Shown: one piece after another, positions 1 through 64,000 of the stretch
How the letters are laid out: the number at the start of each line of letters is the position of its first letter
Position numbering within the stretch: position 1 is the first letter of the stretch
DNA from: Phycisphaerae bacterium
GTDB lineage: Bacteria > Chloroflexota > Anaerolineae > 4572-78 > J111
Length of the DNA: 64,000 nt
NCBI GenBank assembly: GCA_028285035.1
Contig: JANQQF010000011.1
Coordinates: 96,277-160,276, forward strand
Direction of reading: 5' to 3'
Position numbers and translations under genes: made by a program
Notes under the pieces: generated by a model
The model's input: only the letters and a program-made list of their open reading frames with translations
What the model was told of the DNA's origin: nothing
The model's database searches: none

Positions 1-1
1 A

Positions 2-148
2 ATGCAAGGGGCGGAGCGTCCTCAGTTTGATGCTACGCTGGGTAAAGAGGGCATTGATGAACAAATCGAGCTGTGGCAGGCAATGATTTACGTCTTGGGC
101 ACAGGCGAGCATTGCCCTCACCACTTCCGGGGGCAGAAGCTAGGCTAA
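2..148 (+). CDS. C-terminal end of an unidentified protein (partial)
   Basis: An open frame enters from the left edge and ends at TAA 146-148, leaving 48 visible residues with a His/Cys-containing tail (GEHCPHHFRGQKLG). The ATG at position 2 is probably internal. The stop lies two bases before the start of the dehydrogenase at 151, so it looks like the upstream member of the same operon. Too little is visible to name a family. It is called coding because of the tight spacing and because the alternative, extending the dehydrogenase upstream to a GTG at 73, would overlap this frame. Confidence 0.5.
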   Translation: MQGAERPQFDATLGKEGIDEQIELWQAMIYVLGTGEHCPHHFRGQKLG

Positions 149-150
149 CA

Positions 151-990
151 ATGGATTTGACCAGACTTCTCTTTTTTCCTTTCCTGGGATTCAATCGGAC
201 GAAGCTTGAACGACGATTGGCTGGGAAGACCGTCCTGATTACGGGGGCGAGTTATGGAATTGGCGAGAGTCTGGCCATTGCCCTGGCTGGAAGTGGGGCG
301 CGGCTGATTTTGGTAGCTCGAACGGCAGAGAAGCTGGCTGAAGTGAAGGCCCGGATTGAAGCTCAAGGTGGGCAAGCTGAGGTGGTTTCTTGTGATTTAA
401 GCAAGGCCACAGAGGTCGAGCGCCTGCTTCAGGCGTTGCATAAATTACCTGAAGGGGTTGACATTGTGGTCAACAATGCAGGCAAGTCAATCCGCCGCTC
501 GATTTTCGCTTCACTAGATCGATTGCACGATTTTTCTCGAACGATGAACCTAAACTACTTTGGCCCAGTGCAACTCTTGCTTGGTCTTATTCCGGGCTTG
601 GTGGCTCGAAAGGGTCACATTATTAACATCTCCGCGCTAAATGTTTTGTTAATCCCAATGCCAAAATGGGCTGCCTATCAAGCGTCCAAATCTGCCTTTG
701 ACCAATGGCTTCGCTCAGTTTTGCCTGAGTTGAAAGCACAGGGAGTCGCCATCACGACAATTTATCTTCCCTTAGTCCGTACCCGGATGATTGAACCCAC
801 CGAAATTTATCGAAATATGCCAGCGATGACCTCTGAGCAAGTCGCAGATTTGATTTGCCGAGCCATAATCTCGCAACGCAGGGTGTATGCGCCGTGGTGG
901 TTGATATTTGGTCAGCTAGGTTCTGTTCTATTTCGTTGGCCCTTAGAGGTGTTTATGACTGGGACTGTGCGAGGTGACTCCCGTCGATGA
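151..990 (+). CDS. Short-chain dehydrogenase/reductase (SDR)
   Basis: 279-residue cytoplasmic or membrane-associated NAD(P)-dependent oxidoreductase of the classical SDR type. The cofactor glycine motif TGASYGIG lies near residue 30, the NNAG motif follows about 80 residues later, and the catalytic Tyr/Lys pair is in YQASK. The hydrophobic N-terminus (LTRLLFFPFLGF) and the C-terminal hydrophobic stretch suggest membrane association. ATG 151 is preferred over the GTG at 73 because the upstream extension is not SDR-like and overlaps the preceding gene. The stop overlaps the ATG of the AMP ligase (ATGA, 987-990), so the two are translationally coupled and probably act on the same acyl or alcohol substrate. 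The substrate is not predictable. Confidence 0.85.
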   Translation: MDLTRLLFFPFLGFNRTKLERRLAGKTVLITGASYGIGESLAIALAGSGARLILVARTAEKLAEVKARIEAQGGQAEVVSCDLSKATEVERLLQALHKLPEGVDIVVNNAGKSIRRSIFASLDRLHDFSRTMNLNYFGPVQLLLGLIPGLVARKGHIINISALNVLLIPMPKWAAYQASKSAFDQWLRSVLPELKAQGVAITTIYLPLVRTRMIEPTEIYRNMPAMTSEQVADLICRAIISQRRVYAPWWLIFGQLGSVLFRWPLEVFMTGTVRGDSRR

Positions 991-2516
991 TAACCCTGCT
1001 CTGGAAATTGTATCGTATTCATCTCTTGACCTTGAAAGGATTGGTCTCGCTCGTTCTCGCTATTCAGAAGATGGGCGTCAACTTGATGGTGCTGCTCCAA
1101 GTGGCAGCGCGATTACACCCACATCGCATTGCTGTGACGGATGATAAAGAGCGGTTGACGTATGCCCAGCTTTTAAAGCAGACCGAGATGTTGGCTGAAA
1201 ATTTGATCAAGCAGTATGGTGTTCGTGAGAAACAAGATGTCGCCATCCTTTGTCGAAACCACGCTGTCGCCATCAAAACAATTTTTGCAATATCCCGGCT
1301 TGGGGGCAATGTGTTTATGCTCAACCCCGAGATGTCATCAGATCAGATTGTGGCCTTGCAGGACCGCTTTCAGTTTGATTTCTTTGTCTATGATCAGCCA
1401 CTCGCAACTATTTTCGTCGAGGGAGCATTAAGCAAAATTTCTCTTCCCGCGTATCATTCCAGCGATGTTTCAATCGATCAACTCTCAACCCAGCCGAATT
1501 TACAACCTCGCCCATTAGGTCGGGCAACCACAGGAAAAGTCGTGGTGTTGACCGGGGGCACAACAGGACAACCAAAATCGGTGAGCCGTAAGCCCTCCCT
1601 TTTTGATTTTTTGCCGCCATTCTTTGCTTTGCTTACACAGGCTCACCTTGACCGCTATCAATCCATCTACATCGCGCCCCCAATTTGTCACGGCTACGGT
1701 TTGGCTTTGCTGTTGATTGGAATGGTGCTTGGGGCTGAAATGTATTTCACCGAGTGCTTCAAAGCCCCCCAAGCGTGCGCCTTGATTGCGAAGCACGACA
1801 TTGAGGTCGTGATTGTCGTGCCGTTGATGCTAGAACGGATGCTCAAACATGATACAAAGGCTCTATCCTCGTTGCGATGTGTTTTGGCGGGTAGTGCTGT
1901 GCTGCGGCCAGATTTGACGCAGGGCACTTTGGAGAAGCTTGGCCCTGTTTTGTTTAATCTGTACGGAACATCAGAAGCTGGCTTTTCGATCATTGCCACG
2001 CCCGACACCTTAGGCCAGAAACCCGATTCGATTGGAAAACCAGTTTCCGGGGTAACGGCTAAAATTACGAAAGCTGACCAAGTCGCCGATGCTCAGCAGA
2101 TTGGTCAGCTTTTGATTCGCAGCCGCTGGAGTGCCAAGCAAAATCGCTGGATTGAGACAGGTGACCTTGCTTACCAGGATGCTGATGGTGACCTATTTCT
2201 CTGTGGCCGAACCGATGATATGATTGTTTCGGGCGGGCAAAATGTTTATCCCGTTGAATTGGAGAAGGTGTTGGCCCAACATCCCGCAGTGGATAATGTG
2301 GCCGTTTTGGGGATTCCTGACGAAGAATTTGGCCAACGTTTGAAAGCTGTGATTGTGTTAAAATCAAACGCTGGCCTTGATGAGACTTCACTGCGGGCTT
2401 GGTTAAAATCTCGGATTGCCCGCTATCAAATGCCTGCCGTTATTGAGTTTCGTGACGAATTGCCCTACACCTCGATTGGTAAGGTAGACAAGAAGGCCTT
2501 GTACTCATCGTTGTAA
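987..2516 (+). CDS. AMP-forming acyl-CoA synthetase / AMP-dependent ligase
   Basis: 509-residue member of the ANL superfamily, which activates a carboxylic acid with ATP to an acyl-AMP and usually passes it to CoA or a carrier. The phosphate-binding loop TGGTTGQPKS, the LYGTSEAG core, the hinge region GRTDDMIVSGGQNVYP and the C-terminal catalytic lysine context SIGKVDKKAL are all present, so both the large N-domain and the small C-domain are intact. It overlaps the SDR by four bases. A long-chain or branched fatty acid substrate is plausible from the family and the SDR partner, but this is inference. Confidence 0.88.
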   Translation: MITLLWKLYRIHLLTLKGLVSLVLAIQKMGVNLMVLLQVAARLHPHRIAVTDDKERLTYAQLLKQTEMLAENLIKQYGVREKQDVAILCRNHAVAIKTIFAISRLGGNVFMLNPEMSSDQIVALQDRFQFDFFVYDQPLATIFVEGALSKISLPAYHSSDVSIDQLSTQPNLQPRPLGRATTGKVVVLTGGTTGQPKSVSRKPSLFDFLPPFFALLTQAHLDRYQSIYIAPPICHGYGLALLLIGMVLGAEMYFTECFKAPQACALIAKHDIEVVIVVPLMLERMLKHDTKALSSLRCVLAGSAVLRPDLTQGTLEKLGPVLFNLYGTSEAGFSIIATPDTLGQKPDSIGKPVSGVTAKITKADQVADAQQIGQLLIRSRWSAKQNRWIETGDLAYQDADGDLFLCGRTDDMIVSGGQNVYPVELEKVLAQHPAVDNVAVLGIPDEEFGQRLKAVIVLKSNAGLDETSLRAWLKSRIARYQMPAVIEFRDELPYTSIGKVDKKALYSSL

Positions 2517-2523
2517 TTCTGTT

Positions 2524-3519
2524 TTACCCCGCCAAAATATCCTCAATTTGCTGCAGTTCTTCGCTCGATAATTCTGCATTATCTAGGGTAGCGACAATCT
2601 CTTCGATTTGACTCGGACGGCTGGCTCCAATCAGGGCTGAGGTCATTTGATTGTGGCGGAGAGTCCAGGCCACGGCAAGTTGGGCCATACTTTGCCCCCG
2701 TGCCTTGGCAATCTTGTTGAGTTTATGCACTTTGGCTATTCGTTCTTCGCTGATACTATCTCCCCAATGTAATGCCCCAGAGTATTTTGCAGCGCGTGAT
2801 CCATCGGGAATATCTTGGATGTATTTGTTGGTGAGAATGCCCTGGCACAATGGTGAGAAGCAGATGCAGCCAATGCCTTCATCTGCCAAAGTGTCTAGCA
2901 ACCCATCCTCAATCCACCGATCAAACATATTGTAGCGAGGCTGATGAATGAGGCAGGGAGTGCCCATCTCGTGCAAGATGCGGGCGGCTTCTCGCGTTTG
3001 CTCGGGGCTGTAGGTGGAGATGCCAGCGTACAAAGCTCGACCACTACGGACAATGAAATCCAGAGCGCCCATAGTTTCTTCAAGCGGGGTGTCTGGGTCA
3101 AAGCGATGGCTGTAGAAGATGTCCACATAATCAAGCCCCATCCGCTTCAGACTTTGATCACAACTCGCCACCAGATACTTGCGTGATCCCCATTCACCAT
3201 ATGGTCCTGGCCACATATCGTAACCAGCTTTGCTGGAGATAATCAGCTCATCCCGATATCGGGCTAAATCTTGGGCAAATATCTGGCCAAAGTTGGCCTC
3301 AGCCGAGCCGGGTGGTGGCCCATAATTGTTGGCCAGATCGAAATGGGTGATGCCTAAATCAAAAGCACTGTGGATCATCGCCCGGGCGTTTTCCAAGGAA
3401 TCAACCCCACCAAAGTTGTACCAAAGACCAAGTGAGATGGCCGGTAGTTTTAGGCCACTTTGGCCAGTATGATTGTACTTCATTGAGTCATATCGCGTCT
3501 CTGCTGCTAAATAGTGCAT
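2524..3519 (-). CDS. yghZ: Aldo/keto reductase, YghZ/Gpr type (L-glyceraldehyde 3-phosphate reductase-like)
   Basis: 331 residues, matching the E. coli YghZ family over its full length, including the pre-barrel N-terminus (RYDSMKY..GQSGLKLPA), DLANNYGPPPGSAE, KAGYDMWPGPYG, SLKRMGLDYVDIFYSHR and the NADPH-binding GASRPSQIEE near the C-terminus. The AKR catalytic set (Asp, Tyr in NNYG, Lys in SSKAGY, His in YSHR) is present. ATG 3519 has an AAAGGGG ribosome site and retains the family's usual N-terminus. The gene converges on the AMP ligase with a seven-base gap. It probably detoxifies aldehydes or reduces sugar phosphates. Confidence 0.9.
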   Translation of the reverse strand: MHYLAAETRYDSMKYNHTGQSGLKLPAISLGLWYNFGGVDSLENARAMIHSAFDLGITHFDLANNYGPPPGSAEANFGQIFAQDLARYRDELIISSKAGYDMWPGPYGEWGSRKYLVASCDQSLKRMGLDYVDIFYSHRFDPDTPLEETMGALDFIVRSGRALYAGISTYSPEQTREAARILHEMGTPCLIHQPRYNMFDRWIEDGLLDTLADEGIGCICFSPLCQGILTNKYIQDIPDGSRAAKYSGALHWGDSISEERIAKVHKLNKIAKARGQSMAQLAVAWTLRHNQMTSALIGASRPSQIEEIVATLDNAELSSEELQQIEDILAG

Positions 3520-3570
3520 GTTTTTATCCCCTTTGATTTTGTTTATAAAGCAAGCTTCTGGTTGTTCTTT

Positions 3571-3666
3571 ACGTTGATTGAGCCTGTTAAAAATAACGTT
3601 TTATGAGACAAACTGTCTGGTTTTGACAAGCTCAACCGACAGTTGACACCCATTCTGCATAAGTCT
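3571..3666 (-). repeat. Dispersed MITE/REP-like element, decayed copy
   Basis: This intergenic stretch matches, in opposite orientation, the sequence at 36287-36381. Shared blocks include GTTGATTGAGCCTG, AAAATAACGTTTT, GACAAGCTCAACCGACAG and ATTCTGCnTAAGTC. The ends TTGAGCCTG and CAAGCTCAA form an imperfect inverted repeat around a variable centre of about 25 bases. Only the right-hand terminal repeat seen in the other copy is recognisable here. Confidence 0.7.
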
Positions 3667-3715
3667 TGATCTAATTTGGATTATATGAGGGGGTGACGAT
3701 AGGGCAAGTTGTCCG

Positions 3716-5401
3716 TTACTCTGGCCCAGGTGGGTTGGCGGCTGTGCCTGCTGGGACAATGCGGGTGATGCCAAGAAGAGGGCGTCCGCTACGCTCGTAG
3801 AAGGCTTCCTCGATGGTTTCTTCCAAATTGAGCGGGCGATATAGCTCTTTGAATTCGCCACTCCGATCAAAGATGACCTCATCGGGTGCCCGCCATAAGT
3901 AGTAGGTGTTTTGCTCTTGGATAAATCGTTCCAAGCGTACTTGTAACTCAACATCAGGCTCCCAAGCATAGCCAAAAACCTCAACAGGTGTTACTTGGCC
4001 GTTGGTTAAATAATAAATGGGCGCAGCTAATCCCCAATCCATGGCTACAACTGAAGGGGGTTGGTTGGGCTGTGAGGCAAGCCAATCCCCGAGATCGTAG
4101 ATTGCATCAGAGTGGGTGCTTAACCCGCCGCTGATGGTGAGGTCGGCGTGATAACGAATGGTGTTGGCTAAGTTTGTGGTGATTAGGGTGAGAAAGGCTA
4201 GGCCAATCAGTGATCGAATGATAGCTGTAGGAATAACTGTAGGGTGGTGGCGAAGGATGAACCAGCCGCTGATCGCAAGAGCAATGGCTGGCCAGGGCAT
4301 CAGGATAGCGAAGTGGGTGACCCATAATGCTGACACCGTTTGAATGCTGGCAATGATAATTAATCCAATGACCAGGAATGGAAAAAGTGCAATCTTTGTG
4401 TCAGACTCTAATTTTGCACTTCGCGTAGCGAATAAGACTGTAACGACTACCAAAATTAAACTCAAAACAAAAATGGGTAGGACCAAACTATTTTGGTGAA
4501 TATTGCCTAAATACCACAAATGGCTTCCATCTACAAGAACACCAAATTGCAGCAATCGTTCAATGAGATTCGAGCCAATATTGTAGTTGTTAACCCCGTA
4601 ATAGGACGTTTGGGAGTTTTCCGAGATGTTGCGAAAGGTGCCTCCAGTTTGCAGATTATAGAGGATGAGGGGGGAGAGGCCTACAATAAAGGCGACAAAC
4701 ATCAGGAGTAGTTCATTTAAAGTGAATTGAAATTTACCTATCTGTTCGCGAAGTGGGGGTGGATTTTTGATGAAGGGTAGCCCATAGAGTAGAACAATTG
4801 CGCTTAATACAGCAGCAATAAGCCACACAAAAAGAAACTTCGCGTAGATACCAGATCCAACAAAAAAACCCAACCAAACACTAAACCACAAGTTTTTACT
4901 GTTTAGACGTTTTAAACCAAAATATATGGCTCCGATACCAAACAAAACCGTCACCGCAGTTACAAATACACCTTGACGGTTCCAGAAAATGAACGTGGGG
5001 TCAACGGCGAGTAGGGCTATTGTGGCCAAGCCAGCAACGTGATTTTTTGTAAGATGACTCACCAAGAGATGGGTGAGCCACAAGGAAATGGCCCCAATCA
5101 ATACAGAGGGCAAGCGTAAGGCAAACGCAGTTGGGCCAAAGATTGAAATGGTGGGTAGGGCAGTGTAGGTGTTGATGGCTCCAATGTAATCTTGGGTCAT
5201 CAGCGGAAAGCGTTGTTGATTGATAACCAAACCACTTTCCCGAAAGGTCGTTACCGGCTGGCCTAGTAACAATTGCAGGGCGGGGACAACCTCGAACGCC
5301 TCATCATAATGAATGCCAGGTAAATCGATTTGGTATAGGCTTAAACTGAAATAAAGCAGGAAAATGACGACAAACGCTATTCTGTAAAACATTTGTTGCA
5401 T
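3716..5401 (-). CDS. GT39/PMT-like membrane glycosyltransferase
   Basis: 561-residue integral membrane protein with roughly ten hydrophobic segments. The N-terminal membrane segment is followed by an acidic first-loop motif, GIHYDEAFEV, which in GT-C glycosyltransferases (the Dpm/ArnT/GT39 fold) provides the catalytic aspartate. The C-terminal third (residues about 410-561) is soluble. It probably transfers a sugar from a polyprenyl-phosphate donor to an extracytoplasmic acceptor. The start lies one base beyond the stop of the FecR-like gene, implying coupling and a shared operon with the DUF2723 gene. The acceptor is unknown. Confidence 0.75.
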   Translation of the reverse strand: MQQMFYRIAFVVIFLLYFSLSLYQIDLPGIHYDEAFEVVPALQLLLGQPVTTFRESGLVINQQRFPLMTQDYIGAINTYTALPTISIFGPTAFALRLPSVLIGAISLWLTHLLVSHLTKNHVAGLATIALLAVDPTFIFWNRQGVFVTAVTVLFGIGAIYFGLKRLNSKNLWFSVWLGFFVGSGIYAKFLFVWLIAAVLSAIVLLYGLPFIKNPPPLREQIGKFQFTLNELLLMFVAFIVGLSPLILYNLQTGGTFRNISENSQTSYYGVNNYNIGSNLIERLLQFGVLVDGSHLWYLGNIHQNSLVLPIFVLSLILVVVTVLFATRSAKLESDTKIALFPFLVIGLIIIASIQTVSALWVTHFAILMPWPAIALAISGWFILRHHPTVIPTAIIRSLIGLAFLTLITTNLANTIRYHADLTISGGLSTHSDAIYDLGDWLASQPNQPPSVVAMDWGLAAPIYYLTNGQVTPVEVFGYAWEPDVELQVRLERFIQEQNTYYLWRAPDEVIFDRSGEFKELYRPLNLEETIEEAFYERSGRPLLGITRIVPAGTAANPPGPE

Positions 5402-5402
5402 G

Positions 5403-6617
5403 CTACTCTTCGGCTAGCAACGAAATATTGCGAACCATCCCTTCATAAATCCAACCTGAGGCATAGATGCGGATTGATTTAATAAAAACTGGCTTCGTTG
5501 GCCCCAACGTCGTTAATAGATTGACCGACTCATAGGGGTACCAGATGAAACGGGCGATGCGCTCACTGGAGTTATCTGGCTGATTGTAGAGGATATAGTT
5601 TTCAGGGGGAGGGCTATAATAAAAGCCGTGTAGCCAGTTTCGCTCGTTCCCATCGGCGTCTTCATACGCGACGTGAAGCATAATGGGGAACTCGGAGCCT
5701 AGCTGTCCACCTCCAGATAAGGATTGTTCTGAGAGCCGGACTTCAGCGAACACCCGAACGGATTGAAAATCTCGAACGTCTTTATTTACATTTTGGATAA
5801 CCCCAATTTCAGTGTGAACATTATCGCGGCCTTGGCTACGGAGAACAAGGACATTCTGTCCTCTAAACTCCTCAACGATGGCTGTTGTTTCGACCCCTTC
5901 AATCGGCTCTTCAACATAAACCTGCCAGATTTGGTCGAAATCCGGTGAGAATGTGTCCGTTTCGAGCAAGTTTTTTGCTGCGGGTAATGGCCCTAATAGG
6001 GAACTGTCTTGACCTGCCACCGCCCGTTGCCCTTCGCGAATTAAGACATTCTCATTTTCGGGATTTAACACGTTTGCTTCTCCAAGCCGAGGGGTAACCT
6101 GTGTTTCCTCCTCATCAACATCAACCGAAAAGATGCCCTGCCCTAGAGCGATTTGAGCATGTGGGGTGTTGATGTCGATGTTGATATCGGTGCGATCTCG
6201 TGCGGATGTGGCCCGAATCCGTCCTTGCTGAATTTCTAGCAGCAAACGGCTAGGACGATAGCTAAAGCTGAAGCGTGGTTCGCGGATCTCGTGTAATATG
6301 ATCCGGGTATTGCTATACAGTGTAAGGCTACTGTCATCAAACAACCGCAAAATGGCTTGTGAGGTATCATCTGTTGAGATTTGATACAGTTCCTGCACGG
6401 TGGTCGTGTTTCCCCCCGTCAATGATGCTGATAGAGTGGCGTCGGGTTCCCCTAACAACACCGTTCCCCGGACCGAGGTAACATCTGGATCAAATAAAAC
6501 TGTGGCGTTGATCACATACCAGTAAATTGAGGTGGGGATGATGATGCACAATGAACAGAATGTGGTAAAGGAGATAATGAGTATCGTCCAAGCTGTGCGT
6601 TCAGGGTTGTTTTTCAT
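5403..6617 (-). CDS. FecR-domain membrane-anchored protein
   Basis: 404 residues: a short cytoplasmic N-terminus, one transmembrane helix (residues about 10-32), then an extracytoplasmic FecR-like region (ILRLFDDSSLTLYSNTRI, RLLLEIQQGRIRAT, FSVDVDEEETQVTPRLGEA) and a C-terminal beta-rich domain of about 190 residues. An upstream extension to 6941 is open, but it overlaps the preceding gene and lacks FecR character, so ATG 6617 is chosen. FecR proteins elsewhere sense or scaffold at the envelope. No partner sigma factor is visible here. It sits between two membrane glycosyltransferase genes, suggesting a structural role in surface glycoconjugate assembly. Confidence 0.72.
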   Translation of the reverse strand: MKNNPERTAWTILIISFTTFCSLCIIIPTSIYWYVINATVLFDPDVTSVRGTVLLGEPDATLSASLTGGNTTTVQELYQISTDDTSQAILRLFDDSSLTLYSNTRIILHEIREPRFSFSYRPSRLLLEIQQGRIRATSARDRTDINIDINTPHAQIALGQGIFSVDVDEEETQVTPRLGEANVLNPENENVLIREGQRAVAGQDSSLLGPLPAAKNLLETDTFSPDFDQIWQVYVEEPIEGVETTAIVEEFRGQNVLVLRSQGRDNVHTEIGVIQNVNKDVRDFQSVRVFAEVRLSEQSLSGGGQLGSEFPIMLHVAYEDADGNERNWLHGFYYSPPPENYILYNQPDNSSERIARFIWYPYESVNLLTTLGPTKPVFIKSIRIYASGWIYEGMVRNISLLAEE

Positions 6618-6714
6618 TGGTGGATTTGATGCCTTAGGTGTACTGTGCAGGTCGCTATTGTACAGGCAATAGAGGTGGGTGGACAAATTTTTCCCTGCCA
6701 GCAGCACCTTAATG

Positions 6715-8778
6715 TTAAGGAGTGAGTTTAACAGGGCCGACAATCTCTCCCCCACCCATTCCGATAAATTGACCCGGCTCTGGCTGAAAATACATCCCAA
6801 CACGCAATTGGTACTCTCCAGGTGGTAAGTCGGTTGGGAGTTGCAGTTGATGGTGATCTCGCAAAACTTCGCCAGGAGTCCAGAAGCTTGAGGGATAATA
6901 CATCCCTCCAGGTTGTTTGTCGCTCTGTGTGATACCCTCACCTTGAGTGTTGATAAGATGCACGTAGCTTGTGTAATCGACAGATAGAGGCTGTGTAACT
7001 TGCCAATGTAGGGTCACTGTCAGGACTTGGTTTGCTGTAACATTTGTGTCAAAACCAAGAAGAGAGATTGTTTCACTAATTTGCCTTCCCTGGGCATTGG
7101 TTGCAATCGCCTCTGGTAGGGGACGATTGACGACAGTTGCGGGTTGCGCCTCGTTTCTTGTTACCTGGATCAGCTCTTGCCAAGGAGTCAGTTCTGCCTT
7201 GAGTGATAACCCTTCCATTGGTTTAATGAGGTAAACCGGTCGGCCTGATAATAAAGCCTGATCCAGTACTCGTCCCACATTGGTAAAGGCGGGATCTGGT
7301 ACGATTAGGGGAAATAGCCCTTGTAAATCAGGCCGAAGCTGGTGAACATATTGGTAGTACCACATCGGCATAATTTCGTTGCGATCATTGCTTATCAAGA
7401 TAGCGTTATCTGGCAAATCTTTCGCCAAAATCTCTGACCACTGTATTTCAGCCGTACGATTTCTCGATTGATCAATTTGGTTGAAATTCGTGGCAAGTAT
7501 ACCAATTAGAGCCACAAGCATCATGACAATGAGCGTGGTGGCAACAAGGCTATATATTCGATCTTCGAGCCTGCTGGCCATTGTACCAAAAATGGGCACC
7601 TCTTTTGAGCTGGCCTTACTTTGTACAAAGCGTTGAGCTATAATGTGGCTCAGCCATAAACTACCAATACCAAGCCATAGTACTAATATTAGCCAGGTAG
7701 GTAAAAAGAGAACGAAAACGTCACCAATAAAATAAATCATATTGAAGATGACAATAGCTGCGAAGGTTAGCCCGAGTAGACCAAATATATCTAATCTCGT
7801 TGTGGCCAGCACGATTGCGCCTATGACAGCAAGAATCACCCCAAACCAGGTAATTTGAGCCTGTAATAGACTCCAGACCAAACCTAGCCGTTCAACATCT
7901 ACGGCCTCAGGCTGAATTTCATTGGAGAAAACAGTTCCCATCAAGTGGTTCCAGAAACCTATCGGGCTATTTTCATACAAGGTGAGTGTTTGGGTTTCGC
8001 TAAGGTTGATCGTGGCGTAGGGTGTCGTTGGAGCAACATAGGGAATGTATAGATAAAGGAGAAGAGGAAGCAATATGATTGCTAGATGAGATGCAATCTT
8101 GTGTAAAGAGAGTTGTCGCCATAAAGATGGCTGCGGTTCAACTGTCGGCTGTGTTGATTTTTGTTTTGGGGTGAACAAGAAAAAGAATAGGAGAGCCGGG
8201 AGGATTAACACTGTTGTGCGATGGTGAGCTAACCCCAGCCCAATGATAAAACTTAGCGTGTGAAATTGCCACGACCCAAGTGGTGACTGATTGCTTTTGA
8301 GATACAGCACCAACCCTAGAATAGCTACAATTAGAAGGGTGTGAAGCGCATACACTTCGGCAATGACGGCTTGGCTCCAAAATGTGGGGGTGACAGCAAA
8401 GAGCAGGGCGGTTGCTGCACCTGTAACGTGATAGAGGGCGTGAGGTTTATTCGGAAGAGTTAGGCGGAGTAGTTGTGTGGAGACCCAATAAGTGACCCCC
8501 ACTGTGCCTGCGGCGAAGATAGCTGATAACAAATTCATGCGCCACGCCACTTCACCGATCGGGAATAAATGGACCCAGACCCACCCCAAAAGGATATACA
8601 AAGGATAGCCGGTTGGATGTGCGATACCTGGGAGCCAAGCGACAAATTGAAACTCCCCGCTATCTGCATACAAAACAGTAGGGGCTAAGGTGATGAGGTA
8701 TAGAAGGAGTGTAGTTAGGCTCACGCCCACCCCAATAGACCACGACAATTTTTGACTCGAAGTTTGCATATCTGTCAC
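6715..8778 (-). CDS. DUF2723-family membrane protein (TMEM260/GT-C type)
   Basis: 687 residues with about twelve membrane helices and a soluble C-terminus of about 250 residues. The DUF2723 hallmark, an Asp-containing first loop (LYADSGEFQFVAW) followed by GIAHPTGYPLY, is clear. The family is related to protein O-mannosyltransferases. The C-terminal domain is beta-rich and could bind carbohydrate. It is the first gene of the minus-strand cluster 3716-8778, followed 97 bases later by the FecR gene and then the GT39-like gene. Together they suggest extracytoplasmic glycosylation. The donor and acceptor are unknown. Confidence 0.85.
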   Translation of the reverse strand: MTDMQTSSQKLSWSIGVGVSLTTLLLYLITLAPTVLYADSGEFQFVAWLPGIAHPTGYPLYILLGWVWVHLFPIGEVAWRMNLLSAIFAAGTVGVTYWVSTQLLRLTLPNKPHALYHVTGAATALLFAVTPTFWSQAVIAEVYALHTLLIVAILGLVLYLKSNQSPLGSWQFHTLSFIIGLGLAHHRTTVLILPALLFFFLFTPKQKSTQPTVEPQPSLWRQLSLHKIASHLAIILLPLLLYLYIPYVAPTTPYATINLSETQTLTLYENSPIGFWNHLMGTVFSNEIQPEAVDVERLGLVWSLLQAQITWFGVILAVIGAIVLATTRLDIFGLLGLTFAAIVIFNMIYFIGDVFVLFLPTWLILVLWLGIGSLWLSHIIAQRFVQSKASSKEVPIFGTMASRLEDRIYSLVATTLIVMMLVALIGILATNFNQIDQSRNRTAEIQWSEILAKDLPDNAILISNDRNEIMPMWYYQYVHQLRPDLQGLFPLIVPDPAFTNVGRVLDQALLSGRPVYLIKPMEGLSLKAELTPWQELIQVTRNEAQPATVVNRPLPEAIATNAQGRQISETISLLGFDTNVTANQVLTVTLHWQVTQPLSVDYTSYVHLINTQGEGITQSDKQPGGMYYPSSFWTPGEVLRDHHQLQLPTDLPPGEYQLRVGMYFQPEPGQFIGMGGGEIVGPVKLTP

Positions 8779-8904
8779 AAGGCGGGGATTATATAACAGG
8801 ACAATAAATGGGTAAAGAATCCGTTTCTGTTATCTGCCGCTGACCCAAACCTGGAAAATCAGGCAAGGTTCTTGGGATTGGTTAGCAACTACATGGAGGT
8901 TGTG

Positions 8905-9123
8905 ATGACAAAGTGGGAGTATTGTGTTATTGATATTAGCCCTGAAGGGCAAGCTAAGGTTGTCTACTTAAAACCGGCAGGTCAAAAACATCGAGCCGAA
9001 AAGGTGGAGGAAATTTATCAGGTTTTGGCGGAGTTGGGACTTGATGGTTGGGAGTTAGTGAGTCATACCCAAACAATTTCAGAGTATTACACCTTCAAAC
9101 GTGCTTTACCTGAAAAGGTTTAG
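8905..9123 (+). CDS. DUF4177-like small protein
   Basis: 72 residues with the DUF4177 pattern: an opening strand MTKWEYCVIDI, a central helix (VEEIYQVLAELGLDGWELVSH) and a closing strand YYTFKRAL. ATG 8905 is chosen over an upstream ATG at 8872 because GGAGG at 8895-8899 sits at ideal distance and homologues begin with KWEY. The function of the family is unknown. It stands alone between the divergent DUF2723 operon and the kinase at 9241. Confidence 0.75.
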   Translation: MTKWEYCVIDISPEGQAKVVYLKPAGQKHRAEKVEEIYQVLAELGLDGWELVSHTQTISEYYTFKRALPEKV

Positions 9124-9240
9124 ATGCCTAGAGATTGGCTTACGTGAAGATGCCTATTGATAGATTTAGCAAAATCTGGCATGATGTCTAAGGTTTTCCA
9201 AATTGTTATTGGTTAGCATTAACTGGAAGAGAGGGATAGG

Positions 9241-10131
9241 GTGGACACACAATCACCAATAAAAGTGGAAAAGATTTCTTTGCGAGGGCCCGGTGTTGTT
9301 ATTTTAACCGGGCCTTCTAGCTGTGGGAAGGGGGAAGTGGCGGCGGCACTGTGTAATTATCTCTCAATTGATAAGAGTCGTCATCTCTCAATGGGGGATA
9401 TCTTGAGAGGGGCTTTTCAAAAGGCCAAAACAGATGAGTCGTATGCTCACTTGTTAGCTGATAAATATCAAATTAGTCACGAGAGTAATATTTTTGATTG
9501 CGTCGATACACACGAAGGTGATTTAGTTGAGAAGGTGAATAAATATTTGAGTGATTTAGAGCGTTACTTTGGCCGTTCAAATATGGCTGAGTTTACATCC
9601 CAGTTGGAGTGGCTTGAATTCTGTACGATGCGGGGGTTACTCGTGCCGAACCGTTGGACCCACGACTTTCTAGCCGCCCATATAGAGCATAATCAGGAGC
9701 TACGCTATCACCCTTTTATTCTTGATGGTTATCCACGAACAATGATTGCGGCACGGCAGCTACTGGGATTTTTCCGGTCTATAAATATTCCGGTGATTAA
9801 GGTGCTTCACCTGAGTATCAGTAAGCAGGAGATGATAAATCGGGCAGCCTATCGTGGGCGGGGAGATGATGATCAAGAGGCGCTGCTGCGACGTTATCAA
9901 TTTTATGTGGAGAATGTTCAGCCTAGCGTGGATTATCTCAAAAAAGAATTAGGCTCCCGAACAATTGCCCTGATTGATGCTCATCAGCCGGTGTACGATT
10001 ATAGTAATGGCCAACGTAGGTTTAATCTTAATCAATCTATTGCCGCTGTTGTCTCAGATGCGTTACGATATCTTGGGGTCCCAAGGATGGTGGTACGAGA
10101 TCTACTATCCACCCACGGTCAACATATTTGA
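9241..10131 (+). CDS. Adenylate kinase-like nucleoside monophosphate kinase with enlarged NMP region
   Basis: 296 residues starting at GTG. The P-loop GPSSCGKG spans residues 24-31, an NMP-site motif MGDILR lies at 51-56, the second substrate motif LDGYPRT at 161-167, and an arginine/aspartate LID motif RGRGDDD at 205-211 followed by RRYQFYVENVQPSVDYL. These match adenylate kinase, but an insertion of about 70 residues (60-130) lies between the NMP motifs and the protein is about 80 residues longer than usual. It stands alone, unlike the ribosomal-operon adk. It may be a paralogue with altered nucleotide specificity. Confidence 0.75.
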   Translation: MDTQSPIKVEKISLRGPGVVILTGPSSCGKGEVAAALCNYLSIDKSRHLSMGDILRGAFQKAKTDESYAHLLADKYQISHESNIFDCVDTHEGDLVEKVNKYLSDLERYFGRSNMAEFTSQLEWLEFCTMRGLLVPNRWTHDFLAAHIEHNQELRYHPFILDGYPRTMIAARQLLGFFRSINIPVIKVLHLSISKQEMINRAAYRGRGDDDQEALLRRYQFYVENVQPSVDYLKKELGSRTIALIDAHQPVYDYSNGQRRFNLNQSIAAVVSDALRYLGVPRMVVRDLLSTHGQHI

Positions 10132-10517
10132 ATTTCGTATAGTGTAGTGTTGGTCTCGATTTGTTAGTGCGAAGATTGGGGTGTTGTGATTAAATCAGCG
10201 TTCCATCTCTTTGATGGCCTGTTTTGTGTCAATGCCTTACTTGTAACAAGTAAGGCATTTTAGCTTGTGTAATTTCGAGTGTTTTTGTTTGTTCTCAGAA
10301 TGTGGCATTTTGCAGTGAATAGCTGCTAATTTTATAGTCATTACCCCAAACCTTTATGTTTCGCTTAGTTAAACTTATGCGTAATAAAATGTTAACAACA
10401 CCACAAAACATCAAAAGACACACTTCACCAGGGCAATGGTCAGACTTTAGTCAAACATTGGTCCCTAATTATGACTTATACTGCAGAAAACGAACTTTCA
10501 GATAGCAAAGGGGCATC
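10132..10517. other. AT-rich intergenic region with one terminator
   Basis: Apart from the hairpin at 10231-10263, no coding sequence is supportable in these 386 bases. The right half is AT-rich and precedes the membrane protein at 10518, so it probably holds that gene's promoter, though no good -35/-10 pair with correct spacing was found. Confidence 0.5.
10231..10263 (+). terminator. Rho-independent terminator after the adenylate-kinase-like gene
   Basis: A perfect 13-bp stem, AATGCCTTACTTG / CAAGTAAGGCATT, closes a TAA loop and is followed by TTTAG. Confidence 0.75.
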
Positions 10518-11294
10518 ATGACAACTGAGAATGCATTGGAAATATCAACAACGAGCACGCCTATAACAATCAATGAGTCAAAAGGAAAAACAAAGGAAAA
10601 AGAGTTCACCCCGTCAGATATCAGCACACTGGAAGGGAAAACATTTAGTGAGATACTCCTTTATTCTCGCGATGGTATCTTTGAGCTAATTTATCAAGAG
10701 AAGGATATCGACCAACTGATTCGGTATTTTCTTCTCAGAAGTGTAATCTTTGCTTCAATTTATGGTTTTAGCCTAGGTTTCTTTGCCCTTAACCTGCAAA
10801 TAATTGCTGCCGCCGCAAAGGTCCCTATCCTTCTCTTGGGGACCATCGGGATATGCCTACCAGCATTATTTACCTTTAATGTATTGCTAGGGTCAAAGCT
10901 AAATATAAAGCAGACTTTCTCTGTGCTTTTGGTCTCAAATTATCTACTCTCCCTCGTTTTAGTCTCACTTGCCCCAATATTACTATTCTTTGTGATTTCA
11001 ACCCCCAATAAAGCATTTATATCACTCCTAAATGTGGGCATCTTTATGCTATCTGGATCATTTGGGGTGAGGCTTTTGTGGAATGGTATGCAATACCTCA
11101 CATACAGATCAGAAACTGAGTACAACCCCACAACGATAAGGATATGGAGTGCGATTTATATGTTTGTGGGAACGCAATTCTCCTGGTTGCTTAGACCTTT
11201 TCTGGGCAACAAAGGTGAATTTGCCTTATTCCGTGATATAGAGGGCAACTTTTATATTGCAGTATTTGAAGCGTTTATAGCGCTCCTACAGTAG
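10518..11294 (+). CDS. Yip1/WH2-annotated multi-pass membrane protein
   Basis: 258 residues: a hydrophilic Ser/Thr/Lys-rich N-terminus of about 70 residues, then five or six membrane segments, and a conserved-looking end (GTQFSWLLRPFLG, LFRDIEGNFY). That C-terminal pattern resembles a family often annotated as actin-binding WH2 domain-containing or Yip1-like membrane proteins in filamentous and gliding bacteria. The assignment rests on memory of the pattern and is tentative; no enzymatic motif is visible. It is followed at 11307 by a small one-helix ORF that may be co-transcribed. Confidence 0.6.
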   Translation: MTTENALEISTTSTPITINESKGKTKEKEFTPSDISTLEGKTFSEILLYSRDGIFELIYQEKDIDQLIRYFLLRSVIFASIYGFSLGFFALNLQIIAAAAKVPILLLGTIGICLPALFTFNVLLGSKLNIKQTFSVLLVSNYLLSLVLVSLAPILLFFVISTPNKAFISLLNVGIFMLSGSFGVRLLWNGMQYLTYRSETEYNPTTIRIWSAIYMFVGTQFSWLLRPFLGNKGEFALFRDIEGNFYIAVFEAFIALLQ

Positions 11295-11306
11295 AGGGGT
11301 AATTTT

Positions 11307-11477
11307 TTGAGATACAGATTTATTTCGCATCGATTAAAACTACTGATAAACTGGCTAGATACTCAGGGCTTTACAAAATTCACCGATATAACCAAGAAGC
11401 CAGTCTTGTACATCATTATAATTTATCTGATCGTTTTTTGTGTTATTGCTTATCGGCAATTCATTACAGCCAATTAG
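11307..11477 (+). CDS. Candidate small single-pass membrane protein
   Basis: A 56-codon frame opens at TTG 11307, twelve bases after the preceding stop, with AGGGG eight bases upstream. It encodes a basic N-terminus (RYRFISHRLKLL), a polar centre and one strong membrane helix (LYIIIIYLIVFCVIAY) with a positive flank. Coupling to the membrane protein upstream and the coherent topology support it. The TTG start and absence of known homologues keep confidence moderate. Confidence 0.42.
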   Translation: MRYRFISHRLKLLINWLDTQGFTKFTDITKKPVLYIIIIYLIVFCVIAYRQFITAN

Positions 11478-11823
11478 AGAATGACACTAAAATGAGATAT
11501 TGCCAGAGTTATGGATTCCGGTCGGGCACCCGCATCTGTGATTCTGTTTTTTTTCTTACTACAATACTATACGAAGTATTTTACTTGTTCAGCTAAATTT
11601 CCAACCCCGAAAATTTAGGCTATAATAAATCTCGACCAAATAATATCACTTCCAGTTACCGCAAAAATCCTCATCAAAAAACACGGTTCCCTCTATCCTC
11701 GCAAAATCTCAACCAAAACTTGTGACCAATACCCTATTGTATTTTTACGCAATCTTTACAAGAATAGATATGGGCGATATAATCTCTTGAGAAGTAAGGG
11801 TCAACATTAGTGCGGGAGGCATA
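11478..11823. other. AT-rich intergenic region with the kinase promoter
   Basis: No credible coding frame is visible in these 346 bases. The right end contains the promoter at 11755-11783 and the GGGAGG ribosome site of the Ser/Thr kinase. Confidence 0.5.
11755..11783 (+). promoter_or_regulatory. Sigma-70-type promoter for the Ser/Thr kinase
   Basis: TTTACA (11755-11760), a 17-base spacer and TATAAT (11778-11783), about 40 bases before the kinase start. Confidence 0.6.
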
Positions 11824-12750
11824 ATGTTAAAACCGGGCGATAAGTTATTTGAATACGAAATTATTCGACAACTGGGCAAAGGTGGCTTTGCCGTCGTGTA
11901 TAAAGCCCAGGACCGGATGTTAGATCGCCCGGTTGCCATCAAGCAACTCTCCTTAGACAAAGTTCAGAGTGAGACGGCTGTCAAGCGATTTATGCAAGAG
12001 GCTCGTATTATTGGCGCTCTGGAACATCCCAATGTCGTGACAATTTACGCCTTACGTATTGCCCAAAAACGCATCTACTCCATCATGGAATACCTGCCGG
12101 GTGGGAATTTAGGTGATTTGGTTGATGCCGAGGGCGAAATTGAACTTGACCGGACCGTCAAATTAATTAGTGGCATCTGTGAAGGCTTATCAAAGTTACA
12201 CGAGCAACATATCATCCATCGGGATATCAAGGCGGAAAACATCCTCCTCACCGCTGATGGTCGCCCAAAAATCATTGATTTTGGCATCGCTCACGTCCCC
12301 GAAAAAGCAGGCGGTCTAAAACTAACAAAAATTGGCTTTCAGCCCAGCACCATGCTCTACAGTTCTCCCGAACAGTTTCGCGGTGAGACTGTAGATATCC
12401 GAAGCGATGTTTATCAAGTGGGTGAATTGTTATACTACTTGTTGATGGGGAAACATTACGTAGACATCGACAAGCTTGATGCGGAAGCGCACGAAATCAA
12501 GCAAAACTTAGCGCACGACCTCAAACTTTACATGCTTGTTGAGCGGGCAATCTGCAAAGAACCCATCCAGGAACTTGCGCTTATCCGTGAAAGATATGGA
12601 GCCATTGCCGAGGTTATTGAAAAAGCAATGGCTAAAAATAAAGAGGATCGTTACAACACAATTATGGAGCTTGTTGCTGACTTATGGGCACATCATATGA
12701 CCAGCCCAGCTCACTTCCCTACCCCATCGCCAGAAGTCACACCTGCTTAG
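11824..12750 (+). CDS. Ser/Thr protein kinase (PknB-type catalytic domain only)
   Basis: 308 residues consisting almost entirely of a Hanks-type kinase domain. Motifs: glycine loop GKGGFAVVY (19-27), VAIK lysine 40, helix-C Glu 59, HRDIKAEN (132-139), DFG (152-154), and SPEQ in place of APE (181-184). Unlike most bacterial PknB proteins, it lacks a membrane helix and PASTA or other sensor domain, so it should be soluble. A GGGAGG ribosome site precedes ATG 11824. The convergent neighbours encode pentapeptide proteins. Substrates are unknown. Confidence 0.9.
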   Translation: MLKPGDKLFEYEIIRQLGKGGFAVVYKAQDRMLDRPVAIKQLSLDKVQSETAVKRFMQEARIIGALEHPNVVTIYALRIAQKRIYSIMEYLPGGNLGDLVDAEGEIELDRTVKLISGICEGLSKLHEQHIIHRDIKAENILLTADGRPKIIDFGIAHVPEKAGGLKLTKIGFQPSTMLYSSPEQFRGETVDIRSDVYQVGELLYYLLMGKHYVDIDKLDAEAHEIKQNLAHDLKLYMLVERAICKEPIQELALIRERYGAIAEVIEKAMAKNKEDRYNTIMELVADLWAHHMTSPAHFPTPSPEVTPA

Positions 12751-12766
12751 CGGTTGCCCCCTCCCC

Positions 12767-13312
12767 TTATCGATTTAGAAGGTGCGGCGGAACTCGTTTG
12801 TCTCCAGGCCAGCGTGTGCGATCATCATACACAACATCCTTTAGGTTGGCATTAGCTAGATTAGCATAACTCAAATCGGCCCCACTAAAGTCAGCCCCCT
12901 CCAAGTTAGCCCCTCCCAAATTGGCCTCACCCAAATTTGTGCCATAGCAGTTCGTTCCACTTAAATCTGCCCCAGCGAGGTTACTCTGGCGCAAATTGGC
13001 CCACTCCAAATCCGCACCAGAGAGATTGGCCTCTCTCAAATCAGCCTTGCCTAAATCGGCCTCTTTCAAATTCGCCCCATTCAAATTGGCCTGACTTAAA
13101 TTTGTCCCAATCAGATCGGCTTCCGTAAAATCGACCTTCATCAGATTAGCTTGATTTAAGTTGGCCAAGCTCAAATTAGACCAGCTCAAATCGACACCGA
13201 CCAAGTCAATGGCCTGCAAAGACTGATTTCGCAGATCAGCGTCTGTTAAATCGGGGATTTCACCTTTAGCCCGGGCCTGTTGTACACGTTCTAGCAATTC
13301 ATCTTTTTTCAA
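12767..13312 (-). CDS. Pentapeptide-repeat protein
   Basis: 181 residues. After a 25-residue helical start (MKKDELLERVQQARAKGE), about 25 A(D/N)LxX pentapeptides follow (for example ADLIG, ANLNG, ADLGK, ANLSG), which fold as a right-handed quadrilateral beta-helix. A short tail ends TRWPGDKRVPPHL. Some members mimic DNA and bind gyrase, but nothing here shows that. A second, divergent pentapeptide gene lies directly upstream. Confidence 0.9.
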   Translation of the reverse strand: MKKDELLERVQQARAKGEIPDLTDADLRNQSLQAIDLVGVDLSWSNLSLANLNQANLMKVDFTEADLIGTNLSQANLNGANLKEADLGKADLREANLSGADLEWANLRQSNLAGADLSGTNCYGTNLGEANLGGANLEGADFSGADLSYANLANANLKDVVYDDRTRWPGDKRVPPHLLNR

Positions 13313-13334
13313 AAAAACTCTCCTAAAAACAGAA

Positions 13335-13375
13335 AGAGGGATCGAGACATTTATGATAGTGGACTCGACCCCCTC
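13335..13375 (-). terminator. Hairpin between the two pentapeptide genes
   Basis: An interrupted inverted repeat, GAGGG-TCGAG / CTCGA-CCCTC with one unpaired base per arm, sits downstream of the 13401-14096 gene and probably terminates it. The T-tract is weak. Confidence 0.4.
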
Positions 13376-13400
13376 GTTAGTTGTATTTCAAAACAATCGT

Positions 13401-14096
13401 TTAAATGATACCTAACAATTTCTTTCGCTTCTTCTTTGCGCCAGCCACCGCAGGATCAAACTCGGCATCCCACAAGGTATCATCATTGTACAGGGCAAGC
13501 TTGAGATAAATCTCGTTCAGATGTGCCCCTCGAAAATCTGCGCCGGTGATATCAGTGCCCTCTAAGAAGGCCGTACGGAGTTGGGCTTCACGCAAGACAG
13601 CCTTGCTCAAGCTTGCATCCTTAAAGTTTGCCCCGGTCAAAATCGCTTGAGATAAATTGGCTTCATTTAAGTTGGTTCGCACCAAAAAGGCTCGATCCAT
13701 ATTCACTGCCGTCAAGTTTGTTTTTATAAATTGAGCGTCATCCAACTTTGATTTGCTTAAGTCAGAGTTAGAAAAATCAGCTTGATACAGGTTACATTTA
13801 AGGAGATAAATTTCAGAAAGTTTTGCGTTGGTCACATTAGCGTTACTCATATCTGACTCACTCAAATTTGACTTGCTCAGATTAGCCCCGCTTAGATCAA
13901 CACCCCGTAAATCCATATTCCTGGCTTGGCTACCACGCAAGGTGACGCCGCTTAAGTTTGCCCCACGAAAATTGGCTCCGGTCAGATTCAAATTCGACAA
14001 ATTTAGTCCACTTAAATCTTTTCCTTTGAGAGAGAGTTTCGCCCCACCTTTTTTTTCTAGTCTTTCTTCAATTTCCTCTCGTGTTATATCCGTCAT
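13401..14096 (-). CDS. Pentapeptide-repeat protein
   Basis: 231 residues with a charged helical N-terminus (TREEIEERLEKKGGAKL), then about 33 pentapeptides such as SNLNL, ANFRG, ANLSG, ADFSN, and a basic C-terminus (KKKRKKLLGII) that could contact nucleic acid or membrane. It is a diverged paralogue of the protein at 12767-13312. Function unknown. Confidence 0.9.
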   Translation of the reverse strand: MTDITREEIEERLEKKGGAKLSLKGKDLSGLNLSNLNLTGANFRGANLSGVTLRGSQARNMDLRGVDLSGANLSKSNLSESDMSNANVTNAKLSEIYLLKCNLYQADFSNSDLSKSKLDDAQFIKTNLTAVNMDRAFLVRTNLNEANLSQAILTGANFKDASLSKAVLREAQLRTAFLEGTDITGADFRGAHLNEIYLKLALYNDDTLWDAEFDPAVAGAKKKRKKLLGII

Positions 14097-14164
14097 AACA
14101 TCCCCCTGAAAAAATTCGGTCTATTGTAAACCAAACTGATTTGGTCCACAAACCAAACAAAAGA

Positions 14165-14188
14165 AAAAAGCCCGAAAATCGGGCTTTT
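14165..14188 (-). terminator. Bidirectional rho-independent terminator
   Basis: AAAAAGCCCGA, loop AAA, TCGGGCTTTT. It is A/T-flanked on both sides and ends the FmdB-type gene on the minus strand. Confidence 0.8.
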
Positions 14189-14228
14189 ACGTTGTCACAA
14201 CACAGAAGTGTTATTATTATCGATAAGG

Positions 14229-14564
14229 CTAGTCACTACTCGTGGACTTAGATTCCTTCTTTGCCTCACTCTTGGTTTCAGAGTTGGTACTGTCACTCCC
14301 CGACTTACCATTGCTGGAACTGCTATCAGAACTACTGGACTCTTTCTTGTCGTCTGATTTTGCGCTTCCGCTCACGCTGCTCTTGTCAGACTTGCTATCA
14401 TTGATATAAAAACCACTGCCCTTAAACACAATGGCTGGGGCAACAATTAACCGGTGTGTTTTAGAATGACCATTTGGGCAATCTGCGACTGGCTCATCAT
14501 GAAATCCCTGTCGTTTCTCAAAAATTATACCACAGGTATCACATTCATATTCGTAAATTGGCAT
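14229..14564 (-). CDS. FmdB-family zinc-ribbon protein with Ser/Lys-rich tail
   Basis: 111 residues. The N-terminal 55 match the FmdB/CxxC regulatory family (MPIYEYECDTCG, GSGFYIND). The second metal-binding knuckle reads CPNGH rather than the usual CPxCG, so the zinc site would be Cys3His or be lost. The rest is a low-complexity Ser/Asp/Lys tail. The family's role is not established. It is flanked by a terminator downstream and 220 bases of AT-rich sequence upstream. Confidence 0.82.
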   Translation of the reverse strand: MPIYEYECDTCGIIFEKRQGFHDEPVADCPNGHSKTHRLIVAPAIVFKGSGFYINDSKSDKSSVSGSAKSDDKKESSSSDSSSSNGKSGSDSTNSETKSEAKKESKSTSSD

Positions 14565-14785
14565 GACAATCTCTCCACTACTCTAGAGTTTATAGGGTTT
14601 GTAGGGTTATAGGGTTAAATGAGTTAACAGCGCCCTCAAATTAGCCAATGATGCTACGAAGTTATCAACTCAAAACACTAAAACTCTATTTCTAACAGAT
14701 AAATGATACAAACACAATGTTAGAATTTAGCTAGAATCCTATTGGTTTTTGTGAAAAAAGCAACTTTTGTGGAATTAATGAGGAA

Positions 14786-15178
14786 TTAAGCGATTGTAAT
14801 TTGAGCATCAAGAATACGCTTAACCGATCTTAATAGCTGATCGAGGTTAAACGGTTTGGTAATGTAATCATCGGCGGGAGGATAGTTCTCGATGACTTCA
14901 TAGCTAATGTCGGGAATGTATGCACTGACCACAATCACAGGGATGTCAGCTAAGATAGGGTCATCCTTCATCTGGGTGTATACATCAAATCCAGACGTCC
15001 CTGGCATCATCAAATCTAGCAAGAGTAAACTTGGTTTTTGCCCACGCATGAGAGCTAGTCCGTCTCGGCCTGAGGTAACCCCAAGCACTTCATAGCCGGA
15101 TAATTTGAGGACTTGGGTGACTAAGTTGATGGTTGGGCGTTCATCTTCGATATAAAGAATGTAAGGTTCATATGACAT
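14786..15178 (-). CDS. Single-domain response regulator (receiver only)
   Basis: 130 residues forming one CheY-like receiver: acidic pair IEDE near the N-terminus, phospho-acceptor Asp in LLLDLMMPG, the Ser of VVSA and the Lys of ITKPF. No output domain follows, so it acts through protein contacts or as a phosphate relay. No histidine kinase is adjacent, so the partner must be encoded elsewhere. Confidence 0.88.
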   Translation of the reverse strand: MSYEPYILYIEDERPTINLVTQVLKLSGYEVLGVTSGRDGLALMRGQKPSLLLLDLMMPGTSGFDVYTQMKDDPILADIPVIVVSAYIPDISYEVIENYPPADDYITKPFNLDQLLRSVKRILDAQITIA

Positions 15179-15261
15179 GTGGCATTTCCTATCTGGTTAC
15201 GTGATTTCTGGTTCTAGTGAGCTGGTCAACCTAGCTGAGTTTCTGGTTACTTTTCATCGGG

Positions 15262-15301
15262 TACTTTTCTCAAAAGATTTGACAATCCCTTGAGAAAAGT
15301 A
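15262..15301. repeat. Perfect 12-bp inverted repeat
   Basis: TACTTTTCTCAA and TTGAGAAAAGTA are separated by 16 bases. They lie between the glutaminyl cyclase stop and the receiver gene start, both on the minus strand. It could be a terminator for the cyclase gene or an operator/attenuator for the receiver gene. There is no clean T-tract. Confidence 0.5.
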
Positions 15302-15350
15302 TAACAGCCATTAAAAATTTCGATAATAGGAGTTTTGCCCCATTTTTACC

Positions 15351-16379
15351 TTAATTTTGCGGAACAAGTCGAATTTCAAAGAGACGTGGCCATAATTTCC
15401 CGGTGACAAACAATCGATCACCTGCCTGATCATAAGCAATCCCGTTCAAAACATCGATCGGTCCAGTAATATCTTCCGGTGACAAAATATTACTCATATC
15501 GATGACCCCTAGTACTGTACCTGTCACTGGGTCAATGCGAACAATAAAATTTGTTTGCCAGACATTGGCAAAGATCTCACCATTAATATACTCTAGTTCG
15601 TTCAGCAATCGTACAGGCATCCCCTGATCTGTAACCTCAACTTGGCCTATTCGTTCCAATGTTTCTGGGTCTAGAAAGTACAAATTAGCTGTCCCATCGC
15701 TCATAATTAATTTTTCGCCATCGTGAGTCAACCCCCACCCTTCAGTTGGATACTCAAATGTTTTGATGAGTTCAAAACTATCTTTGTCATACACAAAGCC
15801 GATGTTTGACTGCCAGGTCAACTGATAAATTTTATCACCAAAGGTCGTAATCCCTTCACCGAAATAAGGATTATCGAGGTTGATAATTTGCAACACCTCA
15901 CCTGTCTCTACCTCAACCTTACGTAAACTAGAACGTCCACCTCGTAATCCAGTCCCTTCATAGAATATGCCATCCTCAAAAATCAGCCCTTGGGTGAAGG
16001 CTTCAGGGTCGTGAGGGTAAGTATTGAGGACTTCATAACTGTAAATCCACACTTGGTCACTCTCCATCGCTTCAGTAGATTCCTCATTAGAATCTTGTGT
16101 TGTAGCTGCCGGGCTAGTGGGCGTCGGTGTATGAGTGGCTGTGGGTAATGGTGTTGGTGTGGCAGTGGGTTCGGGTGTTGCGGTGGAGGTGTTTGTTGGG
16201 GTGGGGGTAAATGTACCATTGAGTAACATACTCAATGTAGATTGCTCGGCATCACCTCTAAAGCTCAATGCGGCAAGCGCACCTAAAACAACTGCTGTAA
16301 TAATAATACCCCAAATTAGCCAGCTTGGTCGAGATGGTACGGCTGGTTGGTTACTTTTCTTTCGTTTGGCCACAAACAA
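15351..16379 (-). CDS. Secreted/anchored glutaminyl-peptide cyclotransferase (glutamine cyclotransferase family)
   Basis: 342 residues: a basic N-terminus, one membrane helix (WLIWGIIITAVVLGALAAL), a Thr/Pro-rich linker (residues about 55-95), then a beta-propeller with family motifs YPHDPEAFTQGL, YEGTGLRGGRSSL, GEGITTF, GWGLTHDG and LNELEYINGEIFANVWQT. Members of PF05096 cyclise N-terminal glutamine to pyroglutamate on exported peptides. The linker presents the domain outside the membrane. It is divergent from obg. Confidence 0.85.
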   Translation of the reverse strand: MFVAKRKKSNQPAVPSRPSWLIWGIIITAVVLGALAALSFRGDAEQSTLSMLLNGTFTPTPTNTSTATPEPTATPTPLPTATHTPTPTSPAATTQDSNEESTEAMESDQVWIYSYEVLNTYPHDPEAFTQGLIFEDGIFYEGTGLRGGRSSLRKVEVETGEVLQIINLDNPYFGEGITTFGDKIYQLTWQSNIGFVYDKDSFELIKTFEYPTEGWGLTHDGEKLIMSDGTANLYFLDPETLERIGQVEVTDQGMPVRLLNELEYINGEIFANVWQTNFIVRIDPVTGTVLGVIDMSNILSPEDITGPIDVLNGIAYDQAGDRLFVTGKLWPRLFEIRLVPQN

Positions 16380-16535
16380 TATCCCTTTCAGATAAGTATG
16401 TTTTCGATACAGAGCAGTTTAATGCAGACTTGTAAATCGACAAACTCTACGGACTTTACAAACACTATGAACTCTACAAACTCTATGGTATACTTCTTGA
16501 CCATAATTAAGGTGTTCTAGTAAGGTTTTTTAGTT

Positions 16536-17798
16536 ATGGCTATTTTCGACGAAGCAAGAATATTTGTAAAAGCGGGTGATGGCGGTGACGGCGCTGTTGC
16601 CTTTCGCCGTGAGAAGTTTGTGCCACGCGGTGGTCCGGCTGGGGGACATGGTGGCGCGGGTGGGGATGTCATTATGGAAGTTGACCCCCAAATGAGCACA
16701 CTTGTTCAGTTCAAGAATCGCAGCCACTTCCGTGCCAAGCGAGGTGTACACGGGGGTGGAAAAAATATGACTGGGGCCAAAGGTGAAGATGTTATCATTA
16801 TGGTTCCACCCGGCACAGTGGCTCGTGATGCTGAAACTGGAGATTTAGTGGCCGATCTCACTGAGGCGGGTCAACAGGCTGTTGTCGCGAAAGGGGGGCA
16901 GGGTGGACGAGGGAACACCTCCTTCAAAAGCTCTAAAAATCAAGCACCACGGATTGCTGAGAAAGGGCTACCAGGTCAGGAATTATGGCTCACGTTGGAA
17001 TTAAAGCTCATTGCCGATGTTGGCTTGGTAGGAATGCCCAACGCGGGCAAAAGCACCTTTCTGTCGGTGGTCAGTGCGGCACAACCAAAAATTGCCGATT
17101 ACCCCTTCACTACCCTACAACCCAACCTCGGCGTTGTGGTTATGGATCATCGTGATTTGGTCTTGGCCGATATTCCAGGGTTGATTGAAGGCGCACATAC
17201 CGGTACGGGTTTAGGACATCAATTTTTACGTCACGTTGAACGGAGCCGTTTGCTAGTACACCTATTGAATGGGGCTTCCCCTGATCCCTTAATAGAATTC
17301 GAGCAAATCAACCAAGAACTCTCCCTATTCAGCGAACGATTGGCCGCCAAAAAGCAAATTGTTGTTCTAAATAAAATCGATTTACCTGATACTGAGGCCC
17401 ATTGGCCCGCGATCAAAGCCCGCGCCGAGGAGCTAGGTTGGCCAGTATTCAAAATTTCAGCTGTAACCAAACAAGGGGTTCGTCAACTCATCGCAATGAT
17501 GTTTGAGCAATTAGATCAATTACCAGAAGAAACCCTATTTGAGGAGGAAATTCCAACCTACACCTTGGATCAATCTGAGGATTATTTTGAGGTTGTTGAG
17601 GTCGAAGAGGGCTGGCAAGTGGTTGGCCCCCGTATCGAAAGGATTGCCCACCAGACCTATTGGGGCGAAGATGAAGCAGTTGTCCGAGCTTATCACATGC
17701 TGGAAAGAATGGGAGTTCATGATGCCCTTCGCGCCGCTGGGGTTGAACCGGGTGATACGGTTTTTCTTCACGATATCGAACTGGAGTGGATATGGTAA
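16536..17798 (+). CDS. obg: GTPase Obg/CgtA
   Basis: 420-residue ribosome-associated GTPase. The glycine-rich Obg domain (FVKAGDGGDGAVAFRREKFV onward) spans residues 1-158; the G domain has G1 GMPNAGKST, G3 DIPGLIEGA and G4 NKID; the C-terminal OCT domain ends DTVFLHDIELEW. This full three-domain arrangement is the Gram-positive and Chloroflexota form. It acts in 50S assembly and stress signalling. It lies 50 bases upstream of nadD. Confidence 0.96.
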   Translation: MAIFDEARIFVKAGDGGDGAVAFRREKFVPRGGPAGGHGGAGGDVIMEVDPQMSTLVQFKNRSHFRAKRGVHGGGKNMTGAKGEDVIIMVPPGTVARDAETGDLVADLTEAGQQAVVAKGGQGGRGNTSFKSSKNQAPRIAEKGLPGQELWLTLELKLIADVGLVGMPNAGKSTFLSVVSAAQPKIADYPFTTLQPNLGVVVMDHRDLVLADIPGLIEGAHTGTGLGHQFLRHVERSRLLVHLLNGASPDPLIEFEQINQELSLFSERLAAKKQIVVLNKIDLPDTEAHWPAIKARAEELGWPVFKISAVTKQGVRQLIAMMFEQLDQLPEETLFEEEIPTYTLDQSEDYFEVVEVEEGWQVVGPRIERIAHQTYWGEDEAVVRAYHMLERMGVHDALRAAGVEPGDTVFLHDIELEWIW

Positions 17799-17848
17799 GT
17801 GGTGGTCGAAAATGATCACTGCTACACCTTTCCCCCTACTTCCCTACT

Positions 17849-18451
17849 ATGAAAATTGGCATTCTCGGCGGCACATTTGATCCCATCCAAATTGCCCACC
17901 TGCTAGGCGCAGAGATGGTTTGGGACACGTTAAAGCTAGATCAGATTCTTTTTCTACCGGCTGGCGACCCTCCCCATAAACAACATCAACAACATACCCC
18001 TACCCACCATCGACTGGCAATGGTTGAGCTTGCTATTGCCAATAATACACATTTTGTTTTGTGTAGAATTGATTTAGATAGAAAAGGTCCTCACTACACG
18101 AATGAAACGATCCGACTGATTCGCCAACAATATCACCTAACCGAAACTGAATGTTTCTTTATCATTGGCGGGGACTCTCTGGTTGATCTGCCAACTTGGC
18201 ACCAGCCTCGTGATTTTGTTTCCCTCTGCCAGCTCGCTGTCCTACACCGCCCTGGTTATCACCCCGACCTCACTACCCTAACGACTGCCATTCCTAAACT
18301 CCCTGAACGCCTCCACTGGGTTGCGATGCCCCAACTTGATATCGCAGCCTCCACCATTCGCAAACGGGCTCGTTCTGGTCAAAGTATTCGCTATCAAGTC
18401 ACTGATCCAGTTTGGCACTATATTCAGGAACATCAGCTCTATCAGGATTAG
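17849..18451 (+). CDS. nadD: Nicotinate-nucleotide adenylyltransferase
   Basis: 200 residues; transfers AMP from ATP to nicotinate mononucleotide in NAD biosynthesis. The nucleotidyltransferase motif GGTFDPIQIAH is at the N-terminus, PAGDPPHK follows, FIIGGDSL marks the centre and the closing motif DIAASTIRKRARSG corresponds to the usual ISSTxIR. A frequent neighbour of obg. Confidence 0.95.
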   Translation: MKIGILGGTFDPIQIAHLLGAEMVWDTLKLDQILFLPAGDPPHKQHQQHTPTHHRLAMVELAIANNTHFVLCRIDLDRKGPHYTNETIRLIRQQYHLTETECFFIIGGDSLVDLPTWHQPRDFVSLCQLAVLHRPGYHPDLTTLTTAIPKLPERLHWVAMPQLDIAASTIRKRARSGQSIRYQVTDPVWHYIQEHQLYQD

Positions 18452-18481
18452 CTTTACCTACTTTGACGCACAGGGTAAAAA

Positions 18482-18537
18482 TGTAACGAAGGCAGGAATC
18501 CCTGCCTTCGAACGGATAGGCTAAAAGCCTGTGTTAC
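18482..18537. repeat. Intergenic compound palindrome (GTAACA family)
   Basis: Outer ends TGTAAC / GTTACA enclose two hairpins: CGAAGGCAGG-aatc-CCTGCCTTCG, a perfect 10-bp stem, and AGGC-taaaa-GCCT. A shorter relative with the same GTAACA..AGGC..GCCT..TGTTAC ends lies at 58234-58261. Both follow plus-strand genes and may terminate transcription. Confidence 0.65.
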
Positions 18538-18562
18538 AAATCTAGTTGCAAAGGAGTCAACA

Positions 18563-20560
18563 ATGACTACCCCCTCCCTCCCTACCCTTCAGGATATTCT
18601 GGGAAGTTCGCAATCAATGGAGAACAATCGCTTACAAGGCGAAGGGCCTGCTGGTAGCTTACCCCTAACTGAAGATATGCTACTCAACGAACCAAGCGGC
18701 CATCTTTTCGGCCTCTCCCAAAACGCTGGGATGGGCTGGCGACCAGAGGATGTGGGCAAACCACAATATTTGATTGTCAGCACCCAGGGGGGCTTGCGTG
18801 ATCCTGATGGCAGCCCTGTCGCTCTGGGCTATCACACGGGCCATTGGGAAATCGGCCTATTGGTACGAGCCGCTGCCGAAACCTTTCGGGCACAAGGCAC
18901 AGTTCCTTTTTCCGCCTACTGTAGCGATCCCTGCGACGGACGCTCGCAGGGCACCACGGGAATGTTTGACAGTCTCCCCTACCGTAATGATGCCGCCATC
19001 ACAATGCGCCGCTTGATCCGTTCCCTGCCTCAACGGCAAGGCGTGATGGGTATAGCCACCTGCGACAAAGGGTTACCAGCCACAATGTTGGCCTTGGCAG
19101 GATGCGCTGAACGCCCTGGCATCATCGTTCCTGGGGGTGTTACCTTGCCCGCGATCGGGGCTGAAGATGCCGGCACCGTCCAAACGATCGGCACCCGTTT
19201 TGCCCACAACATGATTAGCCTCGATTATGCCGCAGCGATGGGCTGTCGCACCTGTGGTTCCGCCGGGGGGGGGTGCCAATTTTTGGGCACGGCTGCGACT
19301 TCACAAGTCGTGGCAGAGGCCTTGGGGATGACTCTACCCCACAGCGCACTCAGCCCCTCAGGGGAACCCATTTGGCTAGAGATGGCCCATCGTTCAGCCT
19401 TGGCCTTGCTTCGTCTAAAAGCCAACGGGATCGTTTTGTCGAGTATATTGACCACGCAGGCCGTGGAAAATGCAATGTTGGTTCACGCCGCCTTTGGCGG
19501 ATCAACCAATCTCCTGCTTCATATCCCCGCGATTGCCCACGCTGCTGGAATACCTCAGCCAACCATCGAGGATTGGAATCGCATTAATAAGCTGATCCCC
19601 CGGCTCGTCGATGTCCTCCCAAATGGTCCTCGCAATCATCCCACAGTGCAGGTCTTTATGGCTGGCGGCGTCCCTGAAGTAATGCTCCATTTACGCGAGA
19701 TGGGGTTGCTCAATCTAGATGTGTTAACTACCTCGGGAGAAACACTGAACACCGTACTCGATTGGTGGCAGGGAAGCGAGCGACGCCAAGCCGCCCGAGC
19801 ACACTTAGCCAAGTCAGGGCAAATTGAACCCGACCACGTCATTATGGATACCGATACCGCCCGCAAGAATGGCTTGACCAGTACCGTCGTTTTCCCGGTG
19901 GGTAACATTGCCCCGCAAGGCTCAGTAATCAAGGCAACCTCGATTGACCCGTCAGTGGTGGACCCCGATCAGGTTTATCGTCATCGTGGCCCCGCCCGAG
20001 TCTTCACTTCCGAGCGCGCCGCCATCCAAGCGATCAAAGGATTGACAGACAATTCCGTTAAATCGGGGGATGTGGTGGTGATGATTGGGGGTGGCCCCTC
20101 TGGCACAGGGATGGAGGAGACGTATCAAGTGACCGCTGCCTTAAAACACGTGTCCTGGGGCAAAACCGTTCCCATTTTGACCGACGCCCGCTTCTCTGGT
20201 GTGTCCACTGGAGCCTGTGTCGGTCACATCGGACCAGAAGCCTTGGCCGGTGGCCCCATTGGCAAGCTCCGCGATGGTGACCTGATTGAGCTAGAGATTG
20301 ACCGAGCTAATCTAACCGGACAAATCAATCTAGTCGTTACTCCTGACAACGAGATCACCCCAACCGAGCTCCTAGCCAGCCGCCCCTTACACCCCGACCT
20401 GCAGACCCACCCTGACCTCCCCGACGATACCCGTCTCTGGGCCGCCCTACAACAGGCCAGCGGGGGGACCTGGAATGGTTGTGTTTATGATGTGGATCGG
20501 ATTATTGAGGTGATTGAGGCGGGGATGCAGGCGCTGGAGGAGGTTGAAAATCAGGAATAG
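18563..20560 (+). CDS. yjhG: IlvD/Edd-family dehydratase, YjhG/YagF type (D-xylonate dehydratase-like)
   Basis: 665 residues aligning end to end with E. coli Yjh[120 protein letters not shown]. Cysteines in DPCDG, TCDKG and GGGCQF are the iron-sulfur ligands of the family. It dehydrates a sugar acid, probably D-xylonate or a related aldonate, to the 2-keto-3-deoxy acid. No aldolase is adjacent. A GGAG ribosome site precedes the ATG. Confidence 0.9.
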
Positions 20561-20648
20561 AAGAAGCCCTTTGTGCTCATCAGGGAGATTTAGGGGGTAG
20601 AGCTACACAAAGCCAACTAAGATTATGTTTTTACAAAGGACATCCCAA

Positions 20649-21119
20649 ATGCAAAACCAAGACCAAACCTTCATTCGCCAAGCCATCGCCGTAGCCCAAC
20701 GCGCCCGAGACAACGGCAATCACCCTTTCGGGGCCATCCTTGTGGATGCCGCCGACAATGTCTTGCTAGAGGCCGAAAACAGTGTCAACACTGGCCGCGA
20801 TTGCACTGGTCACGCCGAAACAAACTTGATGCGTCTCGCCTCCTATCAATACGATCCCGCCTTTCTCGCCACCTGCAGCCTCTACACCAGCACCGAACCT
20901 TGTGCAATGTGTGCTGGAGCGATCTTTTGGGGCAATGTTCGCCGCGTGGTCTATGGCTTGAGTGAAGCCGAACTGTACAAAATTTCGGGGCCGTACTCAG
21001 AAGAGGCCTTGCGCCTGCCCTGTCGCGAGCTATTTGCTAGAGGCGGCAAGGTCATTGAGGTAGTCGGTCCCCTGCTTGAGGAGGAGGCCCGGCAGGTCCA
21101 CGCAGGGTTTTGGGAGTGA
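20649..21119 (+). CDS. Nucleoside/guanine deaminase-like zinc hydrolase
   Basis: 156 residues of the cytidine deaminase fold. The zinc and proton-shuttle motif is GHAETN, and the second ligand pair is EPCAMCAGAI. The C-terminal region (GLSEAELYKISGP, ARGGKVIEVVGPLLEEE) resembles stand-alone nucleobase/nucleoside deaminases more than tRNA-specific TadA. ATG 20649 with AAAGGA upstream is preferred to an ATG 24 bases earlier. Substrate not determined. Confidence 0.8.
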   Translation: MQNQDQTFIRQAIAVAQRARDNGNHPFGAILVDAADNVLLEAENSVNTGRDCTGHAETNLMRLASYQYDPAFLATCSLYTSTEPCAMCAGAIFWGNVRRVVYGLSEAELYKISGPYSEEALRLPCRELFARGGKVIEVVGPLLEEEARQVHAGFWE

Positions 21120-21137
21120 TGACACTTCGAAAATATT

Positions 21138-23903
21138 CTAAAAAATCAAGCGCAGACCAAACAAAAGTAACATCCCAACCATACAAAACAATGAGGGGGC
21201 AATGGGTGGGTAGCCCGTGGGGGGAAGCTGAGTTACGGGAACGTTGGGAGTGCCTGTACCGGGAAGAGGGGTGATTGAGGGTGATCCGGTTGGGGTGGGG
21301 CTGCCGAGTGAGGGTGTACCTGTAACTGGGGTGCCCGATGGTGTACCAAATGGGGTGAGGGAGGCATTGGGAGTACCTGTCCCTATCCCTGGCGTGCCCG
21401 TTCCTGGAGTGCCAGGTGTAGCTGGGGTACCAACTGAAGTTGGGGTAGCAGTTTGTGAGTCTGGGGGGGAGCCTGCGGGAGGAGTCGGGGTAGCGGTCAC
21501 ACCACTGCCACCATCATCATCGTCATCGTCGTCACCATCATTGGGTGAATCAGGGGTGGCGGTTGGGGGGATGATAGAAGTTGGGGTCTCTGTGGGAGCT
21601 AGATAATTGACCTCGGCTGAATCTTCACACACAGGCAAGATAGAACCATCATTCCCCCGTCCTCCAATGCCAATCGCCACTGGATCGATATTGTCTGGCA
21701 CCACAGGCAAATCATTGACCTGAAATTGGGCCACAACATTTATCACCATCCCTGGTGTAATATCGCCAAACGTACTCGTCAGATCACTCCAAAGCAACGC
21801 ATCAGCTTTGACCCCATCTGGGATCGGGTTTGCCGTTTGATAGGTCAAAACCGCATCATTAAAGGTATTTTCAACGGGAAACGAAATAAATGTGGCACTA
21901 CTGGTGTTCGTGATAGTTAAATCAAAGGTGATAATCTGCCCAGCCACAACATTACCATCGGCTGGGGAGCGCAAGGTCAGATCAATATCATAGATGGAGA
22001 CGGTTTCGGTGAGGAGCGGCGTGAAAATGATGACGTTGTCGGCAGCCAAGGTCAAATCCGCTGCTTTGGCCACCCCCTCATTGATGATCTCACTGGACAG
22101 GTTTGACACCCGCACATCGAAGGTCAAGAAGCGATCCTCCAATGGCCCCAGGGTGCCCGCCACATAGCCCCCTTCATCGAGTTGGAAGGGCGTACCACTA
22201 GTGGCGTCCGGCAGTAAGACACCATCTAGAAACGTGGTATTGGGAATGTAGGTCACCTCTGGAGGCAGATCATCGGTCAATTTAATATCAATGATGGACC
22301 GATAACTGTTGTTGAGGTAGTTGATCTTGTAGGTGACGATGTCATTTAGGGTGATTGAGCCCGTACAATCAGTGTCTTTGGTTAAGGGGTCTACGGTCTT
22401 TTGTAGCAAGAGTGAAGGGACTGGAGCCAGGCCGGTGCCCACATCAATAGACGGCTCGGCGGCGGCGGCATTCTGATCCTGCCCCCAAATCGCTACAAAT
22501 GGGGTGCCGTCCTCGGTATAAAGAAAGGCACTGGTTAAGTCGTGGTCTGGGTCAATGACACTGACCTCCTGCAGCGGAAAAATCGGGATACTCTCATCTG
22601 CACTCCCATCATTGTCAAAATCGACAAACAGGGTGGTGGTCTCAACGGCTGTCACAAAAACGTGGGACTCATCCCCATCAGGGGGATCATTGTCATTCCC
22701 CACCCCCCAGCCGATAAAGGTTTGGGTGGTTAAATTTTCGATAGGCAACAAAGGATATCCCCAATCCTGCGCCGAAGACTCGTCAAAGGCGGCTAGAGCA
22801 CAAAATGCCCGATCATCAGGGGTGGTGAATCGCACCGCTGTTTCAAATAGCAGGGGGTCGCTATTAGGGGGATAGCGATGGGTGGTGTTTGGAGGAATGA
22901 CTAAACTCGTTGTTGTAGAAATGGTCTGAACGGTTACAGTGAGAGGGGTGACTGGGTCTGGATTGTAAATCCAGTAATCGCCATCAGAACTACGGGGACC
23001 AATAAAATCATTTGATAAGGCGTGGTTGGGGGGAATGGTGTAAGCGCGGGCTTCAAAATTAACCCCAGGCTGATCATTACCGGTAAAAATATGTACTTGG
23101 ATTGGTTTTGAAGCGGTAATTTTTGTCCCCGTTTGCACCCCATCAATTTGCGTAAATTGTCCGCCACTCGTAGGAATCACTTGGGTGCTATCAGGGACAC
23201 CGTCACCATCAAAATCGATCTCAACCGTGGTATCTGGTTGAACCGATTGCACATTAAAGCCAACCACGGAAAAGCCAGCCCGCTGGTTGGGACCAATCCC
23301 GGCCAAATCCTCACCCACTGGAATAACATAACTATCTGCCCATTGACTGGTTGGGTAGAGCTCCCATGCTCCCGCAAACAAACTACCAGCCGAATCAGGC
23401 CAGTTGGCCAATGTGACGGCAATTGATCCACCGACCGCCGTAAGTTTATCGCCCCCATCATAAAAAAATTTTGTGCTATCCCGAGGGTTGGGGATGGTAT
23501 TTTGCAGAACAATCACATCACCTGCCTTCAGTTGATCAGTCGTAAATCCGGGCGGCCTACCATTGCTGGTATCATTGTCACCCCACACCTGGGTGCTGGC
23601 CTGAGAAGGAGTGGTTAAGACAGGTTCAAGCCCTTTATCACTGGCCTCTCCCTCCCAATGATCATAGTAGATAACCGTACCATCTCGTTGAACAGCAACG
23701 GAAATTGTGGTGATAATACTGTCATCAACAAAGTTGCTATCAGCGTTGGCGATATCAAACTGATTATCCAGGATATCAGCCGGGTAAGGGATGAAATAGG
23801 TAAAGTCGTCGAGCTGAGCATAGGCGTGCAATGGCAGCCAGATGGCTCCTAGGCCCATAAGCCAAGCTGAGACGCCTGCAAACTTTAAAAATATTTTCAC
23901 CAA
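21138..23903 (-). CDS. Large surface protein with DUF11 repeats and LPPTG-type C-terminal signal
   Basis: 921 residues. A signal peptide (residues 1-29, ending HAYAQ) leads an extracellular beta-rich region of about 480 residues with several Asp-rich, possibly Ca-binding loops (DFDGDGVPD, DFDNDGSAD). DUF11-type repeats follow (residues about 500-770: YLNNSYRSIIDIKLTDDLPP, AGQIITFDLTITNTSS). Then come an Asp run and a Gly/Thr/Pro-rich stalk of about 110 residues. The end is a sorting-like LPPTG, a hydrophobic helix (SLFCMVGMLLLFGL) and Arg. No sortase is in the window. Confidence 0.8.
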   Translation of the reverse strand: MVKIFLKFAGVSAWLMGLGAIWLPLHAYAQLDDFTYFIPYPADILDNQFDIANADSNFVDDSIITTISVAVQRDGTVIYYDHWEGEASDKGLEPVLTTPSQASTQVWGDNDTSNGRPPGFTTDQLKAGDVIVLQNTIPNPRDSTKFFYDGGDKLTAVGGSIAVTLANWPDSAGSLFAGAWELYPTSQWADSYVIPVGEDLAGIGPNQRAGFSVVGFNVQSVQPDTTVEIDFDGDGVPDSTQVIPTSGGQFTQIDGVQTGTKITASKPIQVHIFTGNDQPGVNFEARAYTIPPNHALSNDFIGPRSSDGDYWIYNPDPVTPLTVTVQTISTTTSLVIPPNTTHRYPPNSDPLLFETAVRFTTPDDRAFCALAAFDESSAQDWGYPLLPIENLTTQTFIGWGVGNDNDPPDGDESHVFVTAVETTTLFVDFDNDGSADESIPIFPLQEVSVIDPDHDLTSAFLYTEDGTPFVAIWGQDQNAAAAEPSIDVGTGLAPVPSLLLQKTVDPLTKDTDCTGSITLNDIVTYKINYLNNSYRSIIDIKLTDDLPPEVTYIPNTTFLDGVLLPDATSGTPFQLDEGGYVAGTLGPLEDRFLTFDVRVSNLSSEIINEGVAKAADLTLAADNVIIFTPLLTETVSIYDIDLTLRSPADGNVVAGQIITFDLTITNTSSATFISFPVENTFNDAVLTYQTANPIPDGVKADALLWSDLTSTFGDITPGMVINVVAQFQVNDLPVVPDNIDPVAIGIGGRGNDGSILPVCEDSAEVNYLAPTETPTSIIPPTATPDSPNDGDDDDDDDGGSGVTATPTPPAGSPPDSQTATPTSVGTPATPGTPGTGTPGIGTGTPNASLTPFGTPSGTPVTGTPSLGSPTPTGSPSITPLPGTGTPNVPVTQLPPTGYPPIAPSLFCMVGMLLLFGLRLIF

Positions 23904-24066
23904 AGTGTCCTTAAATCAAGCGATAAGGCGCTGGGGTGATGGGGTTAAATGGAATTATGGTGGGGCGTTGTTGAACAAAGTGTATTTCTAAAGTGTAGAA
24001 GTGGTCAACAAATCAGGTCTCCTCAATTATCCTTATGACAAGAGGTTTTGCAAGTTTACTAAAAGT

Positions 24067-24101
24067 TTTTGAGGAGGCGGGAGGAAATCGCCTCCTCAAA
24101 A
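24067..24101 (-). terminator. Hairpin downstream of the Pth2-like gene
   Basis: A 13-bp stem, TTTTGAGGAGGCG / CGCCTCCTCAAAA, with a nine-base loop just past the stop of the minus-strand amber unit. The T-tract is imperfect, so termination is likely rather than certain. Confidence 0.55.
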
Positions 24102-24105
24102 GGGT

Positions 24106-24438
24106 TTATTTTAATTCGCGCCATAGGGGCCAGCGACGAAACAATCGTCTTTGTGTCCCGGAGATAGGTGTAGTACACATTGCCGTATAGCCCATCTTAT
24201 CATCAGGCTCGTAAAAGCAGGCATACTCAACATTCGCGAAGTCAAGGTGAGCCATAGCATCAAAAAGGCCTTGTTCGGAGGCCACAGTCAACAACACCAA
24301 ATGCGGCGAGGTCACTGGCTGTGAAAATTTGCGCCCTGCCTCAAAGCAGACCTGACCAGCTTGAACAATTTGGTCAGCCACGGGAATATCTGTCCGAACA
24401 AAGACATAAATATAAAAAGTCGGCTATACATCAGGCAT
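24106..24438 (-). pseudogene. Pth2-like (peptidyl-tRNA hydrolase-type) gene interrupted by an in-frame amber codon
   Basis: A clear start exists: ATG 24436-24438 with AAGGAAG seven bases upstream, overlapping the end of the preceding gene. It reads M-P-D-V and then TAG (24424-24426), after which the same frame stays open for 105 codons. The region straight after the TAG (FYIYVFVRTDIPVADQIVQAG) looks like the first strand and helix of Pth2 proteins (VVRTDL..GK.AAQ), followed by LVLLTVASEQGLFDA and YTAMCTTPISG. A GTG at 24381 could start translation but would lose the first strand. It is typed as a pseudogene because of the stop, but the CUA tRNA encoded upstream could permit readthrough. The Pth2 assignment is a moderate-confidence fold inference. 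Confidence 0.55.
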
Positions 24439-24898
24439 GATCAACTTCCTTTTCCAATTGAAATTTTGGGATCAATCTTTCCGGGACTTGATAGGCATCA
24501 AAAGGAAGTTGCCCATTGCTAAAGTGGGTTGGGTCGTAATGGTAAGGGTTCACCCTGGGGATGAACACACGGAGGCTTTGCAACATTTCCGAGGTAACCA
24601 GACCATCAAAAGGGGCTAAAAGCTCATCATGATAACGGTCCCCCTTCAAACGGTAAAGGGCTGAAAACAGGATCCACCCTTCATAGGCTCCGTTCGCCAA
24701 TTTACGCGGATTGGTTGCCGGGGTAAACCCCTTCCGCCAATCCTTGCCTAGCAAAGCCAAATAAAGCAGATGATGGACGGCTGAAAGTTCATGTCGTCGA
24801 TCCGACTGCATTAGAGTGCTCCAATGACGACGCAGAGAAAAATATGTATTTGGGTTATTAAAAACGTGAGCAGTGATTGCTCGAGGTAAGGTATTCAT
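24431..24898 (-). CDS. Unknown 155-residue protein of the amber-tRNA unit
   Basis: 155 residues, hydrophilic, mixed helical, without signal or membrane segment. Visible features are a His/Arg-rich first half (SLRRHWSTLMQSDRRHELSAVHHLLYLALLG) and a Pro/Tyr/His-rich segment (VNPYHYDPTHFSNG). No family was recognised. It begins 114 bases after the tRNA on the same strand and overlaps the Pth2-like gene by eight bases, so the two should be co-translated. AGGAG lies 11 bases before its ATG and is partly inside an inverted repeat, so translation may be gated by RNA structure. Confidence 0.7.
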   Translation of the reverse strand: MNTLPRAITAHVFNNPNTYFSLRRHWSTLMQSDRRHELSAVHHLLYLALLGKDWRKGFTPATNPRKLANGAYEGWILFSALYRLKGDRYHDELLAPFDGLVTSEMLQSLRVFIPRVNPYHYDPTHFSNGQLPFDAYQVPERLIPKFQLEKEVDHA

Positions 24899-24990
24899 TC
24901 GTTATATCTCCTAAAGTGATTTTGATGCAAAAAATAAAAGAGATATAACGACGGGGGTGCTCGGGGGTTAGGTAAAAGAGTCTACAACAT
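24895..24990 (-). other. Candidate leader ORF with amber codon 3, ending ATGA on the next start
   Basis: ATG 24988-24990 is preceded by AAAGGA at nine bases. The frame reads Met-Leu-TAG (24982-24984) and then stays open for 28 codons until TGA 24895-24897, which overlaps the ATG of the 155-residue gene as ATGA. Reading through the TAG would carry a ribosome across the hairpin that masks the downstream ribosome site. An open run of 28 codons is not rare by chance (roughly one in four), so this rests mainly on the combined arrangement. Confidence 0.35.
24901..24949 (-). promoter_or_regulatory. Inverted repeat covering the Shine-Dalgarno site of the 155-residue gene
   Basis: In the minus-strand transcript a perfect 10-bp stem forms between GTTATATCTC (24949-24940) and GAGATATAAC (24910-24901) with a 29-base loop. 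The second arm overlaps the last bases of the AGGAG ribosome site and reaches to two bases before the ATG. Pairing should reduce initiation unless a ribosome or factor opens it. Confidence 0.6.
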
Positions 24991-25011
24991 GGAATTTGAT
25001 CCTTTCACTAG

Positions 25012-25082
25012 CGCGCCATGCGAGAATCGAACTCGCTATAAGCAGTTTTAGAGACCGCCTCTCGTCCAACGAGTCATGGCGC
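25012..25082 (-). tRNA. Atypical tRNA with CUA (amber) anticodon, tRNA-Pyl-like architecture
   Basis: A complete cloverleaf. Acceptor GCGCCAT / ATGGCGC, seven perfect pairs. D arm CTCG-TTGGA-CGAG, with a loop of only five bases. Anticodon stem GGCGGT / ACTGCT of six pairs (two G-U). Anticodon loop CTCTAAA, placing U at position 33 and the anticodon CTA at 25051-25049. Variable loop of three or four bases. T arm GCGAG-TTCGATT-CTCGC, perfect. Discriminator G at 25012; CCA is not encoded. Position 8 is G instead of the near-invariant U. The short D loop, long anticodon stem, identical CUCUAAA loop, short variable loop and G73 resemble tRNA-Pyl, but the T loop is canonical and there are two bases, not one, before the D stem. 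It should decode UAG. The charging amino acid is unknown, and no pyl biosynthesis or PylRS gene is in the window. Confidence 0.85.
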
Positions 25083-25094
25083 TCACCTTAAGAT

Positions 25095-25123
25095 GGTATA
25101 CCATGCTCAATCTGTTACGTCAA
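25095..25123 (-). promoter_or_regulatory. Sigma-70-type promoter of the amber-tRNA unit
   Basis: TTGACG (25123-25118), a 17-base spacer and TATACC (25100-25095) lie in the 49-base gap between the TPR gene stop and the tRNA. Predicted initiation falls about six bases before the tRNA 5' end, so the tRNA heads its own transcript. Confidence 0.6.
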
Positions 25124-25131
25124 ATTGACAA

Positions 25132-25842
25132 TTATAACTCAGACTTTAGTTCATCGAGCAATCTTATGATTCGTTCTCGTTCAGAATGATCCTTTGGGGC
25201 AAGTATAAGATATTGTTCAAAGTCCTGAATGGCATACTTTAAGTCTTGAGAGGTTGTATAGGTCGTGGTCTGATCTAAGTAAGCTGACACAAATAGACGA
25301 TGATAAGTTCGGCCTCGATTGAGGTAGGCATACCAATAATCAGAGTCCAAATCAAGGGCCTTGGTATAATCGGCAATCGCCTGATCATATTGCAAGACAC
25401 CATAATGAGCTACCCCTCGATAGTTGTAAATATCGACATCATAAGGATCTAAGGCCATAGCTTTATCCAAATCTATCAAGGCTTCATCAGATTTTTGAAT
25501 ATTCACCAGAACAATACCCCGCCCTAAATATCCATCAACGTTATTAGGGGCCAGCTGAATGATCGTGTCAAAATCTGCAAGTGCATCTTCATATTTACGT
25601 AATTCAAGATAAGCATAGCCGCGAAAATAATAGATTTCGGGAATATGTGGGGCCACTTCAATCACTTTGCTAAGGTCAGCTACAGCCTCTCTATAATTGC
25701 TTGTTTGATAATTGGCGATCCCTGTAAACAGCGATTTCCCAACTGGATAGATACGTATTCCACCAAAGCCACATAAGGCGCATGCAAATAGTAAAATCAC
25801 CCAAACGTAAGGTTTTCGAAACCATCGCTGCAAGTGCTGCAT
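25132..25842 (-). CDS. Membrane-anchored TPR protein
   Basis: 236 residues: basic N-terminus, one membrane helix (WVILLFACALCGFGGI), then five TPR units (for example AVADLSKVIEVAPHIPEIYY, ALADFDTIIQLAPNN, ALIDLDKAMALDPYD, AIADYTKALDLDSDYW). TPRs mediate protein-protein contacts. It lies 21 bases downstream of the helical-repeat gene at 25864 and probably ends the Hsp90 operon. Confidence 0.85.
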   Translation of the reverse strand: MQHLQRWFRKPYVWVILLFACALCGFGGIRIYPVGKSLFTGIANYQTSNYREAVADLSKVIEVAPHIPEIYYFRGYAYLELRKYEDALADFDTIIQLAPNNVDGYLGRGIVLVNIQKSDEALIDLDKAMALDPYDVDIYNYRGVAHYGVLQYDQAIADYTKALDLDSDYWYAYLNRGRTYHRLFVSAYLDQTTTYTTSQDLKYAIQDFEQYLILAPKDHSERERIIRLLDELKSEL

Positions 25843-25863
25843 TAGAATACCTCTAACTACACC

Positions 25864-26874
25864 TCATAAAACCTGCTCAAGTTTATCGGGTAAATCACCC
25901 TTTACCTGAAGACGTTCAATCGCTGCACGAGTTTGCTGCACACTTTCGTGGGGAATATCACCTTTCTGCTTTTGCAGCCGACACAGATCAAGCCACGCCT
26001 CAGCCTCTTCTCGAAGCGCACCCAACCCGTTAATCGATGTCAGATGGCTTTGCCGGGCCTCGATGGCTGCATCAAGGTCATCGAGCAATTCATAATAGGC
26101 CACCCGGATTGTCCAATAACGCATTCCGAAAATCACATTGCACAGCGCTCGTACAGACTCGCTTTGGGCAAAACAATGTTTTGCTTGTTCCACGGCTCCT
26201 AGTTCTAGATGAGCTACGGCTTGCAATATCAGCCCTTCGACAATGTTGTCTTGGCTCTGGTTGTCCCGGCCCAGTTTCTCAGCTGTCTCAGCATGACTTA
26301 ACATTGCTGCCCAATCATTTTGCAGAAAAGCCAAATAGGACAAGTAAATATGAGCATTTGAGCCGTGATGTGAGTTATCTGCTTTACTCAGATAGCTTTG
26401 CGAGGCCAACATTGCGGCGTTGATGTCCCCTCGTCTTAATTCAAACATAGCTCGTTCGCCGGCAAGACATTGCGTGCATTGGGACTCTGGTGGTGCCTCT
26501 TTTTGCATATGATCCAAAGCCGTCTCAATGGTTTCCTGATAGCTCACCGGATCAGTGCCAACGTGCGCGGCGATCAAATCTTGATACAAGCAAATGCGGG
26601 TGCTCCATCCTTGGTAGTGCGGCTTACGGGCTTCAACCGCAGATTGTACAGCCAAAGGCAAGCCCTTAACATAGTCACGTTTTTTGAAGATAATGGTTTG
26701 GGCCAACCAATGGCGAGACTCCATCCGCCACAGATCTTGACCCAATTGTTCAGCAATATTAATCGCCTCCTCAAGCATAGCAATCACTCGGTCAGGATCG
26801 CTATCAAAGTAGTGATGCCACTCCCAATGCAATTCAAAATAACGGTTTTCTAGGGCTTCTTGATCATCATTCAT
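25864..26874 (-). CDS. Helical-repeat (TPR-like) protein, tandem paralogue B
   Basis: 336 residues, predicted all-helical and soluble, with degenerate TPR-like repeats (DPDRVIAMLEEAINIAEQLG, HIYLSYLAFLQNDWAAMLSH). It is about half identical over its whole length to the next gene upstream (26913-27923), sharing ESRHWLAQ..KKRD..KGLPL.VQSA.EAR and CLYQDLIAA. Both sit behind an Hsp90 homologue, so they may act as its co-chaperones or clients. That role is inferred only from position. Confidence 0.75.
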   Translation of the reverse strand: MNDDQEALENRYFELHWEWHHYFDSDPDRVIAMLEEAINIAEQLGQDLWRMESRHWLAQTIIFKKRDYVKGLPLAVQSAVEARKPHYQGWSTRICLYQDLIAAHVGTDPVSYQETIETALDHMQKEAPPESQCTQCLAGERAMFELRRGDINAAMLASQSYLSKADNSHHGSNAHIYLSYLAFLQNDWAAMLSHAETAEKLGRDNQSQDNIVEGLILQAVAHLELGAVEQAKHCFAQSESVRALCNVIFGMRYWTIRVAYYELLDDLDAAIEARQSHLTSINGLGALREEAEAWLDLCRLQKQKGDIPHESVQQTRAAIERLQVKGDLPDKLEQVL

Positions 26875-26912
26875 TTTTGATTTGGCCTCCTACCAGCTCA
26901 AGTTCATTGATT

Positions 26913-27923
26913 TTAGTGAAGTAACTGCTCTAACCTTCCAGGTAAGCCCCCCTTCGTTTGAAGACGTTCAATCGCAGTTCGCGTTTGTTCTAATGTTTCA
27001 AGATGGATATCACCCTGTTGCTTTTGCAATCGACACAAATCAAGCCAGGCTTCAGCCTCTTCCCGAAGTGCGCCTAGTCCTGCAATTGTGTTGAGATGCG
27101 TTTGTCGCGCAGTAATGGCTGCGTCTAGGTCACCGGAAAATTCGTAATACATCACCCGGCCAGTCCAATATTGCATACCGAAAGTTACCCCACACAACTC
27201 TCGTTCGGCTTCGCTTTGCAAAAAGAGACTGTGCCCCTTTTCAATATCTCCAAGTTTGAGATGCGCGACCGCTTGCCACACCAACGCTTTAACTAAATTG
27301 TTTACATGGTGAGGACGGCTCACTTTTTCTGCTGCTTCGGCATGTCTCAGGACGGCTGCCCAATCATCTTCCAAAAATGCAATATACATCAAGTGAATTT
27401 GAGCATATGAATGGTGGTAATCGGTGTTAGCGTTACTCAAGTAGGTTTGTCCAACCAATTTTGCCGCATTAAGATTACCTCGATTTAACTCGAATGAGGT
27501 TCGCTCACCAAAGAGACAATGAAAGCATTGTGATGATGGCGGGGCCTCAGCCTGCATTCGATCCAACGCTACTTCAATGGCCTCGGCGTGAGTCAAAGCA
27601 TCTACCCCAATATAAGCGGCAATCAGGTCTTGATAGAGACAAATTCGGGTAGTCCAGTCTTTATACATCGGGTGCCGTGCCTCGGTAGCGGATTGAACCG
27701 TTAGGGGCAACCCTTTTGTAAAATCACGCTTCTTCAAAACCAACACCTGAGCCAACCAATGACGAGCCTCCATCTCCCAATAAGGCTCCTCTAGGGTTTT
27801 GGCAATACCAATTGCTTCCTCGATCATCGCAATAGCTCGATCAGGATCAGTGTTAAAATGATCATCCCAATTCCACCACAATAAGCGGTATCGTTCTTCC
27901 AATTTGCCTTCTTCGTCACTCAT
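26913..27923 (-). CDS. Helical-repeat (TPR-like) protein, tandem paralogue A
   Basis: 336 residues, the same length and organisation as its neighbour at 25864-26874. Shared blocks include DPDRAIAMIEEAIGIAKTL, STR/TTRICLYQDLIAA and LREEAEAWLDLCRLQKQ. Its start overlaps the stop of the Hsp90-like gene by four bases (ATGA-type), so it is translationally coupled to the chaperone. Divergence between the paralogues is spread along the length, implying an old duplication with both copies retained. Confidence 0.75.
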   Translation of the reverse strand: MSDEEGKLEERYRLLWWNWDDHFNTDPDRAIAMIEEAIGIAKTLEEPYWEMEARHWLAQVLVLKKRDFTKGLPLTVQSATEARHPMYKDWTTRICLYQDLIAAYIGVDALTHAEAIEVALDRMQAEAPPSSQCFHCLFGERTSFELNRGNLNAAKLVGQTYLSNANTDYHHSYAQIHLMYIAFLEDDWAAVLRHAEAAEKVSRPHHVNNLVKALVWQAVAHLKLGDIEKGHSLFLQSEAERELCGVTFGMQYWTGRVMYYEFSGDLDAAITARQTHLNTIAGLGALREEAEAWLDLCRLQKQQGDIHLETLEQTRTAIERLQTKGGLPGRLEQLLH

Positions 27924-29746
27924 TCGATCAATTCTCCTATAGCACTGGTCAGCGATGAAAATGCATCTGTGGCCATGGATGCGGTCATTGTTTTACCCGA
28001 GAATAATCGAGCAATTTGATACAACAGGTCAATGGCAATTTGCTGATTTCGCTCGGAAATGTTTGGATCAGACAATTGAATAACAAACGGACAACTCGCG
28101 TTCAAGAAAAGTGTGCCTTGATCCCCTTCTTGCTTTGGTCGCGTCCCCATAAACGAGGACACTAATCCAGAAATCGCTGGATCAAGTTCGTCATTCTCTA
28201 TGGCAATATGCACATCCTGCCACTTTTCGGCATCCTTGGGATGGATCATCAGGGCCGGGATTTGAGAGGGTTCAAAAGCTGCCACCTTAACCGGAATGCC
28301 TAGCCGTTCTGAGGCAGCCAGTAGATCGATGAATTCATTAGAAGTAGCCTCTTTGAATAATTTGGTCGGTTCTTCATCAAGGGGAATCAATTCCAACTCC
28401 TCTTGATGCTCTTCCGCAAACTTTGCCAAGAAAGGGCGAACTGCAAACCAAACAGCCTCAATCACTGGATATGAGTTCCCTTCCGCCAGTACCTTTTCCT
28501 GTAACGATTTAATTTCGTGGGTGACGTAGTATAATTTCCCATCTGTCAGTTTTAGATAATCCGGCAACGTCATTTCCCCCTGTGAAGTACGAAAGGTTAG
28601 AATGTTTGCCACCTGATTAAAGAATTCATCATCCTGCACCGCCCACCCCGTCATCACATCGGCGTGCCCACGTACAATACGTTGCCACAATTGAGGTTTT
28701 TGCTGTTGAATTTGATGCATAGCTGCACTGAGCTGCTTGCCCAGAGCTTGTCGGACCAGCGTAAAGTTCTCGTCACGCCGCACCGACTCTCGTGAGGCTG
28801 TTGGGTGCAAAAATGGCGACTCAACCAAACCCCGCACAAATTTGGCCCAGGGTGGCAACAACTCCTGCTCAGTATCTGTGATAAACATGCCCCGGATATA
28901 AACGTGTAAATCGCCATATTCTCGAATCGAAGTGATGGTTGAATCAGGGATAAAAAGAAAGCCCTGCAACGGTGTCTCAATTGTATCCCCGTGAGAGACT
29001 ATCTCGATATGATCCTGTAAAGGAATGATGGCCAGCGGCGGTGGCATTTGAAATTCTCGCTCAATAAAGTGGCGCAGTGCATATTCTTGGTCAATATGCT
29101 TCCAAGGGGCCTTCATCTCATTCTCAGGCTGTGTCTGACCGTTGAGATAAATTGGAATTGGTAGAAAATTGGCAAACTGACGAATTTTCTGGCTTAGGAT
29201 TTTCGCTTCAGTCAGAAAGCTAGCTTCAGCCCGGACATTCAAAATAATCGTCGTGCCTCGCTTTTCTCGATTGCCTGCTTCAACAGTGAATGAGTCACCT
29301 CCACCGGCCATCAAGCGCAAAGCCTCACTATCAGGTTGCCAGGACTTTGTTTCCACCACCACTTCGTTGGCTAACATAAACGCGCTCAGGAAACCAAATC
29401 CAAACTGGCCAATCAACTCCTGCCCCGCCTCAGGCTCAAATAGCTCAAGATGAGATCGTAATTCACGAGTGTAGCTGCGCCCGATGGTGGTCAGATACGT
29501 TTCAAGCTCCTCATACGTCAAGCCAGAACCATTGTCATGCACCGTCAAGGTGTTAGCCTCAATCTCGATTTCAATACGTGGTCCATAATTCTCAGGCTTA
29601 GCTTCAACGACAAAGCGAGTACAGCTATCATGCGCATTTTGGATTAACTCACGTAATCCAACGGAAGGATTGGCATAAAGACTTCCGGCTAACACCTCCA
29701 ACAAGCCATCCATATTGAGCTTAAATTGTCCTTGTGATTTTGTCAT
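27920..29746 (-). CDS. Hsp90-family ATPase (HtpG-like)
   Basis: 608 residues with an N-terminal GHKL ATPase: N box ELIQNAHDS, G1 DNGSGLTYEEL, TIGRS, and G2 GQFGFGFLSAF. The middle domain includes the catalytic-loop region around SRESVRRDENF; the C-terminal part holds GTLFLNASCPFVIQL. This is the HtpG domain order. Sequence drift from canonical HtpG (ELIQNAHDS versus ELISNASDA) and the co-operonic TPR-like proteins suggest a specialised paralogue rather than the housekeeping chaperone. Confidence 0.85.
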   Translation of the reverse strand: MTKSQGQFKLNMDGLLEVLAGSLYANPSVGLRELIQNAHDSCTRFVVEAKPENYGPRIEIEIEANTLTVHDNGSGLTYEELETYLTTIGRSYTRELRSHLELFEPEAGQELIGQFGFGFLSAFMLANEVVVETKSWQPDSEALRLMAGGGDSFTVEAGNREKRGTTIILNVRAEASFLTEAKILSQKIRQFANFLPIPIYLNGQTQPENEMKAPWKHIDQEYALRHFIEREFQMPPPLAIIPLQDHIEIVSHGDTIETPLQGFLFIPDSTITSIREYGDLHVYIRGMFITDTEQELLPPWAKFVRGLVESPFLHPTASRESVRRDENFTLVRQALGKQLSAAMHQIQQQKPQLWQRIVRGHADVMTGWAVQDDEFFNQVANILTFRTSQGEMTLPDYLKLTDGKLYYVTHEIKSLQEKVLAEGNSYPVIEAVWFAVRPFLAKFAEEHQEELELIPLDEEPTKLFKEATSNEFIDLLAASERLGIPVKVAAFEPSQIPALMIHPKDAEKWQDVHIAIENDELDPAISGLVSSFMGTRPKQEGDQGTLFLNASCPFVIQLSDPNISERNQQIAIDLLYQIARLFSGKTMTASMATDAFSSLTSAIGELIE

Positions 29747-29822
29747 GGTTTCCTGCTACTTTATATGATTTCATGATTGTATTTGGGTCAAATTCACTGA
29801 AATTATACCTAAAAATGATGAT

Positions 29823-29878
29823 AAAGTGAAAAGGCAAAATCTTTCACACCCACACCCAAATTGACGAATTTTCACTTT
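29823..29878. promoter_or_regulatory. Inverted repeat between divergent Hsp90 and methyltransferase genes
   Basis: AAAGTGAAAA (29823-29832) and TTTTCACTTT (29869-29878) are perfect complements 36 bases apart within the 172-base divergent promoter region. It could be a regulator binding pair shared by both directions. Confidence 0.35.
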
Positions 29879-29918
29879 AGTCATAACATCAAATGCTACC
29901 TTATTTTGGAAATTGTGT

Positions 29919-31055
29919 ATGGAAAAAATCACCCTTATCGCCACCTTGACCTTCGGGCTTGAAGCTGTGGTCAAGCGGGAATTACAAGCACTCGGCTTTG
30001 AGAATGTCAAAATATCCGAAGGCAAAGTCGAATTTGAAGCAACTTTAGCTGACATTCCGAAAGCAAATATTTGGCTACGGTCAGCCGACCGCGTCTTGCT
30101 CAAAATGGCTCAATTTGAGGCCATCACTTTTGATGACCTGTTCGAGCAAACCAAAGCATTGCCGTGGGAAGAATGGATCACCCAAGACGGTCAATTTACA
30201 GTAACAGGTAAGTCTGTAAAATCAACCTTGGGGAGTGTGCGGGCTTGTCAATCAATTGTAAAAAAGGCGGTGGTTGAGCGGCTAAAAACAGCCTATAACA
30301 CCGATTGGTTTGAGGAGACTGGTCCCGCATTCACTATTCAGATATCAATGCTTAAAGATATCGCCACCCTGACTATCGACACCTCTGGATCGGGTCTCCA
30401 TCGTCGTGGCTATCGTCAAGATGCCGGAGTGGCCCCAATCAAGGAGACAATAGCAGCCGCATTGGTTCAGCTTTCCTTCTGGAACAAAGACCGTCTCCTG
30501 ATCGATCCAATGTGTGGCTCAGGCACAATTTTGATTGAAGCCGCCCTTATTGCCCGGAATATTGCCCCCGGCCTCAATCGTGAGTTCGCCTCTGAACAGT
30601 GGCCTAATATTCCAAACCACATTTGGCGAAACACAAAACGAGCGGCGCGTAAAGCAATCATCAAAGAGGGGAGCCCTCAGTTACAAGGCTCTGATATCGA
30701 TGAGTATGGTATTCTCGCCGCCAAGGCAAACGCTAAACGGGCGGGGGTGGCTGATGATATCACATTTGAGGCAAAAGACATTCGCGATTTATGGATTGAC
30801 CAGCAGTATGGCATCATCATCACCAATATGCCTTACGGGATAAAGATCAGCGACTACAAAGAGCTCAACCAACTATATATCTCGATCAACAAAACATTTC
30901 GCAAGAAAAAAGGGTGGTCACTCTACATGTTAACGGCCGACAAAAAGTTCCCCGACTACTTCAAGCGCGCTCGGCCAGATCGCACCCGAAAATTATACAA
31001 TGGCAATATCGAGGTCAACTATTATCAATATTACGGCGAACGACCGCCAAGTTGA
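29919..31055 (+). CDS. THUMP-domain RNA guanine-N2 methyltransferase (RlmL/YpsC/TrmN type)
   Basis: 378 residues. The N-terminal THUMP/ferredoxin-like part (residues 1-160) precedes a Rossmann methyltransferase: SAM motif DPMCGSGTILIEAA, LQGSDIDEYG, FEAKDIRDL and the catalytic NMPYG, a variant of the usual NPPYG. It should methylate the N2 of a guanine in rRNA or tRNA. ATG 29919 is preferred over a TTG two codons upstream. Confidence 0.87.
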   Translation: MEKITLIATLTFGLEAVVKRELQALGFENVKISEGKVEFEATLADIPKANIWLRSADRVLLKMAQFEAITFDDLFEQTKALPWEEWITQDGQFTVTGKSVKSTLGSVRACQSIVKKAVVERLKTAYNTDWFEETGPAFTIQISMLKDIATLTIDTSGSGLHRRGYRQDAGVAPIKETIAAALVQLSFWNKDRLLIDPMCGSGTILIEAALIARNIAPGLNREFASEQWPNIPNHIWRNTKRAARKAIIKEGSPQLQGSDIDEYGILAAKANAKRAGVADDITFEAKDIRDLWIDQQYGIIITNMPYGIKISDYKELNQLYISINKTFRKKKGWSLYMLTADKKFPDYFKRARPDRTRKLYNGNIEVNYYQYYGERPPS

Positions 31056-31116
31056 TTATTGACACTTCATCAGCCTCCGCCTATAATCCGACCCGGTCAA
31101 AAGGGAAGCTACTTTT

Positions 31117-32190
31117 ATGCCTGACAAAGCAAAATCAACAATCAAACTAATCAAGCGTCTCTCTGCTGCCGTTGGCGTTGCTGGCTATGCAGGTGATAAT
31201 AATATTCAAGACCTGGTAAAAACCGAGTTAACGCCGCTGGTTGATGATATTAAACAAGATCATTTGGGCAGTGTTACGGGTGTCAAATGGGGTGATCAAG
31301 CCCCTTCAGATGATAATCGGCGCAAATTGATGATTGCCGCTCATCTAGATGAGATCGGCGCGATGGTCACCAAGATCGATGATGGGTTTATTCGATTTGA
31401 GCGCGTGGGCGGCTTGGACTATCGTCTGTTGCAGGGCCAAGAAGTTATGGTGCATGGGCGGCGTGATCTACTTGGTATCATCGGCTCAACCCCACCCCAC
31501 CTACTCCCCTTAAATGAGCACACAGACGAGATCAATATCACAAAAATGGTCATCGATGTTGGGCTGTCAACAAATCAGCTTCAGCCTTTAGTTGAGGTCG
31601 GCGATCTTATTTCCTTTGTCAAACCAGCCACTGAAATGAAAAATGGTTTGGTTAGTGGCAAAGCGATGGATAACCGGGCCTCAGTGGCGGCGATGATTGT
31701 TTGTTTGCAAGAATTAGCCAAGTTGCGATGCGAGTGGGATGTTTATGCCGTGGCCACGGCGGCTGAAGAAATCGGCGGTTATCTGGGAGCCTCTAGTCAA
31801 GCCTACACCATTCAGCCCGATGTGGCTGTTGTGATCGATGTAACCTTCGCCGATGTTGCTGAGTTTGACATCAAACTAGGCGGTGGCCCTGTCCTCACCT
31901 TGGGGCCAAGCAACCATCCTGTTTTGCGAAAACGATTAGTGGAGCTTTGTCAAGATTGGGGCTGGAGCTTCCAAACAGAAACAATGACCAGCGGCCTCGG
32001 CACTGATGCATATGCCATTGAGGTTAGCCGAGAAGGAGTTCCGACCATATTGATTTCTGTGCCCAGTCGTTACATGCATTCACCGATTGAGATGGTCGAT
32101 CCTAAAGATATTGAGCAGATTGGACGGTTGCTCGCTTTGTTTATTGCTAGTTTAGATGAGGCATTTGTTACATCGTTAGTCCCAGCGTAA
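31117..32190 (+). CDS. M42-family metalloaminopeptidase
   Basis: 357 residues. Di-metal ligands and catalytic residues are visible in order: AAHLDEIG, KAMDNRAS, catalytic Glu pair in TAAEEIGG, VIDVTF and the final His in YMHSP. The inserted PDZ-like domain (residues about 85-170) is typical of the glutamyl aminopeptidase/TET family. It releases N-terminal residues from peptides, usually as a large cytoplasmic assembly. Confidence 0.9.
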   Translation: MPDKAKSTIKLIKRLSAAVGVAGYAGDNNIQDLVKTELTPLVDDIKQDHLGSVTGVKWGDQAPSDDNRRKLMIAAHLDEIGAMVTKIDDGFIRFERVGGLDYRLLQGQEVMVHGRRDLLGIIGSTPPHLLPLNEHTDEINITKMVIDVGLSTNQLQPLVEVGDLISFVKPATEMKNGLVSGKAMDNRASVAAMIVCLQELAKLRCEWDVYAVATAAEEIGGYLGASSQAYTIQPDVAVVIDVTFADVAEFDIKLGGGPVLTLGPSNHPVLRKRLVELCQDWGWSFQTETMTSGLGTDAYAIEVSREGVPTILISVPSRYMHSPIEMVDPKDIEQIGRLLALFIASLDEAFVTSLVPA

Positions 32191-32273
32191 CAGCGGGACT
32201 CGGGAGATCGGAGGATTGTCTAACAATCCCGCCAAGCTCTAAATGAACCAACTATTTTCCTAGGAGAAATTTA

Positions 32274-33143
32274 ATGAGTGATGTAAAAATCGGTGTCATC
32301 GGTGGTAGTGGTCTGTACAAAATGGATGGCTTGACCGATGTAGAAGAGATTGCCATTTCAACACCCTTTGGTGATCCATCGGATAAATATATTGTGGGGA
32401 CGCTTGATGGGCAACGGGTTGCCTTCCTGCCCCGGCACGGTCGCTATCATACCGTCAGCCCAACCGAACTCAACAGTCACGCCAACATCTGGGGCTTCAA
32501 AAGCCTTGGTGTGAAATACATCATTGCAGCCAATGCCTGTGGTAGCCTACAAGAACAATACCCGCCACGACACATTGTCATTCCCGACCAATTGGTTGAC
32601 CGCACCCGTCTCCGGGATTTAAGCTACTACGTCGGCGGTGTTGTGGTTCATATGAGTGTGGCTGAACCATTTGAGCCTGGCTTATGCGAATTGCTCTACC
32701 AAGGTGTTAAAGAAACGGGCGCAAGTGTCGACAAAGGTGGTTCATTCGTCATTATCGAAGGCCCTCGTTTTAGCACAAAAGGTGAGAGCAAGATCTTCCG
32801 TAGCTGGGGCTGTGATATCATCGGAATGACTTCAATCCCTGAAGCTTTCTTGGCCCGCGAAGCCGAAATCGCTTATGCCAGTATGGCCCACGTCACCGAT
32901 TACGATGTTTGGCACGAGTCAGAAGAACCTGTCACCGTTGAAGCGGTCATCGCCAATCTTTCAGCCAATGTGGACATCGCCAAACAAGCCATCCGCAACA
33001 CCGTGGCTAAACTCGCTGATGAGCCGGATTGGCCCAGCCATCACGCCCTCGCCGATGCTATCATCAGCCGCCGCAAGCGAGAGTATGTCCCGGATGAAAC
33101 GTGGGAAAAGTTAGAGTTATTCATAGACAAGTATTTTGAATAG
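32274..33143 (+). CDS. mtnP: S-methyl-5'-thioadenosine phosphorylase
   Basis: 289 residues. Phosphorolysis of methylthioadenosine to adenine and methylthioribose-1-phosphate. Motifs GVIGGSGLY (phosphate site), FLPRHGRYH, AANACGSL, EGPRFSTKGES, GMTSIPEAFLAREA and VTDYDVW match MTAP, with the SIPE rather than the purine-nucleoside-phosphorylase pattern. Hexamer/trimer class not resolved. GGAG precedes the ATG and a terminator follows at 33187. Confidence 0.92.
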   Translation: MSDVKIGVIGGSGLYKMDGLTDVEEIAISTPFGDPSDKYIVGTLDGQRVAFLPRHGRYHTVSPTELNSHANIWGFKSLGVKYIIAANACGSLQEQYPPRHIVIPDQLVDRTRLRDLSYYVGGVVVHMSVAEPFEPGLCELLYQGVKETGASVDKGGSFVIIEGPRFSTKGESKIFRSWGCDIIGMTSIPEAFLAREAEIAYASMAHVTDYDVWHESEEPVTVEAVIANLSANVDIAKQAIRNTVAKLADEPDWPSHHALADAIISRRKREYVPDETWEKLELFIDKYFE

Positions 33144-33186
33144 AAATCGTATTTGGGCCATAGATTGTCATCTACGGTCAGATTAT

Positions 33187-33221
33187 TAAAACTCGACATT
33201 TCAATGTGTCGAGTTTTTTTA
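33187..33221 (+). terminator. Rho-independent terminator after mtnP
   Basis: AAACTCGACA / TGTCGAGTTT stem with an eight-base loop and a run of seven Ts. Confidence 0.9.
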
Positions 33222-33284
33222 TTTTCACTCCCCTTACTTTATGCTACAATTCCCGCTTATCATTTCCAATGGAGATTCTATTCT

Positions 33285-34676
33285 ATGTCATTCCCCAAAA
33301 TCGTCATCGTTGGCGCAGGAAGCGCTATTTTTGGCCTTAACTCGATTGCTAGCTTAATGAACAGTGAACGTTTAAAAGGGAGTCATCTGGCTCTGGTAGA
33401 TCGCAACGCTGAAACGTTGGCAATTATGGCTCGGCTGGCTGAGCGCCTCAATCGCGAGTGGCAGGCTGAGATGAGCATTACCACCCACACCCACCACAGC
33501 GAGGCCCTCCCTGATGCACATTTTGTCGCCTCGGCCATTGAAATACCGCCTCGTGAAAAGCTATGGCAATCTGATTATGAACTCACCCTCAAATATGGAG
33601 TCCAGCAACCTTACGCGGAAAACGGCGGCCCAGGTGGGTTTGCTCACGCGGCCCGAAATACTGGACCTGTTTTGGAAATCGTGCGGGATATGGAATGGCT
33701 ATGTCCTGAAGCTTATTTTATTAACTACACGAACCCAATGATTCGCATCTGTGATTTGGTGGCTCGTTACACCAACATCAAAATCATTGGCCTATGTCAC
33801 CAACTTGTGACCGGGTATGGAATCGTGGGCTATATTTTGGCCAAGGATTTGGGTTTTGAGGTGCCCGAGATTGTTACGGGTGCCCACTCTGCCCCAGACG
33901 GGGCTGGTGCCCTGCAAATGGTTGCCCACCAGGCCTTGGAGCGCCTCGACATCGTAGCGGCTGGCCTCAATCACTTTAGCTGGATGCTCAGCTTGCACGA
34001 CAAACAAACGGGCGAGGATTTATACCCGCTCTTTGCTGAGCGATGGGCGAACTTTGATCCAAATTTTGAGCCGTTAACCCGACGGGTCTACAATGCCTTT
34101 GGTTATTTCCCCATTCCCGGCGATCAACACATGTGTGAATATCTGCCGTGGTTGAGTGATTTCCAGACCAAGCCGTGGGAAAAGTACGATATCAAACTGT
34201 ATGATTGGGCGGAACGGGCTGGTCAGCGCGATGATCAACACGCTGAAATCGCCAAGATGGGGGCTGGTGAGGGTGAGATTGAGCACTTACGCCATCTTGA
34301 TAGCGAGGGCTTGGTCGAAATCATTGAGAATGTTGTTGGCGCAAGCACCCATTATCATTTGGCGGTCAATGTTCCTAATCAAGGGTACATTTCAAATTTA
34401 CCGGAGGGATGCATCGTCGAGGTGCCAGCCATTGTCAATGGGCACGGCATATATGGTCTGGGCATCGGCGAGCTTCCAGAGGGTATCGCCGAGCTGTGTC
34501 GCCGCGAATTAACTGTGGCTCGACTGAGCGTAGATGCCGCCGTTCACGGCGACCGCCAAACGGCCCTACAATGTTTGCTCCTTGATCCAGTCATCACCGA
34601 CTTAGACGTCGCTCAACAAATTCTGGATGATTACCTAGAGACCTACCGAGAATATTTGCCGCAATTTTGGGACTAA
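33285..34676 (+). CDS. Glycoside hydrolase family 4 (NAD/Mn-dependent alpha-galactosidase-like)
   Basis: 463 residues. GH4 enzymes use NAD+ and Mn2+ in an oxidation-elimination mechanism. The N-terminal Rossmann motif VIVGAGSAIFG, ALVDRNAE, the substrate loop INYTNPMIR and the metal cysteine/histidine in GLCHQ are present; HYHLAVNVPNQG-like sequence lies near the C-terminus. ATG 33285 with GGAG at 33271 is chosen over an upstream in-frame start. Probably hydrolyses alpha-galactosides or glucuronides. Confidence 0.88.
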   Translation: MSFPKIVIVGAGSAIFGLNSIASLMNSERLKGSHLALVDRNAETLAIMARLAERLNREWQAEMSITTHTHHSEALPDAHFVASAIEIPPREKLWQSDYELTLKYGVQQPYAENGGPGGFAHAARNTGPVLEIVRDMEWLCPEAYFINYTNPMIRICDLVARYTNIKIIGLCHQLVTGYGIVGYILAKDLGFEVPEIVTGAHSAPDGAGALQMVAHQALERLDIVAAGLNHFSWMLSLHDKQTGEDLYPLFAERWANFDPNFEPLTRRVYNAFGYFPIPGDQHMCEYLPWLSDFQTKPWEKYDIKLYDWAERAGQRDDQHAEIAKMGAGEGEIEHLRHLDSEGLVEIIENVVGASTHYHLAVNVPNQGYISNLPEGCIVEVPAIVNGHGIYGLGIGELPEGIAELCRRELTVARLSVDAAVHGDRQTALQCLLLDPVITDLDVAQQILDDYLETYREYLPQFWD

Positions 34677-34711
34677 ACCGAAAAAGTAACAGTTATTGGA
34701 TAAAAATCATT

Positions 34712-35107
34712 ATGATGAAAATGCTCAGCAAAATCCTTGTCGGTATTGTAGCTGTTGAACACATCTACATTTTAGTTTTAGAAATGTTTTTATGGACAAC
34801 GCCAAGAGCCTTGCGGGCGTTTGATATGACCCTAGAAGTTGCCGAAATCACTCAACCCTTGGCAGCTAATCAAGGGCTTTATAATGGTTTCCTAGCAGCC
34901 GGACTAATCTGGGGGCTACTACATCACAATAAAGCGTTTGGCAAACAGATACAGCTATTCTTTGTTTTGTGCGTCATTGTTGCCGCCATTTTCGGCGGGA
35001 TTACCGCCCAGCCATCGATCTTTATCATTCAAGGAGCACCCGCAATTCTTGCTCTAATCAGCATCTTACTCTGGCAAGGGTCATCATCAAATGAAGGTGG
35101 AGAATAA
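34712..35107 (+). CDS. DUF1304-family membrane protein
   Basis: 131 residues with four membrane helices. Family features are the N-terminal LVGIVAVEHIYILVLEMFLW, the centre NQGLYNGFLAAGLIWG and the third segment VIVAAIFGGITAQPSIFIIQGAPA. DUF1304 proteins are of unknown function. The ribosome site is weak. It ends one base before the aminotransferase ATG. Confidence 0.82.
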   Translation: MMKMLSKILVGIVAVEHIYILVLEMFLWTTPRALRAFDMTLEVAEITQPLAANQGLYNGFLAAGLIWGLLHHNKAFGKQIQLFFVLCVIVAAIFGGITAQPSIFIIQGAPAILALISILLWQGSSSNEGGE

Positions 35108-35108
35108 A

Positions 35109-36278
35109 ATGCTAAAGATTGCAAAACGGGTACAGGTGCAGCCGGGTAAAGGGGCTTTTGGGATTTGGGCCAAGGCAATGGCGTTGGAAGAGATGGGCAA
35201 AGATATTATTCACCTCGAAATTGGGGAGCCTGATTTCCCCACCCCACCCCACATCGTGGCCGCAGCCCATCAGGCGATGCTTGATGGACGAACCAAGTAT
35301 GGGCTTTCCCCAGGCACAATTGGGTTGCGTCAGGCCATTGCCAGCTATTTGACTCGCACACGTAACCTAGAAGTAGGGCCGGATCAGCTTTTGGTGACAC
35401 CCGGCGTCAAAGGCACGCTATTCAGCTCGATGATGGCGGTGATTGATGACGATGATGAGTATTTGATTCCCGACCCCTACTACCCGATGTATCAATCAAT
35501 ACAGCAATATGTCGGCGGTCAAGCAGTCACCTATCCCCTACGCCCCGAAAATGGCTTTCAACCAGACCCAGCAGAGATCGAGGCAAAAATCACGCCAAAA
35601 ACTCAGGCCATTTTATTCAATTCGCCTGGAAATCCTACCGGCACAATTTTTACCACAGAGTCGCTTGAGGCGATTGCCCGTATTGCTATCGAACACGATT
35701 TATGGGTGATGGCCGATGAGGTTTACGCGCAGATTTATTTCACCCCAGACATGCCAGCAAGCATCATCAATCTGCCGGGAATGGTCGAACGTACGATTCT
35801 TATGGATGGTTGCTCCAAGGCCTACTCAATGACGGGCTGGCGGGTAGGCTTTGGGCTATTTCCCGAAGCTCTCATCGGGCCGGTGGACAATTTAATCGTC
35901 CACTCTTACTCTTGCCTACCCCCCTTCATTGAAGATGCCGCCCAAGCCGCTTTCGAGGGGCCGCAGGATTGTGTCGCCGAGATGCGTGAGGGGTATCAAA
36001 CGCGACGAGATTTCGTGCTAGAGCAATTGCACGCCGTGCCCAACATCACCGCCATTCGACCTGATGGGGCGTTCTACATTATGGTGGATGTTTCAGCGGT
36101 GGTTGGCAATGATGATGAACAGTTTGCTGAAGCCCTATTGGAAAATGGCGTGGCGGTTCTGCCAGGCAGTGCAATGGGCCAGATGAGCCGAGGCTTTATC
36201 CGACTGGCTCTAAACCATCCTGTAGGAGTTCTGGCTGTCGGAATAGAGCGTCTCATTCAAACCTTGCAGCGATTCTAA
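35109..36278 (+). CDS. PLP-dependent class I aminotransferase (AspC-like)
   Basis: 389 residues. Fold-type I aminotransferase: IGEPDFPTPP near the N-terminus, NSPGNPTGTIF, DEVYAQIYF, the Schiff-base lysine in DGCSKAYSMTGWRVGF, and a C-terminal Arg in RLALNHP corresponding to the substrate carboxylate site. ATG 35109, with GGAG six bases upstream, is preferred over ATG 35091. Likely aspartate or aromatic/branched amino-acid transamination. Confidence 0.9.
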   Translation: MLKIAKRVQVQPGKGAFGIWAKAMALEEMGKDIIHLEIGEPDFPTPPHIVAAAHQAMLDGRTKYGLSPGTIGLRQAIASYLTRTRNLEVGPDQLLVTPGVKGTLFSSMMAVIDDDDEYLIPDPYYPMYQSIQQYVGGQAVTYPLRPENGFQPDPAEIEAKITPKTQAILFNSPGNPTGTIFTTESLEAIARIAIEHDLWVMADEVYAQIYFTPDMPASIINLPGMVERTILMDGCSKAYSMTGWRVGFGLFPEALIGPVDNLIVHSYSCLPPFIEDAAQAAFEGPQDCVAEMREGYQTRRDFVLEQLHAVPNITAIRPDGAFYIMVDVSAVVGNDDEQFAEALLENGVAVLPGSAMGQMSRGFIRLALNHPVGVLAVGIERLIQTLQRF

Positions 36279-36284
36279 TATTCT

Positions 36285-36395
36285 AGGACTTACGCAGAAT
36301 AGAGATAAACTGTCGGTTGAGCTTGTCGAAACCAAACATTTTGGGCCGCAAAACGTTATTTTCGGCAGGCTCAATCAACGTTTTGCGTCAGTCCT
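36285..36395. repeat. MITE-like element with terminal inverted repeats and TA flanks
   Basis: The ends AGGACTTACGCA and TGCGTCAGTCCT are 11/12 complementary, and both junctions carry TA, as expected for IS630/mariner-type non-autonomous elements. The interior contains a second imperfect inverted repeat (GTTGAGCTTGTCGAAA / TTTTCGGCAGGCTCAAT). An inverted, more decayed copy lies at 3571-3666. Confidence 0.75.
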
Positions 36396-36456
36396 AATTC
36401 ATCAGCTTGACACAATAGAACAAATGCTCTAAAGTGGAGATAAGGGAGATCAATAC

Positions 36457-37134
36457 GTGGACTTTATTTTCGATGAAAGAGCATCAGACTCGCCCCTTGT
36501 TGAAACGATTTGGCGTACTGAAAGCCAAGGTGGCGGTTCATTTACGTCGGTCGCTGAGAGTCATTGGGAGATCGTGCTGACCACACAAAATGACAAAACA
36601 ACGGTCACCCTACGCGGTCCAGAGACAAAAGCCAGCTTAGCCCCAATTCCTGAAGACGCCGAGTTTTTAGGAATCACGTTCAAAATCGGGGCCTTTATGC
36701 CCCATCTCCCCACCAACAAAATTACTGATGACGGTATCCATCTCCCCACAGGGATGGATCAATCCTTTTGGCTCGACAATGCTCGCTGGGAGCTACCAAA
36801 TTATGAGAATGCTGACACATTTGTTGAGTGGTTGATCCGTGCCGAAATCCTCATTCTTGATCCGGTGGTTATGGCAGTGTTACAAAACCGACCGCAAGAC
36901 CTCTCACCACGTTCAATACAACGACATTTCCTCCAGGCTGCGGGTATGTCTTACAGCACCCTGCGGCAAATCGAACGGGCTCGTTATGCGGTGGAGCTTC
37001 TACAACAAGGTCTCTCCCCGCTCGACACTACATTTCAGGCGGGCTATGCTGATCAGCCGCACCTAACCCGCTCCCTCAAACGTTTCATCGGACAAACACC
37101 CTCACAAATCATTGCTACCGAACAATCGGCCTGA
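36457..37134 (+). CDS. AraC-family transcriptional regulator
   Basis: 225 residues from a GTG start. The N-terminal 140 residues form a small sensor domain; the C-terminal pair of helix-turn-helix motifs is visible in SPRSIQRHFLQAAGMSYSTL and AVELLQQGLSPLDTTFQAGYAD, with the second motif ending RFIGQTPSQI. It lies about 150 bases upstream of the AHSA1-type gene and may control it. Confidence 0.85.
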   Translation: MDFIFDERASDSPLVETIWRTESQGGGSFTSVAESHWEIVLTTQNDKTTVTLRGPETKASLAPIPEDAEFLGITFKIGAFMPHLPTNKITDDGIHLPTGMDQSFWLDNARWELPNYENADTFVEWLIRAEILILDPVVMAVLQNRPQDLSPRSIQRHFLQAAGMSYSTLRQIERARYAVELLQQGLSPLDTTFQAGYADQPHLTRSLKRFIGQTPSQIIATEQSA

Positions 37135-37285
37135 TGTCGTTTTTGTTCAAGACAAAGTGATATTTTTCGGGTAAACTATTGCCATTCTGATTTTGAATAA
37201 ATTTTCAGTAGCTAAGATTTCTACTCTTGTCATACATCAGAAGAGTGAGATTAGAAACCTCAGCTACACAAAAAAGGAGAACACT

Positions 37286-37696
37286 ATGGAAATCTCGATT
37301 GAAACGACCATTGAGGCCCCGCTGGTGGAGGTTTGGTCGGCTTGGATTACCCCTAAAGATATTACAAATTGGAATTTCCCCACAGATGACTGGTCTTGTC
37401 CAGCGGCTAAAATTGATTTTACCGTTGGCGGCAAGTTCAGTTATCGAATGGAGGCCAAGGACGGCTCAATGGGGTTTGACTTTGACGGCACATTCACGGC
37501 CATCGAGCCCCATAAACGCATCAAGTTTGTACTGGCGGATGATCGCAAAGTCAAGGTGTTCTTTGAAGAAACCGAACAGGGCATTCGCGTTGTCGAAATG
37601 TTCGAGGTAGAAGATGAAAACAGTGCCGAGCTGCAACGACAGGGGTGGCAAAGCATTTTGAATAACTTCAAGAAGCACGTCGAGGCTGGGGTTTAA
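37286..37696 (+). CDS. SRPBCC/AHSA1-domain protein
   Basis: 136 residues forming a START-like ligand-binding fold: ISIETTIEAPLVEVWSAW, then NFPTDDWSCPAAKIDFTVGG, and a C-terminal helix GWQSILNNFKKHVEAG. Such proteins bind small hydrophobic ligands, and AHSA1 relatives can stimulate Hsp90 ATPases. ATG 37286 has AAAGGAGA upstream; an upstream in-frame extension is not conserved-looking. Its stop overlaps that of the convergent GDPD gene. Confidence 0.85.
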   Translation: MEISIETTIEAPLVEVWSAWITPKDITNWNFPTDDWSCPAAKIDFTVGGKFSYRMEAKDGSMGFDFDGTFTAIEPHKRIKFVLADDRKVKVFFEETEQGIRVVEMFEVEDENSAELQRQGWQSILNNFKKHVEAGV

Positions 37697-39528
37697 TTAT
37701 CAAAACGATCGGCAATCGCCAGTAGCAACTTCTCACTTGCACTTATTTGCTCCCAGAGTTCAATTTGCTCGCGAATGATAACGGGGTAATCTGTGATAAT
37801 GCTATCAACCCCCCGATATAGATACGGGGGAACATCATCACCATCATTGATCGTCCAAACAAACACCTCTTTGCCCGCAAAATGAACTTGTGAAACAAAG
37901 CTAGGTGTGGCTAGGTTTGAGGAGACGGCTAAAAAATCAACGTCTAGTTCAGTCAAATCACCAAACGTCAGATCTGAAACAAGGAAGCCAGCGGTGATGT
38001 CGGGGGCCAATTCACGTACCTCCTCCACACCTTCATAATGGAGGGACATAATGAGAACGTTGTCTGCCATATCCTTTTCTCGTACAACGTTGATTACCCG
38101 CTCGGCCAAACGTACATCTTGGCCGTAATATTTTAGTTCGATATTGACATTGATGTTGCCTTTCGCCACATCAAGTACTTCAGCCAATGTAGCAACTCGC
38201 TCATTGGCAAAATCAGCCGAGAACGAGCTGCCCACATCAAAGGCCTGCGTTTCCTCATACGTCACCTCGTGAACATCGCGAGGTACCCCAGCGACGAGCA
38301 AATAATCCTTATCGTGATTGAGAATAATGACGCCATCGGCAGTTTCCTGTACATCGATTTCAGCGTAATCCGCCCCATCCTCAATGGCCTGCTGGACAGC
38401 CGCCAGCGTATTTGGTGGGGCAACGGCAGAACTCCCCCGATGCGCCGTCACAGTTGTCGGACGGCTGATGGCCTGAGAGGTTTCAGCGAGCAGATATACA
38501 CCTATCATTAAAATAACAACACTTCCAGCAACCATTACGACCGTTGCTTGAACCCGTGTCAGACGTAATCTTATTCGATCTTTGTGATCGGGTTGATAGG
38601 GGATCGTTATACCCTGGCTTGTCACAGCCTGATCATACAAATACGTTCGCAGAATGATTGAGTAGGTTGTGATGATAAAGCCAGCTAAAACAGTAAAGAG
38701 CCAATCCACAAAAATCATCAAGCCGGAGATCAGCAACAAAAGAACTGTACTATCGCTCACTACTTGGATGAGCAATCCGCCAAGCCCAATTACCACGGCA
38801 ATCGCAATGATAAGTAATCCCGTAAGCAGTCCAGCCCCACCATAAACCAGCCGAGCGATACGCCACCACGAGTTTGCAATCAACTCGCGACTATAAGGGA
38901 TTGCCTCTCGAAACGGCTTATTTTCAAACAGTACGGCAGGCAAGGCAAAGACCCAAGACACCCAATAATAAGCGAACACACCCAACGTCACCAACAAAAC
39001 GGGGGTGATGATGGCAATTGAAAGCCAAAACTCAGGTGGGCGCACTTGCAGATAGTAGTTAATATCGTGTTCACGGAAGTTGAAAAAGTAGAGTAATCCG
39101 GCAGTGATTACCAACGGGGCAAAGATCAGTAGAAGACGGCCAATAATCACAGCGCCCAGCCCGACAAAATCGACCGCTTGCTTCTTGAGATGACGGAATA
39201 TATGGCGATAGCTCACAAAGCTATCACGCTGATGGGCAAATACGATCTGCATCAGGGCGGCGTTTTCGGCATAGGTAATGGCCAGAGAGAGCACACCAGC
39301 TATGAACAGACTGATTAAAACGAGTGGGGAGGTAAGAAACGCAATAATGTCTGTATTGCTGACAGCACTGCTCCCACTCTGCCAGATAATACGACTGTAT
39401 AACCATGACATCAACGGAGTGAGCGTCAAGAAGATGAGCAACTTAAAAAGTGCATCTGCGATAATCACGCGATCTAGAATAGGATTAAATTCCTGCCATA
39501 TCTGTTTTAGGATGTCTCGGTCACGCAT
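37693..39528 (-). CDS. Glycerophosphodiester phosphodiesterase with membrane domain
   Basis: 611 residues. The first 350 hold about seven membrane helices of the GPDPase_memb type. The C-terminal 250 residues form the GDPD barrel: TAHRGSSAVAPPNTLAA (HRG and E/N motif), YAEIDVQETADGVIILNHD (metal ligands Glu/Asp and catalytic His), NIELKYYG and VFVWTIND. It hydrolyses glycerophosphodiesters to glycerol-3-phosphate and an alcohol at the membrane. Confidence 0.9.
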   Translation of the reverse strand: MRDRDILKQIWQEFNPILDRVIIADALFKLLIFLTLTPLMSWLYSRIIWQSGSSAVSNTDIIAFLTSPLVLISLFIAGVLSLAITYAENAALMQIVFAHQRDSFVSYRHIFRHLKKQAVDFVGLGAVIIGRLLLIFAPLVITAGLLYFFNFREHDINYYLQVRPPEFWLSIAIITPVLLVTLGVFAYYWVSWVFALPAVLFENKPFREAIPYSRELIANSWWRIARLVYGGAGLLTGLLIIAIAVVIGLGGLLIQVVSDSTVLLLLISGLMIFVDWLFTVLAGFIITTYSIILRTYLYDQAVTSQGITIPYQPDHKDRIRLRLTRVQATVVMVAGSVVILMIGVYLLAETSQAISRPTTVTAHRGSSAVAPPNTLAAVQQAIEDGADYAEIDVQETADGVIILNHDKDYLLVAGVPRDVHEVTYEETQAFDVGSSFSADFANERVATLAEVLDVAKGNINVNIELKYYGQDVRLAERVINVVREKDMADNVLIMSLHYEGVEEVRELAPDITAGFLVSDLTFGDLTELDVDFLAVSSNLATPSFVSQVHFAGKEVFVWTINDGDDVPPYLYRGVDSIITDYPVIIREQIELWEQISASEKLLLAIADRFDN

Positions 39529-39627
39529 ATAGAATGCTCTTTTTAATTGCAGTCGATTATCTTACGCCCTATTTTATCATTAATTGTTTCCTTTTCGCCA
39601 AGTATAGAGCAAAGTAAAATACAAAGT

Positions 39628-39661
39628 AAAATGCCCTGTTCTACTTCTCAACAGGGCATTC
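39628..39661 (-). terminator. Rho-independent terminator of the ArsR-type gene
   Basis: On the minus strand AATGCCCTGTT / AACAGGGCATT encloses a loop of about nine bases and is followed by TTTACTTTG. Confidence 0.75.
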
Positions 39662-39702
39662 GAGTTATCGAAACAATTGGACTTGAGATATGCTATAAAT
39701 TA

Positions 39703-40659
39703 TCAAAAGCTTAATTGCAAGATAATTTCTTGGGCATGATTGCCAAATGCTTTGCCAAAGATATTAAGCCCTCCCATATTTTCAGCATCTGGTTTTACAC
39801 CAATTCGCATTTGAATAAAAGGCTGTTGATTGAGGTTCAGGTCAGCGATAGTGACATCTGAAATAGACCGCCCATCAATAAAGGACCCATCCTGATCAAC
39901 CCGCCAGGTTTTCAGCAACCCGTATTGAGTATTCCAGTCATCCCACCAAGCCGGGGTTAATTTCCCCCGTTCCCCGCCAAAATCCCCCGGTGATGTCCAG
40001 GTACCAATCAGTACATTATTGATCTCTAAAAAAATATCTGAAGGCCAGTCAAGATGATGTGGTGCTGCTTCAGAGCAAATCTCCATGCTAATCTGAAGAT
40101 TTTTAGGCGGCCAACCATTTTCAGGCCGATAAGGGAAGCGGTACTCTAAAAACCCTGCCCCGAACCAAATTAGTTGCGCCTCAGTTCGTTCCGGCTCATA
40201 AAATGCGGCCAAGTCATCATACTGCCCAATAAGCCGGGTTTTACCCGCTAAGCCACAGGTTGGGCTAACTTGATGGGCCACATATCCTCCCACCGGCATC
40301 TCAACAACCAAGTTTGTCGGTGTAGATGTCTCCAAGCTCCTAGGAATATGCATGACCACAATATCATATAAACGAGTACATAATTTTTGTACACCTCGCT
40401 TAGCGGCGATTGTTTCAAAGCGAATCAAACCAGCCTCAGCCAAAATATTAAGATGTTGATTGGCTGTAGGGCGTGGCAAATCAAGATCTTCCGCAATCTC
40501 AGAAATATTGGCGACCTTAGTTTGTAGATAGTCCAAAATGCGTAATCTTGGCTCGGAACTGAGGGCCTTAGCCACTTGGATGATATCATCCTGCCGATCT
40601 TGACCTATATTAATCATCAGACTCCGACCCGAGGTGAAAGTCTCTTGTTTATTGTTCAT
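39703..40659 (-). CDS. ArsR-type winged-helix regulator with large C-terminal domain
   Basis: 318 residues. The wHTH lies at residues about 25-90 ([39 protein letters not shown]). The remaining 220 residues are beta-rich and Trp-rich ([36 protein letters not shown]) and probably bind an effector such as a sugar. It is divergent from the sugar ABC importer and probably represses it. Two TTGTA..TACA-type palindromes in the shared promoter region are candidate operators. Confidence 0.82.
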
Positions 40660-40703
40660 AGAATTTTCCTGACCCTATAAAAAGTTTTGGATATTGTAAT
40701 CTT

Positions 40704-40717
40704 GTAATTCATTACAC
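40704..40717. promoter_or_regulatory. Candidate ArsR-type operator
   Basis: Perfect palindrome TGTAAT-TC-ATTACA, 45 bases upstream of the regulator start. A related sequence, TTGTA..TTACAA, spans 40831-40849 over the importer -10 box. Confidence 0.5.
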
Positions 40718-40813
40718 CTTGTTTGTGGTTTAATTTTATAACACAAACCCACTCAAGGCAATTGTCTAACTTCACAATTTTATTTGAGCACTAAACCATA
40801 AATCCATACTGGG

Positions 40814-40842
40814 TTGACAAACAAACTCAATTGTATTATATT
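40814..40842 (+). promoter_or_regulatory. Sigma-70-type promoter of the sugar ABC operon
   Basis: TTGACA (40814-40819), 17-base spacer, TATATT (40837-40842). The -10 box lies inside the imperfect palindrome TTGTA..TACAA, which would allow repression. Confidence 0.7.
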
Positions 40843-41075
40843 ATTACAACTTAAATGGAGTTATATTCACTGATAAATTCTTTTTTTTACGAATTATGTG
40901 CGTTTTATATTATAAAAATACGATATTTACAAGGTTTACAACGAACCTTTCGATTGAAAATCACTATAATAACTTTTAATTTATCTGTCACGTATTTTAG
41001 CATTAATAAAACAACAAGTCTTTGTGTTGTTTAAATACAACGTTTTTATTTGTGTCTTATTCAAAGAGGAATGAT

Positions 41076-42041
41076 ATGAACGAGGAATTGCCAATATCAG
41101 CCAACAAAGCAGCCCCGAACCAAGCCAAGATATCGGCAATACCTGTGACTCAGCCCCAAATGAGCTTCTGGTTTCGACATAGAAACACCATCACTGGCTA
41201 TCTGTTTTTAACTCCCTTTTTGTTGGCCTATATCACCTTTCTTATCTACCCGCTTTTTCGTGGGCTTTTGATTAGTACGTACAACTGGGATTTACTGGTC
41301 GGTCCTATTGAATATGTTGGATTGGAAAATTATGTCAGGATGCTGACCAATGATCCCCGATTTTGGTCATCTACCTGGCATACTATTCAATTTGTCGCAC
41401 TTTCCGTACCGCTGATTATTGTAATGGGGCTGTTGCAGGCTTTGGCCCTAAATCGGAAAGGACCAGCAATGCCCATCTTCCGTACCATCTTCTTTTCCTC
41501 CTATGTTTTAGCGATTTCGGTGGTGACCCTGATTTGGGCGATTATGTTTAACCCCAACCGGGGGATTCTGGCCGCTTTCTTAGAGGCCATCGGGCTAGAA
41601 CCCATCGCCTGGCTGACCAGTCCCATCTGGGCCATGCCCGCCATTGTTATTACCACAATTTGGTGGACGGCTGGGTTTAATACCATCATTTTCTTAGCTG
41701 GGTTACAAGATATTCCCTCAGATTTATATGAAGCGGCCGAAATCGATGGGGCAGGACAACTTGCAATGTTTCGTTCTATCACCCTCCCCTTACTGCGACG
41801 TCCGTTACTATTTGTCACTATTTTACAAGTCATCGCATCATTCCAAATCTTTGGCCAGGTTTTCTTAATGACCCGTGGCGGACCCGCTAATTCCACCCGA
41901 GTATTAGTTCAACATATTTATGAAACAGGATTTCGAGGTCTCCAGCTAGGCTATGCCTCGTCGATGGCTACGTTCTTATTTGTGGTCATGCTGATTATTT
42001 CCATTGTTCAATTGATCATCAGTAATCGGAAGGAGGATTAA
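41076..42041 (+). CDS. Sugar ABC transporter permease (MalF/UgpA type)
   Basis: 321 residues: a 45-residue cytoplasmic N-terminus and six membrane helices (first GYLFLTPFLLAYITFLIY). The EAA loop that contacts the ATPase reads EAAEIDGAGQLAMFRSITLP. ATG 41076 has AAAGAGGA directly upstream. It pairs with the permease three bases downstream. No ATP-binding subunit is encoded here, so a shared MsmK/MalK-type ATPase must be supplied from elsewhere. Confidence 0.9.
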   Translation: MNEELPISANKAAPNQAKISAIPVTQPQMSFWFRHRNTITGYLFLTPFLLAYITFLIYPLFRGLLISTYNWDLLVGPIEYVGLENYVRMLTNDPRFWSSTWHTIQFVALSVPLIIVMGLLQALALNRKGPAMPIFRTIFFSSYVLAISVVTLIWAIMFNPNRGILAAFLEAIGLEPIAWLTSPIWAMPAIVITTIWWTAGFNTIIFLAGLQDIPSDLYEAAEIDGAGQLAMFRSITLPLLRRPLLFVTILQVIASFQIFGQVFLMTRGGPANSTRVLVQHIYETGFRGLQLGYASSMATFLFVVMLIISIVQLIISNRKED

Positions 42042-42043
42042 TC

Positions 42044-42901
42044 GTGCTTATAACAAACCTAAAACAACAATTGATGTCCTCTCGACGTCGGGTCAATTTC
42101 TATATCACCTTAGGGGTAGCTGTCGCTGCCTTTATCTGGGCCATTCCCTTAATTTGGGCTGTCTCCCTTTCTTTGACCCCAAATACAGTGCTACGTCGGA
42201 TAACCGTTGGCTTACTGCCCATAGAACCAACCCTCGAAAACTATATTTCAACCTTGTCTATCTCTCAGGCGCCACGCTGGTTCTTTAATAGCGTTATTGT
42301 CGCGGTTGGTACCACTGTTGGCGTATTGATTTTATCTTCACTCGCTGGATATGCGCTGGCCCGGATTCCCTTCAAAGGCAGAAGGTTCATGCTGATTTTC
42401 ATTGTGTCGGGGTTGATGGTGCCAAGACAAGCTGTCTTCATTCCCTTGCACACGATGTTCGCAGATTGGGGGCTTCATAATAGTCATATCGGCCTCATCT
42501 TACCGTTCTTGGGGCTACCGCTGGGAGCATTTTTGATGACCCAATTCTTTAAAGCTGTTCCTAAAGAGATTGAAGATGCGGCCCGTTTGGATGGAGCCAG
42601 TCATTTCACAATTTATCTGCGGATTATTCTACCTCTGTCCAGACCAGCCCTAACCACCTTGGGGATTTTTACCTTTGTTAATGCCTGGAATGACTTTCTG
42701 TGGCCTCTGGTCTCGGCCACAAAAACAGACATGTACACCCTGACGATTGGCTTGGCCTCATTACAAGGTAATTTTGCCCAAACTGAGGGCTTGGGATCGC
42801 TGATGACCAATGCGGTCATTGCTAGTCTCCCGATTCTACTTCTCTTCTTTGTATTCCAAAAGTATGTTGTTGAAGCGGTCAAAATGAATGCTCAACTGTA
42901 A
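42044..42901 (+). CDS. Sugar ABC transporter permease (MalG/UgpE type)
   Basis: 285 residues starting at GTG with AAGGAGG upstream. Six membrane helices; the EAA loop is EDAARLDGASHFTIYLRIILP, and the C-terminus (YVVEAVKMNAQL) is typical of MalG partners. It follows the first permease by two bases and precedes the binding-protein gene by 82, completing the membrane part of an oligosaccharide importer. Confidence 0.92.
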   Translation: MLITNLKQQLMSSRRRVNFYITLGVAVAAFIWAIPLIWAVSLSLTPNTVLRRITVGLLPIEPTLENYISTLSISQAPRWFFNSVIVAVGTTVGVLILSSLAGYALARIPFKGRRFMLIFIVSGLMVPRQAVFIPLHTMFADWGLHNSHIGLILPFLGLPLGAFLMTQFFKAVPKEIEDAARLDGASHFTIYLRIILPLSRPALTTLGIFTFVNAWNDFLWPLVSATKTDMYTLTIGLASLQGNFAQTEGLGSLMTNAVIASLPILLLFFVFQKYVVEAVKMNAQL

Positions 42902-42983
42902 AGGGGGTGATCAGTATTGCCTAATAAAAGTGGAAATTTTACTTTTTAATTTACTTATTTAACAGATCAGACAGGAGTGAGAA

Positions 42984-45743
42984 ATGTTAAAACAAAGACG
43001 TTTCACTGTAGTAAGCATCATCATATTGCTTGCATTACTTTTGGCGGCCTGCTCATCCAGTGAGCAACCGCAAGAGGCAACACAACCGGAAGTCGTTGAG
43101 GAAGAAGCTTCCCAACCTGCCGAGGAAACAGCCGAAGAAGAAGTCGCTGAGGAGGCTGTTAAAGAGGAAGCGATGGAAGAAGAGGCGATGGCGGAGCCGA
43201 TAACAATCACGTTGAATCGGTTCTTTGGCTCGTGTGAAGATGAGTATGCTGGAGTGACTGACCTGAGCCAGGCTGTCGGTGAGTGTGGCATCATGACGGT
43301 GTTACTCAATAAGTTCAACGCTGAAAATGAGAAAGGGATCACGGTTGACACGCGTATTGTCGAATGGGGCCAGCACTACGACCAATTAAACGCCTCATTC
43401 GCCGGTGGTGAGCCGCCGGATGTGTTTATTGCCCACCTGAGCCGCTTGCCCAACTATGTTGATCGTGACTTAGTTGCGCCATTGGACGATATCTTTGCTT
43501 CATCTGAGGTTGATACCAATGACTTTGTCCCCTTCACCCGAGCGGGAGCAACCTATGGTGGAGAAATCTACGGATTGCCATTCGATATGCATGCCCTGCT
43601 ATGGCATGTCAATCTGGATATTCTGGAGGAAGCAGGCTTGATCGATGATGCTGGCAACCCCATTCTACCCAGTAGCCCCGAAGAGCTATTGGAACATGCT
43701 GCTCAAGTGAAAGAAGCAACTGGAGTGAACTACTTTGCTTTGCAATCGAGCGAGGGAGAGTTATCGCTATTTACGGTATCAAGTTTGATGGCCCAGCAAG
43801 GCAGCCAGTTCTTTGACCGAGATGGCAATGTTATGGTTGATACCCCTGAAGCCTTGACGGCCATGAATTTGGTGAACTCATTGTATGAAGGTGGCCACAT
43901 CGATGCCACACAGGATTATGCCACGGCTGAACAAAGCTTCCTAAATGGAGAGGTAGCCGTCTTGATCAATGGCACCTGGGTCGTCGATGCCTACTCCGAC
44001 GCAGCTCAGGACTCAGAGGTAGTTTTGACCAACTACCAAGCTCGAGCTTTCCCGACTATCTTGGGACAACCTGGTGGCTGGGCTGACACCCATTTGTGGG
44101 CCGTATCAAGCGATGCTGGCAACGATCCAGCCAAGGCTGCTGCCGTTGGTGAGCTGTTGGGTTACTTGTACGACAACAACTTTGAGTGGTCTCGAACTGG
44201 ACACTTATCCACCCGTCAGTCGGTGTTGAGTAGTGATGAATTCTTGAGCCTACCTAGCCGAAATAACTATGTTGACACTGGCTTGATTGAGACAAACTCA
44301 ATCCCACCTATTGCTAATTTTCCGGCTATTCTAGACGCATTGCGGGAGTCGGTATTACCTGTGTGGATTCTGGGTACAACGCCTGAGGATGCCCTCTCCA
44401 GCGCTCAAAGCCAACTGGAGGGGCTGATCACTGGGACAGGCCCACAACCGGATGAGGTTGTTGAAGAGGAAGCGGTTGAAGAAGAGGCGATGGCGGAACC
44501 GATAACAATCACGTTGAATCGGTTCTTTGGCTCGTGTGAGGATGAGTATGCTGGAGTGACCGACCTAAGCCAGGCTGTCGGTGAGTGTGGAATTGTGACC
44601 GTATTACTTAACAAGTTTAATGCTGAAAATGACAAAGGGATCACGGTTGACACTCGTATCGTGGAATGGGGCCAGCACTACGACCAATTGAATGCCTCGT
44701 TCGCCGGTGGTGAGCCACCCGATGTGTTCATTGCCCACCTGAGCCGTTTACCTAACTATGTTGATCGTGACTTAGTTGCCCCATTGGATGATATCTTTGC
44801 TGCATCTGAGGTTGATGCCAATGACTTTGTGCCCTTCACCCGAGCGGGAGCAACCTATGGTGAAGAAATCTATGGGTTGCCATTCGATATGCACGCCCTG
44901 CTGTGGCACGTCAATCTGGATATTCTGGCTGAAGCAGGCTTGGTCGATGATGCTGGCGACCCCATCCTGCCCAGCAGTCCCGAAGAGTTGCTGGAACACG
45001 CCGCTCAAGTAAAAGAGGCGACTGGGGTGAACTACTTTGCCTTGCAATCGAGCGAGGGAGAGTTGTCGCTATTTACGGTATCAAGTTTGATGGCCCAACA
45101 AGGCAGCCAGTTCTTTGACCGAGATGGCAATGTAATGGTTGACACACCACAAGCCTTGACGGCGATGAACTTGGTGAACTCATTGTATGAAAGTGGTCAC
45201 ATCGATGCCACGCAGGACTACGCAACGGCTGAACAAAGCTTCCTAAATGGAGAGGTGGCTGTGTTAATTAACGGCACTTGGGTTGTTGATGCCTACTCTG
45301 ACGCAGCCCAGGATTCAGAGGTAGCCTTGACCAACTACCAAGCCCGAGCCTTCCCAACCATCTTAGGACAACCTGGGGGTTGGGCTGATACTCACCTGTG
45401 GGCCGTATCAAGCGATGCAGGTAGCGACCCAGCCAAGGCTGCTGCCGTTGGTGAGCTGTTGGGTTACTTGTATGACAACAACTTTGAGTGGTCCCGAACC
45501 GGACACTTATCCACTCGCCAGTCGGTACTGAGCAGTGATGAATTCTTGAGCTTACCCAGCCGAAATAATTATGTTGACACTGGCTTGATTGAGACAAACT
45601 CAATCCCACCCATTGCTAATTTCCCGGCTGCGTTAGATGCGTTACGAGAGTCTATTCTTCCCGTGTGGATTCTGGGTACAACACCTGAAGATGCCCTCAC
45701 CGACGCGCAAAGCCAACTGGAAGGTATTTTTGCCAGCAATTAA
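42984..45743 (+). CDS. Fused double extracellular solute-binding lipoprotein
   Basis: 919 residues. A lipoprotein signal (LLALLLAAC, lipidated Cys about residue 23), an acidic Glu/Ala-rich linker, then two copies in tandem of a family-1 sugar-binding protein (each about 415 residues, starting EPITITLNRFFGSCEDEYAG and ending near AQSQLEG). The copies are joined by a second acidic linker, PDEVVEEEAVEEEAM. The repeat period is 1,302 bases, exactly 434 codons. Differences between copies are mostly third-position changes, with a few amino-acid substitutions, so both seem to be under selection. Only the first has a signal peptide, so one anchored polypeptide presents two binding sites to the importer. 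Confidence 0.92.
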   Translation: MLKQRRFTVVSIIILLALLLAACSSSEQPQEATQPEVVEEEASQPAEETAEEEVAEEAVKEEAMEEEAMAEPITITLNRFFGSCEDEYAGVTDLSQAVGECGIMTVLLNKFNAENEKGITVDTRIVEWGQHYDQLNASFAGGEPPDVFIAHLSRLPNYVDRDLVAPLDDIFASSEVDTNDFVPFTRAGATYGGEIYGLPFDMHALLWHVNLDILEEAGLIDDAGNPILPSSPEELLEHAAQVKEATGVNYFALQSSEGELSLFTVSSLMAQQGSQFFDRDGNVMVDTPEALTAMNLVNSLYEGGHIDATQDYATAEQSFLNGEVAVLINGTWVVDAYSDAAQDSEVVLTNYQARAFPTILGQPGGWADTHLWAVSSDAGNDPAKAAAVGELLGYLYDNNFEWSRTGHLSTRQSVLSSDEFLSLPSRNNYVDTGLIETNSIPPIANFPAILDALRESVLPVWILGTTPEDALSSAQSQLEGLITGTGPQPDEVVEEEAVEEEAMAEPITITLNRFFGSCEDEYAGVTDLSQAVGECGIVTVLLNKFNAENDKGITVDTRIVEWGQHYDQLNASFAGGEPPDVFIAHLSRLPNYVDRDLVAPLDDIFAASEVDANDFVPFTRAGATYGEEIYGLPFDMHALLWHVNLDILAEAGLVDDAGDPILPSSPEELLEHAAQVKEATGVNYFALQSSEGELSLFTVSSLMAQQGSQFFDRDGNVMVDTPQALTAMNLVNSLYESGHIDATQDYATAEQSFLNGEVAVLINGTWVVDAYSDAAQDSEVALTNYQARAFPTILGQPGGWADTHLWAVSSDAGSDPAKAAAVGELLGYLYDNNFEWSRTGHLSTRQSVLSSDEFLSLPSRNNYVDTGLIETNSIPPIANFPAALDALRESILPVWILGTTPEDALTDAQSQLEGIFASN
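43191..44435 (+). repeat. Intragenic tandem duplication, copy A (copy B begins 44493)
   Basis: First unit of the 1,302-bp in-frame duplication within the binding-protein gene. Copy B runs 44493-45743. Confidence 0.9.
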
Positions 45744-45787
45744 TGAGTTTCAAACGACCTCCTGCCTGATGCAAATCTGAGCAGGTG

Positions 45788-45829
45788 ACCCAAGTAGATG
45801 TTGACTAAAAAGCCAATGTCTATTTGGGT
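45788..45829 (+). terminator. Attenuator hairpin between the binding-protein and GH2 genes
   Basis: ACCCAAGTAGATGTTG / CAATGTCTATTTGGGT pair over 16 positions (13 Watson-Crick, three G-U) around a ten-base loop, followed by CTACTTTTAT. Such hairpins commonly raise binding-protein mRNA relative to downstream genes. Confidence 0.6.
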
Positions 45830-45871
45830 CTACTTTTATACCCCAAAATCCTGGAACTTGGAGTGAACTTT

Positions 45872-48589
45872 ATGAAGCAACGCGAACGAATTTGCCTTGA
45901 TGGGGCCTGGAAGTTTCAGATTGCCTCAAATAAAAGCCACTATGACACACCTGAAACGATTGATACTTGGCGGCAGATTCAAGTACCAATGCCCTGGCAA
46001 GCGCAATTCGATGATTTACGGCTACACTTTGGTCGAGTTTGGTACAAGCACAGCTTTCAAGCACCAGCTGACTGGACCAAGTCAACTGTACTTCTCCACT
46101 TTGGCGCTGTGAACTACTATGCTCAAGTTTGGCTCAACGATACAATGCTAGGTGAGCACGAGGGTGGATATTTGCCCTTTGAATTTGAGGTTGGACCAGT
46201 GCTGCGTCCGGACGGGTTGAATGACCTCGTGGTGCAGGTCACCCTCCCTAGTGATGATGTGGCACAATACCCTGACTTTCCCTTTTCTGAAATCCCCCAC
46301 GGCAAGCAAAGTTGGTATGGTCCTTTGGGTGGCATTTGGCAGTCTGTTTGGCTAGAGCATCGTTCGCCGTTGCACCTAAGCCACATTCGACTAACCCCTG
46401 ACTTGTCAACCGGTAAGGTCCAAGCCAACATAACCCTATCTAAACCACTGGATGATCAACGCTTGAGCCTGTCCATCCTTGATGCCGACCAAACTGTGGT
46501 GTCAACCAGCGTCTATCAGGGCAAAGGGAAAGACCAAACCGTGACTCTGGAGCTAACCGTTGATTCACCCCAGGCTTGGTCGCCGGATCACCCCTATCTG
46601 TACACACTCAAAGCCAGCTTAAGCCAAGAGGGCGAGGTAATTGATCACCTCACTGAGTGCTTTGGCTTTCGAACCATCGAAGCAAAGGCTGGGCAACTTT
46701 TGCTCAACGGAAAGCCATTTTATCTGCGTGGGGCGTTGGACCAAGATTACTATCCCGATACGATTGCCACCCCACCTTCTATTGAATTTCTTGAAGACCA
46801 AATCCGTAAAGCGAAAGCAATGGGCTTAAACTGTTTTCGCTGCCATATCAAGGTGCCCGACCCACGCTATTACGAGGTGGCCGATCAGCTGGGAATGCTC
46901 ATTTGGACTGACCTACCAAACTGGCAGCACCTCACCGAGAAAGCCAAGCAGCGAGGGTTGGCTACTTTGGAGGGTATGCTTGAACGAGATGGTAATCATC
47001 CTTCGATTATTGCCTGGTCGATTATCAATGAAGATTGGGGTACCGATTTGGTTAACAACCCAGCTCACCGGGTGTGGTTGAAAGAGACTTATCATTGGCT
47101 CAAAGAACTCAATCCTACCCGCCTGATCGTTGATAACTCACCCTGCGTACCCAATTTGCACATTCAGACTGACATCGAAGATTATCATTACTATCAGTCT
47201 ATCCCCGATCATCGTCAAGGTTGGGATGAATTTATCGGAAGTTTTGCGCAGCGGGCCGATTGGACCTTCAGCCAAAATGGGGATGCGGTACGTACCCGAA
47301 ATGAACCCCTGGTGATGTCAGAGTTTGGTAATTGGGGGTTACCTGATGTGGACCGATTAGTGGATGACGAGGGTCAGGAGCCTTGGTGGTTTGAAACTGG
47401 CGAAGATTGGAATGAAGGGGTGATGTACCCCCACGGTGTCAAGCGCCGCTTTCAAATGTGGCATCTCCAGCAGGTATTTGGCTCCTGGCAGACATTTATC
47501 GAAGCCACCCAATGGCAACAACATCAGGCTTTGAAATATCAGATTGAGGTGATGCGACAGTATTCGAGCATTAGTGGTTATGTTATCACCGAATTGACCG
47601 ATGCCCATTGGGAAGCAAATGGGCTGATGGACCTACGCCGCAATCCGCGTGTATTTCACACTGAGTTGGCCACTATCAATGCCGACACCATTATCACCCC
47701 TCAGTGGCAGCGATTGGCTTACCAGGTCGGTGAAACCATTGAGGTTGCGTTGTCTGTGGCGCACGGGGCAGGGCAACCTCTAATAGGGGCACGCCTCACT
47801 TGGACCTTATCTCTGGATACGTTGAAAGGGCACTTTGATGTCCCGTACCTCGAAGCGGGACAAGTCGGGGCAGTTGCCAATCTAGCTTTTACAGCCCCTG
47901 TCGTTGATACCCCCACAATGACAAAGCTTAATTTTAGTTTGGTTGCCTTGGATGGTACCCTCTTGGCGACCAATCATCTAGCTTTAACAATTTTTCCACA
48001 ACCATCAGCCTCCAGTGTTCGATTATGGTCACCAAACGATGCTTTATCGGACGCATTAACTGAGTTAGGTTATCAGCTTGCCTCCGCCCTAGAGTCAGCA
48101 GACCTCATCGTGACCGAAACGCTTGACGAGACTCTGGCAAGCTGTGTCCGTCAGGGCAAACGACTGTTGCTGTTGGCCAATCACCCTGAAGCGATTGCTG
48201 TTAATTATTCAGGTATCAACCTTATCGCTCGCAAAGACACCCCTTGGGCTGGTGATTGGGCCTCTTCTTTTGCTTGGTTACGCCGAGACGGTGCCTTCGC
48301 TCACATTCCGGGTGGCCCACTGCTTGATTTTAGTTTTGATGGCCTGATCCCAGATTATGTGCTGACTGGGTTTAGCCCCCAAAACTTTGAAGCTGAAGTT
48401 CACGCTGGAATATTTGTTGGCTGGATTCATAAAATGGCCGCTTTAATTGCTGAACGACGGTATGGACAAGGTAAAATCATTGTCTCAACCTTTGCCCTAA
48501 CCCCGAAGACTGTGACCACTCACCCAACCGCAACGGCGTTGTTACAGGCATTGATTGAGAGTTTATCTGCCTCTAAACCAGGTCAATAA
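45872..48589 (+). CDS. Glycoside hydrolase family 2 (beta-galactosidase/beta-glucuronidase-like)
   Basis: 905 residues. N-terminal jelly-roll sugar-binding domain (PMPWQAQFDDLRLHFGRVWY..YLPFEFEV), immunoglobulin-like domain, and the TIM barrel with acid/base Glu 387 in WSIINEDWG and nucleophile Glu 484 in VMSEFGNWG; the C-terminal 280 residues are extra beta domains. No signal peptide, so it acts on imported oligosaccharides. ATG 45872 with GGAG upstream is preferred over an earlier in-frame ATG. Substrate class within GH2 is unresolved. Confidence 0.88.
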   Translation: MKQRERICLDGAWKFQIASNKSHYDTPETIDTWRQIQVPMPWQAQFDDLRLHFGRVWYKHSFQAPADWTKSTVLLHFGAVNYYAQVWLNDTMLGEHEGGYLPFEFEVGPVLRPDGLNDLVVQVTLPSDDVAQYPDFPFSEIPHGKQSWYGPLGGIWQSVWLEHRSPLHLSHIRLTPDLSTGKVQANITLSKPLDDQRLSLSILDADQTVVSTSVYQGKGKDQTVTLELTVDSPQAWSPDHPYLYTLKASLSQEGEVIDHLTECFGFRTIEAKAGQLLLNGKPFYLRGALDQDYYPDTIATPPSIEFLEDQIRKAKAMGLNCFRCHIKVPDPRYYEVADQLGMLIWTDLPNWQHLTEKAKQRGLATLEGMLERDGNHPSIIAWSIINEDWGTDLVNNPAHRVWLKETYHWLKELNPTRLIVDNSPCVPNLHIQTDIEDYHYYQSIPDHRQGWDEFIGSFAQRADWTFSQNGDAVRTRNEPLVMSEFGNWGLPDVDRLVDDEGQEPWWFETGEDWNEGVMYPHGVKRRFQMWHLQQVFGSWQTFIEATQWQQHQALKYQIEVMRQYSSISGYVITELTDAHWEANGLMDLRRNPRVFHTELATINADTIITPQWQRLAYQVGETIEVALSVAHGAGQPLIGARLTWTLSLDTLKGHFDVPYLEAGQVGAVANLAFTAPVVDTPTMTKLNFSLVALDGTLLATNHLALTIFPQPSASSVRLWSPNDALSDALTELGYQLASALESADLIVTETLDETLASCVRQGKRLLLLANHPEAIAVNYSGINLIARKDTPWAGDWASSFAWLRRDGAFAHIPGGPLLDFSFDGLIPDYVLTGFSPQNFEAEVHAGIFVGWIHKMAALIAERRYGQGKIIVSTFALTPKTVTTHPTATALLQALIESLSASKPGQ

Positions 48590-48598
48590 GGAAAAATT

Positions 48599-49440
48599 AT
48601 GACGACACCACACCAAAAAGTAATGATGGCGTTTCACAAACAGTTTGATCAAACAGCACCCTTGTTGTGAGAGCCCCAGGACGAGTGAATTTGATTGGAG
48701 AGCATACAGACTACAACGACGGTTTTGTCTTACCAATGGCGATTGACCGAGCCATATGGATTGCCTTACGCCCTCGAAGCGACTCTCAGGTTATTATTCA
48801 CTCTTTAGACTTTATTGAAACTGGTCAATTCGATTGTGCGCATCCTCATCCACAAAAGGGAAGTTGGTCCAACTATTGTCAGGGGGTGGCGTGGGCACTC
48901 AAGGACGCAGGTTATCCTTTGAAGGGCTGGGAAGGGGTAATGGCTGGGGATATTCCTATCGGAGCAGGCTTATCCTCTTCGGCTGCGTTGGAGTTGGCGA
49001 CGGCTAAAGCATTTTCTATCGTTTCGGGGTGGCAGTGGCATCCGGCGACAATGGCCAAAATATGCCAACGAGCAGAAAACGAGTGGGTAGGAATGCAATG
49101 TGGCATTATGGACCAATTGATTTCTGCAGCTGGTCAGGCTGGACATGCGCTTCAACTGGATTGTCGCTCACTTGAGACTAAGGCAGTACCGCTCCCCCAC
49201 GAGACCTCCATTCTGATTCTAGACACCAAGACCCGCCATACGCATACTGACTCAGGCTACAACGACCGCCGTGAACAATGTGAGCGAGCGGTCCAAGCAT
49301 TTGGGGTTTCCCATTTACGGGATATTTCTATGGAGGAGCTTGAAGCCAAGCAGTCCCAACTTGATGAGATAGTCTATCGGCGGGCCCGACATGTCGTGAC
49401 GGAAAATGAGCGGGTATTAGAAACGTTCATATCATCTTGA
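48599..49440 (+). pseudogene. galK: Frameshifted, 3'-truncated galactokinase
   Basis: The natural start is ATG 48599 after AAGGA. It reads a GalK-like N-terminus (KVMMAFHKQFDQTAPL) and hits TGA at 48668, while the adjacent frame from 48667 continues with RAPGRVNLIGEHTDYNDGF. One missing base near 48661-48666 explains the break. The body has GHMP motif 1 and motif 2 (GDIPIGAGLSSSAALE), but the protein stops at HVVTENERVLETFISS, about 110 residues short, losing GHMP motif 3. Two independent lesions indicate a decaying gene. Confidence 0.85.
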
Positions 49441-49456
49441 AATGAGCTTATAGACA

Positions 49457-50560
49457 CTAGTTATCCATTCTCAAAACAGGCTTAATCGCCTTCCCATGAT
49501 GCATATCATCAATCGCTTCGTTGATTTGCTCAAGCGAGTAGTATGAAATGAGCCGATCAAAGGGAAAAAGGCCAGCGAGATATAAATTAATCAAGCGGGG
49601 GATAAAAATATCAGGAACACTGTCACCTTGAACGATGCCTTGAATGCTACGACCAAACAACAGATGCCCCATTGGGAGGATGACATCGGCCCCACCACCA
49701 CCAAGATGCCCACAAACACCCCGGATGCGCAGGCACTCGACAGCTTGTCGGAGCACATTGGGGTTTCCAGTGGTATCGACAGAGTACTGTGCCCCACCAT
49801 TGCCGGAAATGTCGCGAATGGTCTGCACAATCTCGTTCACTTCGGCGGGGTTGAGGGTGTGGGTGGCTCCCAGCTCTTGGGCCAAGGCTAATCGGTCAAC
49901 GTTGATATCCACAGCAACAATGGTTGTGCACCCCGCTACGACCGCTGCCATCACCGCACTTAGGCCCACTGAGCCTGTCCCAAAAATAACGATGGAGGTA
50001 CCAGCCTCAGCATTCAATGAGTTTAGCACCGCTCCGGCCCCGGTCTGCAAACCGCAGCCCAGTGGCCCGAGCATTTCCAGTGGGACATCCTTACGAACTT
50101 TGACCACATTTCGCTCGGTCGTGATGGCGTGGGAGGCAAAAGAGGATTGGCCAAAGAAGTAGCCATATACCACCTCGCCATTTTGACTAATCGGTGAGGA
50201 GCCGTCCGAGGGGCGTTTGCAGCCAAAGCTCAAAAAGCCAACCTCGTGGCAAAAGGCCGGATGACCCTGTTGGCAATTGTCACAAATACCACAAGAGTTA
50301 AAGGATAGTACAACATGATCGCCAACGTTGACCTTGGTCACCTCGGAACCAACAGCCTCAACCACCCCGGCCCCTTCGTGGCCCATCACTACGGGCAGTG
50401 GCATCGGGCGATAACCATCCTTCATTTTGACATCGGTGTGACAGATTCCGGTCCCAACGACTCGAACCAACACCTCATTCGCTCGCGGGGCCTCCAGTTC
50501 AACAGGTTCAATTGTATAGGGACCAGCGGTCTCACGTAATATCGCGGCAGTTGCGTTCAT
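49457..50560 (-). CDS. Zinc-dependent alcohol dehydrogenase (aryl-alcohol/class III type)
   Basis: 367 residues of the medium-chain dehydrogenase family. Catalytic zinc ligands lie in GICHTD and GHEGAGVVE, the structural zinc cysteines in CGICDNC..FC, and the Rossmann motif is FGTGSVGLSAV. The closest remembered pattern is benzyl/aryl-alcohol dehydrogenase (XylB-like). It converges on the galK remnant and may form one transcription unit with the sulfatase genes upstream. Confidence 0.88.
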   Translation of the reverse strand: MNATAAILRETAGPYTIEPVELEAPRANEVLVRVVGTGICHTDVKMKDGYRPMPLPVVMGHEGAGVVEAVGSEVTKVNVGDHVVLSFNSCGICDNCQQGHPAFCHEVGFLSFGCKRPSDGSSPISQNGEVVYGYFFGQSSFASHAITTERNVVKVRKDVPLEMLGPLGCGLQTGAGAVLNSLNAEAGTSIVIFGTGSVGLSAVMAAVVAGCTTIVAVDINVDRLALAQELGATHTLNPAEVNEIVQTIRDISGNGGAQYSVDTTGNPNVLRQAVECLRIRGVCGHLGGGGADVILPMGHLLFGRSIQGIVQGDSVPDIFIPRLINLYLAGLFPFDRLISYYSLEQINEAIDDMHHGKAIKPVLRMDN

Positions 50561-50669
50561 TATGTATTCTCACAATCTATGAAATAGGACACGGAATTTT
50601 TTGAAAATTTTTCAATTTCTTAATCTCCGTACCTACAATTTCTCTTATCGCATCAGGGTTACAAACCTG

Positions 50670-51941
50670 TTATTCACCAGCCACACTCTGTCTTAGTTCA
50701 CGGGCATAGGTCAAATAGTAGTTTCGAGCGGTGGCGTTTATTTGTTGATCGGCTAAGGCAGTCAATACATCGGCTTTTAGGTTGGTTACTTTGACAGGCT
50801 CGTGCTCAAGAGCGAGCAAATGATCAGCAAGTTGCAAGGCCCATTGGTGATGATCTTCATCCATCGCCCGCTGTAATTGATCAAATAAAGCAGGCACCCC
50901 CCCTGCCAAATCAGCCATATGTTGGGCCTCTTCGGCACGAGGTAAGGGGTGTAGATTGGTTGGATTACCATCAAACCAGCCCAGATAGCCCGTGTAAATC
51001 GAGTGTACTGACCAACTGACCGCACCATAATACTCCTGAAGATAGGGTTTATCGGTCAAATGCTCTGGCAGGCGAACTCGTTCGATTAACTCCGGAATAG
51101 TCGCCCCTTCATTCATTCCAGCTAATGTTTCAGTCAAAACATGGTTGATGCCATCCCGATAATTAGTCAGCACCTCACGGATATGGTCCGCCCCCTGCAA
51201 AGGACGGGTATGGCCAGGGATAAGATATTTGGCCTCAAAGGCGATCATTGTATCCAAGCTCTTCACCCACAAAGCCACATCCCGATAGGCACTACCACGA
51301 ATAGGATAGAGATTGGGAAAGGATTTATAGTAGTTGTCCGCGCCAATCAATATCTTTTGCTCTGGTAGCCAGAGCACCATCGTGTCTGGGGTTTCCCCAG
51401 GTGCCTCAACACACTCTATGGTCACCCCATCAATTTGAATGGTTTCCCGAGGCTCAGTTAGGATATGGTTAGGTTCTACAAAACCAGCGGCCATCCCTTT
51501 AAGCGAACGCTCGCCCGGACCAAGACCAAGGTTGATCCGCACCCAGGACGGCATCCCAATGGCAAATTGGCGTTTAGCTCGTGCCACCGATATATTGGCC
51601 ACCTCTTTGGCCCCCAACATGTCGGTTTCAAAAGAGCGTGCGTAAATATCAGGGCTGGCGTCGCCTGCAAACACAGAGGCCCCGCTAATGTGGTCACGAT
51701 GGCTATGGGTGTAGATAATGGCCAGAATGGGTTTATCACTAATTTGGCGAAGTTTGGTCAATATGATTTCAGCGGCACCTATTGATTCGGTGGTGTCAAC
51801 AATGATCAGGCCTGTTTCACCTTCAATCATTGTTACATTTGAGGCCGCAAAACCGACTGCGGTATAAACACCCTCAGCGACGTTGACGACCTCTTTTTCG
51901 AACTCAGCTGAATGTGCCTCAAGTTTCTCTTTGGGAGTCAT
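50670..51941 (-). CDS. MBL-fold alkyl sulfatase-like hydrolase (SdsA/BDS1 type)
   Basis: 423 residues. Metallo-beta-lactamase motif THSHRDHISG (residues 78-87), further ligands in DNYYKSFPNLYPIRG and YLIPGHTRP, and the helical dimerisation region (GAVSWSVHSIYTGYLGWFDG..NPTNLHPLP) characteristic of type III alkyl sulfatases. The C-terminal SCP2 domain of SdsA1 is absent, consistent with the shorter length. It overlaps the type I sulfatase gene by 23 bases, so the two are co-translated. Confidence 0.85.
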   Translation of the reverse strand: MTPKEKLEAHSAEFEKEVVNVAEGVYTAVGFAASNVTMIEGETGLIIVDTTESIGAAEIILTKLRQISDKPILAIIYTHSHRDHISGASVFAGDASPDIYARSFETDMLGAKEVANISVARAKRQFAIGMPSWVRINLGLGPGERSLKGMAAGFVEPNHILTEPRETIQIDGVTIECVEAPGETPDTMVLWLPEQKILIGADNYYKSFPNLYPIRGSAYRDVALWVKSLDTMIAFEAKYLIPGHTRPLQGADHIREVLTNYRDGINHVLTETLAGMNEGATIPELIERVRLPEHLTDKPYLQEYYGAVSWSVHSIYTGYLGWFDGNPTNLHPLPRAEEAQHMADLAGGVPALFDQLQRAMDEDHHQWALQLADHLLALEHEPVKVTNLKADVLTALADQQINATARNYYLTYARELRQSVAGE

Positions 51942-53577
51942 TTTGATTCTCCTTTTGTTTGTATGGTGCTACATCATCAGCAGACCAGAAGCCGAGATAA
52001 ACACCCCGCTCGACCTGATTACTGCCACCAAACATCGCATCAATTTGTTCGTCTGAAATGGTAACCCGCAGCTTTCGGCGACGCAGCCAAGTGTAAAGCT
52101 GGCCGGCCAGTTGATCACGAATGGCCTGATATTCGGGATCAGATCCCAAATCATTTTGCTCCTGTGGATCATTCTTAAGATCAAACAACTGAGGACGGAA
52201 GTGGTCGTAATCGATATATTTCCAACGATCCGTGCGAATCATCACGGCCCGCGACTCCAGATGGGGTACATCCAGCCATTCGTGAGCATTACGAAAGCTG
52301 TAATCAATTTCGCTAATCACATAATCACGCCATTCAACATCCGACTGATCGTAAATGAGTGGCAAAAGCGAATGGCCTTCCAATCGATGCGCCGGAATCT
52401 CACCCCCAGCCAATTCAATAAAGGTAGGCACTAGATCGATGGCTTCAATGAAACGATCATCTGTTACCCCTCGCGTTCCATCTGCTTGTGAGGAGGGATC
52501 AACGACAATCAAGGGGATCCGCACAGCCTCCTCATGGAAAAGATCTTTTTCACCGAGCCAATGATCCCCCAAATAGTCACCGTGATCACTGGTCAGGACG
52601 ATGAAGGTATTGTCTAATTCTCCCCGCGCCTCCAGAAAAGCCATTAAACAGCCAATTTGATCATCGACCTGGGTAATCAGCCCCATATAAACCGGAATGA
52701 CCATTTCACGAACACCATCAGGCGAAAACACCGCACTGTCTCGGTGTTTCATATAGGCGTCATAAACAGGGTGAGGATTACTACGTTCAGTCTCCGTTCG
52801 ATTGACTGGAATGACATCTTCAGAACTATACATCTGGTGATAAGGGGCTGGGGCGATGTAAGGCCAGTGCGGCTTGATGTAACTCAAATGCAGACACCAC
52901 GACTGTCCTTTGACCGAAGCATCCTCAATAAAGTCCATCGCTAAAGTTGTGGTGGCTGGGGTCTCAGAGTGCTCCTCCTTAATGTTGGCTGGATATTTGG
53001 CATTTTCCATAAACCATCCGCTCAAAAAGTTGCCATCGGCATCAACCGCTCCATTGGCATGATGATGCCAAGGATTATCCCCTTTGTAGCCCTGTTCTCG
53101 TAGATATTGATTGTAATCGGCGTTGTAATGTGCAGGTGAGTCGGGATGTACCCCATCATCTCGAAAGTGTGGCTCAAAGCCACCTTCCGCAATATGCACG
53201 CCTAGTTCCGAGGCTGGATCAATACCCATTCGCTCCATCTCAACCTGATTAGCTTGGACATGTGTTTTGCCCGAGACAGCAGTACGATACCCCAAAGGTT
53301 TTAGGTAGTCGCCCAAGGTCAGTTCATCGATAGGCAATGGCACATAATTCAGGGTGGCCCCGTGTGAGAAGGCATAGCGGCCTGTATAAATCGACATCCG
53401 AGAGGGGCCACATACCGGCGATTGTACATAGGCCCGACTAAATTTAACGCCACGTTCAGCTAGTTTATCAATATTTGGTGTTTTGATATGAGGGTGACCA
53501 TAGCAGCCTAGATAATCGGCTCGGAGTTGATCGCACATAATAAAGAGGATATTTGGCGGTTTTGGAGCGTTGGACAT
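51919..53577 (-). CDS. Formylglycine-dependent type I sulfatase
   Basis: 552 residues, PF00884. Metal-binding N-terminus ILFIMCDQLRADYLGCYG, the sulfatase signature CGPSR (Cys 56 becomes formylglycine), TGRYAFSHG, and the C-terminal metal Asp in TSDHGDYLGDH. No signal peptide, so it is cytoplasmic. The gene lies behind a strong promoter with a LacI-type operator. A carbohydrate or steroid/choline sulfate ester is the likely substrate class. The maturating anaerobic or aerobic formylglycine enzyme is not in the window. Confidence 0.92.
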   Translation of the reverse strand: MSNAPKPPNILFIMCDQLRADYLGCYGHPHIKTPNIDKLAERGVKFSRAYVQSPVCGPSRMSIYTGRYAFSHGATLNYVPLPIDELTLGDYLKPLGYRTAVSGKTHVQANQVEMERMGIDPASELGVHIAEGGFEPHFRDDGVHPDSPAHYNADYNQYLREQGYKGDNPWHHHANGAVDADGNFLSGWFMENAKYPANIKEEHSETPATTTLAMDFIEDASVKGQSWCLHLSYIKPHWPYIAPAPYHQMYSSEDVIPVNRTETERSNPHPVYDAYMKHRDSAVFSPDGVREMVIPVYMGLITQVDDQIGCLMAFLEARGELDNTFIVLTSDHGDYLGDHWLGEKDLFHEEAVRIPLIVVDPSSQADGTRGVTDDRFIEAIDLVPTFIELAGGEIPAHRLEGHSLLPLIYDQSDVEWRDYVISEIDYSFRNAHEWLDVPHLESRAVMIRTDRWKYIDYDHFRPQLFDLKNDPQEQNDLGSDPEYQAIRDQLAGQLYTWLRRRKLRVTISDEQIDAMFGGSNQVERGVYLGFWSADDVAPYKQKENQNDSQRET

Positions 53578-53617
53578 GCAGCGTTGCCTTCCATAAAAGG
53601 GTGAAATGCATCAAAAT

Positions 53618-53629
53618 TTAAGCGCTTCA
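53618..53629. promoter_or_regulatory. LacI-family operator O1
   Basis: TTAAGCGCTTCA, centred at the predicted transcription start of the sulfatase operon. The AAGCGCTT core is a palindrome typical of LacI-family repressors. Confidence 0.65.
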
Positions 53630-53658
53630 ACTATAGTACAGCCCCTGTCGCTTGTCAA
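53630..53658 (-). promoter_or_regulatory. Sigma-70-type promoter of the sulfatase operon
   Basis: TTGACA (53658-53653), 17-base spacer and TATAGT (53635-53630) on the minus strand, directly followed by operator O1. Confidence 0.75.
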
Positions 53659-53735
53659 AAAAGATTTTGTAAATTCAAGCAAGAAATCAAACGATAATCT
53701 TGAGTTATTGGCTCAAAAACAACTTATTTTTCTAT

Positions 53736-53747
53736 TTAAGCGCTTCT
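53736..53747. promoter_or_regulatory. LacI-family operator O2
   Basis: TTAAGCGCTTCT, the same core as O1, centred 118 bases upstream of it. The pair would suit loop-type repression. Confidence 0.6.
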
Positions 53748-53778
53748 ATTGGCAATGATAATTTTATAATCAAATCAG

Positions 53779-53807
53779 ATGACATATTTTTTAGTTCGCA
53801 GTATACT
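53779..53807 (+). promoter_or_regulatory. Sigma-70-type promoter of the lipid-synthesis genes
   Basis: ATGACA (53779-53784), 17-base spacer, TATACT (53802-53807), about 70 bases upstream of the start. Confidence 0.6.
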
Positions 53808-53883
53808 ACGCCCAACTAAAATTATCATTGACCGCTCTTATCACTATCCACTAACCACCAAACAGCATGCTTAAGGAGAAACG

Positions 53884-54825
53884 ATGACGTTTTTATACAC
53901 CCAGCCTAACTTACCCCTTGCTTTCGGAGCAATCCTCATCGTATTAGGCTTGGCAACCATGACTTACACCTTGCTCGTCTGGCGCAATCCAGATCGTGGC
54001 AATCTACCCAAAATCGGGCATCGAATCCGGTTTTTGTGGCTAGTTGCGGGCTTTCTGGCGGTGGGCATACTCTACAGTCGAAACTTACTCCTATTTTTTA
54101 TCGCCTTTTTGGCCTTTCTAGCCTTCAAAGAATTCCTATCCATCACCCCCACCCGGCGTGCTGACCGCCGTGTACTCTTCTGGGCCTATTTGGCAATTCC
54201 CGGACAATTTTTCCTGATATGGCTAGGTTGGTATACCGCCTTTATCGCCTTCATTCCCATCTATGTCTTTTTCTTTCTCCCGCTCATGATGGTTCTGCTC
54301 AGCAAACCACAGGGGTTTTTAACCGCAGGAAGCACCCTTAGCTGGGGAATTGTTACCACTGTCTACAGCTTGGGACATCTCGCCTTTCTTCTAGTTCTTC
54401 CTCCTGAGGGCAACGTAACAGGAGGTGGGGGCTTGCTTCTATACCTCCTCATCCTGACCCAACTGAGTGATGTGTCTCAATTTTTTTTTGGCCGATTATT
54501 TAATCAGCCCCGTCTCCGTTTGGCGGTGAGCACAACACGCACCTGGGGCAGCCTCTTTGGCAGCATGATCACTTCAGCAATTATCGCTTGGCTCGCTGCT
54601 CCGTTAATAACCCCGCTGACCCCCATCGAGTCGATTATCGTCGGAATCATCATCGCCTTGGCTAGTTTTATTGGTTATATCACCCTTTCCGCGATAAAAA
54701 TCGACCTACACCTCAAAGATCGCGGCTCGATGAGTTTTGGGCACGGTGGCGTTCTCAATCGAATGGACTCCATCATCTACACTGCCCCCCTTTATTTCCA
54801 TTTAGTCGTGTATCTGCATTATTGA
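53884..54825 (+). CDS. Phosphatidate cytidylyltransferase (CdsA-like)
   Basis: 313 residues with about eight membrane helices. The C-terminal family signature is present as HLKDRGSMSFGHGGVLNRMDS, where the usual GHGGxxDRxDS has Asn for the first Asp. It makes CDP-diacylglycerol from phosphatidate and CTP. The gene for the preceding pathway step (PlsC, making phosphatidate) lies 110 bases downstream, so the pair forms a phospholipid precursor module. It resembles CDS variants longer than the standard CdsA at the N-terminus. Confidence 0.85.
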   Translation: MTFLYTQPNLPLAFGAILIVLGLATMTYTLLVWRNPDRGNLPKIGHRIRFLWLVAGFLAVGILYSRNLLLFFIAFLAFLAFKEFLSITPTRRADRRVLFWAYLAIPGQFFLIWLGWYTAFIAFIPIYVFFFLPLMMVLLSKPQGFLTAGSTLSWGIVTTVYSLGHLAFLLVLPPEGNVTGGGGLLLYLLILTQLSDVSQFFFGRLFNQPRLRLAVSTTRTWGSLFGSMITSAIIAWLAAPLITPLTPIESIIVGIIIALASFIGYITLSAIKIDLHLKDRGSMSFGHGGVLNRMDSIIYTAPLYFHLVVYLHY

Positions 54826-54935
54826 TTTGGCAGTCAAACAGGTTCTTCAATCTAAATCACTACTTACGAATTACCAATTACTCTTTTTTATGAGACGTTT
54901 ATGAGACGATTATCTGTTATCTTGGAGTAAATCGA

Positions 54936-55574
54936 ATGAACATTCTACAAATTTTATTTTTTCTGATCATTGTTCGCCCCATCATCTCTCTAATTTTAGG
55001 ACTACACATTGAGGGCGAAGACCGTTTACCGGCCAAGGGGCCAGCCATTATTGCGGCCAATCACAACAGCCATTTAGATGCGGTGACCTTGGTTTCCCTA
55101 TGGCCTTTGACCAAGATCCATCAAGTCCGGTCTGTGGCTGCCGCAGATTATTTTCTCGCCAATCGCTTTATGGCCTGGTTTAGTCAGACCATCATCGGCA
55201 TTATTCCGATTGATCGCAAACGCAAGGATAAGGATAGTGACCCACTTGCCCCATTATCGGAAGCGTTATCACGCGATGAAATTTTGATCATCTTTCCTGA
55301 GGGGTCACGCGGTGCCCCGGAAGAGTTGAGCCAATTCAAAAGTGGTATCTCTCGCTTGGCAGAGCGTCACCCTAATGTACCAATCATCCCTGTTTTTATG
55401 TATGGATTGGGCAAATCCTTACCACGAGGCACCTTTATGTTGGTCCCTTTCTTTGTCGATGTCGCCATTGGCGAGCCGATTTATTGGCAAGAGTCCGTAG
55501 ACGCCACAATGGATGCTTATCGCACCACCATGACCACATTGGCGGAGCAGATTAAAGTGCCGGACTGGACCTAA
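54936..55574 (+). CDS. plsC: 1-acyl-glycerol-3-phosphate acyltransferase (PlsC-like)
   Basis: 212 residues. Acyltransferase block I NHNSHLDA (HxxxxD), block II region GIIPIDRKR, block III FPEGSRG and block IV VPIIPVFMYG. One N-terminal membrane helix. It converts lysophosphatidate to phosphatidate, the substrate of the CdsA-like enzyme encoded upstream. Confidence 0.88.
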   Translation: MNILQILFFLIIVRPIISLILGLHIEGEDRLPAKGPAIIAANHNSHLDAVTLVSLWPLTKIHQVRSVAAADYFLANRFMAWFSQTIIGIIPIDRKRKDKDSDPLAPLSEALSRDEILIIFPEGSRGAPEELSQFKSGISRLAERHPNVPIIPVFMYGLGKSLPRGTFMLVPFFVDVAIGEPIYWQESVDATMDAYRTTMTTLAEQIKVPDWT

Positions 55575-55629
55575 CTAATTGTGAATAATGAATTGTGAAG
55601 TCTTAATTGTGAATGAATAGAGAGGCCCC

Positions 55630-56601
55630 ATGAATGCCATTAAAGTGCAAAATTTGCGGCGGATTTATAAAGCCAATTTAGGTGTGTTGCGGCGAAAAAT
55701 CAAAGAAGTAGTCGCCGTTGATGACATCTCCTTTGCCGTTGAGGCAGGCGAGTTATTTGGCATTCTGGGACCAAACGGAGCAGGCAAGACCACGACTGTC
55801 AAAATGTTGACCACCCTCCTCATCCCTACTGGTGGCTCAGCCCAAATTTTGGGGCACGATGTAGAGCGTGACGCAACGGCGATTCGAGGTCGGATTGGGG
55901 CTATCTTTGGGGGCGAGCGCGGTCTATACTGGCGACTATCAGGCATCGACAATCTCCGCTACTTCGCCAGCCTCTATCATGTTGCTCCCGCCGTGAGCAA
56001 AACTCGCATTCCCTACCTTCTGGAGTTGGTGGGGTTGGGTGACCGGGGGCAGGAGAAGGTGGAGGGCTATTCGCGGGGGATGAAACAACGGCTGCATATC
56101 GCCCGTGCCTTACTGCACGACCCCGAGGTCCTCTTTCTGGATGAACCAACCATCGGCCTTGACCCCATCGGGGCGCGTGAGTTACGCGAGGTGGTGCGCA
56201 ATCTACAATCCGAACAAAAAACTATCCTCCTAACCACCCACTATATGTTCGAGGCTGATGCCCTGTGCCAACGCATTGCCGTCATCAACAAAGGCCGCAT
56301 CATTGCTCTTGATACCCCAGCCGGCCTCAAACAGCATGTGCAAGACCTTTCGGTCATTGAGCTGGAGGTGTTTGGCATTGCCAATGAACGGTTGGATCAT
56401 CTGCGCACGCAAAGTTTTGTGGATGGGCTAGCCGTTGAAAATCGGGAACAGCGTCAAGTGCTGCAAATTCACTCCCCGCGCGGCGCTGAAGCGGTGCCCG
56501 ATGTGATGAGCAGCCTGAATGGGATACGGGTCGGCAAGGTTTCGGTTCGTGAACCCACCCTCGAAGATGCTTACATCCGCTTGGTAGGAGGTGAGCAATG
56601 A
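55630..56601 (+). CDS. ABC-2 type transporter ATP-binding protein
   Basis: 323 residues. Walker A GPNGAGKTTT, Q loop region, signature YSRGMKQRL, Walker B VLFLDEPTIGLDP and switch His in LLTTHYMFEADAL. The C-terminal extension of about 90 residues is of the DrrA/NatA type. It overlaps the first permease by four bases, forming an exporter with the two membrane proteins that follow. The cargo is unknown: lipid, drug or polysaccharide. Confidence 0.92.
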   Translation: MNAIKVQNLRRIYKANLGVLRRKIKEVVAVDDISFAVEAGELFGILGPNGAGKTTTVKMLTTLLIPTGGSAQILGHDVERDATAIRGRIGAIFGGERGLYWRLSGIDNLRYFASLYHVAPAVSKTRIPYLLELVGLGDRGQEKVEGYSRGMKQRLHIARALLHDPEVLFLDEPTIGLDPIGARELREVVRNLQSEQKTILLTTHYMFEADALCQRIAVINKGRIIALDTPAGLKQHVQDLSVIELEVFGIANERLDHLRTQSFVDGLAVENREQRQVLQIHSPRGAEAVPDVMSSLNGIRVGKVSVREPTLEDAYIRLVGGEQ

Positions 56602-57395
56602 ACCTGAGCTTGATGCGAAAATATGGACACGCCATCCGACTCTCAGCGGAGATGGCTCTCCGGCAAAATGTGATGGACCTCTTCATCATTTTCACTGTCT
56701 TTATCCAACCCTTCATCATCGCCGTATTAGCGTTGTGGGTTTTACAAGACCGTGGTGGTGACTACGCGATATTTGTTATTGTCGGGAGCGGAATGACCGG
56801 CTTATGGAGCAGTTTGCTCTTTATCAGCGGCAACAGCATCACCGTAGAACGTTGGCTCGGCACCCTGGAAAGTGTAGCGAGCACCCCGACGCCCATGCAA
56901 GTCATCGTCTTTGGCAAGAACCTTGCCCACGTCACCCAGTCGCTTGGCTCGATGATTCTTAGCTACCTGGTCGTATCACTCATTTTTGGTTATGCCGTCC
57001 AGATCAATCAGCCAGGCCTCTTTACGGCCTCTCTACTGTTCACTGTTATTGCCTTTGTTTGCTTTGGCCTGATCATTGCGGCCTTGTTCATTCTCAATCC
57101 CGATGTGCAGCGCTGGCAAAATGGCCTTGAGTTTCCAGTTTACATTCTAAGTGGCTTTCTCTTCCCCATTGCCCTTCTCCCCTTGTGGACCACCCCACTT
57201 AGCTACCTACTCCCTCCCTACTGGGCCGCTCAGGCTCTACACGCCACGGCCCAAGGCACCGCCACTCTGAGCAGCGTAGCCTTCAATTGGGGGATGCTCA
57301 TCCTATTCAGCCTAATTTACCTATCCGTCGCCGCTAAACTGTTTGAGGTCATCCTTCGTAAAGCACGAGTGGACGCGACGTTGGGGATGCAATAA
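56598..57395 (+). CDS. ABC-2 type permease, subunit 1
   Basis: 265 residues, six membrane helices in the ABC-2 pattern (VFIQPFIIAVLALWVL, GMTGLWSSLLFISGNSITVE, SGFLFPIALLPLW). Translation is coupled to the ATPase gene by ATGA overlap. It forms a heterodimeric channel with the next permease. Confidence 0.87.
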   Translation: MNLSLMRKYGHAIRLSAEMALRQNVMDLFIIFTVFIQPFIIAVLALWVLQDRGGDYAIFVIVGSGMTGLWSSLLFISGNSITVERWLGTLESVASTPTPMQVIVFGKNLAHVTQSLGSMILSYLVVSLIFGYAVQINQPGLFTASLLFTVIAFVCFGLIIAALFILNPDVQRWQNGLEFPVYILSGFLFPIALLPLWTTPLSYLLPPYWAAQALHATAQGTATLSSVAFNWGMLILFSLIYLSVAAKLFEVILRKARVDATLGMQ

Positions 57396-57430
57396 AAATT
57401 GACGGTAAAGGTTAGACCAAGGACAAAGTC

Positions 57431-58231
57431 ATGAACAAACTCACCTCAAATATCCAACTCTTTTGGAATGGTGCCCTGTTGTCCTATTTCGCCCTCTTCC
57501 GATGGTCAGTGCCGATGGTGTATTTGGCCTCGAAAGTGGTGATGCCGTTGGCCAATATGCTCTTTTTTGTCCTACTTGGCACCTACGCCACGGGCTGGAA
57601 CAATGCCTCGTTTTACGTGATCGGCAACGCGATGCAAATGACCACAGTCAGTGGGATCTACGGGGTGACAATGAGCATTGGCGGTGATCGATGGGAGGGC
57701 ACCTTGCCCTATGTTTTCGCCACACCCGCCAACCGACTGGTTCTCTTTTTGGGCCGGGCCTTCATCCATATTCTTGATGGCATGCTGGGGATTGCCTGGG
57801 GCCTCTTTTGGGGTGTTTTCCTCCTCGGTCTCGATTTATCCCAAACCAATCCGTTGGCTCTGATCCTGACCATCTTCATCGTTACCTTTAGCACCTCCGG
57901 CTTTGGCCTCCTCCTAGGCTGCCTCAGTCTCGTCACCCGCAACGCCCTCTTTGTCGGCAATACGGTCTACTTCTTACTCCTACTCTTCTCTGGGGCCAAC
58001 GTGCGGCTTGACTCCCTCCCCCTGTGGATGCAGACCATCTCCTATATGCTCCCCCTCACCCGTGGCATCATGGCCGCCCGCGAGATCATCGCTGGGGCCA
58101 GCCTCCTAGATGTGTGGCCCCTTCTCTCCGTTGAAATCCTAATCGGCCTCATCTACCTTGTTATCGGCTATATCTGGTTCCGCTGGTTTGAGATTCAGGC
58201 CAAGCGATATGGGACATTAGAAGCGATGTAG
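57431..58231 (+). CDS. ABC-2 type permease, subunit 2
   Basis: 266 residues with six membrane helices. The GGDRWEGTLPYVFATPANRL segment, and LLFSGANVRLDSLPLWMQ further on, are typical of ABC-2 membrane subunits. It lies 35 bases after subunit 1 and ends just before a palindromic repeat that may terminate the operon. Confidence 0.87.
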   Translation: MNKLTSNIQLFWNGALLSYFALFRWSVPMVYLASKVVMPLANMLFFVLLGTYATGWNNASFYVIGNAMQMTTVSGIYGVTMSIGGDRWEGTLPYVFATPANRLVLFLGRAFIHILDGMLGIAWGLFWGVFLLGLDLSQTNPLALILTIFIVTFSTSGFGLLLGCLSLVTRNALFVGNTVYFLLLLFSGANVRLDSLPLWMQTISYMLPLTRGIMAAREIIAGASLLDVWPLLSVEILIGLIYLVIGYIWFRWFEIQAKRYGTLEAM

Positions 58232-58233
58232 AA

Positions 58234-58261
58234 GTAACACAGGCAGGGATGCCTATGTTAC
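58234..58261. repeat. Palindromic repeat of the GTAACA family
   Basis: GTAACAcAGGC and GCCTaTGTTAC flank AGGGAT. It shares its arms with the compound palindrome at 18482-18537. Confidence 0.6.
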
Positions 58262-58409
58262 CTTTTCATGCTTTGTTGCCATATCACAGGCATTGTCAAG
58301 CTTTTTCTAAATTGAACGTGGGATTGTCCTGAATGCTTTTTGAAGAACTTTACAAAATTGGTCGGCTCATTGGCTGTCAGTCATCGCTATTTGAAACCTA
58401 TCTCTTGGG

Positions 58410-59060
58410 CTAAATCATATTATACAACTGATTTACCGCGAGAATAATGCTGACATCTGCTGCGATGTGACAGGCGGTTGGTCCAAGTAAGCTCCCGCCA
58501 AGCTGAATGATTTTTGTCCACCACCATCCAACGATGATCAAGATGATCAGCGCCAGGATAATCGCCCACCCGTGCAGTAGTGGTAGCAGGACCAAACCGT
58601 GATAACCGGCAAACCAGATCGATGTTTCCAAAGTCGGATGGCCTGCCTGGCTCAGCCAATGCCGCCAGTAAAGTTCTTCCAGCCAAGGGTTTATCAAGCA
58701 GAAGTACACCACAAAGACCGGCCAATTTGCTGGACCCAAGCTCCATCCGCTCAAAAACGGAACCAATTCCTCGGTTGAAAGCATTGCTAACCACGGCCAC
58801 AGGAAATAAACAAACACGCCAGCCAGTAAACTCCCTCCCATATTGAAACCAACCAAATACCGCAAATGCATCGGCCATTTCGATTTTACTGGGACCGGCG
58901 GACAAGCGACAATCATCAACAGCAAGAGCATGCCAAGATGATACCCACCAATGGCCGCCCAGGCACTCTGTAGCATATACAACCCAATCGCGACAGCCAG
59001 GTAAGGCAAAATAACTGCACTGTAATATACGGTTTGGTTGAATGGTATTCTCGCAATCAA
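58410..59060 (-). CDS. CPBP-family intramembrane metalloprotease
   Basis: 216 residues with six or seven membrane helices. All three CPBP/Abi motifs are present: EExxxR in LEELYWRHW, FxxxH in FAGYHG and HxxxD in HIAADVS. The family includes CAAX prenyl proteases and bacteriocin-immunity proteins; the bacterial substrates are mostly unknown. It stands alone between divergent neighbours. Confidence 0.85.
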   Translation of the reverse strand: MIARIPFNQTVYYSAVILPYLAVAIGLYMLQSAWAAIGGYHLGMLLLLMIVACPPVPVKSKWPMHLRYLVGFNMGGSLLAGVFVYFLWPWLAMLSTEELVPFLSGWSLGPANWPVFVVYFCLINPWLEELYWRHWLSQAGHPTLETSIWFAGYHGLVLLPLLHGWAIILALIILIIVGWWWTKIIQLGGSLLGPTACHIAADVSIILAVNQLYNMI

Positions 59061-59192
59061 GTGATGTCTCGTTTCTCGGGGCGTGAATTGTTTCTGTTTC
59101 TCAACGTTTTCTCAGCCTCGTGCTAGACTATAGTAGTGACTTTTTGTAAATGTCAATATAACCTATTGAACCTGAAGTATAAGAGGATGATT

Positions 59193-59693
59193 ATGAAATG
59201 GTTAAAATCTTTTCTGGCATTATTGCTAATTGTAATCTTAGCGGCGTGTTCTACATCAGCCAAAGACATCACCACCTCGGCAACTGGCGAAGTTATCACG
59301 AATATGAAGGCCCGTGGTACAGGCGGTGGTGCCCCATTTGATGGCACCGTCGATACAACGTCTGATCTTGATGATTTGGTGGCAACTGCTTGGGGGGTAA
59401 GTCGGTTAGGTCTACATCGCGGTCATGCGCCCATCGAGGGTGTACTTGAAGCATATTTGGGCATTACTCACGACGAAATGCATGTTTTTATGGAGGATGA
59501 AGGGATGAACTTGGCCACTGTTTGCGAACATTTTGGGTTTGATCCCGAAAATCTAGTTGACACCTTGACCGCGAGTTTTGGGCCATTCATCCAAGAAGGT
59601 ATCGACAACGGCGTCATTTCCGAAGACGAAGGTGAGGAATGGACCGAGCGAATACGAACCGAATTCAGCAATCGAGTCTACTGGGAAGGATGA
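59193..59693 (+). CDS. Lipoprotein of unknown function
   Basis: 166 residues. Lipoprotein signal with lipobox ILAAC (Cys near residue 19). The mature part is acidic with two similar helical stretches (GVLEAYLGITHDEMHVFMED and HFGFDPENLVDTLTASFGPF), reminiscent of small helical pairs used to bind ligands. No family was recognised. ATG 59193 sits six bases after AGAGG; the ATG at 59187 is too close to it. Confidence 0.7.
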   Translation: MKWLKSFLALLLIVILAACSTSAKDITTSATGEVITNMKARGTGGGAPFDGTVDTTSDLDDLVATAWGVSRLGLHRGHAPIEGVLEAYLGITHDEMHVFMEDEGMNLATVCEHFGFDPENLVDTLTASFGPFIQEGIDNGVISEDEGEEWTERIRTEFSNRVYWEG

Positions 59694-59752
59694 TTTGCTT
59701 TAGGATTGGGCAAATAGCCAAAAATTTCTTCCATAAGAATCTCTCTTATTGA

Positions 59753-60547
59753 CTAGCAACACAAACCAAACCCAACCGCCACAATCACTACCAGTAACAC
59801 CCCCCAACCTAACTCCGAGAATCCAATCACCTTTACGGGCACCGGGCGGCGATAGCGGGAGAGCCCCCAAGCCGCACGCACGAGCAGTAGCCCAAACACA
59901 ACGACGGTCAACAACGGCAACCATTGCCGCCAAATTAACCCACCGACCACGATCAGGGCCACAATATGGCTGCCGATGGCTAGGTTGGGTTGGTGGGGTT
60001 TACCTCGATCCAACCGTATTCGAGACCGAACATACAAAATCGAAGGGACGGCCCGAGCGACCAATACCAGCCACAAGGCCAAGGCTGGGGCGATCGCCCA
60101 ATCAGCGGCCAGCGCAATGATGGTGGCTGTTATAGAAAACGCAATCGGCCCAGCCAGTTCAGCTTGCCAACTACGACTGCGGTTTTGAGCATCATACAAA
60201 AAGAAGAGCAAGCCAAACGGCAAGGCCAGCATGATCGGCCAAAGTGGGGTCCAACCAACCAGCCAAAGCGTCATCAAAAAGCCACTAGCGGCCAGCACAC
60301 CATAAATTGCTACGAAGCGCAGAGCAAGGGTCAAGCGAACCTGTCGCTTTTGGCGATAGCTTGTCTGGGCCACCTTGACCGGCCAGCGTAATAAAAATAC
60401 CCCAAAAGCTGCTACTGCCAGAGCCACCCCCGCCCAAGATGGTGCCACTAATAGCCCCAACAAAATCGGCTCGATAGTCAAGCCCCAACTGCCGTGTTCG
60501 GCGGGAAGGGCGATGGTTCGCCATTGCTGAGAGTGAGTTGTAGTCAT
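59753..60547 (-). CDS. YwiC-like integral membrane protein
   Basis: 264 residues with about seven membrane helices. The family's N-terminal motif appears as LPAEHGSWGL (usually PKEHGAW), followed by RWPVKVAQTSYRQKR and YDAQNRSRSWQAELAGP. YwiC-like proteins are UbiA-like in outline, but their function is not established. Its stop and the IntI stop region are separated by the short gap 60548-60565. Confidence 0.82.
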   Translation of the reverse strand: MTTTHSQQWRTIALPAEHGSWGLTIEPILLGLLVAPSWAGVALAVAAFGVFLLRWPVKVAQTSYRQKRQVRLTLALRFVAIYGVLAASGFLMTLWLVGWTPLWPIMLALPFGLLFFLYDAQNRSRSWQAELAGPIAFSITATIIALAADWAIAPALALWLVLVARAVPSILYVRSRIRLDRGKPHQPNLAIGSHIVALIVVGGLIWRQWLPLLTVVVFGLLLVRAAWGLSRYRRPVPVKVIGFSELGWGVLLVVIVAVGFGLCC

Positions 60548-60565
60548 TGTTGAATGTTCTCCGAT

Positions 60566-61525
60566 CTAATACAAATCTGCAAGAGGGCTACGAACAGAAA
60601 GAACATTCTTTTGGGCGATGTGGAGATAAATCATGGTTGTGCTCAGTTCCTTATGCCCCAACAATTCCTGGATCGTGCGAATATCATACCCCGCTTCAAC
60701 AAGGTGAGTGGCAAAAGAGTGGCGGAGGGTGTGGGATGACACCTTTTTTGTTAGATTTGCTAATTTGGTGGCTTGATTTAACGCCCGACTGATGGTGCTT
60801 TCGTGCAAATGATGACGGCGTTTGATGTCGCCGCGAGGATCGGTGGAGATGGTTGTGCTTGGAAAGAGGTATTGCCATTTGAATTCTTTTGGGGCGTTTG
60901 GGTATTTTTTGGCTAAGGCCTGGGGTAAATACACCGATCCAAATCCATTGGACAGATCGGTGGTATGAATTTGTTTAACGGTTTCGATTTGCCACTTGAG
61001 TGGCTCATGCAAACTCGGGTCGACCGGCAATAACCGATCTTTGGCTCCCTTTCCAGAAAAAACTCGCACTGTACTCCGATCAAAATCGATGTCGAGCACA
61101 CGTAAGCGTAACGCCTCAATACAACGCAGACCACTCCCATACATCAATTTTGCCAATAATTGACATTGGGGTTGCTTGATGTTTTCCAAAAGGCGACGCA
61201 CTTCGTCTTGAGAGAGAACAACGGGGACGCGAACGGGTCGTTTTGCTCGCAAAGCATCAATACCAGTGAGGGGTTGGTGAAGGATGTGAGTATACATAAA
61301 GAGGATGGCACTCAACGCCTGATTTTGAGTGGAAGCTGCCACATTTTGATTGACCGCTAGGTGGGTTAAATACTGCTCAACTTCTGGTACCCCCATTTCG
61401 GCTGGGTGACGTTTATTATGAAACAGAATAAACCGTTTGCACCAGTAAACATAAGTCTCCTCAGTCCGCAGGGAATAATGCTTTTGTCTGATTTTAGCCC
61501 GGAGTTGATCTAATAATTTCGGCAT
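60566..61525 (-). CDS. intI: Integron integrase (tyrosine recombinase IntI)
   Basis: 319 residues. Tyrosine recombinase with the catalytic set: Arg in GSGLRCIEAL, HTLRHSFATHLVEAGYD (His and Arg), LLGHKEL, and the nucleophile Tyr in TTMIYLH. The IntI-specific insertion is visible between the first Arg and the HxxR box (KKYPNAPKEFKWQYLFPS), which separates it from XerC/D. It catalyses attI x attC recombination to insert gene cassettes. It reads away from a cassette region starting at 61671, the expected geometry. Confidence 0.93.
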   Translation of the reverse strand: MPKLLDQLRAKIRQKHYSLRTEETYVYWCKRFILFHNKRHPAEMGVPEVEQYLTHLAVNQNVAASTQNQALSAILFMYTHILHQPLTGIDALRAKRPVRVPVVLSQDEVRRLLENIKQPQCQLLAKLMYGSGLRCIEALRLRVLDIDFDRSTVRVFSGKGAKDRLLPVDPSLHEPLKWQIETVKQIHTTDLSNGFGSVYLPQALAKKYPNAPKEFKWQYLFPSTTISTDPRGDIKRRHHLHESTISRALNQATKLANLTKKVSSHTLRHSFATHLVEAGYDIRTIQELLGHKELSTTMIYLHIAQKNVLSVRSPLADLY

Positions 61526-61539
61526 AAGCTACCTATATT

Positions 61540-61677
61540 GCAAGATAAAAGCGATTATATGGTTTTATTTTGCATAATGCAAGATAATCAGGTAATATGA
61601 ATTTTATTGTGCAAGATGCAGGATAAAACTAAAATATGGGGTTTATCTTGCGTCGTTCAAACCAATAATTGTTAGGT
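61540..61677. other. attI-like region with iterated GCAAGATAA boxes and GTTAGGT core
   Basis: Upstream of intI, three direct boxes (GCAAGATAA at 61540 and 61579, GCAAGATGC at 61611) and one inverted box (TTATCTTGC, 61643-61651) precede the crossover-type core GTTAGGT at 61671-61677. Spacings are 39, 32 and 32 bases. This is the expected place for the primary recombination site, and the boxes may be accessory integrase sites or regulator sites. Confidence 0.65.
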
Positions 61678-61694
61678 GGCTTGAGAGGTTAAGA

Positions 61695-62246
61695 GTGAGT
61701 AAAGACGACAGCAACAGTACTTCAATTAATGTAGGAATTTTGGTAGGAGCAATAGGGATTTTGTTAGCTTTGGTTGGGGTCTTGGTTGCAATAGTAGCTT
61801 GGTTGATTCCATTTCAACCAATAGGCCCATCACCATTTGCACCAGAGCAAACACCCGAAGAAATAGTCTCAAGTAGAGGTGAACCATCACCTACTTCTGT
61901 ACAATCTACAAATCTTGTAGGAGAATGTGAAGCGTTAGGAGATTTCGAAAAGGGGCGTATAAATTCGCAAATTACTATTCAAGGTAATAATTGGGTTCAC
62001 GCTGATTTTTGGTCTCCCAGTAAAACTCTAAAAGAAGGGTATGATGAGATTTCAGTTTTGTTTGAGCCGAATACATTGATGACTATTTCTGGTGTTTCTG
62101 GATCGGCTTGGGCATATAGTTCTGAATGTAGTCGTGATTATGTTCTCGAACGGATTAGAGAACACCAAATGAGAAGAAAAGATGACAATAAAAATCTGAT
62201 AACGATTTCTGTTGATGAACTCTGCACTGTGGTCCAGTGCCAGTAA
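61695..62246 (+). CDS. Cassette-encoded unknown membrane-anchored protein
   Basis: 183 residues from a GTG with GAGAGG upstream. A short N-terminus, one strong membrane helix (GILVGAIGILLALVGVLVAIVAWLIPF), a Pro/Ser-rich linker and an extracytoplasmic domain of about 105 residues with paired Cys (CEALG, SECSRD, DELCTVVQCQ). No family was recognised. It begins 24 bases after the attI-like core and is more AT-rich than the chromosome to the left, consistent with a recombined cassette. Confidence 0.65.
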   Translation: MSKDDSNSTSINVGILVGAIGILLALVGVLVAIVAWLIPFQPIGPSPFAPEQTPEEIVSSRGEPSPTSVQSTNLVGECEALGDFEKGRINSQITIQGNNWVHADFWSPSKTLKEGYDEISVLFEPNTLMTISGVSGSAWAYSSECSRDYVLERIREHQMRRKDDNKNLITISVDELCTVVQCQ

Positions 62247-62264
62247 AAAATCGACTTAAAAGTA

Positions 62265-62480
62265 TCAATCTACATCTAGCTTATCATCGGCCAGTTGGTC
62301 AACCGAGATATTAAAGAACTGGGCTATTCTGAAAGCCATTTCCAAAGTCGGTTTTCTACGTCCACTCTCCAAATTACCGATATACCCGTGCGAAGGGTAG
62401 CCAAGTGCCTCGGCTAATTCTCTCAACGTCATACCCTGACGTTCTCTTAAAGTCCGCAACTTCTCCCCAAATCTTTCCAT
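62265..62480 (-). CDS. XRE-family helix-turn-helix regulator
   Basis: 71 residues, nearly all one Cro/CI-type HTH: MTLRELAEALG (recognition region), HGYIGNLESGRRKPTLEMAFRIA, ending FNISVDQLADD. A perfect 18-bp palindrome at 62558-62575 is the likely operator and overlaps a plus-strand promoter, so it should repress itself and the degenerate gene at 62610. It is oriented against the cassette direction. Confidence 0.85.
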   Translation of the reverse strand: MERFGEKLRTLRERQGMTLRELAEALGYPSHGYIGNLESGRRKPTLEMAFRIAQFFNISVDQLADDKLDVD

Positions 62481-62529
62481 ACGTTTGCGTTATATCACCA
62501 ATTTGAAAAATATATTGGATACTTGAGAC

Positions 62530-62575
62530 TTGACAAGAGTAATTTATAATGATAAAATGTATCCAATTGGATACA
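62530..62575 (+). promoter_or_regulatory. Promoter with overlapping XRE operator
   Basis: TTGACA (62530-62535), 17-base spacer, TAAAAT (62553-62558), then the perfect palindrome TGTATCCAATTGGATACA (62558-62575) over the start region. A half-site TTGGATAC also occurs at about 62514. Confidence 0.72.
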
Positions 62576-62609
62576 AAATCCTTGTTTATCTTACCCGATC
62601 AGAGTCATT

Positions 62610-62904
62610 ATGAAACCATTGCTTGAATTTAAAGATGGCAATATCACTATCGAATTCTCCCCCTTCCAAATGCGCCGACATCGCCGCAGCCTGTCATTTC
62701 GCCAGCGAGTATAGTTTTGATGAGAAGATTGATACTTGGCGAACATTGGCAGCATTATTTCATGCTTGTACTGTCGCAGGTTTCGCGCAATGACAGATGG
62801 GTGAGCCTGATTTGGAGGCGTTGCTTGAGCAATTGACAATGTTGCGTGTGGTTAGCGACCCTCACAGTGACCTCACAAACAGAAAAAATGGACACAAAAT
62901 CTAA
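62610..62904 (+). pseudogene. Degenerate gene downstream of the XRE operator
   Basis: ATG 62610 opens a frame (MKPLLEFKDGNITIEFSPF) that ends at a TAG after 35 codons. A shifted frame continues from about 62672 with ADIAAACHFASEYSFDEK and DTWRTLAALFHACTVAGFAQ, stops at TGA 62791, and then resumes in the same frame with QMGEPDLEALLEQLTMLRVV to TAA 62904. One frameshift and one nonsense codon therefore break a protein of roughly 95 residues. The family is unknown. Its position after a regulated promoter suggests a former toxin or effector partner of the XRE protein. Confidence 0.6.
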
Positions 62905-63041
62905 TTTTTATGATAGGCTGGATTGGTCATTTAAGCAAGGTTCCAACATCTTGTCACATTCCCGAAATTCTTGCTTTAAGCCCCCCTTTTGAGGTACAAT
63001 TCAAGAAATACTGTTAATTTACTCTGTTCAGAGGTGATCTT

Positions 63042-63341
63042 ATGACCCGACATACCATTGAAGTATCGGAAACACTCTATAATCTTCTCAACAAACAGGC
63101 GGCTATTCAAGACAGTACCTTAGAAAAAGTGATTGAGCGTTTACTCATCAGCACTTCTTTTGTGTTGCAAGAAAATGATATGCTGATCTCGCTCCTGCCG
63201 GAAAGCGTTAATGAGGCTTTGGCGGCGGTGCAACGATTGACAACTTTGTTTGCTGAAGTACAGATACCAAATTTGGAACAAGTTTTGGACGACCCGATGC
63301 TGGAACTGGCTAATGCTGAACTGAATATAGATTTGATATGA
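63042..63341 (+). CDS. Antitoxin-like partner of the PIN protein
   Basis: 99 residues. The N-terminal 45 (HTIEVSETLYNLLNKQAA, ST-EKVIERLL) resemble a ribbon-helix-helix DNA-binding domain; the acidic C-terminal half would bind the toxin. It overlaps the PIN gene by four bases (ATGA), the classic order of vapBC operons, and probably represses its own transcription. The cognate nature is inferred from position. Confidence 0.75.
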   Translation: MTRHTIEVSETLYNLLNKQAAIQDSTLEKVIERLLISTSFVLQENDMLISLLPESVNEALAAVQRLTTLFAEVQIPNLEQVLDDPMLELANAELNIDLI

Positions 63342-63847
63342 GCCAAACGTTCCAACAGATTCCGGCAAATGTTGATGTCATGCTTGATGCGAATGTTGTT
63401 GTCTATGCTTTATTTCCTCAAGCCCGTTTTCATGAAGGATGCAAACAACTTCTTGTCCGCGGGGCAAAGGAGGAAATCCGCCTCCATTTAGTGGTCAATA
63501 CTGCGGCGGATGTGATCCATCGGGCAATGGTTTTGGAAGTGTTGGCTGAAGGACAATTTCAAAAGTCAGCCGATGCGGTCAATCACCTCAAACAAAATCC
63601 CCAATCAATTCAAAACCTAACCCGTTACAAGACGATTTTGCACGACTTGGTACAGAGCCGGATTAACATCTTGCCCTTAACGTATCGTGATTTACATGCC
63701 AGTAAGCAATATCGAGATGATTATGGGTTGATGACAAACGATTCAATCATTCTTGCAGTTATGAAAAGAGAAAAATTTCAATACTTGGCTACAAATGATA
63801 CTGATTTTGCGCGTATACCAGGAATTGCCATCAGAGTGCCAAGTTAA
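63338..63847 (+). CDS. PIN-domain toxin (VapC-like ribonuclease)
   Basis: 169 residues. PIN acidic residues: Asp in MLDANVVVYALF, Glu/Asp in the middle (AADVIHRAMVLEVL), Asp in MTNDSIILAVM and the final ATNDTDFARI. This four-acid arrangement suits a Mg-dependent RNase. Encoded as the second gene of a toxin-antitoxin pair and followed 28 bases later by an attC site, so the pair forms an integron cassette, a common stabilising cargo. Confidence 0.85.
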   Translation: MSQTFQQIPANVDVMLDANVVVYALFPQARFHEGCKQLLVRGAKEEIRLHLVVNTAADVIHRAMVLEVLAEGQFQKSADAVNHLKQNPQSIQNLTRYKTILHDLVQSRINILPLTYRDLHASKQYRDDYGLMTNDSIILAVMKREKFQYLATNDTDFARIPGIAIRVPS

Positions 63848-63875
63848 ACCACTGCCTTATCATTTGAAAGTGTCA

Positions 63876-63997
63876 GCTAACAAATCGTTGGTTCTGACCG
63901 CCTACCGCTGCGATTTTTGGGATTATCTCGCTGGTGAAGTTGTCGTAAAATAGCAGTGCCTTGCAAACCCGGCAGCAGCACAACTTAGGCGTTAGGC
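63876..63997 (+). repeat. attC-like recombination site at the end of the PIN cassette
   Basis: The outer cores GCTAAC (63876-63881) and GTTAGGC (63991-63997) are complementary. Inside, GTTG / CAAC form the L boxes after five- and six-base spacers, and GCTGC / GCAGC extend the stem. The length of about 122 bases is like long attC sites. The next cassette would begin at the window edge. Confidence 0.65.
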
Positions 63998-64000
63998 CGC

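Follow-up and report, generated by a model that had tools for sequence, protein, structure and literature searches.

The window studied here, by which we mean the whole 64-kb stretch of DNA that was analyzed, holds a single tRNA gene by ARAGORN, on the minus strand at 25011-25082, with the anticodon CUA and the label “tRNA-Pyl.” The question that this locus raises is which UAG codons such a tRNA would read, and to what end. Downstream of it, in order and on the same strand, lie a leader, a gene for a 155-aa protein (ORF155) and a gene for a PTH2-type peptidyl-tRNA hydrolase, and both the leader and the hydrolase gene have an in-frame UAG close to their start. We propose, with a probability of roughly 0.8, that the tRNA serves as an amber suppressor dedicated to its own cluster, which it would switch on by reading through these UAGs against release factor 1 (RF1), an estimate that sets apart any feedback through PTH2. 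The features of the cluster are as follows.

25095..25123, minus strand: promoter-like TTGACG-17-TATACC, seen by eye and absent from a consensus promoter scan
25012..25082, minus strand: tRNA with CUA anticodon, predicted amber suppressor (ARAGORN and covariation)
24982..24990, minus strand: start of the leader ORF, ATG-TTG-TAG, with the UAG at 24984-24982; ATG-Leu-TAG in 11/11 bacterial loci
24952..24963, minus strand: Arg-Ala-Pro-Pro (RAPP) codons in frame past the leader UAG; arrest-peptide motif
24938..24951, minus strand: 5' arm of the leader hairpin, immediately after the RAPP codons
24899..24912, minus strand: 3' arm of the leader hairpin, with the Shine-Dalgarno AGGAG of ORF155
24431..24898, minus strand: ORF155, a 155-aa all-helical protein
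24106..24438, minus strand: PTH2-type peptidyl-tRNA hydrolase gene; UAG as codon 5 (24426-24424), ATG overlapping the ORF155 stop
24066..24102, no strand assigned: stem-loop of 15 pairs just past the PTH2 stop, a possible terminator (terminator-like listing on the plus strand only; minus-strand tail CTTTTAG by eye)

Judged from sequence and predicted folding, the tRNA is real, a cloverleaf of functional type that appears to be kept by selection. The predicted fold of its strand is a cloverleaf with an energy of -30.3 kcal/mol (z -3.43; 0/200 shuffles equal), and an alignment of 13 CUA tRNAs (10 bacterial and three from viral contigs, 12 of them distinct) has compensatory change on both sides in 14 of 21 stem pairs and pairing in 96.4% of stem cells, a result equaled by none of 500 shuffles. 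These two-sided changes and the stem pairing across relatives argue that the tRNA is under selection and not decayed. The initial annotation had allowed for a decayed tRNA whose anticodon no related genome keeps, and on both counts the outcome is the opposite, with a CUA tRNA at all 10 other bacterial cluster loci. Its statement that the CTA anticodon is well determined holds: ARAGORN gives the same anticodon, and cloverleaf and covariation agree. The gene had further been called promoter-driven, and a promoter-like TTGACG-17-TATACC can indeed be picked out by eye at 25123-25095, but the consensus scan lists no promoter there. Assignment to a tRNA family is divided, in that ARAGORN calls a tRNA-Pyl but a search of the 64-kb window gave no Rfam match at gathering score; the top sub-threshold match is tRNA-Sec (35.4 bits vs. 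47), which we ascribe to the unusual D arm.

In tRNA-Pyl, a single base links the acceptor and D stems, G18G19 are missing, and there is no canonical T loop. The window tRNA has two bases between acceptor and D stem, GG in its D loop, and a GTTCGA T loop; the canonical T loop and the two-base linker, which had been pointed out from the sequence as unlike tRNA-Pyl, are also seen in the alignment. The proportions described as tRNA-Pyl-like are present in the window, but the short D loop and the six-pair anticodon stem are absent from some relatives and thus are no family trait. Nor did PylS (TIGR02367) exceed its cut-off in any of the nine cluster genomes searched (without G483), which were run together with 14 control genomes. 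Matches below the cut-off occurred in eight of the nine, and 13 of the 14 controls matched, one of them over the cut-off; because controls match too, we read the weak matches as cross-hits to other synthetases. A pyrrolysine decoding system was therefore rejected, on the PylS result and on the anatomy of the tRNA. Between the two identities first offered for this tRNA, the evidence goes against a tRNA-Pyl variant and favors a new suppressor class, given the CUA kept in the 10 other loci and readable UAGs within the same cluster.

The cluster recurs in other bacteria. When genomes were scanned with an alignment of ORF155, blind to the tRNA and to UAG, nine loci came out, eight from Chloroflexi and one from an Abditibacteriaceae genome. 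At all nine, the start of a CUA tRNA lies 184-273 bases before that of ORF155, and a PTH2-like frame with an in-frame TAG near its start lies downstream. An order-wide search added a tenth locus (L025) with tRNA(CUA) and a PTH2 gene with an in-frame UAG, so that both occur at 11 of 11 bacterial loci, the window included. Their distribution is patchy, with the ORF155 cluster in 1/400 genomes of a phylum sample (at most nine candidates scored per genome), in 3/56 and 5/154 genomes of two orders, and, around the Abditibacteriaceae genome, in 1/4 and 1/201; in the phylum samples, scoring covered a subset of each genome's candidates. When 396 genomes of one class were searched for PTH2, six had it, all of them cluster-bearing. 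ORF155 itself has 375 database matches, and family and structure searches found no known family or fold for it.

In the window the frame of the last gene, assigned to PTH2, opens ATG CCT GAT GTA TAG and continues to 24106; when the UAG is translated as an amino acid, the database matches number 10, one being the window's own protein, and six of the other nine start inside the first core strand, past the UAG position. The protein has no Pfam match at E 0.1, and four of nine relatives tested (L030, L032, L036, L041) exceed the PF01981 gathering score of 23 bits. The model (pLDDT 91.4) has the PTH2 fold by Foldseek, the top 14 chains coming from 1q7s, 1wn2, 2zv3, 3erj, 1xty, 1rlk, and 1rzw. Entries 3erj, 1xty, and 2zv3 are titled peptidyl-tRNA hydrolase, 3erj and 1rzw are structures of one protein, and we take 1q7s, 1wn2, and 1rlk to be PTH2 as well.

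Relatives of this gene occur in large phages. Searches by tblastn with PTH2 returned 31 and 33 phage records, and 17 of the 33 were fetched, after removal of eight duplicate accessions, five near-identical Erwinia phages, and three RaK2-like Klebsiella records. PTH2 opens with ATG, one or two codons, and TAG in 13 of the 17 (ME3, LR756511, SNUABM_19, BF, CBB, GAP32, XbC2, Kaldavass, Arash, pT24, XacN1, CM1, and RAS14), and a CUA tRNA is present in all 13. The PTH2 genes of the remaining four (RaK2, RCIP0023, Hallingskeid, and S-CBWM1) have no such TAG, and ARAGORN gave no CUA tRNA in the stretches holding all their RF00005 matches, with weak RF00005 matches that received no ARAGORN call numbering one in RaK2 and two in Hallingskeid. 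Three of the four IMG/VR contigs L027-L030 have both TAG and CUA tRNA; the other, L029, combines a CUA tRNA (8779-8856) with a PTH2 (8013-8354) that starts MDGKPYVYV without a UAG, and here either the gate has been lost or the target is a different one. In total, UAG and tRNA occur together 27 times, neither occurs in four cases, the tRNA occurs alone once, and the UAG never occurs without the tRNA. Outside this tally, relatives of the Erwinia/Pectobacterium phages in IMG/VR have the TAG in 8/8. In the fetched phage records, the amber PTH2 is unannotated or annotated from past the UAG, and the CUA tRNAs of large phages appear as “tRNA-Pyl” or “tRNA-OTHER,” and in one record as tRNA-Phe. Gene finders miss such genes, which are annotated late or not at all, because start codon and UAG are only a few codons apart.

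Three further observations concern tRNA genes on the viral side. XacN1 (L079 35900-36400) has two CUA tRNAs in tandem with identical anticodon arm and T stem-loop, whose acceptor stems differ and whose base 73 is A in one and G in the other, as if they were differently charged. On L028, at 6311-7104 of a 379-kb viral contig, two CUA tRNAs are immediately preceded by a gene for tmRNA, and all three lie upstream of the ORF155 homologue. L030, a contig with an amber PTH2, has an ARAGORN tRNA-SeC (tca) at 14980-15053 among 27 tRNA genes in 16 kb.

Across the 27 amber PTH2 genes, the first in-frame stop met on going upstream from the core is always TAG, at codons 3-6 from the nearest ATG in 26 and at codon 17 in L009, where that ATG has a strong Shine-Dalgarno. 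A Shine-Dalgarno-like stretch stands ahead of the nearest ATG in 25 of the 27 and is absent in ME3 and pT24. In a table of 23 genes, a potential start codon (ATG, GTG, or TTG) separates TAG and core in three and is missing from the other 20, and seven have a GTG or TTG among the first eight core codons; the annotated ATG of XacN1 lies four codons past the TAG. Where PTH2 is fused with another domain (XacN1, CM1, and RAS14), TAG is still codon 3. These loci are not independent, since the 25 of 27 amber proteins compared (without L028 and RAS14) form 16 clusters at 70% and seven at 50% identity. The tail around the TAG varies freely, and the inserted residue is therefore unlikely to be catalytic. 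Because the residues near the UAG are variable and because acceptor stems and base 73 differ among the tRNAs, the identity of the amino acid placed there is probably unimportant.

The other UAG of the cluster, that of the leader, is found between tRNA and ORF155. This spacer contains, after a purine-rich stretch, an ATG, one leucine codon, and TAG in 11 of 11 bacterial loci. Past the TAG, the frame encodes six residues followed by RAPP (four loci), RDPP (five), or RSPP (one), and in L009 it leads to R-G-P-P with a second in-frame TAG before the motif; the leader thus measures 13 codons to the end of the motif in ten loci and 14 in L009. The Arg codon may be AGA, CGA, CGT, or CGC and the Pro codons use all four third bases, and this synonymous variation argues for selection on the leader peptide. 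A hairpin of 9-14 bp follows, with the ORF155 Shine-Dalgarno in its 3' arm at 11/11 loci and two-sided change at three stem pairs in the seven loci compared; the distance from the end of the motif to the start of the stem is 0 nt in six loci, -1 in two, and +2 in three. Of 2000 dinucleotide shuffles made for each locus, between 23 and 113 contained ATG-NNN-TAG, whereas ATG-NNN-TAG with an in-frame R-x-P-P appeared in 0 of 2000 at each of 13 loci. The spacer of L004 also has a second G+C-rich stem-loop within the leader hairpin, apparently an insertion, with both arms of the hairpin intact.

Viral leaders vary this plan. The L027 leader has two Met-Leu-UAG in one frame and then R-A-P-P, and its predicted global fold differs from the leader hairpin. 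That of L028 reads Met-Leu-UAG and then R-P-P and a stop, which falls outside the strict R-x-P-P pattern. L157, which is the L030 contig, reads Met-Ser-Lys-UAG, then another UAG and K-S-P-P, followed downstream by ORF155 at 35% identity and the amber PTH2. Two UAGs in the leader frame are thus found in L009, L027, and L157.

All 11 bacterial leaders would belong to the RAPP type, in which R-A/G/D/S-P-P ends a short frame ahead of a regulated gene, only if the UAG is read. At RAPP motifs, the peptide bond to a proline waiting in the A site is blocked (PMC10951233), with the third motif residue in the P site at the stall (PMC10987492); RAPP and RGPP arrest in several contexts, and RDPP and RSPP are partly permissive (PMC12992588). 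The variants in the bacterial leaders are the same four, and most RAPP-like motifs inside ordinary proteins are described as giving no stall (PMC10987492).

How might these elements work together? RF1 exceeded its cut-off in all 10 cluster genomes searched for it, and of 140 mechanically called ORFs of at least 150 aa in the bacterial loci, 45 terminate at UAG. With RF1 present and UAG an ordinary stop, tRNA(CUA) must compete with RF1, and the suppressor must be weak, scarce, or regulated because UAG is a common stop and strong suppression would be costly. From strand, order, and spacing, we infer that tRNA, leader, ORF155, and PTH2 form one transcript. When charged tRNA(CUA) is short, leader ribosomes would stop after Met-Leu, the closed hairpin would hide the ORF155 Shine-Dalgarno, and the PTH2 frame would end after a few codons. 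When tRNA(CUA) beats RF1, the leader would be translated to R-x-P-P, which ends at the hairpin. With the usual ribosome footprint, a stall at the motif would cover most of the 5' arm; the stalled ribosome would free the Shine-Dalgarno, and ORF155 would be made. PTH2 is probably coupled to ORF155, because in the window its start overlaps the ORF155 stop, and would require the second UAG to be read in addition. With two UAGs read in series, the cluster would be a two-gate sensor of UAG read-through.

The output is the least certain step. PTH2 may hydrolyze peptidyl-tRNA, including short peptidyl-tRNA(CUA) dropped at the early UAGs. The suppressor would then be trimmed back or recycled by PTH2, a feedback loop akin to the autoregulation of RF2. 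This step, to which the PTH2 fold of the model points, is tentative, and we put it somewhat short of an even chance. XacN1 and CBB are reported, in the available parts of the papers describing them, to encode another peptidyl-tRNA hydrolase (PMC5852040, PMC5259590), so the amber PTH2 need not be the main activity. For the full picture of a suppressor tRNA as regulatory molecule, that is, a mobile cluster shared with phages in which tRNA(CUA) would be the input, the two UAGs serial gates, and the hydrolase the element that resets the tRNA, we consider the odds slightly favorable.

Other explanations begin with what is read at UAG. The CUCUAAA anticodon loop is a feature of tRNA-Pyl, and together with the ARAGORN label it could speak for a pyrrolysine-type or other noncanonical amino acid that is inserted at UAG and required in the PTH2 protein; however, with no PylS over the cut-off in nine genomes, a UAG that lies in the variable N-terminal tail ahead of the first PTH2-core strand, and two XacN1 tRNAs that differ in acceptor stem and base 73, we regard this as very improbable. 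Still less probable is a global reassignment, by which UAG would be a sense codon throughout these genomes and its presence in the cluster incidental. Phages in which numerous ORFs contain in-frame TAG do exist (PMC10607447), but for the bacteria a UAG-reassigned code was rejected on the universal presence of RF1 in the cluster genomes and on the share of long ORFs that end in UAG.

A different challenge is that the UAGs are true stops. Very early stops favor peptidyl-tRNA drop-off, and Met-Leu-UAG and Met-x-UAG could be minigenes that cause it, with PTH2 made by reinitiation or from a later start and the tRNA otherwise employed; peptidyl-tRNA hydrolase is the enzyme that clears drop-off products, and the later start codons in three of 23 genes and in XacN1 would fit. 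We nevertheless think this improbable, as it leaves unexplained the in-frame R-x-P-P past the leader UAG with its synonymous codon variation, the second in-frame leader UAGs of L009, L027, and L157, and the choice of TAG, with a tRNA(CUA), in all 27 cases. The main rival concerns purpose and is compatible with the same read-through switch. Its output would be phage-host conflict, with PTH2 and ORF155 released as defense or counter-defense when UAG reading is disturbed, for example, because tRNAs are cleaved, RF1 is lost, or a phage supplies a suppressor tRNA. A review ties phage PTH2 to the rescue of ribosomes with cleaved tRNAs, in the part of its text available (PMC7824862), and the patchy spread of ORF155 and its sharing with large phages are in keeping with such a role. 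The suppressor belongs to the cluster itself, however, which fits self-monitoring, and we hold both the conflict purpose and these triggers to be rather unlikely.

Pyrrolysine operons (pylTSBCD) also place a tRNA(CUA) beside a gene with an in-frame UAG. Unlike them, the cluster comes without a PylS over the cut-off in the nine genomes searched and its tRNA has a canonical T loop. One of its UAGs sits in the leader and the other in the variable N-terminal tail of PTH2, as expected of a switch and not of an active-site residue. Another related system is the autoregulation of RF2, in which an early in-frame UGA in prfB and a frameshift sense RF2. Both would use an early stop as a sensor of termination efficiency in the gene of a translation factor, but the cluster is proposed to rely on read-through of UAG by a linked tRNA and would sense tRNA(CUA) against RF1. 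We know of no system with the standard code in which a suppressor tRNA provides the signal that regulates the cluster it belongs to. The parts (suppressor tRNAs, arrest leaders, and PTH2) have known relatives, and it is the circuit that would be new. A literature search, mostly without subscription papers, gave no report of a PTH2 gene interrupted by UAG or of a leader gated by a suppressor.

Among those relatives, ApdA, ApdP, SecM, and the RQH-family leaders likewise have R-A/G/D/S-P-P before a regulated gene; as far as the available text of the sources goes, these have ordinary frames and many serve to monitor where proteins are localized, whereas the cluster leader is short and would need read-through of UAG (PMC10951233, PMC10987492, PMC12992588). 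The same enzyme family was noted in jumbo phages in the available portion of PMC7824862, the main text of which does not contain “suppressor” or “stop codon.” The suppressor tRNAs of XacN1-type jumbo phages are of the same tRNA type, and XacN1 is among the phages studied here. Its authors described, in the part of the article available, two CUA suppressor tRNAs and 18 amber stops read through, with no target found (PMC5852040). A likely target can now be named in the PTH2-fusion gene ORF364, annotated from the ATG four codons past the UAG, which is codon 3 of an upstream ATG with a Shine-Dalgarno-like stretch. Likely targets are thus named for CUA tRNAs in phages and on bacterial chromosomes. 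If the proposed switch is correct, organisms with the standard code would use stop-codon suppression as a regulatory input, coupled here to a ribosome-arrest motif that is already known, and the cluster would act as a naturally occurring amber switch that gauges suppression and would explain the CUA tRNAs of large phages without visible targets.

Elsewhere in the window, a gene for an HSP90/HATPase-like protein (27920-29746) is followed on the same strand by two genes (26913-27923 and 25864-26874) whose products, each of 336 aa, look like paralogs.
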